From: an uncultured Enterobacterales bacterium
Lineage (GTDB): Bacteria; Pseudomonadota; Gammaproteobacteria; Enterobacterales; Enterobacteriaceae
DNA: 64,000 nucleotides
Assembly (NCBI GenBank): GCA_946478305.1
Contig: CAMLBO010000006.1
Span: 1 to 64,000 of the forward strand
Direction of reading: 5' to 3'
A model generated the notes under the pieces. It did no database searches. It saw only the letters and a program-made list of their open reading frames with translations, and was not told the origin of the DNA. The translations under genes were made by a program, and so were the position numbers. This document shows positions 1 to 64,000 of this stretch, in pieces; the first letter of the stretch is position 1, and each line of letters starts with the position of its first letter.

Positions 1-23
1 TCGGAGATGTGTATAAGAGACAG
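1..23. other. Illumina Nextera adapter remnant at the contig end
   Basis: Bases 5-23 read AGATGTGTATAAGAGACAG, the 19-bp Tn5 mosaic end of Nextera kits. The four bases before it (TCGG) match the next bases of the Nextera read-2 adapter. The reading frame of aaeR runs cleanly up to base 24 and is lost in this stretch. These bases are not genomic and mark an assembly end. Confidence 0.97.
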
Positions 24-473
24 GTCCTGCAGCGCGCCGACACGGATCACCACGTCGAGGCCATCGGCAATCAGGTCTGGTGCCGGGATTCCGGTGACAA
101 GATTTACTTTCAGCCCCGGATACTCCACCAGCATCTCAGCGGTCATGGCGGCTAATACGTTTTGTGCCATTGTTGACGAGCTGCCGATGCGTAATGTGCC
201 GGTGGGCGTGTTGTTGAAGGCATATAATTGTTCATGCACTTCGCGAACATCCTGCAGCATTTTCATGCAACCCTGATAATAGATCTTACCGGCCTCCGTC
301 AGCCCAAGACTTCGGGTGCTTCGGTTTAAGAGTTTGACTTGTAAGTCATTTTCAAGTTTCGACACCGTCTGACTGATGGCGGAAACGCTCATGTCGAGGC
401 GACGGGCGGCCGCGGTAAAAGAGCCGCTCTCCACCACCTGAGCGTAAATCGACATGCGTTTTAATCGGTCCAT
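24..473 (-). CDS. aaeR: LysR-type regulator AaeR, 3' part missing
   Basis: Transcription factor expected to control the divergent aaeXAB efflux operon in response to aromatic carboxylic acids. Read from the ATG at 473, 150 codons are open down to base 24 with no stop. The protein starts MDRLKRMSIYAQVVESGSF and carries the N-terminal winged HTH of the LysR family (about residues 1-60, with SVSAISQTVSKLE as recognition helix). The start of the effector domain follows (GTLRIGSSSTMAQNVLAAMT, then GIPAPDLIADGLDVVIRVG). The match to E. coli AaeR is close throughout. The remaining half is absent because the contig ends in adapter at bases 1-23. This is a truncation by assembly, not a pseudogene. Confidence 0.93.
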
Positions 474-491
474 TGTTAACTCTGGCTTAAA

Positions 492-507
492 AGTGATTGT
501 GATCACA
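492..507. promoter_or_regulatory. candidate CRP site in the aaeR-aaeX intergenic region
   Basis: AGTGA-TTGTGA-TCACA matches the CRP half-sites TGTGA-N6-TCACA at nine of ten positions. It lies 19 bp upstream of the aaeR start and just upstream of the candidate aaeX -35. A nested perfect palindrome TGTGATCACA (498-507) could instead be part of an AaeR site. Seen by motif only. Confidence 0.45.
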
Positions 508-512
508 GAATG

Positions 513-542
513 TTGATAACTTGATAATAAGCACGCTAATAT
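513..542 (+). promoter_or_regulatory. candidate sigma-70 promoter for aaeXAB
   Basis: TTGATA (513-518), an 18-bp spacer and TAATAT (537-542) point toward aaeX, which starts at 741. That leaves a leader of about 190 nt, in which no other gene is visible. The best two-box match in the region, not proven. Confidence 0.45.
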
Positions 543-740
543 ACCTGCCTGGGTGAAAAACCTCAGGTTCGGCATTGACTGGCGTTATCTCTGCTTACCT
601 TCGCACACTTCCCTGGCAAATCCATGGTCTCTTTACCAAATTCTGGCTCTCAGAAAGAGGCGGTATTGTCTAAAATAATGAATAATGCGCGGACGTGGCG
701 AGAGGGCGGATTCCCGCTGCGCTTAATTAAGGAATTATGC

Positions 741-944
741 ATGAGTTTGCTTCCGGTAATGGTGATTTTCGGATTGTCGTTTCCTCCGGTGTTTTTTGAA
801 ATCCTGCTGGCGCTGGTGGTGTTTTTCCTGCTGCGGCGTTTATTACAACCCACCGGGATTTACGACTTTGTCTGGCATCCGGCGTTATTTAACACAGCAC
901 TCTATTGCTGTTTGTTCTATCTGATTTCCTGCTTCTTCATCTGA
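741..944 (+). CDS. aaeX: AaeX, small membrane protein of the AaeXAB system
   Basis: 67-residue DUF1656 inner-membrane protein, first gene of the p-hydroxybenzoic acid efflux operon. Its exact role is unknown even in E. coli. The start chosen is ATG 741 ([20 protein letters not shown]), preceded by an AAGGAA ribosome site and giving the usual family length. An upstream in-frame ATG at 624 would add 39 residues unlike the family. Two hydrophobic segments flank an [20 protein letters not shown] stretch identical or nearly so to E. coli AaeX. aaeA begins 7 bp after the stop, so the genes are co-transcribed. Confidence 0.93.
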
Positions 945-951
945 GGGTGTC

Positions 952-1887
952 GTGAAAAATTTTTCTATAAAAATAATACGTTACGCAATAACGTTAATCC
1001 TTGTCGTCCTTGCTTGCATCGCGATCTTCCGGGCATGGGCGTTCTATACCGAATCACCCTGGACACGTGATGCCAAATTCACCGCTGACGTAGTTTCCAT
1101 CGCGCCAGACGTCACCGGGCTGGTCACTGATGTGCCCGTGGTTGATAACCAACTGGTGAAAAAAGGTCAGATTCTGTTCAAAATTGACCAGCCGCGTTAT
1201 CAACAGGCGCTGGATGAAGCCAGTGCTGACGTGGCTTACTATCAGGCCCTCGCAGCTGAGAAAAAACGCGAAGCGGGCCGCCGTGTAAAACTGGGCGTGC
1301 AGGCTATGTCGCAGGAAGAGATTGATCAGTCGACCAATGTGTTGCAAACCGTTCTGCATCAGCTGGCGAAAGCTCAGGCGGCACGCGACCTGGCGGTGTT
1401 GGATCTTCAGCGCACCGTAGTCACCGCACCGGCCGACGGCTGGGTGACTAACCTCAACGTACATCCCGGTAACTATATCAACCGCGGCTCCACCGCCGTT
1501 GCGCTGGTGAAGAAAAATACCTTCTATATTCTGGCCTATCTGGAAGAGACCAAACTGTCGGGCCTGAAAAAAGGGGACCGTGTTGAAATCACGCCGCTTG
1601 GCAGTAATCGCATCATGCATGGGACGGTAGATAGCGTCGCGGCAGCGGTAACCAACAGCTCCTCTTCTGCGGCAGCCAACGGTCTGGCAACTATCGACAG
1701 CAACCTCGAATGGGTGCGTCTGGCACAACGCGTGCCCGTGAAGATTGTTTTGGACGAGGCCGACCAGCAACACCCGTACCCGGCAGGCACTACGGCGACC
1801 GTCGTTATTACCGGTGAGCACGACAGACAGCCTGAGCACCAGTCACCGTTCTCAAAATTGCTGCATCGCTTACGTGAGTTTGGTTAA
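952..1887 (+). CDS. aaeA: AaeA, membrane-fusion subunit of the aromatic-acid efflux pump
   Basis: Periplasmic adaptor of the AaeAB pump, which exports p-hydroxybenzoate and related aromatic acids when these build up. 311 residues, starting at GTG. One N-terminal membrane anchor (about residues 8-28) is followed by the conserved [20 protein letters not shown] segment. Then come a biotinyl-lipoyl-like half ([16 protein letters not shown]), an alpha-helical hairpin (about 80-150), the second lipoyl half ([18 protein letters not shown]) and a beta-barrel. The length agrees with E. coli AaeA (310). Preceded by aaeX and followed after 6 bp by aaeB. Confidence 0.95.
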
Positions 1888-1893
1888 GGCACG

Positions 1894-3852
1894 ATGAACA
1901 ATCAGTTGATTCCGCGCGTCAGATTCGCTTTTAAGCTGACGTTTGCAATCCTCGGTGCGTTGGTTCTTGGCTTCTACTTGCAGCTTGAGACCCCGCGCTG
2001 GTCAGCCATGACTGCCGCGATTGTTGCTTCTGGACCGGCCATGGCGGCGGGTGGTGAGCCTTTTGCCGGCGCTATTCGTCATCGTGGCTTTCTGCGCGTC
2101 ATTGGTACTTTTCTGGGATGTATCGCTGCAGTGGCGATCGTGATTGCTACTGCCAGAGCGCCCGTAGTAATGCTGCTTTTATGCTGTGTCTGGGCTGGGG
2201 TATGCACCTGGTGGTCTTCGCTGGTTCGCGTGGAGAACTCCTACGCGCTGGGGCTGGCAGGGTACACCGCACTGATTATCGTCGTTACCTCTGCCGCCAC
2301 GCCGCTGCAAACTCCGCAGTTTGCGGTTGAGCGCTGCAGCGAAATTGTACTGGGTATCTGCTGTGCTATCGTGGCCGATCTGCTCTTCTCCCCACGCTCG
2401 ATAAAAACGGACATTGACCGTACAGTCAGCCAGCTGCTGCTCGATCAGTTCGCACTGATGCGCATTTGTATCAATCGCGGCGAAAAGGAAGATATCGATA
2501 AGTCGTGGAGTAACCTGATTAAAAGCACCACGGCGCTCAACGGTATGCGCAGCAGCTTGATGATGGAATCCTCCCGCTGGCAACGTTGTAATCAGCGCCT
2601 GAAAGCCCTGCACAGCACCTCGCTCAGCATGATCACACAGGCGTGCGAAACTTATCTCATCCTGCAAAACTCGCCGGATCGCATTACGTCCGAAGTGAAA
2701 GCCCTGTTTGCTGAACCGGCAGAAACGCCAGTTGAGGTCCACCGACGCCTGAAGCTGTTGCGTCAGGCGATCTCCTCAACGCGTGGCGACGATATTCTGC
2801 TGACTGTCAGCAGCTGGATCGGCGCGGGAACGCGGGCCCTGATGCTGGTTAAAGGAATTCATACTAACAGCAGTATCAGCAGTGTGGAAAGCAGCGTTCT
2901 TAACAGCGAAGTGGTGGTGAAGAAACCAGCCTCAGCCGAACGTCATCATGCGATGATTAACGGTCTGCGTACCTTCGTTGCTACGGCTTCGGGCTGTCTG
3001 TTGTGGCTGTGGACTGGCTGGACCTCCGGCAGCGGCTGCGTGGTGATCATCGCCGTGGTCACATCGCTGGCCATGCGTACGCCGAATCCGAAAGGGATGG
3101 CTCTCGACTTTATCGTTGGGATGTTACTGGCGATCCCGGTCGGTTCCATCTACTTTATGCTGATCATGCCTGCCACCCAGCAAAGTCTGTTCCTGCTCTG
3201 CTTATGTCTGGGCTTATTTACTTTCTTTGTCGGTATCGAAGTACAAAAGCGCCGCCTCGGGATGCTGGGTTTACTGGCCGGTACTATCAACGTGCTGGTG
3301 CTCAGTAACCCGATGAAATTCAACGTTACGGCGTTTCTCGATAATGCGACCGGGCAGGCGATTGGTACCATTATCGCGCTGGTGGTGTTACTGCTGATCC
3401 GTGATAAATCCCGTGAAAGAACTGGCCGTACGCTGCTGAACCGCTTTATGAGCAGCGCCGTGTCCGCGCTGACCACCAAGTCCTATCGCCGCCGCGAAAA
3501 CCATCTGCCGGCGCTCTATCATCAGCTTAACCAGCTGCTGGTGATGTTCCCGAATGACATTGACAAGTATCGTCTGGCATTGATGCTGATCATCGCCCAT
3601 CAGCGCATGAAAATGGCGGAAGTCCCTGCCAGCGAGGAGCTGTCTGCGTTTCACAAACGCATCCGTAATACCGCCGACCACGTGGTCTCGTCGGGTGAAG
3701 GCAAGCGTACTTACTACTATCAGCGACTGTTGTCCGAACTGAACGAGTATCAGCAAAAGCTGGTGGAATACGATGCTCCGCTGAAAGTCACCGAGCCGGT
3801 CAAACGGCTGGCCGAGATGCTGCACAAATACCAGCACGCTTTTCTCGCCTGA
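1894..3852 (+). CDS. aaeB: AaeB, inner-membrane efflux transporter for aromatic acids
   Basis: Transport subunit of the AaeAB system, a member of the FUSC/aromatic acid exporter family. 652 residues against about 655 in E. coli. It shows the family's duplicated plan: a membrane block near residues 13-165, a long cytoplasmic region (about 170-350) and a second membrane block near 355-510 including [20 protein letters not shown] cytoplasmic C-terminal tail follows. The gene begins 6 bp after aaeA and is the last of the operon; a strong terminator follows its stop. Confidence 0.95.
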
Positions 3853-3873
3853 TAATCAAACATCACATCTTGC

Positions 3874-3903
3874 GCCGATGCCTTCAACAGCACCGGCTTT
3901 TTT
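3874..3903 (+). terminator. Rho-independent terminator of aaeXAB
   Basis: GCCGATGC (3874-3881) pairs with GCACCGGC (3890-3897), with one internal mismatch and an 8-nt loop, followed by six T. It begins 21 bp after the aaeB stop. The remaining stretch to 4043 holds only the leader and ribosome site (GGAG) of the next gene. Confidence 0.75.
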
Positions 3904-4043
3904 GTGTTCATCACCATAAGCATGACGTGCGGTATAGACCTCGCCACCGGTATTAGCCGCTATACTTAATAGATTGAATATCAAAACTTACATTCTTACG
4001 TCGTTGATTTCAGACGGCGTCATTTGCAGGAGATCCAATCTTT

Positions 4044-5504
4044 ATGTCAGTCAACCAACAGAAACTTTCTTCTCATAAACTGTTTAAAACCGGCTTTTTC
4101 GCAGACGGAAAATGGCAGCAAGCCAAAGAAACGTTTGATGTACTGAACCCGGCGAACGGTGAGGTGGTGGCGAAAGTGGCTAAAGCGGGTACAGCGGAAA
4201 CTGAAGCGGCAATTAATGCTGCTGAAGCTGCATTTCCGGCATGGCGTAAAACCACAGCCAAAGCGCGTTCTGAAATTTTGCACCGCTGGTATGAGCTCAT
4301 GCTAGAAAACAAACAGTTTCTCGGCGAACTGATGGTAGCAGAGCAGGGCAAGCCGCTGAAGGAAGCACTGGGCGAAGTGGACTATGCCGCCAGCTTCCTG
4401 CAATGGTTTAGCGAAGAGGCCAAGCGCGCCAACGGCGAGATTATTCCACCAGTAAAAGAGGGCTCGCGTATTTTCGCCACCCGAGAGCCGGTCGGTGTAG
4501 TTGCCGCTATTACGCCCTGGAACTTCCCGCTGGCGATGCTGACCCGTAAATTAGGTCCTGCACTGGCCGCTGGCTGTACCGGGCTGATTAAACCGGCGAA
4601 CAATACGCCGTTATCCGCTTTTGCGCTGCTTGAACTGGCGCATCAGGCGGGTGTACCGGACGGTGTAATTAACGGCGTTGCCGGAGATACTCATGCCATC
4701 AGCGATGCCATTATGGCAAGTTCAGCGGTGCGCAAAATTTCCTTTACCGGCTCGACCGAAGTCGGTAAAACGCTGGTACGCAACAGTGCCGACACTATGA
4801 AAAAGGTGTCGATGGAATTGGGCGGAAACGCGCCTTACATTGTATTTGATGACGCCGATCTCGAGGCCGCCGTGAAAGGTGCGGTCACCTGTAAATTCCT
4901 TAACAGCGGGCAGGTCTGTGTTTGCATCAACCGGATCTATGTGCAGGACGGCATCTATGATCAGTTCGTCACGCGACTGGCTGAAGAGGTGCGTAAGCTG
5001 AAAGTTGGCAACGGGATGGATGAAGGCGTGGTGGTTGGACCGCTGATTGACATCAAAGGGCTGGAGAAAATTGAAGATCACGTCCAAGACGCGCTGGAAA
5101 AAGGCGGGCGTCTGGTTGAGGGCGGTCAGCGTCATCAGCTTGGCGGTAATTTCTTCCAGCCAACGGTCATCGCTGAGGCGAATGACAAGATGAAAGTGGC
5201 TGAAGAAGAGACCTTCGGTCCACTGGCGGCCTGTTTCCGTTTTAAAACCGAAGAGGAAGTTATCCGACGCGCCAACGCCACGCCGTTTGGTCTGGCGGCC
5301 TATTTCTATACCCAGAATTTGCAGCGGATATTCCGCGTGGCTGACGCCATTGAGAGTGGCATGATCGGCATTAACGAATGTGCGTTGTCGACTGAAGTTG
5401 CACCTTTTGGCGGCGTGAAAGAGTCTGGTCTCGGCCGTGAAGGTTCGGTACTGGGATTGGAAGAGTATTTGCAGGTGAAAACTCTGCATTTGGGCAACTT
5501 ATAG
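4044..5504 (+). CDS. NAD(P)-dependent aldehyde dehydrogenase, GabD (succinate-semialdehyde dehydrogenase) type
   Basis: Oxidises an aldehyde to the acid. The closest family known to me is GabD, which converts succinate semialdehyde to succinate. 486 residues, near GabD's 482. Catalytic features are present: ITPWNFPLAM with Asn160, FTGSTEVGK for the dinucleotide, SMELGGNAP with general base Glu258, and SGQVCVC with nucleophile Cys292. Cys294 forms the CxC pair that acts as a redox switch in some SSADHs. The C-terminal EVAPFGGVKESGLGREGS is typical of GabD. No gabT, gabP or csiD is nearby, so its substrate may differ. It sits between the aromatic-acid exporter and the ribonuclease gene, whose start is 27 bp downstream. 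Family is certain, substrate is not. Confidence 0.85.
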   Translation: MSVNQQKLSSHKLFKTGFFADGKWQQAKETFDVLNPANGEVVAKVAKAGTAETEAAINAAEAAFPAWRKTTAKARSEILHRWYELMLENKQFLGELMVAEQGKPLKEALGEVDYAASFLQWFSEEAKRANGEIIPPVKEGSRIFATREPVGVVAAITPWNFPLAMLTRKLGPALAAGCTGLIKPANNTPLSAFALLELAHQAGVPDGVINGVAGDTHAISDAIMASSAVRKISFTGSTEVGKTLVRNSADTMKKVSMELGGNAPYIVFDDADLEAAVKGAVTCKFLNSGQVCVCINRIYVQDGIYDQFVTRLAEEVRKLKVGNGMDEGVVVGPLIDIKGLEKIEDHVQDALEKGGRLVEGGQRHQLGGNFFQPTVIAEANDKMKVAEEETFGPLAACFRFKTEEEVIRRANATPFGLAAYFYTQNLQRIFRVADAIESGMIGINECALSTEVAPFGGVKESGLGREGSVLGLEEYLQVKTLHLGNL

Positions 5505-5531
5505 CGTCCCGGTGAACGGCGAGTAAACAGG

Positions 5532-5981
5532 ATGATGATGAAGCAAATGACATGGCAGCGCTTGCGCAGCCTCTGGGTGATGATGTGTTTGGGGCTTATG
5601 GCCTTGCAGTTTCCGGAGATGGCGCTGGCGAAACAATCTGGCGATACTCTGGAAGCGCTGACCTCTGAAAAAACAGTAGTGAATTATCTGATACAAAATC
5701 ACCGTTTGCCTGATTATTATGTCACTAAGAAACAGGCACGGGCTGCAGGATGGGATGCCCGTGCGGGAAATTTATGCCAGGTACTGCCGGGTAAAGCCAT
5801 CGGCGGCGATCGTTTTTCCAACCGTGAAGGGCGTCTGCCCAGCGCTTACAAGCGCGTGTGGCGTGAGGCTGATATTAATTACCGCTGCGGCCGTCGTGGC
5901 GCAGACAGGGTACTTTTCGCCAGTGATGGCCTGATTTATGTCAGCCGCGATCACTACAGACAATTTGTTCGGGTGGAGTGA
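5532..5981 (+). CDS. secreted barnase-type guanyl-preferring ribonuclease
   Basis: Microbial ribonuclease of the barnase/binase (N1/T1) superfamily, 149 residues. An N-terminal signal peptide (basic start, hydrophobic about 12-30, cut near MALA/KQ) sends it to the periplasm or outside. Aligned on barnase, the general base Glu73 is Glu112 (WREADINY), Arg83 is Arg122, Arg87 is Arg126 (ADRVLFASD) and His102 is His141 (RDHYRQF). SNREGRLP and IGGDRFSNREG are conserved. Two oddities: barnase Lys27 aligns with Ala79, with Arg78 beside it, and Cys82 and Cys119 are positioned to form a disulfide barnase lacks. Three ATGs in a row start the gene; the first is used. The barstar gene follows after 5 bp. 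Confidence 0.88.
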   Translation: MMMKQMTWQRLRSLWVMMCLGLMALQFPEMALAKQSGDTLEALTSEKTVVNYLIQNHRLPDYYVTKKQARAAGWDARAGNLCQVLPGKAIGGDRFSNREGRLPSAYKRVWREADINYRCGRRGADRVLFASDGLIYVSRDHYRQFVRVE

Positions 5982-5986
5982 ATTCG

Positions 5987-6283
5987 ATGAATAAAGTGGT
6001 CTTCGATTTTAATCACATCCCGGATTTAGCCACCTTTTATGGCGAGTTTGCACGTCAGTTTGGGCTAAGCGAAAGCTTTGGGGCCAATCTGGATGCGCTT
6101 TGGGATGAGGTCACCGGTGGCATAAAATTGCCGGTGGAGATAGATTTTGCCAACCTGTCGGCGGGGCGTAAACGGCGCTTCGGGGCGCTGATTTTGCTGT
6201 TCGAGGAAGCAGAAGAAGAGCTGGACGGTGGGTTACGTTTTAATGTGCATGAAAAACCGGCCTCACATAAACCCAAATCCTGA
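5987..6283 (+). CDS. yhcO: barstar-family ribonuclease inhibitor (YhcO type)
   Basis: Cytoplasmic inhibitor expected to bind and neutralise the preceding ribonuclease before export. 98 residues, family Barstar (E. coli YhcO). The binding helix FGANLDALWDEVTGG keeps Asp36, Trp39 and Asp40, equivalents of barstar Asp35, Trp38 and Asp39. FGALILLFEEAEEELDGGLRFNV near the C-terminus is nearly the YhcO sequence. Start ATG 5987 is preferred because GGAG at 5975-5978, inside the end of the ribonuclease gene, is well spaced for it. A GTG at 5978 overlaps that ribosome site. The arrangement implies translational coupling to the toxin gene. The C-terminal tail (HEKPASHKPKS) is longer than in E. coli YhcO. 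Confidence 0.9.
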   Translation: MNKVVFDFNHIPDLATFYGEFARQFGLSESFGANLDALWDEVTGGIKLPVEIDFANLSAGRKRRFGALILLFEEAEEELDGGLRFNVHEKPASHKPKS

Positions 6284-6286
6284 CCA

Positions 6287-6317
6287 AAAAAAGCCACCGC
6301 TATACGGTGGCTTTTTT
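6287..6317. terminator. bidirectional terminator between barstar gene and darP
   Basis: Perfect 7-bp stem GCCACCG (6293-6299) / CGGTGGC (6305-6311) with loop CTATA, flanked by six A and six T. It serves the ribonuclease-barstar transcript on the plus strand and darP on the minus strand. Confidence 0.9.
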
Positions 6318-6337
6318 CATTCACTTATTTCAGTGAA

Positions 6338-6889
6338 TTACATGTCTTTAGCTTCTGCCAGCTCACGCAGATACTGGAAAATCTGACGGTAAGATTTCGG
6401 CGGCTTATTGGTCGCCTTCTCTTTTTGGGCATTACGGATCAGAGCGCGCAGCTGCTGGCGGTCAGCCTCAGGGTAGAGATCCAGGACTGCAGGAATCACG
6501 TCATCGCCTTCTTCAACCAGACGGTCACGCAGCACTTCCAGTTTATGGAACAGCGAAACCTGTTGGTTATGACGGTTTTTCAGCTTGTCGAGGGCGGTGG
6601 TGATAGGTTCCACGTCGCGCGAGCGCAGCATTTTACCGATCAGCTGCATCTGACGGCGGCGGCCCTCTTTTTTGATCTTCTGCGCCAGATCGATCGCTGC
6701 GCGCAGGTCTTCGTCGAGCGGCAGTTTGTCGAGTGAGTTCTTACCCAAATCGACCATTTCCTGGCCCAGATCTTTCAGGGCTTCGGCATCACGCTTAATT
6801 TCACTTTTGCTGACCCAGATGATCTCATCATCTTCTTCGTTCTCATTTTCAGGAACATCATCGGACCAGTCGTCAATTTTCTTTGTCAT
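6338..6889 (-). CDS. darP: DarP (YjgA), 50S ribosome assembly factor
   Basis: Ribosome-associated protein that promotes late 50S subunit maturation and peptidyl-transferase centre formation. 183 residues, the usual length. A short acidic N-terminus ([20 protein letters not shown]) is followed by a helical, lysine/arginine-rich DUF615 body with [17 protein letters not shown] and [15 protein letters not shown]. The end [15 protein letters not shown] is typical. It is monocistronic, divergent from pmbA as in E. coli. Its upstream region carries an ERIC element. Confidence 0.95.
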
Positions 6890-7013
6890 GGGGCGCTTTC
6901 TCTTTTCGGGAATAGCCGTCGGGATATTCCTGTCAGCTTGATTGTGCTTTATTGCATGGCGGCATTATGCATGGTTATCCCTCATTCCTCCACGTTCTGT
7001 TAGACTGATTCCT

Positions 7014-7143
7014 ATATTTACCCAAAATCATTCGAGTTGCATCAAGGCGGCAACTGAAGGAATCCCGATGAGCTTACTCCGGTAAGTGATGTGGGTAACT
7101 GAAGGCAGCCAATGCAGGGGCAGCTTGAAGGATGACGGGTATA
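7014..7143. repeat. ERIC element (enterobacterial repetitive intergenic consensus)
   Basis: About 130 bp with the ERIC layout. The left end contains TACCCAAAATCATTCGAGTT, the core contains GAATCCCGATGAGCTTACTC and GGTAAGTGATGTGGGTAACT, and the right end contains CAGCTTGAAGGATGACGGGT. The core matches the sequence used for ERIC-PCR primers with several changes, and the two ends are inverted relative to each other. It fills most of the darP-pmbA gap and ends 30 bp before the pmbA start, so it would be transcribed in the pmbA leader. Ends are approximate. Confidence 0.88.
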
Positions 7144-7172
7144 ACCTCTTTTTTCTAATAAGTGATGAGCTG

Positions 7173-8513
7173 ATGAACGTAGTCAATCAAGTTGCAGAAC
7201 AGCGTAAGACACTGGAACAGGCCGTCGCTCAGGCTCTGGAATTGGCGCAAGCAGGTTCAGATGCGGCTGAAGTGGCGGTCAGTAAAACCACCGGTATTGG
7301 TATCAGCACCCGCTTTGGCGATGTTGAGAACGTAGAGTTCAACAGTGACGGTGCGCTGGGTATTACGGTCTATTATCAGAACCGTAAAGGCAGCGCGTCC
7401 TCGACCGATCTCAGCGCCGATGCGATTTCACGCACCGTACAGGCTGCGCTGGATATTGCCCGATTTACCTCGCCGGATCCCTTTGCCGGTGTCGCCGATC
7501 GCGAGATGCTGGCGTTTGATGCGCCGGATCTGGATCTCTTCCACCCCACTGAACTCGATGCCGATCGCGGTATCGAACTGGCGGCACGGGCAGAGCAGGC
7601 GGCGCTGGCGGCGGATAAACGCATCACCAACAGCGAAGGCGGCAGTTTTAACAGCCACTATGGTATCCGCGTGTTTGGCAACAGCCATGGCATGCTGCAA
7701 AGCTACTGCTCCACGCGCCACTCGATTTCAGCCTCAGTCATTGCTGAGCATGACGGCGATATGGAGCGTGATTACGCCTATACCATCGCCCGCAGCATGA
7801 AAGATCTGGCCAACCCTGAGTGGGTTGGTGCCGAGTGTGCTCGCCGCACGTTATCGCGTCTTTCGCCGCGTAAATTGACCACCCGGCATGCGCCGGTGCT
7901 GTTTGCCGCTGAAGTGGCGACGGGTCTGTTCGGCCATCTGGTGGGGGCGATAAGCGGCGGCAGCATTTACCGCAAATCCTCTTTCCTGCTCGACAGTTTG
8001 GGCAAACAAATTCTTCCAGAGTGGCTGACTATTGAAGAGCACCCGCATCTGTTGCAGGGTCTGGCTTCGACGCCGTTCGACAGCGAAGGGGTACGCACTG
8101 AGCGCCGCGATATCGTGAAAGACGGTGTGTTGCAAAACTGGCTGATGACCTGTTATTCGGCGCGCAAACTGGGCCTGCAGACCACTGGGCACGCAGGCGG
8201 TATTCACAACTGGCGTATTGCTGGCCAGGGTGATGATTTTGTCGGGATGCTGCGCAAAATGGATAAAGGCCTGGTGGTGACTGAGCTGATGGGCCAGGGC
8301 GTCAGCGGTGTGACCGGCGACTATTCACGCGGTGCGGCCGGGTTCTGGGTCGAGAACGGTGAAATTCAGTACCCGGTTAGCGAAATCACTATCGCCGGTA
8401 ACCTGAAGGATATGTGGCGCAATATGGTCAGTATTGGCAGTGATATCGAAACTCGCAGCAATATTCAATGTGGCTCCGTTTTGCTCCCACAGATGAAAAT
8501 CGCCGGCGAATAA
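7173..8513 (+). CDS. pmbA: PmbA/TldE, metalloprotease subunit
   Basis: Partner subunit of the TldD-TldE protease, which matures microcin B17-type peptides and degrades CcdA-type antitoxins. TldD carries the metal-binding HExxxH and TldE does not. ATG 7173 gives 446 residues starting [12 protein letters not shown], against 450 in E. coli. An upstream ATG at 7086 would place coding sequence inside the ERIC repeat and is rejected. Strong family segments: [50 protein letters not shown]-like [17 protein letters not shown], and [20 protein letters not shown]. tldD itself is not in the window. cybC follows, as in E. coli. Confidence 0.95.
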
Positions 8514-8534
8514 TTTTCCCTCCTCTCATCTCTG

Positions 8535-8558
8535 CGCAGCGGCTGCCCGGCCGCTGCG
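8535..8558 (+). terminator. probable terminator after pmbA
   Basis: Nine-bp perfect stem CGCAGCGGC (8535-8543) / GCCGCTGCG (8550-8558), loop TGCCCG, followed by the only moderately T-rich TCAATTCTTT. It lies 21 bp after the pmbA stop. Confidence 0.6.
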
Positions 8559-8682
8559 TCAATTCTTTACAAAAAAGTAATGCCACTTTGTCCCCTCACC
8601 GCCTATTTTTAGTAAGCCCTACAAGTAATGTCGTTTTAACAAAAGCGTTTCAATAAGACTTAAAATAAGAGAGAAGATGATT

Positions 8683-9069
8683 ATGCGTAAACAACTGATG
8701 GCGTTAGCAGTGGTAGCAATGTTAGGCAGCAGCACGGTCGCACTGGCGGCAGATTTAGAAGCAGATATGGATACCATTGCCGATAATTACGGCAAGATCC
8801 TCAAAACAACGGATGCGAATGAGTTCACCACCGGCCTGTCCAACATGAAAGCGGCAGCCGAGGATGCGAAAAAATCCACCCCGCCAAAACTGAAAGGACA
8901 GGATGCCAACAGTCCGCAAATGCAGGATTTTCACAAAGGTCTGGATACATTAATTGGTCAGATCGATAAGGCGTCGGAGCTGGCGAAAGCAGGCAAACTG
9001 GATGAAGCGAAGAAAGAAGCCGAAGGGTTTAAAGCCACCCGTAACGAGAACCACAAGAAGTTTAAGTAA
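8683..9069 (+). CDS. cybC: soluble cytochrome b562
   Basis: Periplasmic four-helix-bundle haem protein, an electron carrier of unsettled role. A 22-residue signal peptide (MRKQLMALAVVAMLGSSTVA, then LA) is followed by a mature protein starting ADLEADM. Met7 and the His of NENHKK near the C-terminus are the expected axial haem ligands, and RNxxH is conserved. Start ATG 8683 is preferred over ATG 8677 because AGAGAGAAG at 8668-8676 is then well spaced. A strong hairpin follows the stop. Adjacent to pmbA as in E. coli. Confidence 0.93.
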   Translation: MRKQLMALAVVAMLGSSTVALAADLEADMDTIADNYGKILKTTDANEFTTGLSNMKAAAEDAKKSTPPKLKGQDANSPQMQDFHKGLDTLIGQIDKASELAKAGKLDEAKKEAEGFKATRNENHKKFK

Positions 9070-9077
9070 CAGCATCA

Positions 9078-9103
9078 GCGCCTCCCCTTTTCTGGGGAGG
9101 CGC
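9078..9103. terminator. convergent hairpin between cybC and rnk
   Basis: Ten-bp perfect stem GCGCCTCCCC (9078-9087) / GGGGAGGCGC (9094-9103) with loop TTTTCT, lying between two converging genes. A-rich sequence follows on the plus strand, so there is no classic U-tract for cybC. Confidence 0.65.
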
Positions 9104-9110
9104 AAAAATC

Positions 9111-9521
9111 TTATCGACGTAACTCGCCGCTTGCCTCTGGCTGGAACAACAATTCGAGCACGTGAATTTCACTCTCTTTGCCATTAGGCATGGTCCAGTT
9201 AATGGTGCTGCCGACGCGCAGGCCAAGCAGTGCCGCACCCAGCGGAGCCATCACCGATAACTGCTCATCGGTATCTTTCAGTGCTGCCGGATAGACCAGC
9301 GTGCGTATATGTTCTTCGCCTTCTTTGCCTTCCGTGAAGCGTACCTTACTGTTCATCGTCACGACGTCGGCAGGCATGTCCTGCGGCGGCAGGATTTCAG
9401 CACGATCCAGTTCTTCGTTCAGGGCCTCTGCGACCGGGCTGTTGGCATAAGCCGCCTGCGCCAGAAGGGTATCTAAACGTTCTGCATCAAGCTCATTGAT
9501 GGTCAGGGTCGGTTTGCTCAT
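9111..9521 (-). CDS. rnk: Rnk, nucleoside diphosphate kinase regulator
   Basis: GreA-fold protein that binds RNA polymerase in the secondary channel and influences NDK levels in E. coli. Start ATG at 9521 gives 136 residues, exactly the E. coli length, with AGGAAA upstream. An N-terminal coiled coil shorter than in GreA ([13 protein letters not shown]) is followed by the GreA/B C-terminal fold with [10 protein letters not shown] and [20 protein letters not shown]. In E. coli rnk lies elsewhere on the chromosome. Here it sits between cybC and the accessory operon and faces away from the latter. Confidence 0.93.
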
Positions 9522-9593
9522 AGCATTTTTCCTATTTCCTTCTGTCTCGTCAGCCCTTAGGGTGACGTAGGGATCGGCAGGGTTGCCGGTTGT

Positions 9594-9637
9594 CAAAAAG
9601 CAACACCCCCGCGCATTAGCGCAGGGGTGTTGGTGTT
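9594..9637. terminator. strong hairpin with U-tracts on both strands, upstream of the accessory operon
   Basis: Fourteen-bp stem with one mismatch: CAACACCCCCGCGC (9601-9614) / GCGCAGGGGTGTTG (9619-9632), loop ATTA. GTGTTTT follows on the plus strand and CTTTTTG on the minus strand, so it looks like an intrinsic terminator in both directions. It does not follow any identified gene: rnk starts 80 bp to the left, pointing left, and the operon starts to the right. It could insulate the operon, form an attenuator, or end a small RNA. Confidence 0.7.
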
Positions 9638-9703
9638 TTCATCTTCTATCCTCTGATACTAGGCGTAGATAGCCGAAAATGGAAGCACCAACCTATTCAT
9701 TCA

Positions 9704-9940
9704 ATGCTGCAAAAATTCCTAATGCCAGTGAAATACCCTGAACACCTACCCTTCAAGCAGTGGTATACCCAGAATAATCTCAGTTTTGAGAATGTGATCC
9801 GCTCGGGCCATCACATTTCCACTTTCAACTGGAAAAAAACCGGCTACACAGGAAATCACCTTACGGTTAGGGTAAAGACAGACGAAATACACGACTTTTT
9901 AGGTATTGCACGGCAAGGAGAGGTAACCGCGAGTGAATAA
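9704..9940 (+). CDS. hypothetical protein, first open frame of the accessory operon
   Basis: Uncharacterised 78-residue frame starting at ATG 9704, with a second ATG at 9722. I do not recognise the family. It has no signal peptide or membrane segment and is moderately rich in aromatic residues and His. The stop lies 5 bp inside the next gene. Neither ATG has a clear Shine-Dalgarno, and codon use is not distinctive, so it could be a real leader protein or a remnant of a larger gene. It is reported because it is the only frame here and the following ribosome site (AAGGAGAGG, 9915-9923) lies within it. Confidence 0.4.
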   Translation: MLQKFLMPVKYPEHLPFKQWYTQNNLSFENVIRSGHHISTFNWKKTGYTGNHLTVRVKTDEIHDFLGIARQGEVTASE

Positions 9941-10280
9941 CGGAACCGCATCTGTTAATACGGCAGGGCAAATTGGTTTGGAAGATGCAGAAGCCACCAC
10001 AGAGAAAGTGCTAAAAGATATTCAGGCGATGTTAAATGCCGAAAATATCTATACCAACGATGTCCAGCAGCAGATGTTAACCTCACATGTTAAGGCCATG
10101 GTATTACGCTCTATTACCGGCGAGCCATTACCTGAAGTTGATAAAGAGCTGTTTGACGAAATATCTGCGGAGTCAATGCGAATGGCTGAACAGGTTGTTG
10201 CCTTATTCGGGAATTTACCGATAGAGGAAGCGTATTTGCTCTCGGTGCATTTTGAAGTCGCGAAAGACAACAATTCATAA
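9933..10280 (+). CDS. stand-alone PRD-domain protein (EF_0829/AHA_3910 type)
   Basis: 115-residue protein starting at GTG 9933, with AAGGAGAGG upstream. It consists almost only of one PTS regulation domain: His52 (MLTSHVKAMVLRSITGE) and His106 (YLLSVHFEVAKDN) occupy the two phosphorylatable positions of a PRD, with ELFDEIS and MAEQVVALFGNLPIEEAY between. There is no DNA- or RNA-binding domain, so it may act by protein contact with the transporter, the enzymes or the large regulator at 17020. From memory, this short PRD family is always found beside the SFCGS/DUF4310-4312 genes, as here. Overlaps the preceding frame by 8 bp. Confidence 0.85.
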   Translation: MNNGTASVNTAGQIGLEDAEATTEKVLKDIQAMLNAENIYTNDVQQQMLTSHVKAMVLRSITGEPLPEVDKELFDEISAESMRMAEQVVALFGNLPIEEAYLLSVHFEVAKDNNS

Positions 10281-10302
10281 TTATTTATCGGGAGAAACCA
10301 TC

Positions 10303-10668
10303 ATGGGACAAATTATCGTTGTTATCGGCGACCGTTTAGGTAAAGGCCAGAAAGTAGCAGCAGGCGTTGAAGCCGCAGGTGGCAAAGCCATTGTCGTGCC
10401 TGGTGTGGCGGCTGACATGAAATTAGGCGACGTGATGAAAGCCGAAAATGCCACCTTTGGCATCTCCTTCTGCGGCAGTGGCGGTGCAGGCGCAATTACC
10501 GCGCAAACAAAATATGGATATAAAGCCAAATACGGTATGCGCTCTGTGGATGAAGGCGTGACCGCAATTAATGAAGGCTGCAATGTATTAGGTTTCGGAT
10601 TTATGGATAAAGAAGAGCTGGGTCAAAAACTGGTTGAAGCCTATATCAAGAAATTCGGCCAGCCATAA
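10303..10668 (+). CDS. SFCGS-family small glycine-rich protein (EF_0830/AHA_3911 type)
   Basis: 121-residue soluble protein of unknown function. ATG 10303 follows GGGAG at good spacing. The N-terminal half looks like an alpha/beta fold (strand IIVVIGD, helix GKGQKVAAGVEAAGG, strand KAIVVPGV). The hallmark is GISFCGSGGAGAIT with Cys57, followed by KYGYKAKYGMRS and GCNVLGFGFMDKEELGQKL. A glycine loop after a Cys at a strand end recalls PTS EIIB active sites, and also the CNTGAG loop of YhfU (DUF2620) in the E. coli yhf operon. Either link is my inference. Its stop and the next start overlap (TAATG), implying coupled synthesis with the DUF4312 protein. Confidence 0.85.
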   Translation: MGQIIVVIGDRLGKGQKVAAGVEAAGGKAIVVPGVAADMKLGDVMKAENATFGISFCGSGGAGAITAQTKYGYKAKYGMRSVDEGVTAINEGCNVLGFGFMDKEELGQKLVEAYIKKFGQP

Positions 10669-10964
10669 TGAAGCAGCAATTAACCACCACGGTGCGGGTT
10701 GAGGGAAAAGGCGAGAATAAGGCCGCCGCTTTTTCTTCCGCACTGAGTCAGGTTCAGCGAACCGTTCTAAAGTCGACGCAAAATATTTTGCTGCGTATTG
10801 AACCGCAGGACGTCAAGATAATTACGGCAGAGGAAACGGTAAAAAGGGAAAAATTCCTGTTCTTCTTTCTGGCCAGGGAGAGAAAAAGTTATTACGTGGC
10901 GTTAGACATTACCGTCAATCTGACGGCAATAAATACTGACCAGGTAGTTTTTGTCACTAAATAA
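10668..10964 (+). CDS. DUF4312-family protein (EF_0831 type)
   Basis: 98-residue protein without signal peptide, starting at ATG 10668 inside the stop codon of the SFCGS gene. The pattern is alpha/beta: TTTVRVEGKGENKAAAFSSA, then KSTQNILLRIEPQDVKII, a basic and aromatic stretch REKFLFFFLARERKSYY, and a final strand pair VALDITVNL. Function is unknown. In all neighbourhoods I recall it is next to the SFCGS and DUF4311 genes, which suggests a soluble subunit of the same transport complex. No catalytic motif is visible. Confidence 0.82.
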   Translation: MKQQLTTTVRVEGKGENKAAAFSSALSQVQRTVLKSTQNILLRIEPQDVKIITAEETVKREKFLFFFLARERKSYYVALDITVNLTAINTDQVVFVTK

Positions 10965-11038
10965 GTGCCTGCCATATAGGGGATCGTTACCTCATTAACA
11001 GGCTCAAAAATGTTAGCTATAAATGACAAGGATAACTG

Positions 11039-11815
11039 ATGTTTTTAATTATTTTATTTAAGTCGCTTATTATCGGCGGATTGGTGGGGGTTGGCGTAGG
11101 TGCAGGTGCTGCACGTATGTTCCACGCACCAAACGTGCAAGGGATGGGGGCTTTTCGTACTCTTGGGGAATTAAATTCCTGTGAAGGCGATCCGGCTTCG
11201 CATTTCTCGTTCGGTTTAGGCTTCTTCTTCAATGCCTGGGCATCTTCTGTGGCAGCAGGCTCGTTCACGCAAGATGTCGATCACCGCATCATTCCTCACT
11301 GGGCGGCAGCCGCGTTGATGTTTAAAAACCGCAACGTCGCTGAAACCCTGCATGACCCACGCAAGATGGCTATTGCCGGTGCGGTTATCGGCATGATTGT
11401 CGTCACTTTCCTCAATACCACCGCGTCTGCTGTCCCCGCATCATTGCAGGTAACGGCGGTGAAAGTGCTGGTACCTGCTGCCAACCTGTTGGTTAACACC
11501 GTGATGCCGGTGATTTTCTGGTTGGCGGCGATTGACGCAGGGCGCCGATCCGGTTTCTGGGCCACCATTTTTGGAGGGCTGGCGCAGATGATCATGGGTA
11601 ACGCAGTACCCGGTTTGGTGCTGGGTATCCTGATCGGTAAAGGCGTTGAAGAGGGCGGTTGGAACCACGTCACCCGAGTGATGATGGGGGCCATTATCGC
11701 GCTGTTCGTGCTCAGCGGGTTCTTCCGTGGCTTCGATGTGAAACTACTGCAATCCTTCATGCTGGAGGTCCCAACATGGCTAAACGGTATTCACAACTCT
11801 CTTAGCGGCAAGTAA
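11039..11815 (+). CDS. DUF4311-family integral membrane protein (EF_0832 type)
   Basis: 258-residue inner-membrane protein with about six hydrophobic segments (near residues 2-24, 55-75, 112-134, 140-163, 174-198 and 212-229). Small-residue packing motifs include GGLVGVGVGAGAARM, and a polar loop TQDVDHRIIPHW precedes a cytoplasmic stretch. NTVMPVIFWLAAIDAGRRSG and GGLAQMIMGNAVPGLVLG are typical of the family. Presumed channel or permease subunit acting with the DUF4310 protein 27 bp downstream. AAGGA lies upstream of ATG 11039. It does not look like a standard PTS EIIC by motif, but the pairing of two membrane proteins with small soluble partners is PTS-like. Confidence 0.85.
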   Translation: MFLIILFKSLIIGGLVGVGVGAGAARMFHAPNVQGMGAFRTLGELNSCEGDPASHFSFGLGFFFNAWASSVAAGSFTQDVDHRIIPHWAAAALMFKNRNVAETLHDPRKMAIAGAVIGMIVVTFLNTTASAVPASLQVTAVKVLVPAANLLVNTVMPVIFWLAAIDAGRRSGFWATIFGGLAQMIMGNAVPGLVLGILIGKGVEEGGWNHVTRVMMGAIIALFVLSGFFRGFDVKLLQSFMLEVPTWLNGIHNSLSGK

Positions 11816-11842
11816 GTTCGCGAATAAATAGAACTGGAGCTT

Positions 11843-12496
11843 ATGACAATGGAAGAACAAGCCAAAAGTAATTTCTGGTACGCCGAGTGGTCGTTCCCGA
11901 TTTTTGTTGGATTACTCTCCTCCGGGGTGTTTGCCGGAACACACATGTATTACCTGTATGGCATCGGCGCTTTTAACGAAGTGGCGTTTGTCGCGATGTT
12001 ACGTGCCGGCATGGATACCGGCGTTTACGGGGCCGTTGCGGCCTTTGGTGCCAGCTTCCTGTTTGCCCGCATTATCGAAGGTTCACTGGTCGGTATTCTC
12101 GATATCGGTGGCGCCATCCAGACCGGCATTGGCCTTGGCGTTCCGGCCATGCTGCTGGGTGCCGGGATCATCTTCCCGGTCGCGAACTTTGCGGCCTCTC
12201 TGGTTACGGGGCTGATTCTGGGACTGGCGGTGGGTTATATCATTATTCTGGCGCGTAAATTTACCATCAACCAGAGTAATTCCACCTACGGTGCAGACGT
12301 GATGATGGGGGCCGGTAACGCCTCAGGCCGCTTCCTTGGTCCATTGATTATTCTGTCTGCGATGGCGGCCTCCATTCCTATCGGTTTGGGTTCGCTGCTC
12401 GGTGCGCTGGGGTTCTATCTCTGGCAGAAACCGATCACTGGTGGTGCCATTCTGGGTGCCATGATCCTCGGTGCGATTTACCCGGTAGCCCTGTAA
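11843..12496 (+). CDS. DUF4310-family integral membrane protein (EF_0833 type)
   Basis: 217-residue inner-membrane protein, strongly hydrophobic with about six segments (roughly residues 17-38, 61-77, 84-105, 110-135, 163-190 and 197-215). Notable are the conserved-looking polar/glycine stretches FARIIEGSLVGILDIGGAIQ and STYGADVMMGAGNASGRFLG, likely substrate or partner contact regions. GGAG precedes ATG 11843. Expected to form the membrane part of an uptake system with the DUF4311 protein. Followed by an 88-bp gap with an imperfect hairpin (12524-12550) before the amidohydrolase gene. Confidence 0.85.
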   Translation: MTMEEQAKSNFWYAEWSFPIFVGLLSSGVFAGTHMYYLYGIGAFNEVAFVAMLRAGMDTGVYGAVAAFGASFLFARIIEGSLVGILDIGGAIQTGIGLGVPAMLLGAGIIFPVANFAASLVTGLILGLAVGYIIILARKFTINQSNSTYGADVMMGAGNASGRFLGPLIILSAMAASIPIGLGSLLGALGFYLWQKPITGGAILGAMILGAIYPVAL

Positions 12497-12584
12497 GAAC
12501 AGCAGTCAATAAGCAGTTAAATCAGACGTCAGGAATCTTTCCAGGCGTCTGGTGCCACTGAGAAAAGAGTACGGAGAAAAGCGT

Positions 12585-13724
12585 ATGTATGATCTGATCA
12601 TCCGCCAGGCAAAATGTCCCGACGGCAGCCTGACCGATATTGCTATCCGCGACGGTAAAATTGCCGCCACCGGCCAGCTCGACAGCGGCGCGACCGCCAC
12701 ACACATTCTTGATCTGCACGGCCAGGTTTACGCCAGCGCCGGGTGGATTGACTCCCACGTTCACTGCTACATCAAATCGCCGATTTATCATGACGAGCCC
12801 GATCTTATCGGCGTCGCGAGCGGCGTAACCACCGTGGTGGATGCTGGTAGCACGGGGGCTAATGACGTCGATGATTTTTACCAACTGACTCGTGCCGCCA
12901 AAACCAACGTCCTGGCTTTTTTGAATATCGCCCGTACCGGCATCGTGACGCAAAATGAACTGGCCGATATGAACCAGATCGACAAAGCGGCCGTGCGTGA
13001 CGCTATCACCCGTAACCCGGGTTTCATCATCGGTATTAAAGCGCGCATGAGCAGCAGCGTGGTGGGAAAAAACGGCATCAAACCGCTGGAGCGTGCCAAA
13101 GCTATCCAGCAGGAAAACAACGATCTGCCGCTGATGGTACACATCGGCAATAACCCGCCGGATCTGGACGAAATCACCGATTTGCTGACCTCGGGCGACA
13201 TCATTACCCACTGCTACAACGGTAAACCTAACCGCATTCTGTCACCGGAAGGTGTACTGCGTGACTCCGTCAAACGCGCGCTGAGTCGTGGCGTTTTGCT
13301 CGACGTCGGCCACGGCAGTGCCAGCTTCAGTTTTGAAGTGGCCCGACTGGCGATTGCGCAGGGTATCGTGCCGCACACCATCAGCTCTGATATCTATTGC
13401 CGCAACCGCGTCACCGGGCCGGTTCATAGCCTCGCGACCGTGATGTCCAAATTCTTTACCGTCGGCCTTTCGCTTGAACAGGTGATCGAATGTGTAACCT
13501 GTAACGTGGCCGACGCGCTCCGCCTGCCGTCGAAAGGACGCCTTGAGGTCGGCGCTGATGCCGACCTGACGCTGTTTGAAATCCAACATGCGCCTAAGGT
13601 GTTCGTTGACTCTGAAGGTCAGTCAGTCACCGGCGAGCAGCTCCTGGTGCCACTGGCCGCCGTGGTCGCGGGCGTAGCCCTATTAACCGATGAAGGGAAA
13701 TCAAATCATGTCTTCGAAGTCTGA
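12585..13724 (+). CDS. amidohydrolase/deacetylase-family metallohydrolase (EF_0837/AHA_3915 type)
   Basis: 379-residue cytoplasmic enzyme of the amidohydrolase superfamily, dihydroorotase-like branch. It starts at ATG 12585 with GGAG upstream; an earlier ATG at 12552 lacks a ribosome site. The binuclear metal site can be traced: His58 and His60 (WIDSHVHC), Lys152 as likely carboxylated bridge (GIKARMSSS), His186 (MVHIGNN), His209 (ITHCYNG) and Asp269 (HTISSDIYC). Such enzymes open cyclic amides or remove N-acyl groups. Given the DgaE- and DgaF-like genes that follow, deacylation or ring opening of an amino sugar acid is plausible. The next gene starts 17 bp before its stop. Confidence 0.88.
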   Translation: MYDLIIRQAKCPDGSLTDIAIRDGKIAATGQLDSGATATHILDLHGQVYASAGWIDSHVHCYIKSPIYHDEPDLIGVASGVTTVVDAGSTGANDVDDFYQLTRAAKTNVLAFLNIARTGIVTQNELADMNQIDKAAVRDAITRNPGFIIGIKARMSSSVVGKNGIKPLERAKAIQQENNDLPLMVHIGNNPPDLDEITDLLTSGDIITHCYNGKPNRILSPEGVLRDSVKRALSRGVLLDVGHGSASFSFEVARLAIAQGIVPHTISSDIYCRNRVTGPVHSLATVMSKFFTVGLSLEQVIECVTCNVADALRLPSKGRLEVGADADLTLFEIQHAPKVFVDSEGQSVTGEQLLVPLAAVVAGVALLTDEGKSNHVFEV

Positions 13725-14841
13725 GCAGTCCCTGTACGAGAAATACGGTCTTAAGCAGGTGATTAACGCCTCCGGTCGTATGACAATTCTGGGTGTATCT
13801 ACCCCGCGCCCGGAAGTGGCTGACGTAGTCAATACCGGCCTGAATCACTTCTTTGAGATGAAAGATGTGGTCAACAAAACCGGTGCATACATTGCGAAAT
13901 TGCTGGGCGTTGAGAATGCGGTGGTGGTCTCCTGTGCATCGTCCGGCATGGCGCAGTCTGTTGCTGCAGTGATCATCAAAGATAACGCGTGGTTGCTGGA
14001 AAACCTGCATGCCGCACCGCTGGAAGTGCCTCACGATATCGTGCTGCCCAAAGGCCATAACGTTAACTTTGGCGCGCCGGTAGGCACAATGGTCATGCTG
14101 GGCGGCGGGAAAGTGGTCGAAGCTGGGTATGCCAACGAATGCTCGCCTGCGCAACTCGCCGCCTGCATTACGCCACGTACGGCAGCCATCTTGTACATCA
14201 AGTCGCACCACTCCGTGCAGAAAAGCATTCTGTCTGTTGAAGAAGCCGCCGCCGTAGCGCGTGAGCACAACGTGCCGCTGATTGTGGATGCGGCAGCCGA
14301 AGAGGATCTGACCTGTTATTACGAAATGGGTGCCGATCTGGTGATTTACAGCGGTGCGAAAGCCATCGAAGGGCCGACCAGCGGTCTGGTGGTCGGTAAA
14401 CAGCAGTATGTCGAATGGGTGAAATTGCAGTCCAACGGCATTGGCCGCGCGATGAAAGTCGGCAAAGAGGGCATCCTCGGCCTGACGCAGGCGATTGAAA
14501 GCTACATTACCCTGCCGAAAACCACCGGTCAGGAGATGGTCGACAAGATGATGCCATTCATTGAAAGTCTGAATCAAATCAACGGTGTCACCGGCCGTGT
14601 GGTGTGGGACAGCGCCGGACGCGACATTGCGCGCACCGAGATCACCTTTGATGAAGCGGTACTGGGCTGGAAAACCAAGGCCATTGTGGATGCGATGAAA
14701 AACGGCGATATCGCCATTTACTTCCGCGGCTACCGTGCCAACGAAGGCAAGATTGAAGTGGATGTGCGCAGCGTAACGCCGCCGCAGCTCGCCATTGTCG
14801 CTGCGCGTTTCAAACAACTTTTCAGCGGAGAAAAAGCATGA
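13708..14841 (+). CDS. DgaE-like PLP-dependent ammonia-lyase
   Basis: 377-residue fold-type I PLP enzyme of the SelA-like branch. The best-known relative, Salmonella DgaE, converts D-glucosaminate-6-phosphate to 2-keto-3-deoxy-6-phosphogluconate plus ammonia. The start ATG 13708 has AAGGGA upstream; ATG 13690 lies deeper in the previous gene. Lys218 in LVIYSGAKAIEGPTSGLVVG is the expected Schiff-base lysine and Asp194 in LIVDAAAEED the ring-nitrogen ligand. VVVSCASSGMAQSVAAVI lines the cofactor phosphate. It overlaps the amidohydrolase gene by 17 bp and the aldolase gene by ATGA, so the three enzymes form one translational block. Confidence 0.88.
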   Translation: MSSKSEQSLYEKYGLKQVINASGRMTILGVSTPRPEVADVVNTGLNHFFEMKDVVNKTGAYIAKLLGVENAVVVSCASSGMAQSVAAVIIKDNAWLLENLHAAPLEVPHDIVLPKGHNVNFGAPVGTMVMLGGGKVVEAGYANECSPAQLAACITPRTAAILYIKSHHSVQKSILSVEEAAAVAREHNVPLIVDAAAEEDLTCYYEMGADLVIYSGAKAIEGPTSGLVVGKQQYVEWVKLQSNGIGRAMKVGKEGILGLTQAIESYITLPKTTGQEMVDKMMPFIESLNQINGVTGRVVWDSAGRDIARTEITFDEAVLGWKTKAIVDAMKNGDIAIYFRGYRANEGKIEVDVRSVTPPQLAIVAARFKQLFSGEKA

Positions 14842-15578
14842 AGCTGACCCCGAATTTCTACCGTGACCGCGTGTGCCTGAACGTACTGGCCGGTTCTAAA
14901 GACAACGCCCGCGATATTTATGATGCGGCGCAGGGGCACGTGCTGGTGGGCGTATTGTCAAAAAATTACGCCGATGTGCCGAGCGCCGTGGCGGACATGA
15001 AAGAGTACTCCGTGCTGATTGAGAACGCATTGTCTGTCGGCCTGGGTACCGGCGACCCGCGCCAGTCACTGATGGTCAGTCAGATCTCCCAACAGGTTCA
15101 GCCCCAGCATGTGAATCAGGTTTTCACCGGCGTCGGCACCAGTCGTGCGTTGCTCGGCCAGAATGACAGCGTCGTTAACGGTTTGATTTCGCCAACCGGC
15201 AAAGTGGGCTGGGTAAAAATCAACACCGGGCCGCTGAGTTCCACTGAGGCTGACGCGATTGTACCCGTTGAAACGGCCATAGCACTGCTCAAAGACATGG
15301 GCGGCAGCTCGGTCAAATATTTCCCTATGGGGGGCCTAAAAACCCGCGACGAATTTGCCGCCGTGGCTCGTGCCTGCGCAGAACATGATTTTTGGCTGGA
15401 ACCGACCGGCGGCATCGACCTGGAAAACTTCGAGCCGATTATGGAAATCGCGCTGGAAGCCGGGGTGAGCAAAATCATCCCACATATCTATAGCTCAATC
15501 ATCGACAGCGCCAGCGGGAATACCCGCCCTGACGATGTCAGAACCCTGCTGGCCAGCGTTAAAAAGCTGATCGGTTAA
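14838..15578 (+). CDS. DgaF-like KDGP aldolase (EF_0839 type)
   Basis: 246-residue class I aldolase family protein. DgaF cleaves 2-keto-3-deoxy-6-phosphogluconate to pyruvate and glyceraldehyde-3-phosphate. Lys160 in GGSSVKYFPMGGLKTRDEF is the predicted Schiff-base lysine. FWLEPTGGIDLENF and GVSKIIPHIYSSIIDSASG complete the barrel, with a phosphate-binding look. Start ATG 14838 overlaps the ammonia-lyase stop (ATGA). It is the last gene of the tightly packed block; 125 bp and a hairpin separate it from the lactonase gene. The reaction is inferred from family and neighbours. Confidence 0.88.
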   Translation: MKLTPNFYRDRVCLNVLAGSKDNARDIYDAAQGHVLVGVLSKNYADVPSAVADMKEYSVLIENALSVGLGTGDPRQSLMVSQISQQVQPQHVNQVFTGVGTSRALLGQNDSVVNGLISPTGKVGWVKINTGPLSSTEADAIVPVETAIALLKDMGGSSVKYFPMGGLKTRDEFAAVARACAEHDFWLEPTGGIDLENFEPIMEIALEAGVSKIIPHIYSSIIDSASGNTRPDDVRTLLASVKKLIG

Positions 15579-15631
15579 GGTTCACTGGCCACTTTCCTTT
15601 CGCGCTGCGAGCTGTCTGCGCTGTTAAACAC

Positions 15632-15660
15632 CCTGCGTCCGTCCTTTGGGGCGGTGCAGG
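15632..15660 (+). other. strong stem-loop between aldolase and lactonase genes
   Basis: CCTGC (15632-15636) pairs with GCAGG (15656-15660), and CCGTCC (15639-15644) with GGGCGG (15649-15654, one G-T pair). There is a small bulge and a TTTG loop. No U-tract follows, so it is more likely an mRNA processing or partial-attenuation element than a full terminator. Confidence 0.4.
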
Positions 15661-15703
15661 ACTCCCGCGTTTGTCTGGCAATCCCTTTAAATTGAGGAAA
15701 TGT

Positions 15704-16894
15704 ATGAGAAACTGGCTACTGATTTCAGGTTTAACATCCGCGATGCTGGCGATCTCCGCCACACCGCTCTACGCAGCAGAAAAGGCCATGACGAAAACGA
15801 CTCATTACGCCTACGTGGGTACCTATAACCCCAATGGCGAAGGCGTTTACCGCTTTAAATTTGACAATAAAACCGGTGCACTGACCGAACGCGTGCTGGT
15901 CAGCCAGTTGCCGAATCAGGCCCAGATGGTCGCCAGCCATGACGGCAAAACGCTGTTTATCGGCAATGAAATTGATAATTATAACGGCGGGAAAAACGGC
16001 GCGATTGCGGCCTATAAAATCAACCCACAGGATGGAAGCCTGACGCTGATTAATCAGGTGGATTCGCAGGGCGGAGGCCCGGTTTATCTGTCGCTGACCC
16101 CAAAAGGCGATCACCTGCTGGTGGCCAACTACATCAGTGGCGTGGTGGCGGTATTCCCGGTAGATACCAGTGGCAAACTGGGCGAAGCCAGTGATCATCA
16201 ACAAGATTCGGGTCCGGCTGGGGCAGCAAAGCCCGCCGCAGCGGTTGAAGGCAGTTTTGCTGCCAGTGACCATAATGGCCCGCACGCCCATATGATTGCC
16301 ACCGATCCGAGCGGCAAGTTTGCCTTCTCCACCGACCTCGGCCTGGATCGCATTTATCAGTGGAAACTGGACGACGGAAAACTGATACCTAACGAGCCAG
16401 CGTTCATTAGCGCCTCTTCACCGGGTGCCGGTCCGCGCCATTTCGTGTTCCATCCGAACGGTAAGGTGGTCTTCCTGATCAACGAAGAGGCTTCAACGCT
16501 GACCAGCTATCGCTTTGACAGTGCTAAAGGCACGCTGACACAGCTGCATGTGTTGTCGTCGTTACCGGCTAACTTCAAAGGCACTAACTTTGCCGCAGGC
16601 ATCGTATTGAGCAAAGACGGACGTCATTTGTACGTGGCTAACCGTCTGCACAACAGCATTGCGCAAATCAACGTGACCGGCGAAGGCGCCATGACCTTTG
16701 GTGAAGAGGTTTGGACCCGTGGTGACTACCCGCGGACCATAAACTTCTCGCCGGATGGAAAATACATTTTCGCAATGAATCAACGAAGCGATAACATCAC
16801 TAAATTCAATGTTTCCGCCAGCAGCGGTAAACTGACCTTTGCTGATGAATACACTGCGGTGGGCAGCCCGTCGCAAATGGTGATTGTTCCCTGA
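15704..16894 (+). CDS. secreted lactonase-family beta-propeller protein (Pgl/YbhE-like)
   Basis: 396-residue protein of the seven-bladed 6-phosphogluconolactonase/cycloisomerase family. Unlike cytoplasmic Pgl it has a signal peptide (MRNWLLISGLTSAMLAISAT, cut near LYA/AEK), so it acts in the periplasm. Family repeats are clear: TTHYAYVGTYNPNGEGVYRF, HDGKTLFIGNE, DHNGPHAHMIATDPSGKFAF, DLGLDRIYQW, GAGPRHFVFHPNGKVVFLINE, DGRHLYVANRLHNSIAQI and RGDYPRTINFSPDGKYIFAMNQ. GAGG lies upstream of ATG 15704. Being downstream of amino-sugar-acid enzymes, it may hydrolyse an aldonolactone before uptake. This is inference; such propellers also have non-lactonase members. Confidence 0.85.
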   Translation: MRNWLLISGLTSAMLAISATPLYAAEKAMTKTTHYAYVGTYNPNGEGVYRFKFDNKTGALTERVLVSQLPNQAQMVASHDGKTLFIGNEIDNYNGGKNGAIAAYKINPQDGSLTLINQVDSQGGGPVYLSLTPKGDHLLVANYISGVVAVFPVDTSGKLGEASDHQQDSGPAGAAKPAAAVEGSFAASDHNGPHAHMIATDPSGKFAFSTDLGLDRIYQWKLDDGKLIPNEPAFISASSPGAGPRHFVFHPNGKVVFLINEEASTLTSYRFDSAKGTLTQLHVLSSLPANFKGTNFAAGIVLSKDGRHLYVANRLHNSIAQINVTGEGAMTFGEEVWTRGDYPRTINFSPDGKYIFAMNQRSDNITKFNVSASSGKLTFADEYTAVGSPSQMVIVP

Positions 16895-16932
16895 TAGTCA
16901 GGCGTTGAAGTGACTCAGTATGAATAAACGAT

Positions 16933-16966
16933 GCGGGGTGACGTTTCTTGTCATCCCGCCTTGTTA
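16933..16966 (+). terminator. terminator after the lactonase gene
   Basis: GCGGGGTGAC (16933-16942) pairs with GTCATCCCGC (16950-16959) with one G-T pair and loop GTTTCTT, followed by CTTGTTATTT. It separates the catabolic genes from the regulator gene, which therefore probably has its own promoter in 16967-17019. Confidence 0.75.
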
Positions 16967-17019
16967 TTTAACGCGCTCTGAAAATTGATGTTTTACGGTA
17001 ACCACTGACTGGAAGGATT

Positions 17020-18939
17020 ATGGTGAGATTTCCCTATCAACGACTGGCCCATCTGTTTGATGCCCTGCAGGCAGAAACGCTGCCGCAGGATGAGCTGGCA
17101 AAGCGCCTGGATGTCTCCACGCGCACGGTGCGAGCCGATATTACTGCACTCAATGAGATCATAGAGCAGTACGGTGCCTCGTTCGTGCACAACCGTGGCA
17201 GCGGATACCAACTGAAAATAGATGACGCTGCTCTGTTCTCTTCACTGCAACAGGCTAATAACCGCCGTATCAGTCCGACGCCACGCACTGCCCCTGAACG
17301 TGTCAACTACCTGCTAATACGCTTTTTGACCTCAGCTTTTTCACTCAAGCTGGAAGATCTGGCCGATGAATGGTTCGTCAGCCGGGGAACCCTGCAAAAT
17401 GATATGGCTGAGGTCAGGGAGCATCTGGCGCGCTATCACCTTAGCATTGAAACCAAGCCGCGTTACGGCATGAAGTTGTTCGGCGCTGAACTGGCTATCC
17501 GCGCCTGCCTGACCGATTTGCTGTTCGAGCTTGATGGCGAAGATCAGACCAATCCGTTACTGAAAACGGAAAGTTTGGAGCGCGAAGCACTGGCACCGCT
17601 GACCGATTTTATGCACCAGTTGCTGGCCCAGTCGTCAATCCAGCTGACAGATGAAGGCGAGCAGTATCTGATCCTCTATTGCGCGGTGGCCATCAAACGT
17701 ATTACCGGCGGCTACCCGCTGACCGACTTCGATGCAGAAGAGGGCGATCCGGCCGTGCGACAGGTGTCTGTGCGTCTGGCAGCGGAGCTGAAAGCGCTGG
17801 TGGGTAAAGAGATCCCGGCTGCGGAAGAGGCTTATTTGCGGGTCAATATTGCGGCGCGGCGGGTACAGAATATTTTACCAACTGACATCAATGCCGACGA
17901 CGATGAATCTCTGGTGGATTACATTCTCTCTTATATCAATGCGCACTATAACTATGATTTACAAGGTGATAAGCAGCTGCGGGCTGATCTGTTAACCCAT
18001 ATTAAGACCATGATCACCCGGGTTAAATATCAGATTAATATCCCTAATCCCCTGCTCGGTAACATCAAGCAGCACTATCCGATGGCCTACGACGTAACCC
18101 TGGCAGCGGTTTCCAGCTGGGGGAAATATACACCGTATTCACTCAGCGAAAACGAAATCGGGTTTTTGGTGTTGCACATCGGCGTGGGGCTGGAGCGGCA
18201 TTACAACATCGGTTACCAGCGCCATCCACAGGTGATGCTGGTGTGCGATACCGGCAACTCGACGATCCGCATGATTCAGGCGCAGATCAGCCGCAAATAC
18301 CCGCAGCTGGTGGTGACGCAGGTGGTCTCTTTGCGCGACTACGAGAAGCTTGAACACGTCGACGAAGATTTTATTATCTCCAATGCGCGTATCACCGAAA
18401 AAAATAAGCCGGTGGTGGTGCTGTCGCCTTTCCCGACCGAGTATCAGATGGAGCAGTTGGGGAAATTGGTGTTAGTGGACCGCACGCGCCCTTACATGCT
18501 GGAGAAGTTCTTCGACGAAAAACATTTTATGATCATCGACGAACCGATGACCCAGGCGCAACTGTTCCATAAGGTCTGCACCCAACTGGAAGAGGAGGGC
18601 TACGTCGACGCCGAGTTTTACCCCTCAGTAGTGGAGCGTGAAGAGATTGTCTCGACCATGCTTGGCGAAGGTATTGCACTGCCGCATTCGCTGGGTTTGC
18701 TGGCGAAGAAAACTGTGGTGATCACACTGCTCTCCCCGCAGGGTATCGCGTGGGGGGATGGGGAAACGGCGCATGTGATTTTCCTGCTGGCGATCAGCAA
18801 AGCGGATTACGAAGAGGCGATGGCGATTTACGACCTGTTTGTCACATTTGTGCGGGAACGGTCGATGAGCCGTTTGCTGAGCAGTTCTAATTTTGAAAGT
18901 TTTAAGGCGATAGCGAAAGATTGCCTTAGCAGGATTTGA
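17020..18939 (+). CDS. PTS-responsive transcription regulator (HTH-PRD-PRD-EIIB-EIIA)
   Basis: 639-residue regulator of the BglG/MtlR/LicR group in its DNA-binding form. Domains in order: N-terminal HTH (about 5-60, LPQDELAKRLDVSTRTVRAD), a second HTH-like region (about 92-165), PRD1 (about 185-290), PRD2 (about 295-395), a Gat-type EIIB domain with Cys409 (VMLVCDTGNSTIRM) and an EIIA domain with His556 (GEGIALPHSLGL). PRD2 keeps both histidines (His327, His386). In PRD1 the aligned positions are Tyr220 and Asn276, so PRD1 looks unable to be phosphorylated. GGAAGGA precedes ATG 17020. It probably activates the upstream operon in response to PTS phosphorylation. It has no RNA-binding CAT domain. 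Confidence 0.9.
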   Translation: MVRFPYQRLAHLFDALQAETLPQDELAKRLDVSTRTVRADITALNEIIEQYGASFVHNRGSGYQLKIDDAALFSSLQQANNRRISPTPRTAPERVNYLLIRFLTSAFSLKLEDLADEWFVSRGTLQNDMAEVREHLARYHLSIETKPRYGMKLFGAELAIRACLTDLLFELDGEDQTNPLLKTESLEREALAPLTDFMHQLLAQSSIQLTDEGEQYLILYCAVAIKRITGGYPLTDFDAEEGDPAVRQVSVRLAAELKALVGKEIPAAEEAYLRVNIAARRVQNILPTDINADDDESLVDYILSYINAHYNYDLQGDKQLRADLLTHIKTMITRVKYQINIPNPLLGNIKQHYPMAYDVTLAAVSSWGKYTPYSLSENEIGFLVLHIGVGLERHYNIGYQRHPQVMLVCDTGNSTIRMIQAQISRKYPQLVVTQVVSLRDYEKLEHVDEDFIISNARITEKNKPVVVLSPFPTEYQMEQLGKLVLVDRTRPYMLEKFFDEKHFMIIDEPMTQAQLFHKVCTQLEEEGYVDAEFYPSVVEREEIVSTMLGEGIALPHSLGLLAKKTVVITLLSPQGIAWGDGETAHVIFLLAISKADYEEAMAIYDLFVTFVRERSMSRLLSSSNFESFKAIAKDCLSRI

Positions 18940-18956
18940 TCCACGCTTGGCGTGGA
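18940..18956. terminator. short convergent hairpin between the regulator and npr
   Basis: TCCACGC (18940-18946) pairs with GCGTGGA (18950-18956) around a TTG loop in the 39-bp gap between converging genes. No U-tract follows on either side. Confidence 0.45.
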
Positions 18957-18978
18957 GCAAACCCTTAATGCTGAGCGG

Positions 18979-19251
18979 CTAGTCTTCGTCGAACCCTGAG
19001 TTGATCAAATTCACTACCGCAGTTAGCGCCTCTTGTTCATCAGGGCCGGTTGCTTCTATTTCGATTTTCTGGCCCTTTGGGGAATCAAGCATCAGTAGCG
19101 CAATTACGCTGCTGGCTTCCGCTTCAATGCCTGCGTCGTTACGCAGCATCACTTCTGACTCAAAGCTCTGTACCAGTTCAAACAATTTCATGGCCGGTCG
19201 GGCATGCATACCCAGCCGGTTTTTGATCTCTACCGTTTGCTTAACCGTCAT
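18979..19251 (-). CDS. ptsO: NPr, HPr-like phosphocarrier of the nitrogen PTS
   Basis: Cytoplasmic carrier that moves phosphate from EINtr (PtsP, not in the window) to EIIANtr (PtsN). 90 residues, HPr fold. The active His16 lies in [13 protein letters not shown], and [20 protein letters not shown] is the regulatory-helix region. Start ATG 19251 overlaps the rapZ stop (ATGA). Last gene of the rpoN-hpf-ptsN-rapZ-npr order known from E. coli; also named npr. The accessory PTS-like island ends 39 bp beyond it. Confidence 0.95.
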
Positions 19252-20102
19252 GATTTGCGTTTTTCCAGCGTGCGATGGCGGGATTGCACGTTCTTCCCGC
19301 GGGAACGGAAGTAGTCAGCCAGTTGTTCTGCGATATACACCGAGCGGTGTTTACCGCCAGTACAGCCGATGGCGACGGTCAAATAACTGCGGTTATTGGT
19401 TTCCAGCATCGGTAGCCACAGTTCAAGGTAGCTACGGGTCTGATAAATAAAATTATGTACTTCAGTGTGACGGTCCAGGAAGGCTATCACGGGTTTATCC
19501 AGGCCGGTCATCGGGCGTAGCTTGGGATCCCAGTGTGGGTTCGGCAGGAAGCGCACATCAAACACGTAGTCGGCATCAATGGGGATACCGTGTTTGAAGC
19601 CAAATGACTCAAACACCATGGTCAGTTCGCGCTCGCGTTTACCCAACAGGCGGGTGCGCAGCATTTCGGCCAGTTCATGGACTGACATTTCTGAGGTGTC
19701 AATAATGAGATCGGCGGATGAACGCAGTGGTTCGAGCAGATCCGCTTCTTCATCAATGGCGCTTTCGAGCGAGAGATTTTTACTGGAAAGAGGATGAAGG
19801 CGACGGGTATCGCTGTAACGACGGATCAGCGTATTGCGATCGGCATCAAGGAACAGTAGCTGAGGTGAAAAACTTTCCGGCAGCTGTGCCATAGCATGTT
19901 CGAAAATCTCAGGATTTTCCGGCATGTTGCGCACGTCGATGCTGACCGCGGCAGATATATTGCGTTCGGCGAGGGTCTGGGCGAGCTGAGGCAGTAAGAC
20001 TACCGGCAGGTTGTCCACGCAGTAAAACCCCATGTCTTCCAGTGCCCGCAAGGCAACCGACTTACCAGAACCGGAACGGCCGCTGACAATCATCAGCACC
20101 AT
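19248..20102 (-). CDS. rapZ: RapZ, RNase adaptor for the sRNA GlmZ
   Basis: RNA-binding adaptor that senses glucosamine-6-phosphate and delivers GlmZ to RNase E, so tuning glmS. The start ATG 20102 (GGGGAG upstream) gives 284 residues, the E. coli length. Walker A GRSGSGKS (residues 8-15) is intact. The C-terminal RNA- and metabolite-binding half includes [17 protein letters not shown] and a basic tail [19 protein letters not shown]. Nearly identical to the E. coli protein. Overlaps ptsO by 4 bp. Confidence 0.96.
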
Positions 20103-20142
20103 GTTGTGACTCCCCTGCAATTCAGCGTTCAGAATTTACTTC

Positions 20143-20201
20143 CCCGGCAAGCTGACCGGGAACCATCATTGGCAAAATCTTGCCGGCACTAAGGTACCGG
20201 C
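20143..20201 (-). other. two tandem stem-loops in the ptsN-rapZ spacer
   Basis: CCCGG/CCGGG (20143-20147 with 20156-20160) and GCCGG/CCGGC (20182-20186 with 20197-20201) lie between the ptsN stop and the rapZ start, in the minus-strand transcript. They may modulate readthrough or be processing sites. No long U-tract follows either. Confidence 0.35.
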
Positions 20202-20228
20202 TGAACAGTAACTGGCTATCTTTTTTTA

Positions 20229-20699
20229 TTATTCACTTTCGGTCATGATTTGGAAGAGTTCTTCGTCGCTTTGCGCCCCACGCAGACGACGGCACACGGT
20301 TTTGTCAGCCAGTTTTTTGGCGACCAAAGACAAGGTGTGTAAGTGGGTTTTACATTGATCGGCAGGGACCAGCAACGCAAAAAGCAGGTCGACCGGCTGA
20401 TTATCAATAGCATCGAAGGCGATAGGTTGTTCCAGTTGGATGAATACTCCGACAGCGCGCAGCGTGTCCTCTTCCAGTTTACCGTGCGGAATGGCAATAC
20501 CTGCACCAATGCCGGTGCTGCCCATTCTTTCGCGGGTGAGGATGGCATCGAAAATTACCTGCGGCGCCAGATTGAGTTGTTTGGCGGCAAGTTCGCTGAT
20601 GATTTCCAACGCGCGTTTTTTACTGGCGCAGTGAACGCCGCTTTTCGTACATTCGGCGTTAAGAACTGACGTTAACTGCATAGCTGTATCGTTAATCAT
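20229..20699 (-). CDS. ptsN: EIIA-Ntr of the nitrogen PTS
   Basis: Terminal phosphoacceptor of PTS-Ntr. In E. coli, its unphosphorylated form controls potassium transport (TrkA, KdpD) and phosphate signalling. 156 residues; phosphorylation site His72 in GIAIPHGKLEEDTLRAVG. KKRALEIISELAAKQL and LLFALLVPADQCKTHLHTLSL are highly conserved. It ends about seven residues earlier than E. coli PtsN, a harmless tail difference. Located between hpf and rapZ in the standard order. Confidence 0.96.
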   Translation of the reverse strand: MINDTAMQLTSVLNAECTKSGVHCASKKRALEIISELAAKQLNLAPQVIFDAILTRERMGSTGIGAGIAIPHGKLEEDTLRAVGVFIQLEQPIAFDAIDNQPVDLLFALLVPADQCKTHLHTLSLVAKKLADKTVCRRLRGAQSDEELFQIMTESE

Positions 20700-20756
20700 T
20701 TCATCTTCACTTTAGCGCTGTTTCACTCTCACGCTCTTTTGCCCTAAATGACAGTT

Positions 20757-20784
20757 CGGCTCGTTTCCCGAAGGTCACGAGCCG
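20757..20784 (-). other. stem-loop between hpf and ptsN
   Basis: Perfect 8-bp stem CGGCTCGT (20757-20764) / ACGAGCCG (20777-20784) in the 124-bp hpf-ptsN spacer. On the minus strand it is followed by AACTGTCATTT, so it may be a partial terminator that sets different hpf and ptsN levels. Confidence 0.4.
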
Positions 20785-20823
20785 ATGCTCTCAAAGTCAA
20801 TAGCGCAAAAGGCTACGTGAGTG

Positions 20824-21111
20824 TCAGTGCTGTTTCAGTTTATCTTTATGCTTATTGAGCTGGCGTGCCAGTTTATCAACCAGGCCATCAATGGCCGCAT
20901 ACATATCCTGATGTTCCGAGGTGGCATGCAACTCGCCTCCATTCACATGCAGCGTAGCTTCAGCCACTTTCTGCACTTTTTCAACGCTCAGTACCACGTA
21001 TACCTGATTAATTCGATCGAAAAATTGCTCAAGCTTAGCAAACTTCGATGTGACAAATTCTCTCAAGGGTTCCGTGATTTCGACGTGATGTCCGGTAATG
21101 TTGAGCTGCAT
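20824..21111 (-). CDS. hpf: ribosome hibernation promoting factor HPF
   Basis: Short-form hibernation factor that with RMF dimerises 70S ribosomes in stationary phase. Start ATG 21111 gives 95 residues, as in E. coli; AGGAAG precedes it. The sequence starts MQLNITGHHVEITEPLREFV, with EATLHVNGGELHATSEHQDM and IDGLVDKLARQLNKHKDKLK. It lies 23 bp downstream of rpoN in the conserved operon. Confidence 0.95.
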   Translation of the reverse strand: MQLNITGHHVEITEPLREFVTSKFAKLEQFFDRINQVYVVLSVEKVQKVAEATLHVNGGELHATSEHQDMYAAIDGLVDKLARQLNKHKDKLKQH

Positions 21112-21134
21112 AATGTCTTCCTTCTCTGTTGAGG

Positions 21135-22568
21135 TCAAACTAACTGTTTGCGTTGGTTTGAGGGCGGGATGGACAAAGACTCTCGGTATTTAGCAACGGT
21201 GCGACGGGCAACCATGATCCCCTGATCGGAAAGCAAGGTGGCTAACTTACTGTCGCTTAACGGTTTGACGGGGTTCTCCGCCGCGATCAATTTCCTCACC
21301 AGCGCCCGGATAGCGGTCGACGATGCTTCGCCGCCGCTGTCAGTACTGACATGGCTGGAGAAGAAATATTTCAGCTCGAAAATGCCACGCGGGCTATGCA
21401 GAAACTTCTGCGTGGTCACGCGTGAAATGGTCGATTCGTGCATTTCGACCGCTCCGGCGATATCGGCCAGAACCATCGGTTTCATAAATTCTTCGCCTGA
21501 CTCAAAAAAAGCCTGCTGCTGTTCGACGATGCAACGGGTCACTTTCAGCAGAGTTTCATTGCGGCTTTCCAGACTTTTGATCAACCATTTCGCTTCCTGC
21601 AAATTGCTGCGGATGAACTGGCCGTCACTGTCGCTGCGTGTTGAGCTGCCCATTGCCGCGTACTGCTGGTTGATTTTTAGTCTTGGTATGCTGTCGGAGT
21701 TAAGTTCCACCGTCCAGATACCTGATACCTTACGCACCAGCACATCCGGGATAACATATTCAGATTCACCGGTGTTGATAGACTGCCCGGGGCGTGGATC
21801 CAAAGACTGGATCAACTGCATCGCTCCTTTGAGTGTATCTTCTTTTAGCCGGGTTGATCGCATCAGCGCGCGGAAATCATGATTAGCCAGTAGATCCAGA
21901 TGGTCACTGACAATCAGTTTGGCTTCGATCAGAAAAGCGGTTTCCGGCACGTATTGAGAAAGTTGGATCAACAGGCAGTCGCGCAAGTCTTTGGCCGCCA
22001 CGCCTACAGGGTCAAAGCGCTGAACGCGTTTGAGTACGGCTTCTACCTCTTCCATAGTGACATCTTCGTCGCCGACGCTCTCCAGGATGTCTTCCAGCGA
22101 CACGGTGAGATAACCGGTATCATCCACGGCATCAACAATTGAGGTGGCGATAGCGGCATCGGTATCGCTAAAGGGCGTCAGTTCCACTTGCCACATCAGG
22201 TAGTCCTGCAGCGTCTGGGTAGTTTCGCCCTGATAGACTGGCAACTCGTCGTCGCTGTAATCATTGCCTGTGCCGGACGGCGTACCGGCGGTATAAATTT
22301 CGTCCCAGGTGGCATCCAGTGGCAGCTCTTCGGGCATGTCTTTCTGCTCGAGCGCTTCGCGGGTATCAAGCCCTTCGCTGTCCAGCGTTTCTACGGAGTC
22401 GATCTCATCATGCAGGTCGGTTTGCTCTAACAGAGGATTGCTTTCCAGCGCCAGTTGGATCTCCTGCTGGAGTTCAAGCGTCGACAGTTGCAACAGGCGG
22501 ATTGCCTGTTGTAACTGAGGGGTCATGGCCAGTTGCTGGCTGAATCTGAGCTGCAAACCTTGCTTCAT
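21135..22568 (-). CDS. rpoN: RNA polymerase sigma-54 factor
   Basis: Alternative sigma factor for nitrogen and other enhancer-dependent promoters. 477 residues. Region I is Gln/Leu rich ([20 protein letters not shown]), followed by an acidic region II. The core-binding domain includes [15 protein letters not shown], then the HTH ([20 protein letters not shown]) and the RpoN box [12 protein letters not shown] near the C-terminus that reads the -24 element. Located between lptB and hpf, the usual place. Confidence 0.96.
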
Positions 22569-22597
22569 ATCTTGGCTTTACGTCCTGATAACGTGAT

Positions 22598-23323
22598 TTA
22601 CAGACGGAATTCTTCACCGAGATAGACACGTTTAACTTGTTCATCTGCCAGAATATCCGTCGGTGTGCCATGGGCAATGAGTTTCCCCTGGCTGACGATA
22701 TAAGCGCGTTCACACACATCGAGCGTTTCACGCACGTTGTGGTCGGTGATCAGTACCCCGAGACCGCTGTCACGCAGATGTTCGATGATCTTTTTGATAT
22801 CGATAACTGAAATCGGGTCAACACCGGCGAAAGGTTCATCGAGCAGGATAAACTTAGGATTGGCGGCCAGTGCACGGGCTATCTCAACACGGCGGCGTTC
22901 ACCACCCGACAGGGATTGCCCGAGGTTGTCGCGCAGATGGGAGATATGAAACTCTTCCATCAGTTCATTTGCCCGATCATTACGCTGATCTTTCGTCAGA
23001 TCGTCCCGGATCTCGAGCACGGCCATCAGGTTATTGAATACACTGAGGCGGCGGAAGATTGAGGCTTCCTGCGGTAAATAGCCGATGCCACGGCGCGCAC
23101 GTGTGTGCAGTGGCAGCAGGCTGATATCTTCGTCGTCAACGATAATGCGGCCTGCATCGCGCTGAACAATGCCCACGACCATATAGAAGGTCGTGGTTTT
23201 ACCCGCACCGTTTGGACCCAGTAACCCGACGATTTCGCCTGAGTTGACGGTCAGGCTGACATCTTCAACCACTTTGCGGCCTTTGTAGGCCTTAGCCAGA
23301 TTTTCTGCGATTAACGTTGCCAT
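22598..23323 (-). CDS. lptB: LptB, ATPase of the LPS export ABC transporter
   Basis: Cytoplasmic ATPase that powers extraction of LPS from the inner membrane by LptB2FGC. 241 residues. Walker [10 protein letters not shown]-loop in [10 protein letters not shown], signature [10 protein letters not shown], Walker [12 protein letters not shown] and switch His in [11 protein letters not shown] are all intact. It follows lptA with a 6-bp gap and is followed by rpoN after 29 bp. Confidence 0.97.
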
Positions 23324-23329
23324 AAATTA

Positions 23330-23896
23330 TCACTTACTCTTTTTGGTCGGGGTCGGCTGGGCTGTCGCGGGTTGGTTTTTGTCCTGCAATTGCGCAGGAA
23401 CCAGAACGGTGGTGACCCTGCCGCCTTTATTGTCGCTGAAGGCTTCCATCTGCTGTTTTTGCACCAGATAGGTAATTCGGTCACCTTTCACATTACTGTC
23501 TTGCTGTTCCAGGTAGGCATTGCCAGTCAGGGTAACCAGGTCAGTGGCGACTTCATAACGCACTTTTGACGCATGGCCGCTGATAGGTTTGCCGTTGTCC
23601 TGCATTTGATAGAAGGTCACCGGATTACCGTAACCTTCCACGACTTCTTTGCCGGATTCCCCTTTAGGTCGGATAACCACGACTTTGTCCGCTTTGACCT
23701 GAATCGAACCCTGATTGACGATCACGTTACCGGTGAAGGTAGCGGTGTTGGTGTTGACATCCAGCGCCTGATTGACCGAATTGATGGTGATCGGCTTGGT
23801 CGTGTCGTCTTTCAGCGCAAACGCCGGAATGCTGACGGCAAGCAGAGAGCTGGTGATCAGGAAATTACGGATTTTATTTTTTGCTTGGGATTTCAT
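23330..23896 (-). CDS. lptA: LptA, periplasmic LPS-bridge protein
   Basis: Forms the beta-jellyroll bridge carrying LPS across the periplasm between LptC and LptD. 188 residues with a signal peptide (hydrophobic about 12-27, cut after AFA). OstA/LptA repeats include QALDVNTNTATFTGNVIVNQ, VVEGYGNPVTFYQMQDNGKP and SGHASKVRYEVATDLVTLTG. A proline- and lysine-rich tail ends TPTKKSK. The start lies inside lptC with a 23-bp overlap, as in related species. Sequence around it offered no clear sigma-E or Cpx site to me. Confidence 0.95.
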   Translation of the reverse strand: MKSQAKNKIRNFLITSSLLAVSIPAFALKDDTTKPITINSVNQALDVNTNTATFTGNVIVNQGSIQVKADKVVVIRPKGESGKEVVEGYGNPVTFYQMQDNGKPISGHASKVRYEVATDLVTLTGNAYLEQQDSNVKGDRITYLVQKQQMEAFSDNKGGRVTTVLVPAQLQDKNQPATAQPTPTKKSK

Positions 23897-24443
23897 AAGT
23901 GGTATTTACCTTTTCGATCAGCTCTGCGGTTTTATTACGCAGATTTCCACGCATTTTCATGCCGTTAGATGTAAAGCCTGTGCCGTAAAGCGTCACTTCA
24001 TCATCTGAAGCCACGTCCTGTGTGACCAGGTTAACTGAAGCATTGTCCGTTATGATGCGCTGCAATTGCGACGTATCCGGCGTCAGGCTGTCCACCTGAA
24101 CGTGCCCGTACAAATAGAGCATTTTGTCATTGGTCATCTTGGCGCGATCTGAGCGTACGGTCCAGACAGGAATTTTGTCTTTGTCATACATGGTCATCAC
24201 GGGTTGAGTAAACCAGGTCAGCTGATCGGTAGTGTAATATTTGACCTCAGCAGAGACCAGCTTGTAATTCAGGCTGCCGAGAGGGTTATACACCACAGTG
24301 ACCGTGTGCTGGCTCTGATAGGTGGGTTCCTGATCGTTAGTCGCCGTCGGGGCCGGGTTATCGGAATCAGAAAGAGACCAGCCAATCAGGGCTAACGCCA
24401 CCAGGGCCAGCAGGATAGTTATCCATAGCTTTGGTTTGTTCAT
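23874..24443 (-). CDS. lptC: LptC, inner-membrane LPS transport protein
   Basis: Bitopic protein that receives LPS from LptB2FG and passes it to LptA. 189 residues; one N-terminal membrane helix (about 7-23) and a periplasmic jellyroll including WFTQPVMTMYDKDKIPVWTV and YLYGHVQVDSLTPDTSQLQ. The C-terminal SNGMKMRGNLRNKTAELIEK is conserved. Start overlaps the kdsC stop (ATGA); the end overlaps lptA. Length matches E. coli (191). Confidence 0.95.
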   Translation of the reverse strand: MNKPKLWITILLALVALALIGWSLSDSDNPAPTATNDQEPTYQSQHTVTVVYNPLGSLNYKLVSAEVKYYTTDQLTWFTQPVMTMYDKDKIPVWTVRSDRAKMTNDKMLYLYGHVQVDSLTPDTSQLQRIITDNASVNLVTQDVASDDEVTLYGTGFTSNGMKMRGNLRNKTAELIEKVNTTYEIPSKK

Positions 24444-25006
24444 ATTGACAGCCCTTTGGCGTCCTCCAGCTTGCCCTGCGCCAGCAGAATCAGGTCACAT
24501 AATTCTCGTACTGCGCCTCGTCCGCCGGAAATGCGGGTCACATAATGTGCTTTAGGCAACAGTATCGGATGTGCGTCATGCACCGCAACCGACAGGCCAA
24601 CTTCAGCCATAACTGGCCAGTCAATCAGGTCATCACCGATGTAGGCGACCTGACTGGCATCTAAAGACAGTGTATCTAACAGTTCGTGGAAGGCCAAAAG
24701 CTTATCCGATTGCCCCTGGTACAAATGGCGAATTCCCAGCGTATTGGCACGGTCTTCAAGCAGCTTGGCGCGCCTGCCGGTAATAATGGCGACCTCAATA
24801 TCGGAGGTCAGGAGGCAGCGGATGCCGTAGCCGTCACGCACATTGAAGCTTTTTAGCTCCTCGCCTTGATTTCCCATGTAAATTAGGCCATCAGACATGA
24901 CGCCATCTACGTCACAAATCAGCAGACGGATAGCCTTCGCCCGTTCCAGTACCCGTGCACTGACCGGACCATAGCAGGTATCCACCGTAGCTGCGCTATT
25001 ACTCAT
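24440..25006 (-). CDS. kdsC: KdsC, Kdo-8-phosphate phosphatase
   Basis: HAD-family phosphatase that releases Kdo from Kdo-8-phosphate for LPS inner core synthesis. 188 residues. HAD motif I is LLICDVDGVMSDG (nucleophile Asp, then acid Asp), motif II is in AIITGRRAKLLEDR, and motif III/IV is AYIGDDLIDWPVM. Tetrameric C1-type HAD without a cap domain, consistent with the length. Lies 16 bp after kdsD and overlaps lptC. Confidence 0.96.
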   Translation of the reverse strand: MSNSAATVDTCYGPVSARVLERAKAIRLLICDVDGVMSDGLIYMGNQGEELKSFNVRDGYGIRCLLTSDIEVAIITGRRAKLLEDRANTLGIRHLYQGQSDKLLAFHELLDTLSLDASQVAYIGDDLIDWPVMAEVGLSVAVHDAHPILLPKAHYVTRISGGRGAVRELCDLILLAQGKLEDAKGLSI

Positions 25007-25022
25007 TCAGGACATTCCTCAA

Positions 25023-26009
25023 TTAAACTACGCCAGCGCGCAGCATGTCGTGCATATGTACCACACCCAACAACTGGTCGCCATCGGCAACCATGACGCA
25101 GGTGATATGGCGTTCCTGCATCAGATTCAGGGCATCAACGGCCAGCAGTGTCGGACGAACGCGTATCCCACCGGTGGTCATGACATCAGCGATCGACGCT
25201 TCGTTAATATTGACGCCCATATCAAAGATGCGGCGTAAATCACCATCGGTAAAGATGCCTTCGATCTTCATCAGGTCATTGCAGATTACCGTCATACCCA
25301 TGTTTTTACGGGTGATCTCAAGCAAGGCATCGCGAAGGGATGCGTCCCGACTGACGTGCGGGATTTCAGCACCGGTATGCATGATATCGCTGACCCGCAG
25401 CAGAAGCTTGCGACCCAGTGCTCCACCCGGGTGCGACAGGGCAAAGTCTTCGGCTGTAAAGCCGCGCGCCTGCAAAAGTGCCACGGCCAGCGCGTCACCC
25501 ATCACCATCACTGCGGTGGTACTGGTGGTTGGTGCCAGTCCGAGTGGGCAGGCTTCCTGAGGAACGCGTACACAAATATGCACGTCGGCCGCTTTCCCCA
25601 TCGAACTTTCCGGGTTGGCCGTCAGGCAAATCATGGTAATTGCCAGACGCTTTAATACCGGGATTAGCGCCAGAATCTCGTGTGATTCACCGGAGTTGGA
25701 AATAAGGATCACGATATCCTGTTTGGACACCATCCCCAGATCACCATGGCTGGCTTCACCCGGATGAACGAAGAAGGCTGGGGTGCCGGTACTGGCAAAG
25801 GTCGCTGCCATTTTGCGGCCAACATGGCCTGACTTTCCCATGCCCATCACCACTATTTTACCGACGCAGGCGAACATCTTTTCACATGCGCGGGTAAAAT
25901 CGTCGTTAATGTACTGGTCGAGTTGATCCAGTCCTTCACGTTCGGTTTTCAGTACGGCTTTTCCTGCAGACTGGAAATCAAATCTTCCTTCTGGCTCGAA
26001 ATTTCCCAT
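25023..26009 (-). CDS. kdsD: KdsD, arabinose-5-phosphate isomerase
   Basis: Interconverts ribulose-5-phosphate and arabinose-5-phosphate, the first step to Kdo. 328 residues. The SIS domain (about 45-180) carries MGKSGHVGRKMAATFASTGT and ISNSGESHEILALIPVLKRL. His of HPGEASHGDLGM is part of the active site. Two CBS domains occupy the C-terminal third (HVSRDASLRDALLEITRKNM and VRPTLLAVDALNLMQERHIT). Order yrbG-kdsD-kdsC-lptC as in E. coli. Confidence 0.96.
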   Translation of the reverse strand: MGNFEPEGRFDFQSAGKAVLKTEREGLDQLDQYINDDFTRACEKMFACVGKIVVMGMGKSGHVGRKMAATFASTGTPAFFVHPGEASHGDLGMVSKQDIVILISNSGESHEILALIPVLKRLAITMICLTANPESSMGKAADVHICVRVPQEACPLGLAPTTSTTAVMVMGDALAVALLQARGFTAEDFALSHPGGALGRKLLLRVSDIMHTGAEIPHVSRDASLRDALLEITRKNMGMTVICNDLMKIEGIFTDGDLRRIFDMGVNINEASIADVMTTGGIRVRPTLLAVDALNLMQERHITCVMVADGDQLLGVVHMHDMLRAGVV

Positions 26010-26027
26010 GATCTCTTCCTGATGGGT

Positions 26028-27005
26028 TTAAAACTCAACGCTGCCGGGTACAAAGTACAGCAGCGCCAGATAAGCGATGAAACCACATAATAACAGGGCG
26101 CCGGCCAGATGGCCGATGCGGTGTTTACGCATCAGACATAGCCCGGTGAGCACGACGCTGACGGCGAGCATGACCCAGTAGTCCCGGTGAAAGGCTTCCG
26201 GGCTGAACGTTCCTGGCGCAACCAGTGCCGGCAGACCCAGCACCAGACAAGTGTTAAAAATATTGGCACCAATAATATTGCCCAGTGCAATATCATCCTC
26301 TCCTTTTACCGCACCGGCGATAAACGTCGCCATTTCCGGCAGGCTGGTACCGATAGCCACTACCGTTAAGCCAATAATCAGTTCACTAACGCCAAAATAG
26401 CGGGCGATGACTGTGGTATTGTCGACGATCATACTCGATGCCAGCGGCATGATAATGAACGCCAGCGCTAGCCAAAGGAAAGCGACGGTGTTGCTGCTGT
26501 CCTGCGGGAGTTCTGCCATCTGTTCGTAGGTCAGCGTATCTAACCCCTGCTTTTCCGCCGCGCGGGCAATTTTAATCATCAATATGACGAAAATCGCGGC
26601 GCTGGCCAGCAGCAGGACACCATCGAGACGGCTCAGCTCGCCATCCCGGAGCAAAAAACCGCATAACGCGGTGACCAGCAACAATAAAGGGAGTTCTCGC
26701 CGCAGGATATCAGAACCGACGGAAAGTGGATGAATCAGGGCCGCGCCGCCCAAAATCAGAAGAATATTAATGATATTCGAACCAATCGCATTTCCGACGG
26801 CCAAATCCATCTGATCGTTGATGGCAGCGGTGGTAGACACCACCAGTTCCGGCAGGGAAATGCCGACGCCCACGACAGTCATGCCGATAATGAGCGGAGG
26901 GATCCCCATTGAGCGGGCAAGAACAGCTGCTCCGTACACTAGTCGATCGGCGGCATAAACTAAGAGTAATAAGCCGACAACCATGAGTACGATAGCGAGA
27001 AGCAT
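26028..27005 (-). CDS. yrbG: YrbG, CaCA-family sodium/calcium antiporter
   Basis: Inner-membrane exchanger with 10 predicted helices. Two inverted alpha-repeats contain the signature acidic residues: GVGISLPELVVSTTAA with GNAIGSNIINILLIL, and AIGTSLPEMATFIAGA with GNIIGANIFNTCLVLG. Start ATG 27005 gives 325 residues, the E. coli length, with AAAGGA upstream; a frame extension to 27089 would put an odd 28-residue tail before the first helix. First gene of the minus-strand yrbG-kds-lpt-rpoN series. The physiological ion is not settled. Confidence 0.92.
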   Translation of the reverse strand: MLLAIVLMVVGLLLLVYAADRLVYGAAVLARSMGIPPLIIGMTVVGVGISLPELVVSTTAAINDQMDLAVGNAIGSNIINILLILGGAALIHPLSVGSDILRRELPLLLLVTALCGFLLRDGELSRLDGVLLLASAAIFVILMIKIARAAEKQGLDTLTYEQMAELPQDSSNTVAFLWLALAFIIMPLASSMIVDNTTVIARYFGVSELIIGLTVVAIGTSLPEMATFIAGAVKGEDDIALGNIIGANIFNTCLVLGLPALVAPGTFSPEAFHRDYWVMLAVSVVLTGLCLMRKHRIGHLAGALLLCGFIAYLALLYFVPGSVEF

Positions 27006-27324
27006 GAAAAATCCTTTAATTAGGTATAATGCGAGGTTCGTTGCCTGAACAACCGACCAAAAGGTCGTTAAAAAGAACATGGGCTGCAATGTGGCTGCAT
27101 TGTGTCCTAAAACAGGCAGCCAAAGCTGCTGTATGTTAGACGAATCCTGCGTTTCTTTTAATACTGTTGTTCATTGATTTTGACCATCTGTGGCAGAAAA
27201 GTAAAACAATGGCAATTTTGGTGACGTAAACGCGGTAAGTTTTTGTAAAAATACCAGAGTTACGCGTCGATGCTCCTAACATCAGGGGTATCGTAAGCTG
27301 AAACAATCCGAAGGGATAAACTGA
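27006..27324. other. divergent promoter region between yrbG and mlaF
   Basis: 319 bp without a gene. Toward yrbG, CATTAT/TATACC around 27020-27030 with TTGTTC about 16-18 bp upstream (minus strand) is a candidate promoter. A palindrome GACC-AAAA-GGTC sits at 27055-27066. Toward mlaF the sequence is AT-rich (27150-27270), with no two-box promoter I would commit to. The mlaF ribosome site is AAGGGA. Confidence 0.4.
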
Positions 27325-28128
27325 ATGAGTCAGAGCCAATCGAATCTGGTTGAGATCAAAGGCATGAGTTTCACGCGCGGCGATCGTCCCATTTTCGAAG
27401 AGATAAATATGACGGTGCCACGTGGCAAAGTCACCGCCATCATGGGGCCATCCGGGATCGGTAAAACGACTCTGCTGCGCCTTATCGGCGGTCAGTTAGC
27501 ACCGGACAGCGGTGAGATCTGGTTTGATGGGGAAAATATCCCTGCCTTATCGCGACGTAAGTTGTACGAGTCGCGTAAGAAAATGAGCATGTTGTTTCAG
27601 TCCGGTGCATTGTTTACTGACCTGAATGTGTTCGAGAATGTTGCCTTTCCGCTGCGTGAACATAGCAAATTGCCGGAAGCGCTGTTGCACAGTACGGTGA
27701 CCATGAAGCTGGAAGCGGTTGGTTTGCGTGGTGCCGGTGAACTGATGCCCGCAGAGCTTTCAGGTGGGATGGCGCGTCGCGTCGCATTGGCACGTGCGAT
27801 TGCCCTTGATCCTGAACTGATCATGTTTGATGAGCCTTTTGTCGGGCAGGATCCAATCACGATGGGCGTTTTAGTTAAGCTGATTGATGAGCTAAACCAT
27901 GCGCTGGGTGTTACCTGTATCGTGGTCTCACATGATGTTCCTGAAGTTCTGAGTATCGCTGACTATGCTTATATTGTGGCGGCTCAGCATGTTATTGCTG
28001 AAGGTACGCCTGAGGCGCTGCAAAATAATCCTGATCCCCGTGTTCGCCAGTTTCTCGACGGTATCGCCGATGGACCGGTGCCTTTCCGCTTCCCGGCTGG
28101 TGATTACAAAGCCGAGCTGCTTGGATGA
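27325..28128 (+). CDS. mlaF: MlaF, ATPase of the phospholipid transporter MlaFEDB
   Basis: ABC ATPase of the maintenance-of-lipid-asymmetry system, moving phospholipid between inner membrane and the periplasmic carrier MlaC. 267 residues. Walker A GPSGIGKT, signature LSGGMARRVALARA, Walker B LIMFDEPFVGQD, switch VVSHDVPEVL. The C-terminal extension (FRFPAGDYKAELLG) that clasps the partner subunit in E. coli MlaF is present. AAGGGA precedes ATG. First gene of mlaFEDCB. Confidence 0.96.
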   Translation: MSQSQSNLVEIKGMSFTRGDRPIFEEINMTVPRGKVTAIMGPSGIGKTTLLRLIGGQLAPDSGEIWFDGENIPALSRRKLYESRKKMSMLFQSGALFTDLNVFENVAFPLREHSKLPEALLHSTVTMKLEAVGLRGAGELMPAELSGGMARRVALARAIALDPELIMFDEPFVGQDPITMGVLVKLIDELNHALGVTCIVVSHDVPEVLSIADYAYIVAAQHVIAEGTPEALQNNPDPRVRQFLDGIADGPVPFRFPAGDYKAELLG

Positions 28129-28143
28129 TGGAGTTGTATATCA

Positions 28144-28926
28144 ATGTTAATTAAGGCATTAGCCTCTACAGGCCGCCGCGGGATCCAAACCTGTACTTCG
28201 TTTGGTCGCGCCGGACTGATGTTATTCCGGGCACTGGTGGGCAAGCCTCAGTTTGCCAAGCAGTGGCCGCTGCTGCTGAAACAGCTTTACAGCGTCGGGG
28301 TACTTTCGCTGCTGATTATTCTGGTCTCAGGACTTTTTATCGGCATGGTACTCGGGTTGCAGGGTTATATCATTCTGACAACTTACAGTGCAGAAGCCAG
28401 CCTGGGCATGATGGTGGCACTCTCGCTGTTGCGTGAACTGGGGCCGGTGGTTACCGCGCTGCTTTTCGCGGGGCGCGCCGGTTCTGCGCTCACGGCCGAG
28501 ATTGGGCTGATGAAAGCGACCGAGCAGATCTCCAGTCTGGAGATGATGGCAATCGACCCGCTGCGCCGTGTCGTCGCGCCACGTTTCTGGGCTGGGGTTA
28601 TCTCCATGCCGTTACTGACGGCAATTTTTGTGGCTGTGGGTATCTGGGGGGGAGCACTGGTTGGGGTGGACTGGAAAGGGATCGACAGTGGATTCTTCTG
28701 GTCAGCCATGCAAAGTGCGGTAGAGTGGCGCCATGACCTGCTTAACTGCCTGATTAAAAGTATCGTTTTTGCCATTACCGTGACATGGATTGCTCTGTTT
28801 AACGGCTATGACGCGATCCCAACTTCTGAAGGGATCAGCCGGGCAACGACCCGTACCGTGGTGCATTCGTCTCTGGCGGTGCTGGGATTAGATTTTGTGC
28901 TGACAGCACTGATGTTTGGGAATTAA
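28144..28926 (+). CDS. mlaE: MlaE, permease subunit
   Basis: Integral membrane subunit (MlaE/TrbD permease family), 260 residues exactly as E. coli. An N-terminal interfacial helix is followed by five membrane helices. Conserved cytoplasmic coupling region [20 protein letters not shown] and [20 protein letters not shown]. Near identity to E. coli in the C-terminal [20 protein letters not shown]. Starts 15 bp after mlaF and is followed by mlaD after 3 bp. Confidence 0.96.
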
Positions 28927-28929
28927 TCA

Positions 28930-29484
28930 ATGCAAACTAAAAAAAGTGAAATCTGGGTTGGCGCATTTTTAATCATTGCCCTGTGTGCCGTATTATTTCT
29001 ATGCCTTAAAGTCGCGGATATCCGTTCAATCGGTTCTGAGCCGACTTACCGTATTTCTGCCACTTTCGATAATATCGGCGGTCTGAAAGCGGGATCGCCG
29101 GTTAAAGTCGGCGGTGTTGTCGTGGGGCGCGTGAGTGCTATCACGCTGGATAAAAATTACTCGCCAAAAGTGGAGATGGATATTGAGCAAAAATATAACC
29201 AGATCCCAAGTACCAGTACGCTGGCAATTCGTACTTCCGGCCTGTTAGGCGAACAGTTCCTGGCGTTGAATATCGGTTTTGAAGACCCGGATATGGGAAC
29301 GACTATCCTTAAAGATGGCGGTTCGATTCAGGACACGAAATCTGCGCTGGTTCTGGAAGACCTGATTGGTCAGTTCCTGTATAAAAGCGGCGGCGATAAA
29401 GATAAAACGGAAGCTAATGCGGGCGATGCTCAGGCGGCCCCGGATGCAGCGGTAGCGCCACAGCCCGCGGCAACCAGTCATTAA
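28930..29484 (+). CDS. mlaD: MlaD, MCE-domain periplasmic ring protein
   Basis: Anchored MCE protein forming the hexameric ring through which phospholipids pass. 184 residues: one N-terminal membrane helix (about 8-27), then a single MCE domain ([20 protein letters not shown] to [14 protein letters not shown]). A C-terminal helix ([15 protein letters not shown]) and an Ala/Pro-rich tail ([18 protein letters not shown]) follow. Between mlaE and mlaC. Confidence 0.96.
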
Positions 29485-29522
29485 GCACTTTTCACGAGCA
29501 GAGTTTAAAAGAGGAATATTGC

Positions 29523-30155
29523 ATGTTTAAACGTATCATTTTAGCCACCCTGCTGGTGGTCATGGCCCCGCTGGCGCATGCGGCGGTAGACAAGACTAAT
29601 CCATACAGCATGATGAATGAAGCGGCCAAGAACACCTTTACCCGTCTGAAAACAGAGCAGCCAAAAATCAAGCAGGACCCGAACTACCTGCGTGTGATCG
29701 TGCGTGAAGAGCTGCTGCCATTTGTGCAAATCAAATATGCAGGGGCGCTGGTTCTGGGTCGTTACTATAAAGATGCCACCCCAGCACAGCGTGAAGCTTA
29801 CTTCCAGGCTTTCGGCGAATACCTGCAACAAGCTTATGGCCAGGCACTGGCACTGTATAACAACCAGACCTATAACGTGCAACCTGAGCAACCGTATGCG
29901 AATCAGGACATTATTGCCATTCGCGTCACCATCATTGATCCGAATGGCCGTCCGCCGGTTCGTCTTGATTTCCAATGGCGTAAAAACTCTAAAACCGGTG
30001 ATTGGCAGGCTTATGACATGATCGCCGAAGGCGTGAGCATGATCTCTACCAAGCAAAACGAATGGGCAGATATTTTGCGTCAAAAAGGCATTGATGGTCT
30101 GACTGCGCGTCTGAAGCAAGCGGCAGCACAGCCAATCACTTTGGATCAAAAATAA
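29523..30155 (+). CDS. mlaC: MlaC, periplasmic phospholipid carrier
   Basis: Soluble shuttle that carries phospholipid between MlaA-porin at the outer membrane and MlaD. 210 residues, signal peptide cut after HAA ([20 protein letters not shown]). Family segments: [49 protein letters not shown]-like [20 protein letters not shown] and [20 protein letters not shown]. Stop overlaps the mlaB start (TAATG). Confidence 0.96.
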
Positions 30156-30448
30156 TGAATGGCGCACTGAGCTGGGAGCATCAGCCTCCGCGCCTGATTT
30201 TGCGCGGCGAGCTGGATCGCGAAACGTTGCTGCCATTGTGGAATCAGCGTCGTACGCTGATGAACCAGATCACTGTGATTGACGTTGGCGGGCTTGAGCG
30301 TGTGGACTCCGCAGGGCTTGCGATGCTGGTTCATCTGCGTGCCCAGGTGGAGCAATACGGTGGTACGCTGGCTCTCACCGGGATCACCGATCGTTTAAGT
30401 ACGCTTATCGCCCTCTACAATTTGCAGGATATTATCCCTGTTAATTGA
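30155..30448 (+). CDS. mlaB: MlaB, STAS-domain subunit
   Basis: Cytoplasmic STAS protein that binds MlaF and is needed for assembly and activity of the transporter. 97 residues. The hallmark helix start is VDSAGLAMLVHLRAQVEQYG, with ITVIDVGGLERVDSAG before it. Translationally coupled to mlaC. A terminator follows at 30534, and ibaG is therefore partly separated from the mla operon. Confidence 0.95.
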   Translation: MNGALSWEHQPPRLILRGELDRETLLPLWNQRRTLMNQITVIDVGGLERVDSAGLAMLVHLRAQVEQYGGTLALTGITDRLSTLIALYNLQDIIPVN

Positions 30449-30533
30449 AAGTGTGTCGGACGGCGAGACAAATAAGCCAGTAGTAACCACAAGTTAGCGG
30501 CAAGTTTGTGCGACAGCCGCTGCAAGACAGACC

Positions 30534-30569
30534 AAGCCCCTGTGCAAAACTCTCGCACCGGGGCTTTTT
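30534..30569 (+). terminator. terminator after mlaB
   Basis: AAGCCCC-T-GTGC pairs with GCAC-C-GGGGCTT (30534-30545 with 30555-30566), giving an 11-bp stem with one internal mismatch, followed by TTT. The rest of 30449-30641 shows no gene. Confidence 0.85.
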
Positions 30570-30641
30570 CGTGGTTTAAGAGTTGGCCGGATCTCTATAA
30601 GATGTTCGGCTGTTATGATCTCTTCAGAAGAATCGATTCCT

Positions 30642-30896
30642 ATGGAAACTAGCGAAATTAAAGACGTGCTGATGAACGCATTGGCATTAGATGAAGCCCA
30701 CGTCACGGGTGACGGCAGCCACTTTCAGGCCATCGTAGTGGGCGCATTATTCGACGGCATGAGCCGTGTGAAGAAACAACAAACGGTGTATGCCCCGTTG
30801 ATGGAATACATCGCAGACAATCGCATTCATGCACTCTCTATCAAGGCTTATACCCCAGAAGAGTGGCAGCGTGACCGTAAACTGAACGGTTTTTAA
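30642..30896 (+). CDS. ibaG: IbaG (YrbA), BolA-family protein
   Basis: BolA-like protein that with monothiol glutaredoxin binds a 2Fe-2S cluster and is linked to acid stress. ATG 30642 ([12 protein letters not shown]) gives 84 residues as in E. coli. The conserved core is [20 protein letters not shown] and [20 protein letters not shown], with the ligand His in [14 protein letters not shown]. An earlier in-frame ATG at 30615 is not supported by the family. Precedes murA, as usual. Confidence 0.94.
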
Positions 30897-30927
30897 AGCG
30901 GCAGGTTAACCTGCCGGCCATGCATAA

Positions 30928-32223
<1,296 letters not shown>

Positions 32224-32241
32224 TCTCCTTTAAATGAAAAA

Positions 32242-32271
32242 GCCGGAAGGGGTAACCTTTCCGGCTTTTTT
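32242..32271 (+). terminator. terminator between murA and degS
   Basis: GCCGGAAGG (32242-32250) pairs with CCTTTCCGGC (32256-32265) with a G-T pair, preceded by five A and followed by six T. It can act in both directions for the converging murA and degS. Confidence 0.88.
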
Positions 32272-32294
32272 ACGTGCTGAGTAATGCTATTCAA

Positions 32295-33362
32295 TCAATG
32301 TGACGGATATTCCTGAATGGTGACCTGCAGGGTGAGCTTCTTACCGTTACGCATGATCTCCACCGGGATAACTGTACCCGGACGTATTTCAGCCACCTGA
32401 TCCATTGTTTCAATGGCGGATATCGCCGGCTTGCCATTCACGCTGACAATCACATCGGTCACGACCATGCCGGCATTAGCGGCCGGGCCATTTGGCGTCA
32501 CTTCATTAACAATGATGCCCTGCATTCTATCCAGACTGGTCGTCGGGCCGTGCAGCGGTGACACTTCGCGCCCACCAATACCAATATAACCACGGATCAC
32601 CCGGCCATCACGGATCAGCTTGCCCATGACTTTGGTGGCGAGTGCGGTGGGAATGGCAAATCCAATGCCTTCCGGCGTTGCGCCATCGTTACTTTGGTCA
32701 AAGGAGAGGGTATTAATGCCAACCAGCTCTCCGAGACTGTTAACCAACGCGCCACCGGAGTTGCCCTGATTGATCGAGGCATCCGTTTGCAGGAAATTCT
32801 GGCGACCGGAAGGACTCAGGCCGATACGGCCGGTGGCGCTGATGATGCCTTGTGTCACGGTCTGACCAAGGTTGTAAGGGTTGCCAATGGCCATCACCAG
32901 ATCGCCGACATGGGGTACACGCTTGTCGTTAATCGGAATGACCGGCAGATTACCGGCGTCAATTTTCAAAACGGCCAGGTCCGTCAGGCTGTCTGAACCG
33001 ACCAGCAGTGCTTCAAAGACCCGCCCGTCTTGCAATGCGACAATCACCTGATCAGCATTGTTGATCACGTGTTTGTTGGTAAGAATGTAGCCTTTATCAT
33101 TCATGATAACGCCAGAACCCAGGGTGCGGATCTGTAATTCGCTTTGCGAATTGGCGCCCATGTTGCGGTTGTAGACGTTGACGACGGCAGGAGCAGCATG
33201 GCGTACGCCTTCGTTAAAGCTGACTGGCTGTTCATTGTTCTCACTGAAGCGGTGTTCGAACAAAGGCTGAGCAATATTTTTGCGCAGCATAGGTACTGCT
33301 GCCAGCAAAATACCGGCGACAATCAGTCCAATAACGGCAGAGCGCAATAACTTAACAAACAT
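32295..33362 (-). CDS. degS: DegS, inner-membrane serine protease of the sigma-E response
   Basis: Site-1 protease that cleaves RseA when its PDZ domain binds C-termini of misfolded porins. Start ATG 33362 gives 355 residues as in E. coli; a longer frame to 33425 is rejected. One N-terminal membrane anchor (about 5-25), then a trypsin-like domain with His98 (LTNKHVIN), Asp128 (SLTDLAVLK) and Ser202 (NQGNSGGALV). A single PDZ domain (about 260-355) follows. Adjacent to degQ, likely from gene duplication. Confidence 0.95.
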   Translation of the reverse strand: MFVKLLRSAVIGLIVAGILLAAVPMLRKNIAQPLFEHRFSENNEQPVSFNEGVRHAAPAVVNVYNRNMGANSQSELQIRTLGSGVIMNDKGYILTNKHVINNADQVIVALQDGRVFEALLVGSDSLTDLAVLKIDAGNLPVIPINDKRVPHVGDLVMAIGNPYNLGQTVTQGIISATGRIGLSPSGRQNFLQTDASINQGNSGGALVNSLGELVGINTLSFDQSNDGATPEGIGFAIPTALATKVMGKLIRDGRVIRGYIGIGGREVSPLHGPTTSLDRMQGIIVNEVTPNGPAANAGMVVTDVIVSVNGKPAISAIETMDQVAEIRPGTVIPVEIMRNGKKLTLQVTIQEYPSH

Positions 33363-33469
33363 AAGTATCTGGAATAGTGGATGGAATATTTCGGAAGGAT
33401 AGCATGACTTGATCGGACGCAGCACGGGCTACGTCCGATTTTCAGAGCTTTACGGCATTAACCGCAGTT

Positions 33470-34837
33470 TTAGGGCATCAGCAAATAGATATTTTGACCT
33501 TTACGCTGAACGCTCAGGGCGATCAGGTCAGGTTTGGTTTCGAGGATCTTACGGAAGGCGGCCAGATTGTCGATTGCCTCACGGTTGACGCCGATGATCA
33601 CATCGTCTTTCTGCAAGCCAACCTGGTCGGCAGGAGAGCCTTTTTTCACGTCATCAACGCGGATACCTTTGCCGGTTTTCGGGTCGAGATCGCTCAACGT
33701 TACACCCTGCAACGCCGGGTTAATCTTGTCGATACTGGTTTCTACCGTTGGGCTTTTATCCAGTATGACATTCACGGTCATTGGTTTGCCTTCGCGTAAT
33801 AAACCAATTTGCATGGTTACACCCGGGCCCGCGGTGCCCACTTTGGCGCGCAATTCAGCGAAACTGCTCAATGGTTTACCCTGCAACGTCACCAGAATAT
33901 CTCCTGACTTGATACCTGCTTTCGAGGCGGCAGAATTTGGCAGAACTTCGTTAACAAAAGCGCCGCGCTGGCTATCCAGCTTGAAGGCTTTAGCCAGTTC
34001 TGGCGTCATCTCCGTGCCACGAATACCCAGCAAACCTCGTTTGATTTCGCCATATTTTATCAACTGTTCGCTCAGGTTTTTCGCCATGTTTACCGGAATA
34101 GCAAAGCCAATTCCGATGCTGCCGCCCTGAGACGACAGAATGGCAGTGTTGATGCCAATCAGTTCACCTTTCAGATTCAGCAGCGCACCACCGGAGTTAC
34201 CTCGGTTAATCGAGGCATCGGTCTGAATAAAGTTTTCCAGCCCTTCAAGGTTAAGGCCGCTGCGTCCGAGAGCTGAAATAATACCTGAGGTTGCAGTTTG
34301 CCCGAGGCCGAATGGGTTACCTACCGCGACTGCAAAATCACCCACCCGCAGGGTATCGGAATCCGCCATCGCAATTTGCGTGAGGTTTTTGCCGTCAATA
34401 ATCTGGATGAGGGCGATATCAGACTGATCGTCTTTACCAATCAGTTTGGCTGAGTACTCACGGCCATCGTTGATTTGTACGGTGATTTTGTCGGCATTAT
34501 TCACGACATGATTGTTAGTCAGCACATAGCCTTTAGCTGCATCTATGATTACACCCGACCCTAAACCCTCAAAAGCCTGCCCGCCTTCGTCTTCAGAAGG
34601 GGCTTGGGGGCCGAAGAAGAATTTAAATTCAGGCGGTACGTCGCTGCTGGGGGGTTGTGTACCAGTAACCTGCACGCTGACTACCGCGGGCAGCACTTTC
34701 TCCAGCATAGGAGCCAAGCTTGGCAGCGGCTGGCCTTCGACGGCAACAGGGATACCTGCATTCGCCATAGGAACAGAAGCAAAGGTTAATCCGAGACTAA
34801 TAGCTAATGCACTGAGTAAAAAAGACTTTTTCTTCAT
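33470..34837 (-). CDS. degQ: DegQ, periplasmic serine endoprotease
   Basis: HtrA-family protease/chaperone acting on unfolded envelope proteins. 455 residues like E. coli DegQ. Signal peptide cut after ANA (about 27). Catalytic His110 (LTNNHVVNN), Asp140 (QSDIALIQI) and Ser215 (NRGNSGGALL). Two PDZ domains follow, with GLLGIRGTEM and the C-terminal PDZ2. DegQ rather than DegP is favoured by the short Q-linker (PPSSDVPPEFKFFFGP) and by the tandem with degS. Confidence 0.93.
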   Translation of the reverse strand: MKKKSFLLSALAISLGLTFASVPMANAGIPVAVEGQPLPSLAPMLEKVLPAVVSVQVTGTQPPSSDVPPEFKFFFGPQAPSEDEGGQAFEGLGSGVIIDAAKGYVLTNNHVVNNADKITVQINDGREYSAKLIGKDDQSDIALIQIIDGKNLTQIAMADSDTLRVGDFAVAVGNPFGLGQTATSGIISALGRSGLNLEGLENFIQTDASINRGNSGGALLNLKGELIGINTAILSSQGGSIGIGFAIPVNMAKNLSEQLIKYGEIKRGLLGIRGTEMTPELAKAFKLDSQRGAFVNEVLPNSAASKAGIKSGDILVTLQGKPLSSFAELRAKVGTAGPGVTMQIGLLREGKPMTVNVILDKSPTVETSIDKINPALQGVTLSDLDPKTGKGIRVDDVKKGSPADQVGLQKDDVIIGVNREAIDNLAAFRKILETKPDLIALSVQRKGQNIYLLMP

Positions 34838-34946
34838 CAGGATAACACTCTCGCTGTCTGTTATGGACTATGAACGATAGTCTGAGTTGGGCATTTAGGA
34901 AGCGTCATTCTTGGAGGTGCAGCGTCGGCATAACCGTCGCGCAGTC

Positions 34947-34984
34947 GGAATACCCGTAACAATGAGCATCGTCACGGGTATTCC
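34947..34984 (-). terminator. hairpin after zapG
   Basis: Perfect 11-bp stem GGAATACCCGT (34947-34957) / ACGGGTATTCC (34974-34984), loop of 16 nt, 6 bp after the zapG stop on the minus strand. No clear U-tract, so it may be a Rho-dependent or stabilising end. Confidence 0.5.
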
Positions 34985-34990
34985 CAGGGT

Positions 34991-35392
34991 TTATTTACGC
35001 CCCGTACGCTGACCACGCAGCAGGCCTGACGCGCCGTCTGAATAGTCGCGAGGCATTTCGACCGGTGCCTGATCGTTGTCAGCTTCAGAGCCCGTCAAAC
35101 GATAGTTGAATGGGTTATCCTGTGCTGGCATATCGGGCAGCAGGTTGTTGGAGCTTTTCGCCATATGCTGATACAGCTGGCGGTAGTCTGTTGCCATGTT
35201 GTCCAGCAGCTCTGCGCTGCGCGCAAAGTGTCCCGTCAATTCCTGACGGTATTCATCCAGTTCAGCTTTGCTTCTGTCCAGCTCGTTTTGCATCACTTGC
35301 TGATCGCGTAATTTACGATTGCCAAAGCGCATCCCTACCGCACCAACGGCGATACCGACCACTAATCCAATGAGTGCATACTCCCAGGTCAT
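34991..35392 (-). CDS. zapG: ZapG (YhcB), cell division/envelope protein
   Basis: Inner-membrane DUF1043 protein that links Z-ring, peptidoglycan synthesis and rod complex in E. coli. ATG 35392 gives 133 residues (E. coli 132). One N-terminal membrane helix (MTWEYALIGLVVGIAVGAVG), then a coiled coil (about 30-80, RDQQVMQNELDRSKAELDEY) and a disordered C-terminal tail ending SGLLRGQRTGRK. Divergent from zapE with 259 bp between, and followed by degQ. Confidence 0.93.
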   Translation of the reverse strand: MTWEYALIGLVVGIAVGAVGMRFGNRKLRDQQVMQNELDRSKAELDEYRQELTGHFARSAELLDNMATDYRQLYQHMAKSSNNLLPDMPAQDNPFNYRLTGSEADNDQAPVEMPRDYSDGASGLLRGQRTGRK

Positions 35393-35651
35393 AATGACTC
35401 CTATTTTGACTTCGTTTTTCCGCAGGGCTTTTTCATGCAATGGTTTTAACGTAAATTCTACATACGTTTGCCACCTGTATCAGTCCACTATAACCGTTTA
35501 CCTTGCCCGAGTGGAATCCTGTGCTGACATTCGCATCAGCAAAGCGATTTATTCACGCGCAGACCGGCGTTAAAAGCGGCGAACTGGTGCTAAATCTGCG
35601 GGTAACCGCCGTGAAATACTGAAAAATATTTTCTCAGGGACGTTGATTGAC

Positions 35652-36773
35652 ATGCAACCTACGACACCACTTACCTTATATAAGAGCGCATTAGCTGCCG
35701 GAGAGTTCCAGGCGGATGACATTCAACTGCAGGCCGTGACCCGGCTCGAGGGAATTTATCATGCACTGCAGAGCCTTCCCGCAGCGAAAACAGCGACACC
35801 TGCTGGCCTGCTGGGCCGCCTGTTCGGTAAAAACAGTGCAAAAACTCCCCTGAGACCCGTGCAAGGCTTATATATGTGGGGGGGGGTTGGGCGAGGCAAG
35901 ACCTGGCTGATGGATCTTTTTTTCCAGACGTTGCCCGGAGAGCGCAAACTGCGGCTGCATTTCCACCGTTTCATGTTACGGGTGCATGAGCAGCTCGCGG
36001 AGCTGCAAGGACAGGAAAATCCGCTGGAAATCATCGCAGACAGCTTCAAAGCCGAAACGGACGTACTCTGTTTTGATGAGTTCTTTGTTTCCGATATTAC
36101 CGACGCCATGTTGCTGGCAACGCTGTTGCAGGCACTCTTTGCGCGTGGTATCACGCTGATTGCGACCTCCAATATCCCGCCTGACAACCTTTATCGCAAC
36201 GGATTGCAGCGTGCGCGCTTTCTGCCGGCTATCGATTTAATAAAACAGTACTGCGGCGTAATGAACGTGGATGCGGGGATTGACTACCGCCTGCGCACAT
36301 TAACTCAGGCCAATCTGTGGCTGGCTCCTTTGCAACCAGAAACCGCTGCCGCTATGCAGCACATGTTCGACAAGCTGGCGGGGCAGAAGGGCGAGGAGAG
36401 GCCGCTGTTGCAGGTTAACCATCGTCCGCTGCAGGCTATTGCCTGCGGAGATGGCGTGTTGGCGGTAGAATTCCATACTTTATGTGAAGAAGCACGCAGC
36501 CAACTGGATTACATTGTGCTGTCGAAGATTTACCACAGCGTACTGTTGCACAATGTGCCGGTAATGGGGCTGAAAGATGAAAATGCCGCGCGGCGCTTCC
36601 TGGCCCTGGTTGATGAATTCTATGAACGCCACGTCAAACTGGTGATCTCAGCCCAAACACCGATGTATGAAATTTATCAGGGTGAACGGTTGAAGTTCGA
36701 ATACCAGCGTTGCCTGTCGCGTCTGCAGGAGATGCAGAGTGAGGAGTATCTGAGGTCAGTGCATCTGCCTTGA
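35652..36773 (+). CDS. zapE: ZapE (YhcM), AFG1-type ATPase of the divisome
   Basis: ATPase that destabilises FtsZ polymers late in division; the bacterial relative of mitochondrial AFG1/LACE1. ATG 35652 (MQPTTPLTLYK) gives 373 residues; AGGGA lies upstream. A TTG nine bases earlier is a weaker choice. Walker A MWGGVGRGKTWLMD, Walker B VLCFDEFFVSD, sensor ATSNIPPDNLYR, arginine stretch NGLQRARFLPAI. YEIYQGERLKFEYQRCLSRL closes the protein as in E. coli. Confidence 0.95.
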   Translation: MQPTTPLTLYKSALAAGEFQADDIQLQAVTRLEGIYHALQSLPAAKTATPAGLLGRLFGKNSAKTPLRPVQGLYMWGGVGRGKTWLMDLFFQTLPGERKLRLHFHRFMLRVHEQLAELQGQENPLEIIADSFKAETDVLCFDEFFVSDITDAMLLATLLQALFARGITLIATSNIPPDNLYRNGLQRARFLPAIDLIKQYCGVMNVDAGIDYRLRTLTQANLWLAPLQPETAAAMQHMFDKLAGQKGEERPLLQVNHRPLQAIACGDGVLAVEFHTLCEEARSQLDYIVLSKIYHSVLLHNVPVMGLKDENAARRFLALVDEFYERHVKLVISAQTPMYEIYQGERLKFEYQRCLSRLQEMQSEEYLRSVHLP

Positions 36774-36867
36774 CCTTCAATTTGTGCTGTGGCAAAACAG
36801 GCAGGGCGATTACCCCCTGGATGACTAAACTGAATGACGCGAAATCTGCACTTTAGTCAAAAAAGGG

Positions 36868-36897
36868 TTCGATCTTTGCGGGCGACTTCTCTATAAT
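36868..36897 (+). promoter_or_regulatory. rplM-rpsI promoter
   Basis: TTCGAT (36868-36873), an 18-bp spacer and a consensus TATAAT (36892-36897). A GC-rich discriminator (CCTGCGACC) follows, as expected for a stringently controlled ribosomal protein promoter. Confidence 0.7.
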
Positions 36898-36903
36898 CCT
36901 GCG

Positions 36904-37503
<600 letters not shown>

Positions 37504-37515
37504 TCGGGATTATAG

Positions 37516-37911
<396 letters not shown>

Positions 37912-37962
37912 TTCTTTACTGCTTCGGCAGTGCAGTGTTTCGACACAAAGAACAACGCCAAA

Positions 37963-37987
37963 AACCCGGTGCTTCACCGGGTTTTTT
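37963..37987 (+). terminator. terminator of rplM-rpsI
   Basis: Perfect stem AACCCGGT (37963-37970) / ACCGGGTT (37976-37983) with loop GCTTC, preceded by AAA and followed by a T-run. Confidence 0.92.
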
Positions 37988-38292
37988 ATGCCCGCAATAC
38001 CGATAAGTCTTCACCTAATTGCTGTCTGATACACATTTCCCCACGAAATCACCTACGCCGTCCCCACAGACCGGCCAAAATCTGGTAAACTATCACACAC
38101 TTTTGTGCCTGTTCACCGGGCAGTGACTGTTGCCGCGCATCCTGGCTGGGTTTACCTTGCCAACGCCTGTTGAAGAAACGAAGGGCGAAACCACGGGACG
38201 AAACTGCTGGCTGGCAGTAAAGATGATTGTTCAGGATAGCAGCCTGACAGTTGGCTATTCGCAGATTATTCTAGATAAACTTGGAGGTTTTC
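37988..38292 (+). promoter_or_regulatory. sspA upstream region
   Basis: 305 bp without a gene. TAAACT at 38086-38091 is a candidate -10, without a convincing -35, giving a leader of roughly 190 nt. The region 38150-38220 is GC-rich and may be structured. The sspA ribosome site GGAGG is strong. No other feature seen. Confidence 0.4.
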
Positions 38293-38934
38293 ATGGCTGT
38301 CGCTGCCAACAAACGTTCGGTAATGACGCTGTTTTCTGGCTCGACCGACATTTTTAGCCATCAAGTACGTATCGTACTGGCGGAAAAAGGTGTCAGTGTT
38401 GAGATCGAGCAGGTTGAGATGGATCGCCTGCCGCAGGATCTTATTGACCTCAACCCCTATCGCACCGTTCCAACGCTGGTCGATCGCGAGCTGACGTTGT
38501 TTGAATCACGCATCATCATGGAATATCTTGATGAGCGTTTCCCGCATCCTCCTTTGATGCCTGTTTACCCGGTTGCCCGTGGTGAAAGCCGTCTGATGAT
38601 GCATCGCATCGAAAACGACTGGTACTCACTGCTGCGCCAGATTGAGCAAGGTAACGCGCAGGAAGCTGACGCAGCGCGTAAGCAACTGCGTGAAGAGTTG
38701 TTGGCGATTGCGCCAATCTTCTCTTATATGCCTTACTTCAAAAGCGAAGAGTTCAGCCTGGTTGACTGTTATCTGGCCCCGCTGTTATGGCGTCTGCCTG
38801 AGTTGGGTATTGAGCTGTCGGGTACCGGTTCTAAAGAGCTGAAAGGCTACATGACCCGCGTATTCGAGCGCGATGCTTTCCTGGCTTCTCTTACCGAACC
38901 CGAGCGCGAAATGCGTTTGCACACCCGGGGCTAA
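38293..38934 (+). CDS. sspA: stringent starvation protein A
   Basis: GST-fold RNA polymerase-associated protein induced by starvation; reduces H-NS effects and helps acid tolerance and, in phage P1, late transcription. ATG 38293 with GGAGG upstream gives 213 residues (E. coli 212). MAVAANKRSVMTLFSGSTDI, QVRIVLAEKGVSVEIEQVEM and the RNAP-contact region around PHPPLMPVYPVARGESRLMM are conserved. Glutathione catalytic residues are absent, as usual. sspB follows. Confidence 0.96.
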   Translation: MAVAANKRSVMTLFSGSTDIFSHQVRIVLAEKGVSVEIEQVEMDRLPQDLIDLNPYRTVPTLVDRELTLFESRIIMEYLDERFPHPPLMPVYPVARGESRLMMHRIENDWYSLLRQIEQGNAQEADAARKQLREELLAIAPIFSYMPYFKSEEFSLVDCYLAPLLWRLPELGIELSGTGSKELKGYMTRVFERDAFLASLTEPEREMRLHTRG

Positions 38935-38937
38935 AGC

Positions 38938-39441
38938 ATGGAGATGACCGACATGTCTCCGCGCCGTCCGTACCTGTTGCGGGCGTTTTATGACTGGTTG
39001 CTCGATAACCAGTTAACGCCGCATCTGGTCGTAGACGTAACGATGCCCGGCGTAATGGTGCCGATGGAGTTCGCCCGTGATGGTCAGATAGTCCTGAACG
39101 TTGCGCCGCGCGCCGTTGGTAATCTCGAATTGGGTAACGATGATGTTCGCTTTAACGCCCGTTTTGGTGGCGTTCCGCGTAATGTGTTCGTGCCTATCGC
39201 TGCGGTACTGGCCATTTATGCCCGTGAAAATGGTGCCGGAACGATGTTCGAGCCTGAACCCGCCTATGAGTCAGAAGGGGCATTCGAAGGGCACAACGAC
39301 GACGATAACAAAGATCCTGCCTCAGCACCGACCATGTCAGTCATTGATGGTGATTTGCCAGACGTCGCTGAAGAGGGTCCGGATGATGAACCGCCGCCAC
39401 CGCCTCGTGGTGGACGGCCATCTTTGCGTGTTGTGAAGTAA
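38938..39441 (+). CDS. sspB: SspB, ClpXP adaptor for ssrA-tagged proteins
   Basis: Dimeric adaptor that binds ssrA tags and RseA fragments and tethers them to ClpX. 167 residues. The folded N-terminal substrate-binding domain (SPRRPYLLRAFYDWLLDNQL to LAIYARENGAGTMFEPE) is followed by a long acidic flexible linker. The C-terminal ClpX-binding motif GGRPSLRVVK is intact. The start is 3 bp after the sspA stop, so the two are co-translated. Linker length and acidity differ little from E. coli. Confidence 0.96.
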   Translation: MEMTDMSPRRPYLLRAFYDWLLDNQLTPHLVVDVTMPGVMVPMEFARDGQIVLNVAPRAVGNLELGNDDVRFNARFGGVPRNVFVPIAAVLAIYARENGAGTMFEPEPAYESEGAFEGHNDDDNKDPASAPTMSVIDGDLPDVAEEGPDDEPPPPPRGGRPSLRVVK

Positions 39442-39464
39442 GTTTTCACACAGTCGTACGAGAT

Positions 39465-39494
39465 AAACCCTGCATTCCGGTGCGGGGTTTTTTA
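39465..39494 (+). terminator. terminator of sspAB
   Basis: AAACCCTGCA (39465-39474) pairs with TGCGGGGTTT (39481-39490), one T-G pair, followed by TTTT. Confidence 0.88.
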
Positions 39495-39530
39495 TTGCCT
39501 GCGAAAAGAGAAATCAGCCTTTTTGCCAAT

Positions 39531-39558
39531 AAAAAAAGGCCGCTTTTGCGGCCTTTTT
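39531..39558. terminator. bidirectional terminator, mainly for gltD
   Basis: Stem GGCCGC (39538-39543) / GCGGCC (39548-39553) around TTTT, with seven A before and five T after. It lies 15 bp beyond the gltD stop and backs up the sspAB terminator. Confidence 0.88.
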
Positions 39559-39573
39559 CACAGCGGGATGTCA

Positions 39574-41001
<1,428 letters not shown>

Positions 41002-44000
41002 TTACTGCGCTTGTACCCGCAGCTCAGCTGCGGAACGACTACGGTGACCCAACAATGCTTTGACATCACTGGACTTCGGTTTTACCAGGGCAAATTTCGG
41101 TGCCCATTGCGGCCAGTTCGCCAAAATCTCTTCACCACGGGTCGATGCGGTCAACTGTACGTGTTCGGTGATCAAACCGCGCAGATGCTCCTCATGGATG
41201 GCCAGCTCTTCAACGTCGAGCACCTCAACCAATTCCGGGTTAACACGTTTACGGAATTCACCGTCTTCGTCGAGAACGTAGGCGAAGCCCCCGGTCATAC
41301 CAGCACCGAAGTTAACGCCAGTCTTGCCCAGTACGCAGACAATACCGCCGGTCATGTATTCACAACCGTTGTCGCCAATGCCTTCCACCACGGTGATAGC
41401 ACCGGAGTTACGCACCGCGAAACGCTCGCCCGCACGGCCCGCGGCAAACAGTTTGCCGCCGGTGGCTCCGTACAGACAGGTATTACCGATAATGCTGGCT
41501 TCATGGCTGCGGAATGCTGAACCGATCGGAGGGCGAATGGCAATACGGCCACCGGCCATGCCTTTGCCCACGTAGTCGTTGGCGTCGCCTGTCAGCATCA
41601 GATCCACACCACCGGCGTTCCAGACGCCGAAGCTCTGGCCTGCTGTACCGTTGAAGTTGATGCGTACCGGGTCAGCGGCCATGCCCTGATCGCCGTGTTT
41701 CTCAGCAATCGCGCCGGACAACAGTGCGCCGACGGAGCGGTCGGTATTACGGATATCGAAGAAGAACGCTTTGCTCTGTTTCGAATCAATATGCGGTGCT
41801 GCCTGGTCCAAAATATCTTTGTTCAACTGGCCTTTATCGAACGGAGGATTACTCTCGGTACAATACACTGCTTTGCCCGGATGCGGTGTGGCGGTTGCCA
41901 GCAGCGCAGAGAGGTCGAGCTTGTTTTGCTTGGCGGTGAAGCCGTCCAGTTCGAGCAGCAGATCTGTACGGCCAATCAGGTCCACCAGTTGACTGATGCC
42001 CAGCTCCGCCATGATTTCACGGGTTTCCTGTGCGATAAACTTGAAGTAGTTAGTCACACGTTCTGGCAGGCCGTGGTAATGGTTACGGCGCAGTTTGTCA
42101 TCCTGAGTTGCCACGCCAGTGGCGCAGTTGTTCAGGTGGCAAATACGCAGGTATTTACAACCGAGCGCGACCATCGGGCCGGTACCAAAACCGAAGCTTT
42201 CTGCACCCAGAATCGCCGCTTTAATGATGTCAGCCCCGGTTTTCAGGCCACCATCCACCTGCAAACGAATTTTGTGACGCAAACCGTTAGCGACCAGCGC
42301 CTGCTGAGTCTCTACCAGACCGAGCTCCCACGGACAACCGGCATATTTCACCGACGACAGCGGGCTTGCGCCGGTGCCACCGTCGTAACCGGCGATAGTG
42401 ATGAGATCGGCATAGGCTTTCGCCACGCCGGTGGCAATGGTGCCTACTCCTGGCTCGGAGACCAGTTTCACCGAGATCATGGCTTTCGGATTGACCTGTT
42501 TCAGGTCAAAAATCAGCTGAGCCAGATCTTCGATGGAATAAATATCGTGGTGAGGTGGAGGGGAGATCAGCGTCACGCCCGGCACGGAGTAACGCAGTTT
42601 CGCGATGTATGGCGTCACTTTATCACCCGGCAACTGGCCACCTTCGCCTGGCTTGGCACCCTGTGCCACTTTGATCTGGATAACGTCAGCATTCACCAGA
42701 TACGCCGGGGTTACACCGAAACGGCCTGAAGCTACCTGCTTGATGCGCGACACTTTGTTGGTGCCATAACGCGCCGGGTCTTCGCCGCCTTCCCCTGAGT
42801 TAGAACGCCCGCCGATGCTGTTCATCGCTTCAGCCAGAGATTCATGCGCTTCCGGACTGAGCGCGCCGATAGACATCGCGGCGGTATCGAAACGGGTGAA
42901 CAGACCCTCGGCAGGCTCAACTTGATCCACCGGGATCGGCTGACCTTTCGGGGTGATCTGCAGCAGATCGCGCAGTGCTGCCACCGGGCGTTCGTTCACC
43001 AGTTTGGCATATTGCTGATAGTCGCTGTACTCACCGCTTTTCACTGCGGCTTGCAGGGTGTTCACCACATCCGGGTTGTAAGCGTGGTATTCGCCACCAT
43101 AGACGTATTTCAGCAGGCCACCCTGATCCAGCGTCTTGCGTTTAAGCCAGGCACGTTTGGAGAGGTTTAACAGGTCCTGCTCGAAGTCGTTGTAGCTTGC
43201 GCCACCGATACGACTGACCACGCCCTGGAAACAGGTATTGCACAGTTGTTTGTGCAGGCCGACCGCTTCAAACAGCTGCGAGCAGCGGTAAGAGGCCACG
43301 GTCGAAATACCCATTTTGGACATGATTTTGTACAGGCCTTTGTTGATGCCGTTACGGTAATTCAGCATCACTTCACGGTATTTTTTATCAATAACCTGGG
43401 TGTCGACCAGTTTGGCGAGTGTTTCGTAGGCCAGATAGGGGTAAACCGCAGTAGCACCAAAGCCTAGCAGCACGGCAAAGTGGTGCGGGTCACGGGCACT
43501 GGCAGTTTCAACAATGATGTTGGCGTCGCAACGCAGGTTTTTCTCAACCAAGCGGCGTTGTAGCGCACCAACAGCCATCGGGGCAGGCAGAGGTAAACGG
43601 TTCGGCGCGATATTGCGGTCAGACAACACCAGTAAGACGGCACCGTCACGCACTTTTTGCTCGCCTTCGTCGCACAGTTTGGCAACGAACGCTTCCATAT
43701 CTTGTTCTGTCGGATCGTAAGTCAGATCCAGCGTGTCTGCGCGATAGTATTTGCTGTCCAGCGTGGTGAGCTGTTTGAAGTCAGACCACAACAGGATTGG
43801 CGATTTAAAGCTCAGACGGTGCGCCTGACCTTCGGCTTCGCAGAACACATTCATCTCGCGGCCAATGCTGGTCGCCAGTGACATCACGTGTGCTTCGCGT
43901 AGCGGATCGATTGGCGGGTTGGTGACCTGTGCAAACTGCTGACGGAAGTAGTCATAGATAATGCGCGGACGACTGGAAAGCACGGCGAATGGGGTGTCGT

Positions 44001-45459
44001 CGCCCATAGAACCGACCGCTTCCTGGCCGTTTTCACCCAGCACCCGCAGGATCTGGTCCAGCTCTTCGCTGCTGTAACCAAACTGCTTCTGGAAGGTTTC
44101 AAGTTGGGTATCGTCCAGCTCACGGCTGCCGACTTGATCGTCTGAGAGATCTTCGAACGGGACCAGACGCTGAACGTTTTTCTCCATCCACTCTTTATAC
44201 GGATGGCGGCCTTTCAGGTCGTTATCCGTCTCTGCCGAGTGGTGGATCTTCCCACTGCGGGTATCGATAACCATCAGTTCGCCCGGTCCGACTCGGCCTT
44301 TTTCGACCACTTCATCCGGCTGGTAATCCCAGATCCCTACTTCAGACGCGCAGGTGATTAGCTTGTCTTTGGTGATGACATAGCGGGCAGGGCGCAGACC
44401 ATTACGGTCGAGGTTACAGGCGGCATAGCGGCCGTCTGACATCACGATACCTGCCGGGCCGTCCCACGGCTCCATATGCATGGAGTTAAAGTCGAAGAAG
44501 GCACGCAGGTCGTTGTCCATGTCCGGGTTCTGCTGCCAGGCCGGTGGCACCAATAAACGCATGGCACGCAGCAAGTCCATACCGCCGGCCAGGAACAGTT
44601 CCAGCATGTTATCCAACGAGCTGGAGTCTGAACCGGTTTCGTTAACAAACGGCGCGGCATCCTGCAGATCGGGGATCAGTGGCGTTTTGAATTTATAACC
44701 ACGGGCACGCGCCCATTGGCGGTTACCGGCAATGGTGTTGATTTCGCCGTTGTGCGCCAGATAGCGGAACGGCTGCGCCAGCGGCCAGCGTGGCACGGTA
44801 TTGGTGGAGAAGCGCTGGTGGAACAGGCAAATGGCCGATTCCAGACGCAGATCCGCCAGATCCAGATAGAAACGCGGTAGATCGGCCGGCATACACAAGC
44901 CTTTATAGATCGTCACCACGTTAGAGAAACTACAGACGTAGAAGTCTTTGTCGGTAATGCGCTTTTCGATACGACGACGCGCCATATAGAGGCGGCGTTC
45001 CATATCACGCGGACGCCAGCCGGCAGGCGCGTTAACAAAAATTTGTTCGATGCGGGGCAGGGAGGAGAGCGCTATTTCACCGAGAACGTCAGGGTTCGTC
45101 GGCACGTCGCGCCAGCCGACCACGGACAGCGTTTCGTTTTGCAGTTCTTCCTCAACAATGCGGCGGCTCGCGGCGGCTTCTTCTTCATCTTTGCTGAGGA
45201 ATATCATGCCAACGGCGTAATTCTTCGCCAGACGCCAGCCACGCTCTTCGGCAACCATGCGGAAGAAGCGGTCAGGTTTCTGCAAAAGCAGGCCACAACC
45301 GTCGCCGGTCTTGCCATCGGCAAGAATAGCACCACGGTGTTGCATACGGGCCAGTGCGTGAATCGCTGTACGCACGACCTTATGGCTAGGTTCGCCTTCT
45401 ATATGGGCGATCAGGCCGAAACCACAGTTGTCCCTCTCAAGGGATTTATCGTACAACAT
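41002..45459 (-). CDS. gltB: glutamate synthase large subunit
   Basis: Alpha subunit of NADPH-GOGAT: glutamine amidotransferase, ammonia tunnel and FMN/3Fe-4S synthase site. ATG 45459 (MLYDKSLERDNCGFG) with GGGGAGG upstream gives 1485 residues. Removal of 11 residues exposes the catalytic Cys12, as in E. coli. The open frame continues 41 codons further upstream without family similarity. 3Fe-4S cysteines lie in CKYLRICHLNNCATGVATQ, and the FMN region in GYDGGTGASPLSSVKYAG. C-terminal beta-helix with GNTCLYGATGGKLFAAGRAG. Likely under Lrp control from the long upstream region. Confidence 0.97.
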   Translation of the reverse strand: MLYDKSLERDNCGFGLIAHIEGEPSHKVVRTAIHALARMQHRGAILADGKTGDGCGLLLQKPDRFFRMVAEERGWRLAKNYAVGMIFLSKDEEEAAASRRIVEEELQNETLSVVGWRDVPTNPDVLGEIALSSLPRIEQIFVNAPAGWRPRDMERRLYMARRRIEKRITDKDFYVCSFSNVVTIYKGLCMPADLPRFYLDLADLRLESAICLFHQRFSTNTVPRWPLAQPFRYLAHNGEINTIAGNRQWARARGYKFKTPLIPDLQDAAPFVNETGSDSSSLDNMLELFLAGGMDLLRAMRLLVPPAWQQNPDMDNDLRAFFDFNSMHMEPWDGPAGIVMSDGRYAACNLDRNGLRPARYVITKDKLITCASEVGIWDYQPDEVVEKGRVGPGELMVIDTRSGKIHHSAETDNDLKGRHPYKEWMEKNVQRLVPFEDLSDDQVGSRELDDTQLETFQKQFGYSSEELDQILRVLGENGQEAVGSMGDDTPFAVLSSRPRIIYDYFRQQFAQVTNPPIDPLREAHVMSLATSIGREMNVFCEAEGQAHRLSFKSPILLWSDFKQLTTLDSKYYRADTLDLTYDPTEQDMEAFVAKLCDEGEQKVRDGAVLLVLSDRNIAPNRLPLPAPMAVGALQRRLVEKNLRCDANIIVETASARDPHHFAVLLGFGATAVYPYLAYETLAKLVDTQVIDKKYREVMLNYRNGINKGLYKIMSKMGISTVASYRCSQLFEAVGLHKQLCNTCFQGVVSRIGGASYNDFEQDLLNLSKRAWLKRKTLDQGGLLKYVYGGEYHAYNPDVVNTLQAAVKSGEYSDYQQYAKLVNERPVAALRDLLQITPKGQPIPVDQVEPAEGLFTRFDTAAMSIGALSPEAHESLAEAMNSIGGRSNSGEGGEDPARYGTNKVSRIKQVASGRFGVTPAYLVNADVIQIKVAQGAKPGEGGQLPGDKVTPYIAKLRYSVPGVTLISPPPHHDIYSIEDLAQLIFDLKQVNPKAMISVKLVSEPGVGTIATGVAKAYADLITIAGYDGGTGASPLSSVKYAGCPWELGLVETQQALVANGLRHKIRLQVDGGLKTGADIIKAAILGAESFGFGTGPMVALGCKYLRICHLNNCATGVATQDDKLRRNHYHGLPERVTNYFKFIAQETREIMAELGISQLVDLIGRTDLLLELDGFTAKQNKLDLSALLATATPHPGKAVYCTESNPPFDKGQLNKDILDQAAPHIDSKQSKAFFFDIRNTDRSVGALLSGAIAEKHGDQGMAADPVRINFNGTAGQSFGVWNAGGVDLMLTGDANDYVGKGMAGGRIAIRPPIGSAFRSHEASIIGNTCLYGATGGKLFAAGRAGERFAVRNSGAITVVEGIGDNGCEYMTGGIVCVLGKTGVNFGAGMTGGFAYVLDEDGEFRKRVNPELVEVLDVEELAIHEEHLRGLITEHVQLTASTRGEEILANWPQWAPKFALVKPKSSDVKALLGHRSRSAAELRVQAQ

Positions 45460-46342
45460 ATTCGTGAACCTCCCCAGGCTCTGCGAGACTCTCACACCTA
45501 TTGCGAGGGGGCTTTTAGACAAGGAGGGCTCACATTTTCGCGCACTCTTGCGGTGCGTTGAATGCCTGAGTTTCCCGGTCAAAGGCCCCTCGTGACGGTT
45601 CTCACAAGTGGTGGTTGACTTGTTTTTATGAGGGAGTCTTCAATTACTGCATAATTATGACGAGTGGTACACCCGTCGAGATTGCTTCCAGCGGACTTCC
45701 AACTTAGCGAGAAAGCACAGGGAGGTCAAATACGGATTTAAGTGATAACGAAAATACGTAAAATCTATCTATGTAAATGATTTTAATGTGTTTATTGCTG
45801 TTTTTTAGCCCCTGACTTCAATAAGGTTTGTACCCTGAAGTGTGAGCTGTCTCACTGTCCTGATGGGGCGCTAACTGTGCACCGTGCTGGAAGTGGTCAT
45901 TATCGTAGTGTTTTATACTGATAAATCGCCGCCGCATGTGCTTTGTGACTGTTTTTAACCAGACAGTAATAATGTACTAAGAGGGTCACGATAATAAGAA
46001 TTATTCATACCCCGCCAAGTGATTTTATTTGCATTAATAATGAATAGTTATTCTTTGAGTGAGCAGGGTAGAAGAGGTTGTTTTTGACAGGCAATGGCGT
46101 AAAGCCTGAGAAGATTAAGGACCTGGCCGATTCAGACCGGGCGGTATTAGTAATATCCCGTCGGTGATTAGTCAATATCTGCACGTATTTAAGCCCTGAT
46201 GCACTATAGCGAGCCCCTCAACGGTGCAGGCTATAACGTGGCTCACATTGTTAATGCCCCACGTCCCCGCTGACTCATCCCGGGCTTATCTGAGCGTGTA
46301 AATGCGGTATGATTCGAACGTCTTCGTCTTTAGGGAATCGTT
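45460..46342. promoter_or_regulatory. 883-bp divergent gltB-arcB regulatory region
   Basis: No supported gene. The part nearest gltB (45590-46080) has several AT-rich stretches, which fits the far-upstream Lrp and IHF sites known for E. coli gltBDF, but no single site can be assigned by eye. An imperfect dyad GGGCGGTATTA/GTAATATCCC lies at about 46139-46160. The sequence 46190-46300 is mixed and ends with the arcB promoter. In E. coli the yhcC gene sits in this interval; it is absent here. Confidence 0.55.
46286..46313 (+). promoter_or_regulatory. candidate arcB promoter
   Basis: TTATCT (46286-46291), 16-bp spacer, TATGAT (46308-46313). It would give a leader of about 20 nt, with AGGGA as ribosome site before ATG 46343. 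Confidence 0.45.
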
Positions 46343-48682
46343 ATGAAGCAAATCCGGGTTTTAGCCCAGTACTATGTTGATCTGATGGTCAAGCTGGGGC
46401 TGGTACGTTTTTCGCTACTGCTGGCCTCCGCGCTGGTTGTGCTGGCGATGATTGTCCAGATGGCCGTGACTATGCTGTTACGGGGTCAGGTCGACAGCAT
46501 CGATGTGGTTCGCTCTATTTTCTTCGGTTTGCTGATAACACCCTGGGCCGTCTATTTTCTTTCGGTTGTTGTGGAACAACTGGAAGAGTCCCGTCAGCGT
46601 TTGTCACGGCTGGTGGATAAGCTTGAAGAGATGCGACATCGTGACCTCGAACTGAATCAGCAGCTAAAAGACAACATCTCTCAGCTCAATCAGGAAATTG
46701 CCGACCGCGTCAAAGCCGAAGAGGCCCGCCTGGCCGTGGTGGATAAACTCAAACTTGAAATGCATCATCGTGAGCAGGCGCAAATCGAACTCAGCCAGCA
46801 ATCGGCTTTGTTGCGCTCCTTCCTCGATGCCTCACCAGACCTGGTGTATTACCGCAATGAAGACAAAGAGTTTTCGGGCTGTAACCGCGCTATGGAGCTG
46901 CTGACGGGCAAAAGTGAAAAGCAGTTGATAGGTCTGACGCCAGACGATGTTTACACGCAGGACATCGCTGAGAAGGTCATTGAAACCGATGAAAAAGTGT
47001 TCCGCCACAACGTTTCCCTGACTTATGAGCAGTGGCTGGTCTACCCAGATGGTCGGAAAGCCTGTTTTGAGCTGCGCAAAGTGCCGTTTTACGATCGTAT
47101 CGGAAAACGGCACGGACTCATGGGCTTTGGACGGGATATTACCGAACGTAAGCGCTATCAGGACGCCCTGGAGAATGCCAGCAGGGAAAAGACCACCTTT
47201 ATCTCCACGATCAGCCACGAGCTTCGTACGCCGCTTAACGGCATTGTCGGGCTGAGCCGAATCTTACTCGATACCGATCTGAACGCCGAGCAGCACAATT
47301 ATCTGAAAACCATTCACGTCAGCGCGATCACGCTCGGCAACATCTTCAATGACATTATTGAAATGGACAAACTTGAGCGCCGCAAAGTCCAGCTTGATAA
47401 CCAAACGGTGGATTTTACCGGTTTCCTTTCGGACCTGGAAAATCTTTCCGGCCTGCTGGCTCAGCCAAAAGGTCTGAAATTTGTGATGCAGCCAGATTTA
47501 CCCCTGCCGCATAACATCATCACTGATGGTACACGTCTGCGGCAGATCCTGTGGAACCTGATTGGTAATGCGGTGAAATTTACCCGCGAGGGAGAAATTG
47601 TGGTGCGTGTTCATCACGACGGTGGAGAATTGCTGCAGTTTGAGGTACAGGATTCCGGAATGGGGATTCCGAAAGATGAGCAGGACAAAATCTTCGCCAT
47701 GTATTACCAGGTAAAAGATCAAAACGGGGGTAAACCTGCGACGGGGACCGGCATTGGGCTGGCTGTTTCTAAACGCCTGGCTCAAAGCATGGGCGGCGAC
47801 ATTACAGTGTGCAGCGAGCAGGGTAAAGGTTCCTGCTTCACCCTGACGGTGAAAGCACCGACTCTGGATGAGCCGCTTAGCGAAAAGGCGGAAGAGGATG
47901 AACTGCCCTTACCTGCACTGAACGTACTGTTGGTGGAGGATATTGAGCTGAACGTGATCGTCGCGCGCTCGGTGCTGGAGAAGCTGGGTAACAGCGTGGA
48001 GGTGGCGATGAATGGCCATGACGCGCTGGCGATGTTTGACCCGGATGAATTTGATCTGGTGCTGCTGGATATCCAGTTGCCGGACATGACCGGGCTGGAT
48101 ATTGCCCGCAAATTACGTCAGGACTACGCCGGTCAACATTTGCCGCCGCTGGTCGCGCTCACCGCCAATGTGCTCAAAGACAAAAAAGAGTATCTCGACG
48201 CGGGCATGGACGATGTGCTGAGTAAGCCTCTGTCAGTCTCAGCCCTGACCGCCATGATCCAGCAGTTCTGGGATCATCAACCTGACCCTGTATCAACGGA
48301 GGAACCTTCTGTGACGACACAGACTCAAGAATCACTGCTGGACATCGCCATGCTTGAACAATACATCGAATTGGTCGGGCCGGGCCTGATTTACCAGAGC
48401 GCGGAGATGTTTGAGAAAATGATGCCGGATTATCTGGCAGTACTTGATTCCAACATGATCGCCCGTGATCAGGCCGGAATTGCTGAGGAGGGACATAAGA
48501 TCAAAGGCGCAGCGGGATCCGTTGGACTTAAGCATCTGCAACAACTTGCTCAGCAGATTCAAACGCCGACGTTACCAGCATGGTGGGACAATGTTCAGGA
48601 ATGGATTGATGAGTTAAAGCTGGAGTGGCTTAACGACGTGCGGATTTTACGTGAATGGACAGCAAACGCTGAAAAAAAATAA
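46343..48682 (+). CDS. arcB: ArcB, hybrid sensor kinase for redox state
   Basis: Tripartite histidine kinase that phosphorylates ArcA when quinones are reduced. 779 residues. Two membrane helices (about 23-47 and 58-76), coiled linker, PAS domain (about 155-265) with the redox cysteines Cys180 and Cys241. Transmitter His292 (STISHELRTPLNG), ATPase boxes NLIGNAVKFT and DSGMGIPKDEQD, receiver Asp576 (DLVLLDIQLPD) and HPt His718 (EEGHKIKGAAGS). Every phosphorelay residue is intact. Its stop codon overlaps the terminator end of the ArcZ sRNA on the other strand. Confidence 0.97.
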   Translation: MKQIRVLAQYYVDLMVKLGLVRFSLLLASALVVLAMIVQMAVTMLLRGQVDSIDVVRSIFFGLLITPWAVYFLSVVVEQLEESRQRLSRLVDKLEEMRHRDLELNQQLKDNISQLNQEIADRVKAEEARLAVVDKLKLEMHHREQAQIELSQQSALLRSFLDASPDLVYYRNEDKEFSGCNRAMELLTGKSEKQLIGLTPDDVYTQDIAEKVIETDEKVFRHNVSLTYEQWLVYPDGRKACFELRKVPFYDRIGKRHGLMGFGRDITERKRYQDALENASREKTTFISTISHELRTPLNGIVGLSRILLDTDLNAEQHNYLKTIHVSAITLGNIFNDIIEMDKLERRKVQLDNQTVDFTGFLSDLENLSGLLAQPKGLKFVMQPDLPLPHNIITDGTRLRQILWNLIGNAVKFTREGEIVVRVHHDGGELLQFEVQDSGMGIPKDEQDKIFAMYYQVKDQNGGKPATGTGIGLAVSKRLAQSMGGDITVCSEQGKGSCFTLTVKAPTLDEPLSEKAEEDELPLPALNVLLVEDIELNVIVARSVLEKLGNSVEVAMNGHDALAMFDPDEFDLVLLDIQLPDMTGLDIARKLRQDYAGQHLPPLVALTANVLKDKKEYLDAGMDDVLSKPLSVSALTAMIQQFWDHQPDPVSTEEPSVTTQTQESLLDIAMLEQYIELVGPGLIYQSAEMFEKMMPDYLAVLDSNMIARDQAGIAEEGHKIKGAAGSVGLKHLQQLAQQIQTPTLPAWWDNVQEWIDELKLEWLNDVRILREWTANAEKK

Positions 48683-48788
48683 CCCCAGCCGAGGCCGGGG
48701 TGCGCGAATACTGCGCCAACACCAGGGAAATCGTTAACCCGCGATAGTTTTAAGGGTTCTGTTTTCGCAGGTTTTGGTAATTCTGCCG
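48672..48788 (-). ncRNA. arcZ: ArcZ small RNA
   Basis: Hfq-dependent trans-acting sRNA, an activator of rpoS and repressor of flhDC and others in E. coli. The minus strand reads GATTTCCCTGGTGTTGGCGC then AGTATTCGCGCACCCCGGCC, the conserved processed 3' part of ArcZ with its seed. A terminator CCCCGGCCTCGGCTGGGG plus a T-run (complement of 48672-48680) follows. The upstream half is less conserved. The 5' end near 48788 is estimated from a TATTAG -10 at 48795-48800 and the usual length of about 120 nt. It lies between arcB and elbB as in E. coli, and its tail overlaps the arcB stop on the opposite strand. Confidence 0.9.
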
Positions 48789-48930
48789 TAAAGTCTAATA
48801 CATCTTGTAGGAATCAACATAACAAATATAAGCGTAACTGTTACAAGAATCATTAAAAACTGTGATGTAGATTAGTCTTTGTCTATACAAAACTTCAAGC
48901 CTTTATCGCAAGAATTTTTGGAGAATTCAA

Positions 48931-49584
48931 ATGAAGCCTGTTGGCGTGGTGCTCAGCGGTGAATATTTCGCCGGTGGAACAGAGTTTCAGGAAGCCTTTT
49001 TAGTGCTTTCCGCCCTGAAAAAGTACGGTATAAAAAACCAGTGTATTTGCAAGGATAGAATCCAACTTTATGTAATAGAACGTTTATTTTCTAGTAATAA
49101 AAATGGGGAGATTCTTCCCGCTACGGAAGTTTCCTCCCCGGCCTTAAGTGAAATTATTTCATTGAAGGAATCGGTTCCTGAGAACGTCAGTGCGCTGATT
49201 TTTCCCGGTGGTTTTGGCACGATTCATCGCTTAACTACGCTCGAGATCGATGGAAACGATTACACAATTGATGAGGAACTATTCACATTAGCCCATGAAA
49301 TACATAAGCAGGGTAAACCATTGGGCTTCATCAGTCAGGCTGGCATATTGGCACCCAAAATTGCAGAGAAGGAAGTGCGCGTCACGCTGGGTACCGATAT
49401 CGACCGCGCGGAACTCCTTGATGCTATTGGGGCAGAGCCCGTTTCCTGCCCGGCCGATGATATTGTCATCAATCTGGAAATGAAAATTGTTAGCACTCCG
49501 GGCCTGCTGTCAGAGGAATCTGAGGGTGAAGCGGCTGTAGGAATTGATAAGCTGGTCAGATGTGTTATGGAATGGATTAAATGA
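48931..49584 (+). CDS. elbB: divergent ElbB-like DJ-1/PfpI-family protein
   Basis: ElbB is a DJ-1/PfpI-superfamily protein (isoprenoid biosynthesis, glyoxalase III-like). 217 residues, position and ATGA overlap with mtgA as expected. It keeps the fold ([58 protein letters not shown]). But the nucleophile Cys of the E. coli GFMCIAP elbow is Ser135 (GFISQAG), and the N-terminal GCGVYDGSE loop is replaced by [10 protein letters not shown]. The first third is AT-rich with rarer codons than its neighbours. It may be a transferred or neofunctionalised version. Symbol given by synteny; activity cannot be assumed. Confidence 0.75.
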
Positions 49585-50312
49585 GTAAATCGTCGGGAAA
49601 GTCCCTGTTCAGGGCGCCAGTGAAATGGCTGAAACGCATTTTAATACTGTTCATTGGCTTATGGGTTGCGGGTATTCTGCTGTTTTCTTTCCTGCCCGTA
49701 CCTTTCTCCGCGGTGATGGTTGAACGGCAAATTTCAGCCTGGCTGAGCGGCGATTTTAGCTACGTTGCTCACTCTGACTGGGTGCCGATGAGCGACATCT
49801 CCCCGTCAATGGCGCTGGCCGTGATGGCAGCGGAGGACCAAAAATTCCCCGAGCACTGGGGCTTCGATGTTGATGCTATTCAGTCTGTGCTGGAAAAAAG
49901 TGATAAGGACGATGCCCGCATTCGCGGCGCTTCTACGCTCTCTCAGCAAACGGCTAAGAACCTGTTTTTATGGGATGGTCGCAGCTGGGTACGTAAAGGG
50001 CTGGAGGCCGGTTTGACGGTGGGTATAGAAACGGTGTGGAGCAAGCGCCGCATCCTGACGGTCTACCTGAACATCGTTGAGTTTGGTGACGGAGTTTTCG
50101 GCGTTGAGCAGGCCGCCCAGCACTTCTTCCATAAACCGGCCAGTAAACTGACCGCCTCGCAGGCCGCGCTGCTGGCAGCGGTATTACCGAACCCACACCT
50201 GTTTAAAGCCAATGCGCCGTCGGCCTATGTGCTGCGTCGCCAGCAGTGGATCCTGCGTCAGATGAGCCAACTGGGCGGTGACAGTTTCCTTACCGAACAC
50301 AAACTTCGTTAG
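49581..50312 (+). CDS. mtgA: monofunctional peptidoglycan transglycosylase
   Basis: Family 51 glycosyltransferase that polymerises lipid II at the septum without transpeptidase activity. 243 residues; an N-terminal membrane helix (about 19-38), then the GT51 domain. The catalytic Glu is in [15 protein letters not shown], with [20 protein letters not shown], and the second acid is in [20 protein letters not shown]. The start overlaps elbB by 4 bp. Confidence 0.96.
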
Positions 50313-50332
50313 TCCATTCAGCCCGATGGTGT

Positions 50333-50365
50333 AAAAAAAGGGCCCGGCATGTGCTGCCAGGCCCT
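50333..50365. terminator. bidirectional terminator between mtgA and dolP
   Basis: AGGGCC-C-GGCA pairs with TGCC-A-GGCCCT (50339-50349 with 50355-50365), with one mismatch and loop TGTGC. Seven A on the left give a T-run for the minus-strand dolP transcript; the plus-strand side lacks a U-tract. Confidence 0.8.
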
Positions 50366-50390
50366 CCTCATCCTTAATAGGAAATACAGG

Positions 50391-50966
50391 TCACTTCACG
50401 TAGGTAAACGCCGTGGTGACGTGTTTCACGCCGCTGACGCCCGCTGCGATACTTGCCGCTGATTTACCTTCTTCAGGTGTCACCAGACCCAGCAGGAATA
50501 CTTCACCATTTTCTGTAGTCACTTTCACATTCGAAGATTTCACGGAATCACTGGTCAGGATCTGAGAACGTACCTTGGTGGTGATCCAGGTATCCATTGA
50601 TGCTGTGCCCATACTGACCGGTTTACCGGTGCGGATTTCGTTATATACCTCGCTTGCGCCATCCACACCCATCGTGATCTGTTTGGCTCGTGCTGCCATA
50701 TCCGGCGTGGGTGCCTGGCCGGTTAACAGGACTTTACCCTGATAGGCCGTCGCCACTATGCGGGCTTCATCCTTAAGCTGTTTGTCTTTACTGATCGCGT
50801 TGCTTACCCGCGCTTCCAGCGTGCCGTCATCGACCTGCGTACCCACGGAGCGCGGATCGGTGGTGGTTTTGGTCGCAACACCGGCGACGCCAACGACGGC
50901 GGCGGCCACACAGCCTTGCAACAGAAGGGCGCTTAACAGTACTGCAAAGAGAGGACTTGCCTTCAT
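50391..50966 (-). CDS. dolP: DolP (YraP), outer-membrane BON-domain lipoprotein
   Basis: Sigma-E-dependent lipoprotein at the outer membrane and division site; supports BAM and envelope integrity. 191 residues. Lipobox LLLQGC with Cys19 and Val at +2, so sorted to the outer membrane. Two BON domains: about 48-115 (EARVSNAISKDKQLKDEARI) and about 123-190 (TWITTKVRSQILTSDSVKSS). Lies 9 bp after diaA. Confidence 0.95.
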   Translation of the reverse strand: MKASPLFAVLLSALLLQGCVAAAVVGVAGVATKTTTDPRSVGTQVDDGTLEARVSNAISKDKQLKDEARIVATAYQGKVLLTGQAPTPDMAARAKQITMGVDGASEVYNEIRTGKPVSMGTASMDTWITTKVRSQILTSDSVKSSNVKVTTENGEVFLLGLVTPEEGKSAASIAAGVSGVKHVTTAFTYVK

Positions 50967-50975
50967 TGGAACTCC

Positions 50976-51566
50976 TTAATCGTCCTGGTGTGGGAACAGC
51001 GTGTTATCAATCAGGTCACAGAGACAGTTCACTGTGAGCATATGCATTTCCTGAATTCTTGCGCTGCGATGGGACGGAATACGAATCTCAACATCGTGAG
51101 GTCCCAGTAATCCGGCCAGTTCACCGCCGTCATAGCCCGTCAGTGCAACGATAGTCATATCGCGGGTTACCGCTGCTTCAACCGCCTTGACGATATCGCG
51201 GCTGTTACCACGGGTGGAAATAGCCAGGAGAACGTCCCCCGCCTGACCCAGTGCGCGCACCTGCTTGGCATAAATTTCTTCATGCAGGCGATCGTTGGCA
51301 ATGGCGGTCAGCACAATATTATCTGCACAAAGTGAGATGGCTGGCAGGCTCGGACGGTCGGTTTCAAAACGGTTAATCAGGCTGGCTGAAAAATGCTGGG
51401 CGTTGGCTGCCGAGGTGCCGTTACCGCAGCAAAGGATCTTATTACCATTAAGCAGCGATTGAACCAGCGTCATCGCAGCACGGGAAATCGCATCGGGCAG
51501 CGCTTCGGCTGCGGCAATCTGGGTTTGAATACTTTCAGTAAAGCAGGCTTTGATTCTATCCAGCAC
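50976..51566 (-). CDS. diaA: DiaA, DnaA initiator-associating protein
   Basis: SIS-fold tetramer that binds several DnaA molecules at oriC and promotes timely initiation. 196 residues as in E. coli. [40 protein letters not shown] and [20 protein letters not shown] are the SIS landmarks shared with GmhA. GmhA catalytic features are not all present. In the lpoA-yraN-diaA-dolP series. Confidence 0.95.
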
Positions 51567-51632
51567 GTGATTTAGTCCAGTCAGTAAAATGTCGGCTGCG
51601 CGGTCGGGCAGTCCGTCAGTCTCAAAACAATC

Positions 51633-52001
51633 TTAATCCGCATTGAATGCATCCGTCAGCCATTCTATCTGGCTACCCGTGATGGCTAAAACATCAAAAC
51701 GGCAAGATGATGTGTCAAAGCTTGCGTCTCTGCCTGCAAGCCAGAAAGAGGCGGCCTGTAACAACCGCTTCTGTTTTTGATGCGTTACGCTGGCCGAAGC
51801 ACCACCGAACAGGGCGTTGCGACGGTAACGAACCTCAACAAACACCCAGGTTTGCTGATCGCGCATGATCAGGTCAATTTCACCCAGCCGGCACGCCACG
51901 TTGGCGGCGACAAAAATCAGCCCTGCTTTCTCGAGATAGCGGCGGGCGAAGGCTTCATAGTCTGCACCACACTCGCGGGTAGTCGGCAATTTTTTAAACA
52001 T
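51633..52001 (-). CDS. yraN: YraN, UPF0102 endonuclease-fold protein
   Basis: 122-residue protein with a restriction-endonuclease-like fold and unknown physiological role, perhaps in DNA repair or recombination. The nuclease motif is visible: [20 protein letters not shown] gives D-(x)n-ExK-like residues. [20 protein letters not shown] follows. AAGGATG precedes ATG 52001. The N-terminus is shorter than in E. coli (131 residues). Confidence 0.92.
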
Positions 52002-52080
52002 CAGTACATCCTTGTACGTGTTAATGGCGGCAATTCCGATGCCTGAGCGAAATTTTCAGCGTTGTCTTAAGCTGGATGCT

Positions 52081-54120
52081 TTAAGAAGAGACCGGCACCA
52101 GTGAGCCCTGACGGTATTGCAGCCATGGCAGTTTACGATGGATCACGCAGTTCTCGTTGGCGCTTAGCTCACCGGTTTTACCGGAAACCTTAAAGCCCGG
52201 AATTTGACGCATTTGCGAGAAGTGGTTAGCCAGATCCCATGCATCGATCCCCATGGCATACAGACGTACCAGAGAATAGTCATTTTTAAACTGGCTGGCC
52301 GCTTGTTGCATTAACGGTGGATTACTCCCCGCCAGCAGAGGGATGTCACTGAACTGAACCCCTTCCATCTCCAGACGATAGTCAGGGCCTGCACCGGCCT
52401 GATAGCTGCGGGAGCTGGCGTAAACAGCAGGTTTATTCCGGCCACTCACGGCCAGATCAATCATCGGCTTGATGAGCGTCAGCTCATCTTGTGTCGCAAC
52501 GATATAGACCGAATCCACATTGCCAGAAACACCGCCGCCGGTAGCCTGCGTAATTTGATCATCACTCGGTGGTGCCGGAATGGTGATCCCGCCGATGGTA
52601 ACACCCTGCTGGGCCGGAACGGTGGTTTGCGCGCTGCCTGATACCGGTGTACCCGTCAGACGAATACCACTGCGGATCGTCGATTTCAGTTCAGAGTAGG
52701 ATCCCAGGCCCTGTTTCAGTACGGTTTGGCCGCCCTGTTTTTGCCACTCATTGGCAAAGGCTTGCGCGATACGGTCACCGAAGCTGCCGCGCGGTACCAG
52801 CAGCAATGGCATTTGACGATGCTGGGCCCACATATGACGTGCTGCATCCTGGGCTTCATCTTCCGGCGAGAGCGCAAAGTAACAGATATTTGGACTGTTT
52901 TTCTCAGTTTCGGGCTGATTGAGTGCCAAAACGTTCAGCGGGGTTTGGGTTGAGCCCAGTTCAGTCACTTTATCTTTCAGCAATGGACCCACCACAATGG
53001 TTGCACCATCTTGCTGAGCCTGAGCCAGCAGCACCGGCAGTGGCTGAGCGCTGGTGTCATAGACTTTAACCTGCGCATGTGGGTTGGCTGGCGTTGTGGT
53101 AACCGCCGGTACGACCGGGGTCGCAGGTTGTGTTTCGGTTGGTGTCCCCTGGGCTGCCGTGGCATCCACAGCCGATGGGCTGATGGCTGCATTTGGATCG
53201 GCAGGTGGCGTTGAGGTGTTTGGATCAACGGGTGCTGGTTGCGGTGCTGGCTGGCTTGGTAAGCCGTTCATCGCGGCGTTAAAGCCTTGCTGGATGGCGT
53301 TGCCATAAACCTGAGCTGCTCCACTCATTGGCAGGAACAGGGCAATTTTCTCAGTCGAAGAGGGTTGGAAGCTGAGCACACCGCTGAGTTGAGTCGGCAA
53401 CGTTTTCGCCGCCGGGTTGACCGGGTAACGGCGCTGCCAGTCTTTGATACCGGCTTTGAGCATATCCGGATCCTGCTTGTTACTCTGCCAGACGCTGAGC
53501 AGGTCCAACCAGCCTTGTAGCGTATTTTCATCGGCATTGATGACCACTGCGCTGGCATCCTGCGGAGTCATTTGCGTCAGCGCACTCCAGGTGGCGTCGA
53601 TATTATCCTGATGAGGCTTACCTTGTAATAACGGCTCCTGCGCAATATAAGCGCGCAGTAATCCCAGGCTCGTACGGCCCTGACTGGCGTCAATTTGTGC
53701 CTGATAGAAACGGGTTTTCTGAGCATCACTCAGCGTGGAAGGATTAATTTTGCTGAGTATTGTTGCGGCTGCCGGGTAATTTTTCTGCGCAATCTGAACT
53801 TCAGCGCTGACCAGTTGCTGTTCCAGTGCTTGCGCTGCGCTCAGATTCTGCGGCAACTGTGCCAGCTGATTAGCAGCCTGAGGCACTTTGCCTTCGCGCA
53901 ACAGGGCACGCGCTGCAAGCAATTGCCAGTCAGCCTTGGTATCATCACCGCTTTGCTGCGCCTGCTGCAGATAATAGTCTGAGCTGCCGGTCGCCAGACC
54001 CTGAACACTCGGAGGCGGCGTTTGCGGAGCCTGGCTCGAACAACTGGCGAGCAGCATCGCCACGATAACGGCAGGGATTAAACGTCCCGTGCGGGTACGA
54101 AAAGTAGTTGAGGAAGGCAT
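52081..54120 (-). CDS. lpoA: LpoA, outer-membrane lipoprotein activator of PBP1a
   Basis: Lipoprotein that reaches through the periplasm to stimulate PBP1a transpeptidation. 679 residues. Lipobox MLLASC with Cys27 and Ser at +2. N-terminal helical TPR-like domain (to about 245). A Pro/Ala/Thr-rich linker of about 70 residues (near 290-350) interrupts the C-terminal periplasmic-binding-protein-like domain (KIALFLPMSGAAQVYGNAIQ, then TIVVGPLLKDKVTEL to the end). The linker is of variable length in the family. Divergent from rsmI, as usual. Confidence 0.95.
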   Translation of the reverse strand: MPSSTTFRTRTGRLIPAVIVAMLLASCSSQAPQTPPPSVQGLATGSSDYYLQQAQQSGDDTKADWQLLAARALLREGKVPQAANQLAQLPQNLSAAQALEQQLVSAEVQIAQKNYPAAATILSKINPSTLSDAQKTRFYQAQIDASQGRTSLGLLRAYIAQEPLLQGKPHQDNIDATWSALTQMTPQDASAVVINADENTLQGWLDLLSVWQSNKQDPDMLKAGIKDWQRRYPVNPAAKTLPTQLSGVLSFQPSSTEKIALFLPMSGAAQVYGNAIQQGFNAAMNGLPSQPAPQPAPVDPNTSTPPADPNAAISPSAVDATAAQGTPTETQPATPVVPAVTTTPANPHAQVKVYDTSAQPLPVLLAQAQQDGATIVVGPLLKDKVTELGSTQTPLNVLALNQPETEKNSPNICYFALSPEDEAQDAARHMWAQHRQMPLLLVPRGSFGDRIAQAFANEWQKQGGQTVLKQGLGSYSELKSTIRSGIRLTGTPVSGSAQTTVPAQQGVTIGGITIPAPPSDDQITQATGGGVSGNVDSVYIVATQDELTLIKPMIDLAVSGRNKPAVYASSRSYQAGAGPDYRLEMEGVQFSDIPLLAGSNPPLMQQAASQFKNDYSLVRLYAMGIDAWDLANHFSQMRQIPGFKVSGKTGELSANENCVIHRKLPWLQYRQGSLVPVSS

Positions 54121-54182
54121 TCAGTTTCCAGTGATGTTTTTTTCAAGATGCTCAATATTAAATCGGCAATCCGGATGAAACA

Positions 54183-55052
54183 ATGAATCAACACGATCAA
54201 GCAGATATTTCTGCATCAACGCTCTACATCGTACCGACGCCAATCGGCAATTTAGGGGACATTACCCAGCGTGCGTTGGCCGTACTGAACAGCGTGGATT
54301 TGATTGCAGCGGAGGACACCCGCCACACCGGATTGCTGCTGCAACACTTTGGCATTAGCGCCAAAATGTATCCATTGCATGACCATAACGAGCAGCAAAA
54401 AGCCGAACATTTATTGTCGAAACTTCAGGAAGGTCAAAGTATTGCGCTGGTTTCAGATGCCGGAACCCCGCTTATTAATGATCCCGGTTACCATCTGGTC
54501 CGTCGCTGCCGCGAAGCCGGTATCCGCGTGGTGCCGTTACCCGGCGCATGCGCGGCGATTGCTGCGCTTAGCGCCGCCGGTTTACCTTCAGATCGCTTCT
54601 GTTATGAAGGCTTCCTGCCGGCTAAAACAAAATCACGAAAAGATACCCTGCAAGCGCTGATTGAAGAGCCGCGGACACTGATTTTCTATGAGTCCACTCA
54701 CCGTTTACTTGATAGCTTGCAGGATATGGTCGAAGTTTGGGGGCCGGAACGCTACGTCGTACTGGCACGTGAACTGACCAAAACCTGGGAAAATATTCGC
54801 GGTGATGCGGTAGGCGCATTACTCGCTTGGGTGCAGGAAGATGAAACCCGTAAGCGTGGCGAAATGGTGCTGATTGTTGAAGGTCACAAAGCAGATACCG
54901 ACACGTTGCCTGCCGAAGCATTGCGCACGCTGGCGCTGCTGCAAAAGGAGTTACCGCTGAAAAAGGCCGCGGCACTGGTGGCTGAAATCCATAATGTTAA
55001 GAAAAATGCGTTGTATAAATACGCACTCGACCAGCAAGAGGGTGACAAGTAG
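54183..55052 (+). CDS. rsmI: RsmI, 16S rRNA 2'-O-ribose C1402 methyltransferase
   Basis: Tetrapyrrole-methylase-fold enzyme that 2'-O-methylates C1402 in the decoding centre. 289 residues. SAM-binding glycine loop [60 protein letters not shown] and [19 protein letters not shown]. The last codons contain the -35 of the rnpB promoter. Confidence 0.96.
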
Positions 55053-55070
55053 GGTGTAATGCCCTATTAT
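55042..55070 (+). promoter_or_regulatory. rnpB promoter
   Basis: GTGACA (55042-55047), 17-bp spacer, TATTAT (55065-55070). Predicted start seven to eight bases downstream agrees with the 5' end of M1 RNA at about 55078. The -35 overlaps the rsmI stop codon. Confidence 0.75.
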
Positions 55071-55077
55071 CCGCCGC

Positions 55078-55454
<377 letters not shown>

Positions 55455-55462
55455 CGTCAAAA

Positions 55463-55500
55463 GAAAGCCCGTGTAGCATCAGCTACGCGGGCTTTCGCCT
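55463..55500. terminator. rnpB terminator, usable in both directions
   Basis: Fifteen-bp stem GAAAGCCCGTGTAGC (55463-55477) / GCTACGCGGGCTTTC (55482-55496), one T-G pair, loop ATCA. GCCTTTCTATT follows on the plus strand and TTTTGACG on the minus strand, where it can end yhaK. Confidence 0.9.
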
Positions 55501-55507
55501 TTCTATT

Positions 55508-55537
55508 ATCTGTTATTTGTGTATCTGTTATTTGTGA
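55508..55537. repeat. two tandem 15-bp repeats
   Basis: ATCTGTTATTTGTGT (55508-55522) is followed directly by ATCTGTTATTTGTGA (55523-55537), 14 of 15 bases equal. They fill the gap between the rnpB terminator and the yhaK stop. Confidence 0.75.
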
Positions 55538-55541
55538 ACTT

Positions 55542-56261
55542 CTATACCGGCAAATCGATCAGCAATGCCCGCAATGGGGTGCTGGCCGTAATGGTCACCT
55601 GGGATTCGAGGTGGATGAAAGCCCCGTCTCCGCACACCAGTTTTTGCATCTCCTGACTTTCTTCACCAAACGCGTTGATCTGGCCATGGATTGATTGCAA
55701 ATAGGCCCGCGGCCCGCGCAGTGGCAAGGTTATCTGCTCACCGGCAGGTAAATCCAGATGATGGATCCATACCTGCTGACGCAGTTGCAGGCTGCCATTT
55801 TCACCATCCGGTGATGCCAGCAAAAAGTGTGGCGCGTTGGCGACTCTCATCTGTTGGATTAACGGGTTTTCATGCTGCGGACAGGCATCAAGCCAAAGTT
55901 GCATACGGGTCAGAGGTTGCGTCGTGCTCAGGTTCAGTTCGCTATAGCTGACGTTGGCCTGTGTCGAAAGCAGGGCGGCCTCTCCGGCTTTAACGCGTAC
56001 GCTGTGGCCTTCGCTGTCGCGATATTCAGCATCACCCTGCAAGACCAGATTTAATATGTCTACCCGAGGATAGGTACGCGGCTGCAGGCTGGCACCCGGT
56101 GCCAACACTTCCTGGTTCAGTACCCGCAGTGAGGCGTAGCCCATTAATTTCGGATCAAAGTAGTGTCCGAATGAAAAGGTATAGCGCGCCTTCAGCCAAC
56201 CAAAGTCAGCTGTGCCGCACTCTTGTGCTGTTCTGCTCTTAATCATGGCGGTCTGGCTCAT
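55542..56261 (-). CDS. yhaK: YhaK, pirin-family protein
   Basis: Bicupin of the pirin family, a monomeric redox-sensitive protein in E. coli. 239 residues from ATG 56261, or 234 from ATG 56246, which aligns better with the E. coli start (233). ARYTFSFGHYFDPKLMGYAS, RTYPRVDILNLVLQGDAEYR and RGPRAYLQSIHGQINAF are typical. The C-terminal SPLRALLIDLPV-like TPLRALLIDLPV ends the protein. Divergent from yhaJ, which may regulate it. Confidence 0.92.
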   Translation of the reverse strand: MSQTAMIKSRTAQECGTADFGWLKARYTFSFGHYFDPKLMGYASLRVLNQEVLAPGASLQPRTYPRVDILNLVLQGDAEYRDSEGHSVRVKAGEAALLSTQANVSYSELNLSTTQPLTRMQLWLDACPQHENPLIQQMRVANAPHFLLASPDGENGSLQLRQQVWIHHLDLPAGEQITLPLRGPRAYLQSIHGQINAFGEESQEMQKLVCGDGAFIHLESQVTITASTPLRALLIDLPV

Positions 56262-56287
56262 TAAAAAATTCGATAGATAAATGGTAA

Positions 56288-56323
56288 GCGTCTGGACGCA
56301 CGATTGTTAGCCAGTTAATCTGG
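56288..56323. promoter_or_regulatory. inverted repeats between yhaK and yhaJ
   Basis: GCGTC-TG-GACGC (56288-56299) and CCAG-TTAAT-CTGG (56311-56323) lie in the 95-bp divergent gap. Candidate operators for the LysR regulator YhaJ. Only symmetry supports this. Confidence 0.35.
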
Positions 56324-56356
56324 TCGGCATATTCAAAATTCCTGACAGAGAACCGC

Positions 56357-57262
56357 ATGGCTAAGGATCGCGCACTAACGCTTGAAGCATTACGGGTTAT
56401 GGATGCCATTGACCGTCGTGGCAGTTTTGCAGCAGCGGCAGACGAGCTGGGCCGCGTGCCATCTGCATTGAGCTACACCATGCAGAAACTCGAGGAAGAG
56501 CTCGACGTGGTGCTGTTTGACCGCTCAGGTCATCGGACAAAATTCACCAATGTGGGACGCATGCTGCTGGAGCGTGGCCGCGTGCTGCTCGAAGCGGCCG
56601 ACAAACTTACCGTAGATGCCGAAGCCCTGGCGCGAGGTTGGGAAACGCAGATCACTATCGTCTGTGAAGCGCTGGCGCCCGCCACACAACTTTTCCCATT
56701 GGTTGAGAAACTGGCGCTGAAGGCTAATACACAAGTGTCGTTAATAACCGAAGTGCTGGCCGGTGCCTGGGAGCGTCTGGAGCAGGGACGGGCCGATATT
56801 GTGATTGCGCCGGATATGCACTTCCGCTCCTCTTCTGAAATTAATAGCCGAAAACTCTACAAGCTGGTGAGCGTGTATGTGGCTGCACCTGATCATCCGA
56901 TTCATCTGGAACCCGAACCCCTGTCCGACGTCAGCCGCGTTAAATATCGGGGTATTGCCGTCGCCGATACCGCCCGTGAACGTCCGGTGCTTACTGTACA
57001 GCTTCTCGATAAGCAACAACGTCTGACCGTCAGCACTATTGAAGAAAAACGTAAAGCCCTACTGGCAGGATTAGGCGTGGCGACCATGCCCTATCCGATG
57101 GTTGAGCAGGATATTGCTGAGGGACGCTTGCGGGTGGTGAGCGCTGAGTATAACCATGAGTCGGATATCATCATGGCTTGGCGTCGCGACAGCATGGGTG
57201 AGGCGAAAGCCTGGTTCCTGCGGGAAATTGTCAAATTGCTGGCGACGCGTGAAGCCAAGTGA
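56357..57262 (+). CDS. yhaJ: YhaJ, LysR-type regulator
   Basis: LysR regulator; in E. coli it responds to dinitrotoluene-type aromatics and activates yqjF. 301 residues. HTH in MDAIDRRGSFAAAADELGRV with PSALSYTMQKLEEELDVVLF. The effector domain carries AGAWERLEQGRADIVIAPDM and VKYRGIAVADTARERPVLTV. Near identical to E. coli in the HTH. Its known target yqjF is close by on the minus strand, which supports a local regulon. Confidence 0.94.
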   Translation: MAKDRALTLEALRVMDAIDRRGSFAAAADELGRVPSALSYTMQKLEEELDVVLFDRSGHRTKFTNVGRMLLERGRVLLEAADKLTVDAEALARGWETQITIVCEALAPATQLFPLVEKLALKANTQVSLITEVLAGAWERLEQGRADIVIAPDMHFRSSSEINSRKLYKLVSVYVAAPDHPIHLEPEPLSDVSRVKYRGIAVADTARERPVLTVQLLDKQQRLTVSTIEEKRKALLAGLGVATMPYPMVEQDIAEGRLRVVSAEYNHESDIIMAWRRDSMGEAKAWFLREIVKLLATREAK

Positions 57263-57296
57263 ATTTGCTGCAACAGTCAACCCGCGACTATACCAG

Positions 57297-57320
57297 CCTT
57301 CCCCTCATGAGAGGGGAAGG
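57297..57320. terminator. convergent terminator between yhaJ and yqjG
   Basis: Perfect 10-bp stem CCTTCCCCTC (57297-57306) / GAGGGGAAGG (57311-57320), loop ATGA. No strong U-tract on either side. Confidence 0.65.
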
Positions 57321-57326
57321 GGCACG

Positions 57327-58310
57327 TTAAAATCGGGTATCGCGGCCGTGCGGAGAGTCTAAATCCTGAATCGGACCGGTTGATATAATGCCGTGCGGGT
57401 TGATAGTCGCATGGCTGCGATAGTAGTGGTTGCGTATATGAGCGAAATCCACGGTTTCAGCTATACCCGACATCTGATAGATGTCGCGCAGGAAGCCGTA
57501 CAGGTTCGGATAATCGCTGATGCGGTGACGGTCGCATTTAAAATGCGTGACGTAGACGGGATCAAATCTCACTAGTGTGGTCCACAGCCGTAAATCCGCT
57601 TCAGTAAGTCGGCTACCTGTCAGATAACGCTGTTTTTCCAGAATGCTCTCGGCCCGGTCCAGCGCCGTAAACACCTCATTTACCGCTTCGTCATAGGCTT
57701 CCTGGCGGGTGGCAAAACCCGCTTTATAGACACCGTTATTGATCTGCGGGTAGACCCACTCGTTCACTTCATCAATGACTTCTCGTTGCGCCAGCGGGTA
57801 ATAGTCCCCGGCTTTTGCGCCTTGCGCATCAAACGCGCTGTTAAACATGCGGATGATGTCAGCAGATTCATTACTGACGATAGTTTGCTGCTGCTTATCC
57901 CATAAAATTGGTACCGTCACGCGCCCGGTATAATCGCTCTGTGCGCGCAGATAAATCTCGTAGGCAAAATGGAGATGGTAAAGGTCATCGCCGGTGGCTG
58001 CCGGGAAATCCGTGCCAAAGGTCCAGCCATTTTCCAGCATCAGTGGATGTACAACGGAGACGGGAATGATTTTTTCCAGCCCTTTCAGTGTGCGCATCAC
58101 CAGCGTACGGTGCGCCCACGGACAAGCCAGCGATACGTACAGGTGATAACGATCTTTTTCCGCAGCGAATCCGCCTTTACCGTGCGGACCGGGTTTGCCA
58201 TCGGGCGTTATCCAGTTGCGGAACTGCGACTGTGAACGTTTGAAGTGTCCGCCAGTCGATTTGGTGTCATACCAGATATCTTGCCATGTGCCATCAACCA
58301 GTTGTCCCAT
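57327..58310 (-). CDS. yqjG: YqjG, glutathionyl-hydroquinone reductase
   Basis: Xi-class glutathione transferase (ECM4/YqjG) that reduces glutathionyl-hydroquinones. 327 residues (E. coli 328). Active Cys63 in VSLACPWAHRTLVMR, VTVPILWDKQQQTIVSNESA binding glutathione, DIIRMFNSAF, and EADLRLWTTLVRFDPVYVTH with HFKCDRHRISDYPNL. Start ATG 58310 fits the family. Separated from yqjF by a terminator. Confidence 0.95.
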   Translation of the reverse strand: MGQLVDGTWQDIWYDTKSTGGHFKRSQSQFRNWITPDGKPGPHGKGGFAAEKDRYHLYVSLACPWAHRTLVMRTLKGLEKIIPVSVVHPLMLENGWTFGTDFPAATGDDLYHLHFAYEIYLRAQSDYTGRVTVPILWDKQQQTIVSNESADIIRMFNSAFDAQGAKAGDYYPLAQREVIDEVNEWVYPQINNGVYKAGFATRQEAYDEAVNEVFTALDRAESILEKQRYLTGSRLTEADLRLWTTLVRFDPVYVTHFKCDRHRISDYPNLYGFLRDIYQMSGIAETVDFAHIRNHYYRSHATINPHGIISTGPIQDLDSPHGRDTRF

Positions 58311-58342
58311 GATTCTGCCTTTTATTCCGGTGGTGTTTGGGA

Positions 58343-58378
58343 AATAAAAAAAGGGCGAGGTGAATAATCACATCGCCC
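58343..58378 (-). terminator. terminator after yqjF
   Basis: On the minus strand GGGCGA (from 58378) pairs with TCGCCC (to 58353), with an inner TGA/TCA pair, followed by seven T. It lies 39 bp after the yqjF stop and upstream of yqjG. Confidence 0.8.
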
Positions 58379-58417
58379 ACGGCTTATTCAGTATAGCGGT
58401 ATATTCCCGATGCGGGA

Positions 58418-58810
58418 TTACCAGTTTTTCTTGATCAGGCGGTCAATGCTGAATGCGCCTGGGCCAGCGACGAACAGGGCCAGGAAACCACCGGCGATGG
58501 ACAGGTTTTTCATGAACATCATCTGGTTTACTGGCACGGCGAAATCAGTGTGGAAGATAAGCGCGGTCAGAACGGTGAACACAGCGGTAATGATCGCAGT
58601 GGTACGGGTCAGGAAGCCAAACAGAATCGCCAGACCGCCACCGAACTCCAACAGAATGGTCAGTGGCAGGAAGAAGCTAGGTACGCCCATTGAGGTCATA
58701 TAACCCGCAGTCGCGGTGTAACCGTTAATTTTTCCCCAGCCTGCAACGATAAAAAGAATTGGCATTAAAATACGTGCAATTAGCAGGACAGTGTTATTTA
58801 CCTTGTTCAT
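58418..58810 (-). CDS. yqjF: YqjF, DoxX-family inner-membrane protein
   Basis: 130-residue DoxX protein with four membrane helices, start ATG 58810 (GGAG upstream) as in E. coli. RILMPILFIVAGWGKINGY, LPLTILLEFGGGLAILFGFL and GGFLALFVAGPGAFSIDRLI are conserved. Function unproven; in E. coli it is induced by aromatic nitro compounds through YhaJ, whose gene is 1.2 kb away. Confidence 0.94.
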   Translation of the reverse strand: MNKVNNTVLLIARILMPILFIVAGWGKINGYTATAGYMTSMGVPSFFLPLTILLEFGGGLAILFGFLTRTTAIITAVFTVLTALIFHTDFAVPVNQMMFMKNLSIAGGFLALFVAGPGAFSIDRLIKKNW

Positions 58811-58995
58811 CTTCGACTCCGGGAAAGTGTCGCCCAATTGGGCGATAAATATATTAACGGTACGGTCGGGTATTGTTCCCTTGCGTTACCGCGTCAGGTT
58901 GATGGCGAGATAGTAAGTCGAAAGTTGAAAGGTTGTTAGCAAGTAAAACTGTCTATTAACATCAAATAAATTGAATGGGCAGTATGCAACATAAA

Positions 58996-59033
58996 GAAAA
59001 AGGCCAAACTGAGTGCATCAGCTTGGCCTTTTT
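58996..59033. terminator. bidirectional terminator between yqjK and yqjF
   Basis: AGGCCAA-A-CTGA (59001-59012) pairs with TCAG-C-TTGGCCT (59018-59029) with one mismatch, flanked by AAAA and TTTT. On the minus strand it ends the yqjDEK transcript. Confidence 0.88.
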
Positions 59034-59098
59034 AGCCGGTTCCTCCAAAACAAAATTGGAATCCGGTTAATTCTTTTTTTTTCAGCGGGTTATGAAGA

Positions 59099-59383
59099 TT
59101 ATAACTTCATAAAATTACGGCGGAACAGCTGCACCGTACCCCATATGCCGAAGGCGCGGCGTGACCAACGGACTATGCTGCTCGGGTGGCGGATGCCGTA
59201 AACTGCCAGCACGCTGGAGCCGAGCACCAGATATTTGCGCATATCAATAAACTTCACCCAGCCGCGATCCACTTTTGCCGTGGCTTCAAGCCACTCGAGA
59301 CGTCCCGCAGCCAGTTCAGCACGTTGACGGTCGATTTTGCGCAGCAGTTTTACCTTTTCGATTACGCGGTCAGGTGTGCTCAT
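59099..59383 (-). CDS. yqjK: YqjK, small membrane-associated protein
   Basis: 94-residue protein of the YqjK family (E. coli 99), function unknown. Basic N-terminal helix (VIEKVKLLRKIDRQRAELAA), conserved WLEATAKVDRGW, a single hydrophobic segment (about 50-64, YLVLGSSVLAVYGIRHPS) and a basic tail. Start ATG overlaps the yqjE stop by 4 bp. Third gene of yqjDEK. Confidence 0.92.
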   Translation of the reverse strand: MSTPDRVIEKVKLLRKIDRQRAELAAGRLEWLEATAKVDRGWVKFIDMRKYLVLGSSVLAVYGIRHPSSIVRWSRRAFGIWGTVQLFRRNFMKL

Positions 59384-59784
59384 TCGTCATCCTTTTCCAG
59401 CAATGCACGGTCAGTATCTAACTGTTTACGCGTCATGCTCAATAACGTTGAACGTTTTGCCTTGGACAGCGTCCACAACCCCAAAACCACCGCCAGGAAT
59501 AACAGCACGCCAGTTGTGGTTCCCATTGCCATCAATCGGTAAGCCGGATCGATCGCCCAGAACAACACGACCAACAGACTCATTAAACCGAACGCAGTAA
59601 AAATCAGGGTGATGCCTGCCATCAGCAGAAGTTGGAAAATATTGGCCTTTTCCTCCTCCAGCTCGATAACAGCCAGCCTGACACGGGTTTCAACTATCCC
59701 CACCAGTACGGTGACGATACGTTGTGCCGTGTCGAGGATCCCTTTGCCCGGTCCCTGTGGCGGAGTTTTCAAGTGTTCAGACAT
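59380..59784 (-). CDS. yqjE: YqjE, inner-membrane protein of the yqjDEK operon
   Basis: 134-residue DUF1469 protein, the same length as E. coli YqjE. N-terminal amphipathic helix (GILDTAQRIVTVLVGIVETR), two membrane helices (about 52-74 and 78-101), and a charged C-terminus. Role unknown; partner of YqjD in the general stress response in E. coli. Follows yqjD after 2 bp. Confidence 0.94.
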   Translation of the reverse strand: MSEHLKTPPQGPGKGILDTAQRIVTVLVGIVETRVRLAVIELEEEKANIFQLLLMAGITLIFTAFGLMSLLVVLFWAIDPAYRLMAMGTTTGVLLFLAVVLGLWTLSKAKRSTLLSMTRKQLDTDRALLEKDDE

Positions 59785-59786
59785 AA

Positions 59787-60092
59787 TTAGCGGCGCGCTA
59801 ACAGAACGCCAATAACTACGCCGACGGCAGCACCAATACCAACGCCAGTCCAGGGTTTGTCATGAACGTAATCGTCGGCACGGCCAGCGATTTCTTTAGA
59901 ATGATGAGCGAGTTTATCACCGGTATCACTCAGGCGTGAACGGGTATCTTTCAGCAAGCTTTCTGCTTTGCCGCGCAGCTTGTCGAGTTCAGCTTTTGGT
60001 TTGTCAGTGGAAGTGTGAAGTACTTCTTCCAGCGTATCTGCCAATGATTTAAGTTCCGCGCGCAGATGTTCTGATGTGGTGTTATTAGCCAT
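59787..60092 (-). CDS. yqjD: YqjD, membrane-anchored ribosome-binding protein
   Basis: 101-residue ElaB/YqjD/YgaM-family protein. In E. coli it is RpoS-dependent, tail-anchored in the inner membrane and binds stationary-phase ribosomes. Long amphipathic N-terminal helix, then a C-terminal glycine-zipper membrane helix (TGVGIGAAVGVVIGVLLARR). First gene of yqjDEK. Confidence 0.95.
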   Translation of the reverse strand: MANNTTSEHLRAELKSLADTLEEVLHTSTDKPKAELDKLRGKAESLLKDTRSRLSDTGDKLAHHSKEIAGRADDYVHDKPWTGVGIGAAVGVVIGVLLARR

Positions 60093-60249
60093 GTGTAAGT
60101 CACTCCATACGTTAACTGATGCGAACTTTTAACATAGCGGATATCTGGCTGAGCGCAACTGCGAATATGCCGATAACGACTCAGAAAGGATAAAAAAAAC
60201 CGAAAAAAATCCGCTATGTACCGATAAAACCATTACTGATGCAGCGGCT

Positions 60250-60627
60250 TTATTTGCCCTGCGCTTCCCGTAATTCAGTCTGTGCTTCTTCCAGTTTCTT
60301 CTGTTTTTTGGCGATTTTCTTGTTATCACCCGTTGCCTGAGCTTCTTTTAACTCTTGCTCACGTTCATGTACTTTTTGCTGTTTTTCAGCGACGTGGCGT
60401 GCATTTTCAGCCTTCAGACCGGCATCGGTACAGTGCGCTTTGCTTTCGCTAAGGGCTTTCTGCAACCCTTCGATCTGGTTTTTATTATTATGCTGATGAG
60501 CATAATCAAGCTGGGTTTGGATTTCCTGCTGCTTGGTCACACAACTTTCTGGTTGCGGGGCAGCAAAAGCTGCGCTGGAAAACGCGATAACAGGTAAGGC
60601 GAAAAGAGTGGATAAACGCAATTTCAT
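60250..60627 (-). CDS. yqjC: YqjC, periplasmic DUF1090 protein
   Basis: 125-residue secreted protein with signal peptide cut after AFA (MKLRLSTLFALPVIAFSSAA). Cys29 and Cys66 may form a disulfide. The C-terminal half is a highly charged coiled coil (AEKQQKVHEREQELKEAQAT). Linked to acid and alkaline stress in E. coli; mechanism unknown. 157 bp separate it from yqjD, with no other feature. Confidence 0.93.
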   Translation of the reverse strand: MKLRLSTLFALPVIAFSSAAFAAPQPESCVTKQQEIQTQLDYAHQHNNKNQIEGLQKALSESKAHCTDAGLKAENARHVAEKQQKVHEREQELKEAQATGDNKKIAKKQKKLEEAQTELREAQGK

Positions 60628-60774
60628 GAGGGAGCTTCCTTAGTCATTGTGAAACGCAGAACGTTTCTTCCTGGCGCGTCTTGCGTGACGCATACAATTT
60701 CTAGATGTTTCGAATAAAATTATAACAGCTAAATATAGATATGCTTAAAGGAGGAATCTGAAATCGCGACCGGC

Positions 60775-61161
60775 TCAACCGACTTTGAGGGGAGCCCCAC
60801 CGAGTTTTTGCATCCACAACGGGGATTTAGGCGGTTCACACAGCATGATGGAGAACCCCATAGGCAGGATATCATGCAAAGCGCGCTCAGCCTGTTGACG
60901 CTGCTCCGTAGAGTCCAGTTGTACAATCAGCCCGTCCTGCAGTGGCGTAATACTTTTGATGCGGATACCCCGCTCATTCAGACTTTGATAGACAAAGAAA
61001 CCATCCGGCAGGGTGAGTCCCGCTCGTGCCGGGCGAATCTGCAACGTAATGGCATTTTGCGGCATCCGTGAAAATGCGAACCCTGCGGCGGCGGCAATCA
61101 GCAGCAGCGTCAAAAAGGTCAACGGCCAAAGGACCGGACGTTTGAAGCGTGGGAGCTTCAT
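60775..61161 (-). CDS. mzrA: MzrA, modulator of EnvZ/OmpR
   Basis: Small bitopic inner-membrane protein that connects the Cpx response to EnvZ-OmpR by binding EnvZ. 128 residues: one membrane helix (about 10-31), then a periplasmic domain with [20 protein letters not shown] and [20 protein letters not shown]. Start overlaps the yqjA stop (ATGA), the usual yqjA-mzrA pair. Confidence 0.94.
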
Positions 61162-61841
61162 GGGACTTTATTGCCTTTATTGCGGCGGTCAGCCTGCTTT
61201 TTTCGCCACAGCAACAATAACGATCCGCCCAACCCTCCAACCAGCAGCACCAGCGGTAAGAGCATCAGGCAGTTCATTAACTGATCTTCATATTTGAGGA
61301 ACAGGGGGGTTTTCCCAATGAAATAGCCCAGCGTGGTCAGGATCAATACCCAGAGTAATCCGCTGATCCAGTTGAAGAATTGGAAACGTGCGTTGTTCAG
61401 CCCGGACAAGCCAGCGATGGTCGGCAGCAAGGTGCGCACGAACGCCAGAAACCGGCCAACCAGCAGGGCTGAAAGACCATGTTTGTGGAAAAGATTGTGG
61501 GCGCGTTCGTGATATTGCACAGGCAGATGGGCCAGCCAGCCCTGAACCGTTCGGGTATTGCCGAGCCATTTTCCCTGAATATAACTCAACCAGCAGCCAA
61601 GACTGGCGGCGGTAGTGAGCAGGAAAATAGTCAATGGGAAATTCATCGCATCTTTTGCGATGAGGACACCGACCAGAATCAGCAGGCTATCACCGGGAAG
61701 AAAAGCCGCGGGAAGCAGGCCGTTTTCCAGAAAAATGATCAGAAATAAAATGATATAGAGCGCCCAGACCAGCGAGGGGTTGGCCAGCGTTTCGTAATCT
61801 TGTTGCCAGAGGGCATCGATGAGTGAACTAATGATTTCCAT
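61158..61841 (-). CDS. yqjA: YqjA, DedA-family membrane protein
   Basis: DedA/SNARE-associated-fold membrane protein, an osmosensing cation/proton-linked transporter needed at alkaline pH in E. coli and now linked to undecaprenyl-phosphate and lipid flipping in the family. ATG 61841 ([20 protein letters not shown]) gives 227 residues (E. coli 220); a longer frame to 61901 is unlike the family. Conserved [20 protein letters not shown] with the acidic pair, and [20 protein letters not shown] with the essential Arg. mzrA is coupled downstream. Confidence 0.94.
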
Positions 61842-62246
61842 GTACTTTAGCGGAACTCCATAATTTTCAGTTAACCCGCCTGGGTCATTGCGGAGCAGCA
61901 CTGCTCAACGCGAAATAACCGGGCCGATACGTACGCCTTTCCTTGGCGCTCAGGGTAAGAAAAGTCGTCTAACTGTAACAAAACAACCCTGTTTGAGACA
62001 GGTAAATATACCTGTTAAAACCGAATGATATAAGCTCACGACCCCCAGCGGGCTGCGCTTTTACACTCACTGACACAACTCGACAGTGGCTGACAGGCAT
62101 GGCGGGATCAATTTTTTCAGAAATTCTTATTTCAGAAAACTTTTATTTGGAAACGTTTACTGTGAGAGGGGATAAAACCCGGGCAAAGGGTGAGTTTCAA
62201 TGCAGGAACAGCAGGCCGTGAAAACAGCCTGCCGCAGACAGAGGAA
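61842..62246. promoter_or_regulatory. 405-bp region between exuR and yqjA
   Basis: No gene. It holds a perfect dyad ACAGGT-AAATAT-ACCTGT (61998-62015), which shares its left arm with an overlapping hairpin CCTGT/ACAGG (61988-62002). A palindrome GAGCAG-CA-CTGCTC lies at 61893-61906, and two copies of TTTCAGAAA near 62115-62140. A hairpin GCAGGC/GCCTGC (62211-62216 with 62227-62232) just after the exuR stop is its likely terminator. The yqjA-mzrA promoter must lie here. E. coli uses CpxR, but no clear GTAAA repeat is seen. Confidence 0.5.
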
Positions 62247-63041
62247 TTATTTGTTGTTTGGTGCAGAAGAGACGTTAAGTGCCGGAGCTTCAAGATGCAC
62301 AACCGGGTTCTCAGAATAGAGATAGCGGTCGACGTTGAACTCAAAATCATCGCTGGTAGCACGGAAGAGCATCTGTTTAGTGTTTTCCAGATGTTGCCAC
62401 ATTGCCAGCTTGGCGGCGTGGGGATCACGACGAATTAATGCTTTGAGGATCTGGTCATGATCTTCACACCAGCTTTCAATCGACTTTGCATCAATGTGCT
62501 CATGCAGCTTACGCCAGTAAGGGTTTTGGCGGCGCTGACTCCACATCTTTTCGACGATACTCGCCATGGCACTATTCTGTGTGGACTGTGCTACCTGGAT
62601 ATGAAACTTGAGATCCCACTCGGAATCCCTGAAGCGGTCTTCCAGACGGGCCTGTTCCTGAATTTCCATTAAACGCATGATGTCCTGCTTCGTCACCTGT
62701 GTTGCAGCGAATTCGGCGATGTTGCTCTCTATCAGCTGGCGCGCCTGTAGCAGTTCAAACGGGCCTGCCGCGCCAAACTCCAGGCCACTGTCGGTCATGA
62801 CCAGATGCTTTTGCTGGTTGGACATCACATGAATTCCGGACCCTTTGCGCACTTCAACATAACCTTCAACTTCCAGCATGATGATGGCTTCGCGCACCAC
62901 GGTACGGCTGACGTTCATCTCCTCTGAAATCAGGCGCTCGGCCGGTAATTTCTCCCCAACGGGGTACACGCCGTTCTCAATTCTCTCCTTGAGGGTGGCT
63001 GCCAGTTGTTGGTAAAGACGTCTGGTTTCAGTGGGTTCCAT
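62247..63041 (-). CDS. exuR: ExuR, GntR-family repressor of hexuronate genes
   Basis: FadR-type repressor that releases exuT, uxaCA and other genes when tagaturonate/fructuronate is present. ATG 63041 ([20 protein letters not shown]) with AAGAG upstream gives 264 residues; ATG 63056 is an alternative. HTH in [20 protein letters not shown] and RKGSGIHV. The C-terminal FCD domain carries the metal-binding Asp/His set in [12 protein letters not shown] and [21 protein letters not shown]. coli ExuR has 258 residues. Confidence 0.95.
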
Positions 63042-63134
63042 GGTTTTGCTCTTCATTGATATAAACGCAAGTGGCAAGGGCCTGCTGGATGGCGAAGATC
63101 TATCGCCCGGACGCATTCCCTGCCGGGGTGAAAC

Positions 63135-63155
63135 TTGTTATACCAGTATACGAGG
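63135..63155. promoter_or_regulatory. candidate ExuR operator
   Basis: TTGTTATACCAGTATACGAG (63135-63154) contains the dyad GTATACTGGTATAAC on the minus strand and resembles the TTGGTATACCAA-type sites of the ExuR/UxuR family. It lies about 95 bp upstream of exuR, so it may serve autoregulation. Confidence 0.5.
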
Positions 63156-63218
63156 AACGCAGGTCGGTTGCACCGTCGAACATCTTTCAGGGAGTGCAAT
63201 CGGCTGATCTCGTCATAA

Positions 63219-63240
63219 AGCCCGGGCTATTTTCCGGGCT
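63219..63240 (-). terminator. terminator of exuT
   Basis: AGCCCGG (63219-63225) pairs with CCGGGCT (63234-63240). On the minus strand TTTATG follows. It is 11 bp past the exuT stop. Confidence 0.7.
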
Positions 63241-63251
63241 AAATGAGGATA

Positions 63252-64000
63252 TCAGGCTTTTGCCGCGTGCAGGGGTTGAGTATCAGGCTCAACGGCTGAA
63301 CGGTTCTGCAGGACTGTCCAGATAACGATGGCACCCAGCAGGTCAAACACTGAAAGGGCGGCGAACAGCGGGCTGAAGCCCAGCGTGTCTGCCAGCGCAC
63401 CGACGACCAGAGCAAACAGCGTACTGGCGGTCCAGGCCGCCATCCCGGTCAGTCCGTTGGCTGTGGCAACTTCGTTACGGCCAAATACATCTGAAGAGAG
63501 AGTGATTAGCGCCCCGGAAAGTGACTGATGTGCAAAACCACCGACGCATAACAGGGCAATCGCAGCATAAGGACTGGCGAACAGACCAATCATCCCCGGG
63601 CCAATCATTAGTACCGCCCCCATAGTCACGACCAGTTTACGCGAGACGATCAAATTCACCTTAAAGTATTTCTGGAACAAAGGAGGCAGATAACCGCCGA
63701 CGATACAGCCGAGATCGGCAAACAGCATTGGCATCCAGGCGAACATGGCGATGTGTTTCAGGTCGAAGCCGTAAGCTTTGAACATAAACAGTGGGATCCA
63801 GGCGTTGAAGGTACCCCAGGCCGGTTCCGCCAGAAAACGTGGCAGCGCGATACCCCAGAACTGGCGGTTACGCAGGATTTGCCAGGCTGACATCTTTTTA
63901 GCATTGGTGGTCTGATGCTGAGCTTCCTGGCCGCCAAGAATATATTCACGTTCCGGCTCGCTGAGTTTCTTCTGATCTTTCGGGTGCTTATAGAATATTA
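63252..64000 (-). CDS. exuT: ExuT, hexuronate transporter, 5' part beyond the window
   Basis: MFS transporter (anion:cation symporter family) for glucuronate and galacturonate. The frame is open to base 64000; about 249 codons of the C-terminal part are visible, starting IFYKHPKDQKKLSEPEREYI. An in-frame ATG at 63893 is internal. Six C-terminal membrane helices are present, with ILRNRQFWGIALPRFLAEPA, WGTFNAWIPLFMFKAYGF and SSDVFGRNEVATANGLTGMA close to E. coli ExuT. It is the upstream neighbour of exuR, with its own terminator. Confidence 0.94.
   Translation of the reverse strand, partial: IFYKHPKDQKKLSEPEREYILGGQEAQHQTTNAKKMSAWQILRNRQFWGIALPRFLAEPAWGTFNAWIPLFMFKAYGFDLKHIAMFAWMPMLFADLGCIVGGYLPPLFQKYFKVNLIVSRKLVVTMGAVLMIGPGMIGLFASPYAAIALLCVGGFAHQSLSGALITLSSDVFGRNEVATANGLTGMAAWTASTLFALVVGALADTLGFSPLFAALSVFDLLGAIVIWTVLQNRSAVEPDTQPLHAAKA

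Follow-up and report, generated by a model that had tools for sequence, protein, structure and literature searches.

A putative PTS-controlled operon for uptake and catabolism of an N-acylated amino sugar acid in an uncultured Enterobacterales bacterium

Gene content and regulatory elements of the island

We analyzed a 64,000-nucleotide stretch of DNA from an uncultured Enterobacterales bacterium (contig CAMLBO010000006.1, positions 1 to 64,000; here referred to as the window), in which ten intact plus-strand genes span positions 9933-18939 (Table 1). The original prediction, made from the letters of the DNA, had listed about ten plus-strand genes with several overlaps, and all proteins that it named were found, intact and in the described order. 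The SFCGS and DUF4312 genes overlap by TAATG (10666-10670), the amidohydrolase and PLP lyase genes by 17 bp (13708-13724), and the lyase and aldolase genes by ATGA (14838-14841). Lys160 of the aldolase was confirmed, and Lys218 as the PLP lysine of the lyase holds when numbered from the start at 13708 and is present in 84/84 homologues. The lactonase gene occurs in 35 of approximately 85 loci. An open reading frame at 9704-9940 (78 aa) was rejected as a gene: it had no family match, was open at full length only in this genome, was fragmented in relatives, and overlies the conserved palindrome and promoter. A search of Rfam gave no match, and the island was not found in the viral contigs searched.

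Table 1. Features of the island; positions are those of the window.
Feature	Position	Strand	Details
Conserved 20-bp palindrome TTTCCACTTTCAACTGGAAA, probable operator for the PRD regulator encoded in the island	9816..9835	+	
Probable promoter	9845..9873	+	T(A/C)CACA -35-like 9845-9850, 17-bp spacer, TAnnnT -10 9868-9873
Small stand-alone PRD protein, GTG start	9933..10280	+	TIGR03582 E 2.6e-41
SFCGS protein, distantly RpiB/LacAB-like	10303..10668	+	PF14272/TIGR03577; invariant Cys in CGSG loop
DUF4312 protein	10668..10964	+	PF14189/TIGR03578
DUF4311 membrane protein	11039..11815	+	PF14188 8.5e-120, TIGR03580
DUF4310 membrane protein	11843..12496	+	PF14187 1e-103, TIGR03579
EF_0837-type amidohydrolase, predicted N-deacylase, intact binuclear metal site	12585..13724	+	TIGR03583 3e-166
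DgaE-like PLP ammonia-lyase	13708..14841	+	TIGR01437 6.5e-175
DgaF-type KDGP aldolase	14838..15578	+	PF07071 1.5e-106; NF047796; PDB 3m0z
Secreted lactonase, 7-bladed propeller, optional member	15704..16894	+	PF10282 4.2e-99
Terminator-like stem, lactonase-regulator gap	16933..16959	+	11-pair stem, then T-rich tail
HTH-Mga-PRD-PRD-EIIA(2) regulator, probable activator	17020..18939	+	Pfam domains

The palindrome deviated from the consensus TTTCCA-N8-TGGAAA by 0-2 mismatches in 109/109 loci, compared to 2-6 mismatches (mostly 4-5) in shuffled upstream regions, and a pattern search identified it as the only exact site in its own genome. Columns of the probable promoter were also conserved among 105 distinct sites, both in the -10 element (T 98%, A 96%, T 96%) and in the -35-like element (T 100%, C 95%, A 86%, C 79%, A 83%). 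A sigma-54 promoter was considered for the conserved upstream element and rejected, since conservation does not extend to the GC of the -12 box and the regulator does not belong to the sigma-54 activators.

Both PRD histidines of the small PRD protein (H52 and H106) were invariant in 83/83 sequences, as were H327 and H386 in PRD2 and His556 in the IIA domain of the regulator (82/82); PRD1 of the regulator contained no phosphorylatable histidines upon sequence inspection. In Bartonella plasmid operons, a dedicated HPr-EI fusion is the last operon gene. Control of the island by the PTS is well supported by these invariant histidines and by the Bartonella fusion. The regulator, with its PRD and IIA phosphorylation sites, would bind the palindrome and activate the promoter from there, and our work yields a specific candidate operator for an MtlR-like PRD regulator.

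Occurrence of the island and comparison with known systems

The same cluster, with nothing different, is catalogued in NCBIfam as EF_0829-EF_0839/AHA_3910-AHA_3917 (TIGR03577-TIGR03583), and TIGR03582, 03577, 03578, 03580, 03579, 03583 and 03581 all matched above their curated cut-offs. These families are only of the 'hypoth_equivalog' type with function not given, and no publication on DUF4310/4311/4312/SFCGS was found in the literature searched. The island had been called uncharacterised, which is correct for its function, but the cluster already had a name.

The original prediction had proposed a genome-neighbourhood survey and had named occurrence of the membrane pair without the enzymes as evidence against itself. 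Among 248 genomes of the order, DUF4311 was detected in 30 and KDGP aldolase in 31, and the genomes coincide: all 30 DUF4311-bearing genomes, which represent 13 genera and 5 families, had the aldolase gene 3.6-4.0 kb away, a result that favors the prediction. Other intact aldolase copies were present in only two genomes (G445 and G584), in classical dga operons that have a mannose-type PTS and no amidohydrolase; EIIA-man, PTSIIB_sorb, EII-Sor and EIID-AGA were verified in the dga operon L140. Given the linkage and the restriction of extra aldolase copies to dga operons, the SFCGS/DUF4312/DUF4311/DUF4310 set appears to fill the transporter slot, accompanied by the amidohydrolase. In one genome (G413), the unit is decaying, with membrane genes gone and most others broken. 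Weak DUF4311 matches in two genomes were discarded as spurious, as we read their translations as DjlA-like. The E. coli control had neither a DUF4311 match over the cut-off nor a KDGP aldolase match, and its DUF4311 match is probably of the same DjlA-like kind.

Gene order was the same in all complete loci examined, including those of Enterobacterales, Aliivibrio, Xenophilus (a betaproteobacterium) and Bartonella plasmids, and Enterococcus contained the same ordered set with insertions. Recurrence of the ordered set in every complete locus examined indicates that the arrangement is beyond chance. Part of the cluster was also present in an A. caviae record, and a phylum-wide sample revealed no further lineages with DUF4311. 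When flanks of 27 divergent loci were scanned for substrate clues, the neighbours looked at were unrelated.

The Salmonella-type dga operon, which serves D-glucosaminate, shares with the island a DgaE-like lyase (39-42% identity between the island lyase and dga-operon copies) and a DgaF-type aldolase. However, it has the mannose-family PTS DgaABCD where the island has SFCGS, DUF4312, DUF4311 and DUF4310; the island contains an additional amidohydrolase and PRD regulator and lacks the sigma-54 activator. Both the predicted absence of a mannose-type PTS and the predicted replacement of DgaABCD by the four-protein set agree with these data: DgaABCD is confined to copies apart from the island, such as L140, and the set holds its position. 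A parallel with the E. coli yhf operon (YhfS-YhfZ) had also been drawn. It extends to YhfY, which resembles the small PRD protein, and weakly to YhfU/DUF2620, which resembles SFCGS, but not to YhfT, which has no detectable similarity to DUF4310/4311, and the enzymes are not the same.

Enzymes and candidate substrates

The amidohydrolase scored 553 bits against TIGR03583 (cog3964/EF_0837 amidohydrolases; cut-off 432), and its relatives in PDB are 8wzy, 2ics and 2ogj. As predicted, its binuclear metal site is intact, with ligands His58, His60, Lys152, His186, His209 and Asp269 invariant in 84/84 sequences. In the lyase, equivalents of DGL His163, the PLP Lys and Arg301/332/346, whose catalytic and phosphate-site roles were described previously (PMC9529869), were kept in 84/84 sequences; these residues support retention by the lyase of an active site suited to a phosphorylated amino sugar acid. 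The lyase was below the cut-off of the DgaE equivalog NF047797 (364.9 bits; cut-off 600), and the aldolase passed that of the DgaF equivalog NF047796 (385.3 bits; cut-off 300).

LPMO genes were present in 11/30 genomes with the island versus 53/218 without it (p=0.18). As there was no enrichment, chitin as a source is not supported by LPMO co-occurrence. The genome analyzed here has no LPMO genes. LPMO co-occurrence was clustered in one family. The absence of a chitin signature from both the neighbourhood and LPMO co-occurrence, the occurrence of the island without LPMO in a family with small genomes (f207), and an amidohydrolase family that here has no assigned substrate would all agree with a different compound, either another N-acyl 2-amino-aldonate (a galacto or manno epimer, or a different acyl group) or an aldonolactam whose ring the amidohydrolase would open. 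We consider such a substrate unlikely, as the fully kept DGL-like residues and the aldolase passing the DgaF model fit the gluco series.

The ong cluster of Pseudoalteromonas prydzensis, involved in utilization of oxidised chitin (GlcNAc1A), is alike in proposed chemistry, i.e., deacetylation, deamination and formation of KDGP (PMC9537276, PMC12017989). Its OngB is a mononuclear, D-aminoacylase-like enzyme of subtype V, OngC resembles D-amino acid deaminases, uptake is by a transporter of the SSS family, and phosphorylation occurs late, by KdgK (PMC9537276, PMC12017989). Unlike OngB, the island amidohydrolase has a binuclear ligand set (His-His-Lys-His-His-Asp).

The SFCGS, DUF4312, DUF4311 and DUF4310 set

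Pfam PTS domains did not match any of the 26-30 members of each family in the transport set, HHalign comparison of the set with IIB/IIC/IID of L140/L141 gave no match, and no PTS or transporter homology was detectable for DUF4310, DUF4311 or DUF4312. Structures predicted from 28-30 similar sequences were too weak for DUF4311 (pLDDT 62, pTM 0.56) and DUF4310 (pLDDT 60, pTM 0.52); a Foldseek search of these poor models against PDB gave no hits below E 1, which has no bearing on the fold. The suggestion of an undescribed, possibly phosphorylating transporter is upheld with regard to the slot but not by transporter or PTS homology.

It is also conceivable that the pathway is the same but DUF4310/4311 form a non-phosphorylating transporter, with the acid deacetylated in unphosphorylated form and an unlinked KdgK-type kinase leading to KDGP, as in Pseudoalteromonas ong. 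This would suit both the lack of PTS homology and the known GlcNAc1A route, in which deacetylation and deamination precede phosphorylation (PMC9537276). In addition, the E. faecalis cluster encodes a PfkB protein similar to KDG kinases, a IIC of the lactose/cellobiose type and a MupG-like phosphoglycosidase, extras suggesting that the acid is processed there in unphosphorylated form. Nevertheless, the three phosphate-holding DGL arginines are invariant in 84/84 sequences, gammaproteobacterial and Bartonella operons have no kinase gene, and HPr-EI is operon-borne in Bartonella; we regard a non-phosphorylating transporter as somewhat unlikely.

Weak matches to LacAB_rpiB were found in 20/26 SFCGS members (best E 0.0012, below the curated cut-off) and to DUF2620 in 8/26, and HHalign comparison with RpiB/LacAB gave E 0.0014. 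The order of elements around the Cys-Gly-Ser-Gly loop also matches that of RpiB/LacAB isomerases, although the island pathway requires no isomerase step. SFCGS looks distantly RpiB-like and does not resemble an EIIB. These matches, the invariant Cys in a catalytic-type loop and the lack of any transporter fold found could point to a membrane-bound enzyme or sensor complex made up of DUF4311 and DUF4310 together with SFCGS and DUF4312, with SFCGS as an RpiB-like isomerase and uptake by an unlinked transporter. However, the set sits exactly at the DgaABCD position in an operon without another transporter and both membrane proteins are polytopic, which makes such a complex very improbable.

The reading that we prefer, at about an even chance of being correct, is that the island is an operon under PTS control through which an N-acylated 2-amino-2-deoxy-aldonate, with N-acetyl-D-glucosaminate as the likeliest candidate, is taken up and catabolized. 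The imported substrate is probably an N-acetylated sugar acid, i.e., an oxidised chitin or mucin sugar. Where present, the secreted lactonase would open a sugar lactone outside the cytoplasm. DUF4311 and DUF4310, together with SFCGS and DUF4312, would import the acid, probably with phosphorylation at C6 by the set, or a host kinase would phosphorylate it. The EF_0837-type amidohydrolase would then take off the acetyl group, the DgaE-like lyase would form KDGP from the phosphorylated amino acid by eliminating ammonia, and the DgaF-type aldolase would convert KDGP to pyruvate and glyceraldehyde 3-phosphate. More tentatively, we propose as a possibility that SFCGS (RpiB-fold, with the invariant Cys), DUF4312, DUF4311 and DUF4310 may constitute a phosphorylating permease unrelated to known PTS families, serving phosphorylative catabolism of N-acetyl-glucosaminate in Enterobacterales, Aeromonas, Bartonella and Enterococcus.

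A study of Aeromonas reported a gap, oxidised amino sugar use without OngB/OngC (PMC11653859), and AHA_ members of the catalogued cluster suggest that Aeromonas hydrophila has the route described here. If the proposal is true, two membrane and two soluble families without a function would be recognized as a transporter class of common bacteria from gut, plant and soil habitats, and use of oxidised amino sugars by bacteria without OngB/OngC would be accounted for.

Content and conservation of the island

The island of ten plus-strand genes in the original prediction was confirmed, with every gene present and intact. The host genome has 4.87 Mb; judged by DUF4311, its closest named relatives are Ewingella and Hafnia psychrotolerans, at 97-98% identity. 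The single run encodes, in order, a small PRD protein, SFCGS, DUF4312, DUF4311, DUF4310, an EF_0837-type amidohydrolase, a DgaE-family PLP lyase, a KDGP aldolase, a secreted lactonase and an HTH-Mga-PRD-PRD-EIIA regulator. Its flanks, by our reading of the ORFs, are presumably pmbA-cybC-yjgA on one side and npr-rapZ-ptsN on the other. The core proteins exactly matched the NCBIfam 'hypoth_equivalog' set EF_0829-EF_0839/AHA_3910-AHA_3917; thus, the cluster had already been catalogued. A literature search found no published function for it, and one paper counts EF0839 among the E. faecalis proteins that may be amino-sugar aldolases (PMC7701990).

The core genes were found together in constant order in 80 named loci and in Klebsiella, Bartonella, Enterococcus and further genera, on contigs long enough for comparison, apart from an Aeromonas caviae record with partial overlap and a few contigs that were cut short. 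The secreted lactonase was an optional member, present in 35 loci. Among 248 genomes of the order in a single sample, 30 had DUF4311 above its cut-off and 31 had the KDGP aldolase. Membrane pairs occurring without the enzymes in most genomes would have counted against the original prediction; all 30 DUF4311 genomes also had the aldolase, with the two genes 3647-4009 bp apart (Fisher p 7.5e-38, without correction for descent; 13 genera, 5 families). The 31st aldolase genome, G413 (C3:30000-44000), contained a decaying island, in which DUF4312, DUF4311 and DUF4310 were lost, the PRD, amidohydrolase, aldolase and regulator genes were broken, and the lyase was still long.

Whole islands on Bartonella plasmids, one of them (L005) close to plasmid replication genes, indicate that the island can be mobile. 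The record that holds the Klebsiella island (L002) is linear, 550 kb long and labelled plasmid; it also contains the chromosomal genes mpl, fbp and nrdD, and this label looks doubtful. In addition, four tandem copies of a ~300-aa protein family, with a TPM/YgcG-like Gly-rich C-terminus by inspection, adjoin the island upstream of the PRD gene in one locus (L112); its relative L111 has a single copy.

Upstream region and PTS control

The 78-aa ORF at 9704-9940, previously taken as the first gene, had no detectable protein family, and its frame was not kept in relatives, in which a short internal DNA block was conserved. We reassign it to the promoter region.

Regulatory features of the island
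Feature	Position	Remark
Palindrome TTTCCACTTTCAACTGGAAA	9816-9835	conserved DNA block inside ORF 9704-9940
T(A/C)CACA, -35-like	9845-9850	constant spacing 3' of palindrome
TAnnnT, -10-like	9868-9873	17 bp beyond T(A/C)CACA; conserved 98, 96, 96%
Terminator-like stem	16933-16959	between catabolic genes and regulator

TTTCCA-N8-TGGAAA was present with 0-2 mismatches upstream of the first gene in 109/109 loci having a PRD gene (Enterococcus excluded); shuffled upstream copies gave 2-6 mismatches, mostly 4-5. The segment 9845-9873 reads as a putative promoter with a weak -35 box; the palindrome centre then lies ~54 bp 5' of the inferred start, a usual activator position. In the host genome, an exact match to the palindrome is found once. 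The palindrome is absent from the E. faecalis locus, where the regulator shows no more than distant similarity (75 bits). We infer that the island's own regulator may bind this palindrome.

The canonical histidines H52 and H106 of the small PRD protein were kept in 83/83 sequences, and both PRD2 histidines and the IIA active-site histidine of the regulator in 82/82; by inspection, its PRD1 has lost the canonical ones. On two Bartonella plasmids, the whole island is followed by a last operon gene for a 671-aa HPr-EI fusion (L004:8047-10062, L005:15405-17420), which would supply PTS phosphate to the operon. The conserved histidines and this fusion show that the PTS controls the island, which concerns control and not phosphorylation of the substrate by the SFCGS/DUF4312/DUF4311/DUF4310 set.

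Proposed substrate and transporter slot

In D-glucosaminate-6-phosphate ammonia-lyase (DGL), the substrate phosphate was placed near Arg301, Arg332 and Arg346, with His163 as proton donor (Phillips and colleagues, PMC9529869). Equivalents of these residues and the PLP lysine were invariant in 84/84 island lyases. The island lyase scored below the NCBI curated DgaE cut-off (365 vs 600 bits); the aldolase exceeded that for DgaF. The amidohydrolase has the intact metal site claimed for it, all six ligands being kept, and an Arg275 invariant in 84/84 that has no aligned equivalent in Atu3266 (2ogj). In work by Ornelas et al. in 2013, Atu3266 reportedly cleaved acetyl-(R)-mandelate and had weak activity on N-acetyl-D-serine; C1-C3 of N-acetyl-D-glucosaminate reproduce this substrate pattern. 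From the enzyme residues and this pattern we propose a route in which N-acetyl-D-glucosaminate (6-phosphate) would be converted to D-glucosaminate-6-phosphate, then to KDGP, and finally to pyruvate and glyceraldehyde 3-phosphate.

Two genomes had a second aldolase, in both cases inside a dga operon. One (L140), checked gene by gene, encodes a sigma-54/PRD activator, EIIA-man, PTSIIB_sorb, EII-Sor, EIID-AGA, DgaE and DgaF; the other (L141), judged by ORF size, is laid out alike, and its DgaE and aldolase were confirmed. Neither contains an amidohydrolase. The lyase-aldolase pair therefore has two alternative partners in this sample: a mannose-type PTS without amidohydrolase in dga operons, whereas in the island it is the SFCGS/DUF4312/DUF4311/DUF4310 set with one. 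This swap is the strongest support for the set as a transporter replacing the PTS, as the original prediction proposed; overall, that interpretation is supported in part. It also suggests that the substrate may be D-glucosaminate bearing an N-substituent removable by the amidohydrolase.

LacAB_rpiB was matched by 20/26 SFCGS members (best E 0.0012) and DUF2620/YhfU by 8/26, and a thin HHalign comparison with RpiB aligned 76 columns around the CGSG loop (E 0.0014); SFCGS is thus quite likely a distant RpiB-like protein. DUF4310 and DUF4311 had no Pfam match beyond their own families, save weak ones such as DUF2232, none to PTS IIC/IID profiles, and none to solved folds from poor structure models.

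For N-acetyl-D-glucosaminate, which LPMOs release from chitin, the ong pathway is a known non-phosphorylated route (PMC9537276, PMC12017989); an Aeromonas study found OngB/OngC matches distant or missing and left the enzymes open (PMC11653859). Enrichment of LPMO genes with the island did not reach significance (11/30 vs 53/218, p=0.18), and these genes were absent from the window's own genome; therefore, the substrate need not derive from the cell's own chitin oxidation. In E. faecalis (L003), the cluster has an insertion of a lactose/cellobiose-type IIC, a 99-aa unknown protein and a MupG-like phosphoglycosidase (11620-14355), and a KDG-kinase-like PfkB protein downstream (17325-18335). Speculatively, the IIC, phosphoglycosidase and kinase-like protein would match uptake of a disaccharide, for example GlcNAc-GlcNAc1A, from which the acid would be freed in unphosphorylated form. 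They favor, again speculatively, a version of the pathway there in which DUF4310/4311 transport is non-phosphorylating and a KdgK-type kinase later makes KDGP. In this E. faecalis record, the aldolase frame is split into two unannotated ORFs (163 and 84 aa; 16570-17310), by real damage or sequencing error. As for the island itself, it is probably a variant of a hexosaminate catabolic operon, built around what is probably a transporter of unknown class.
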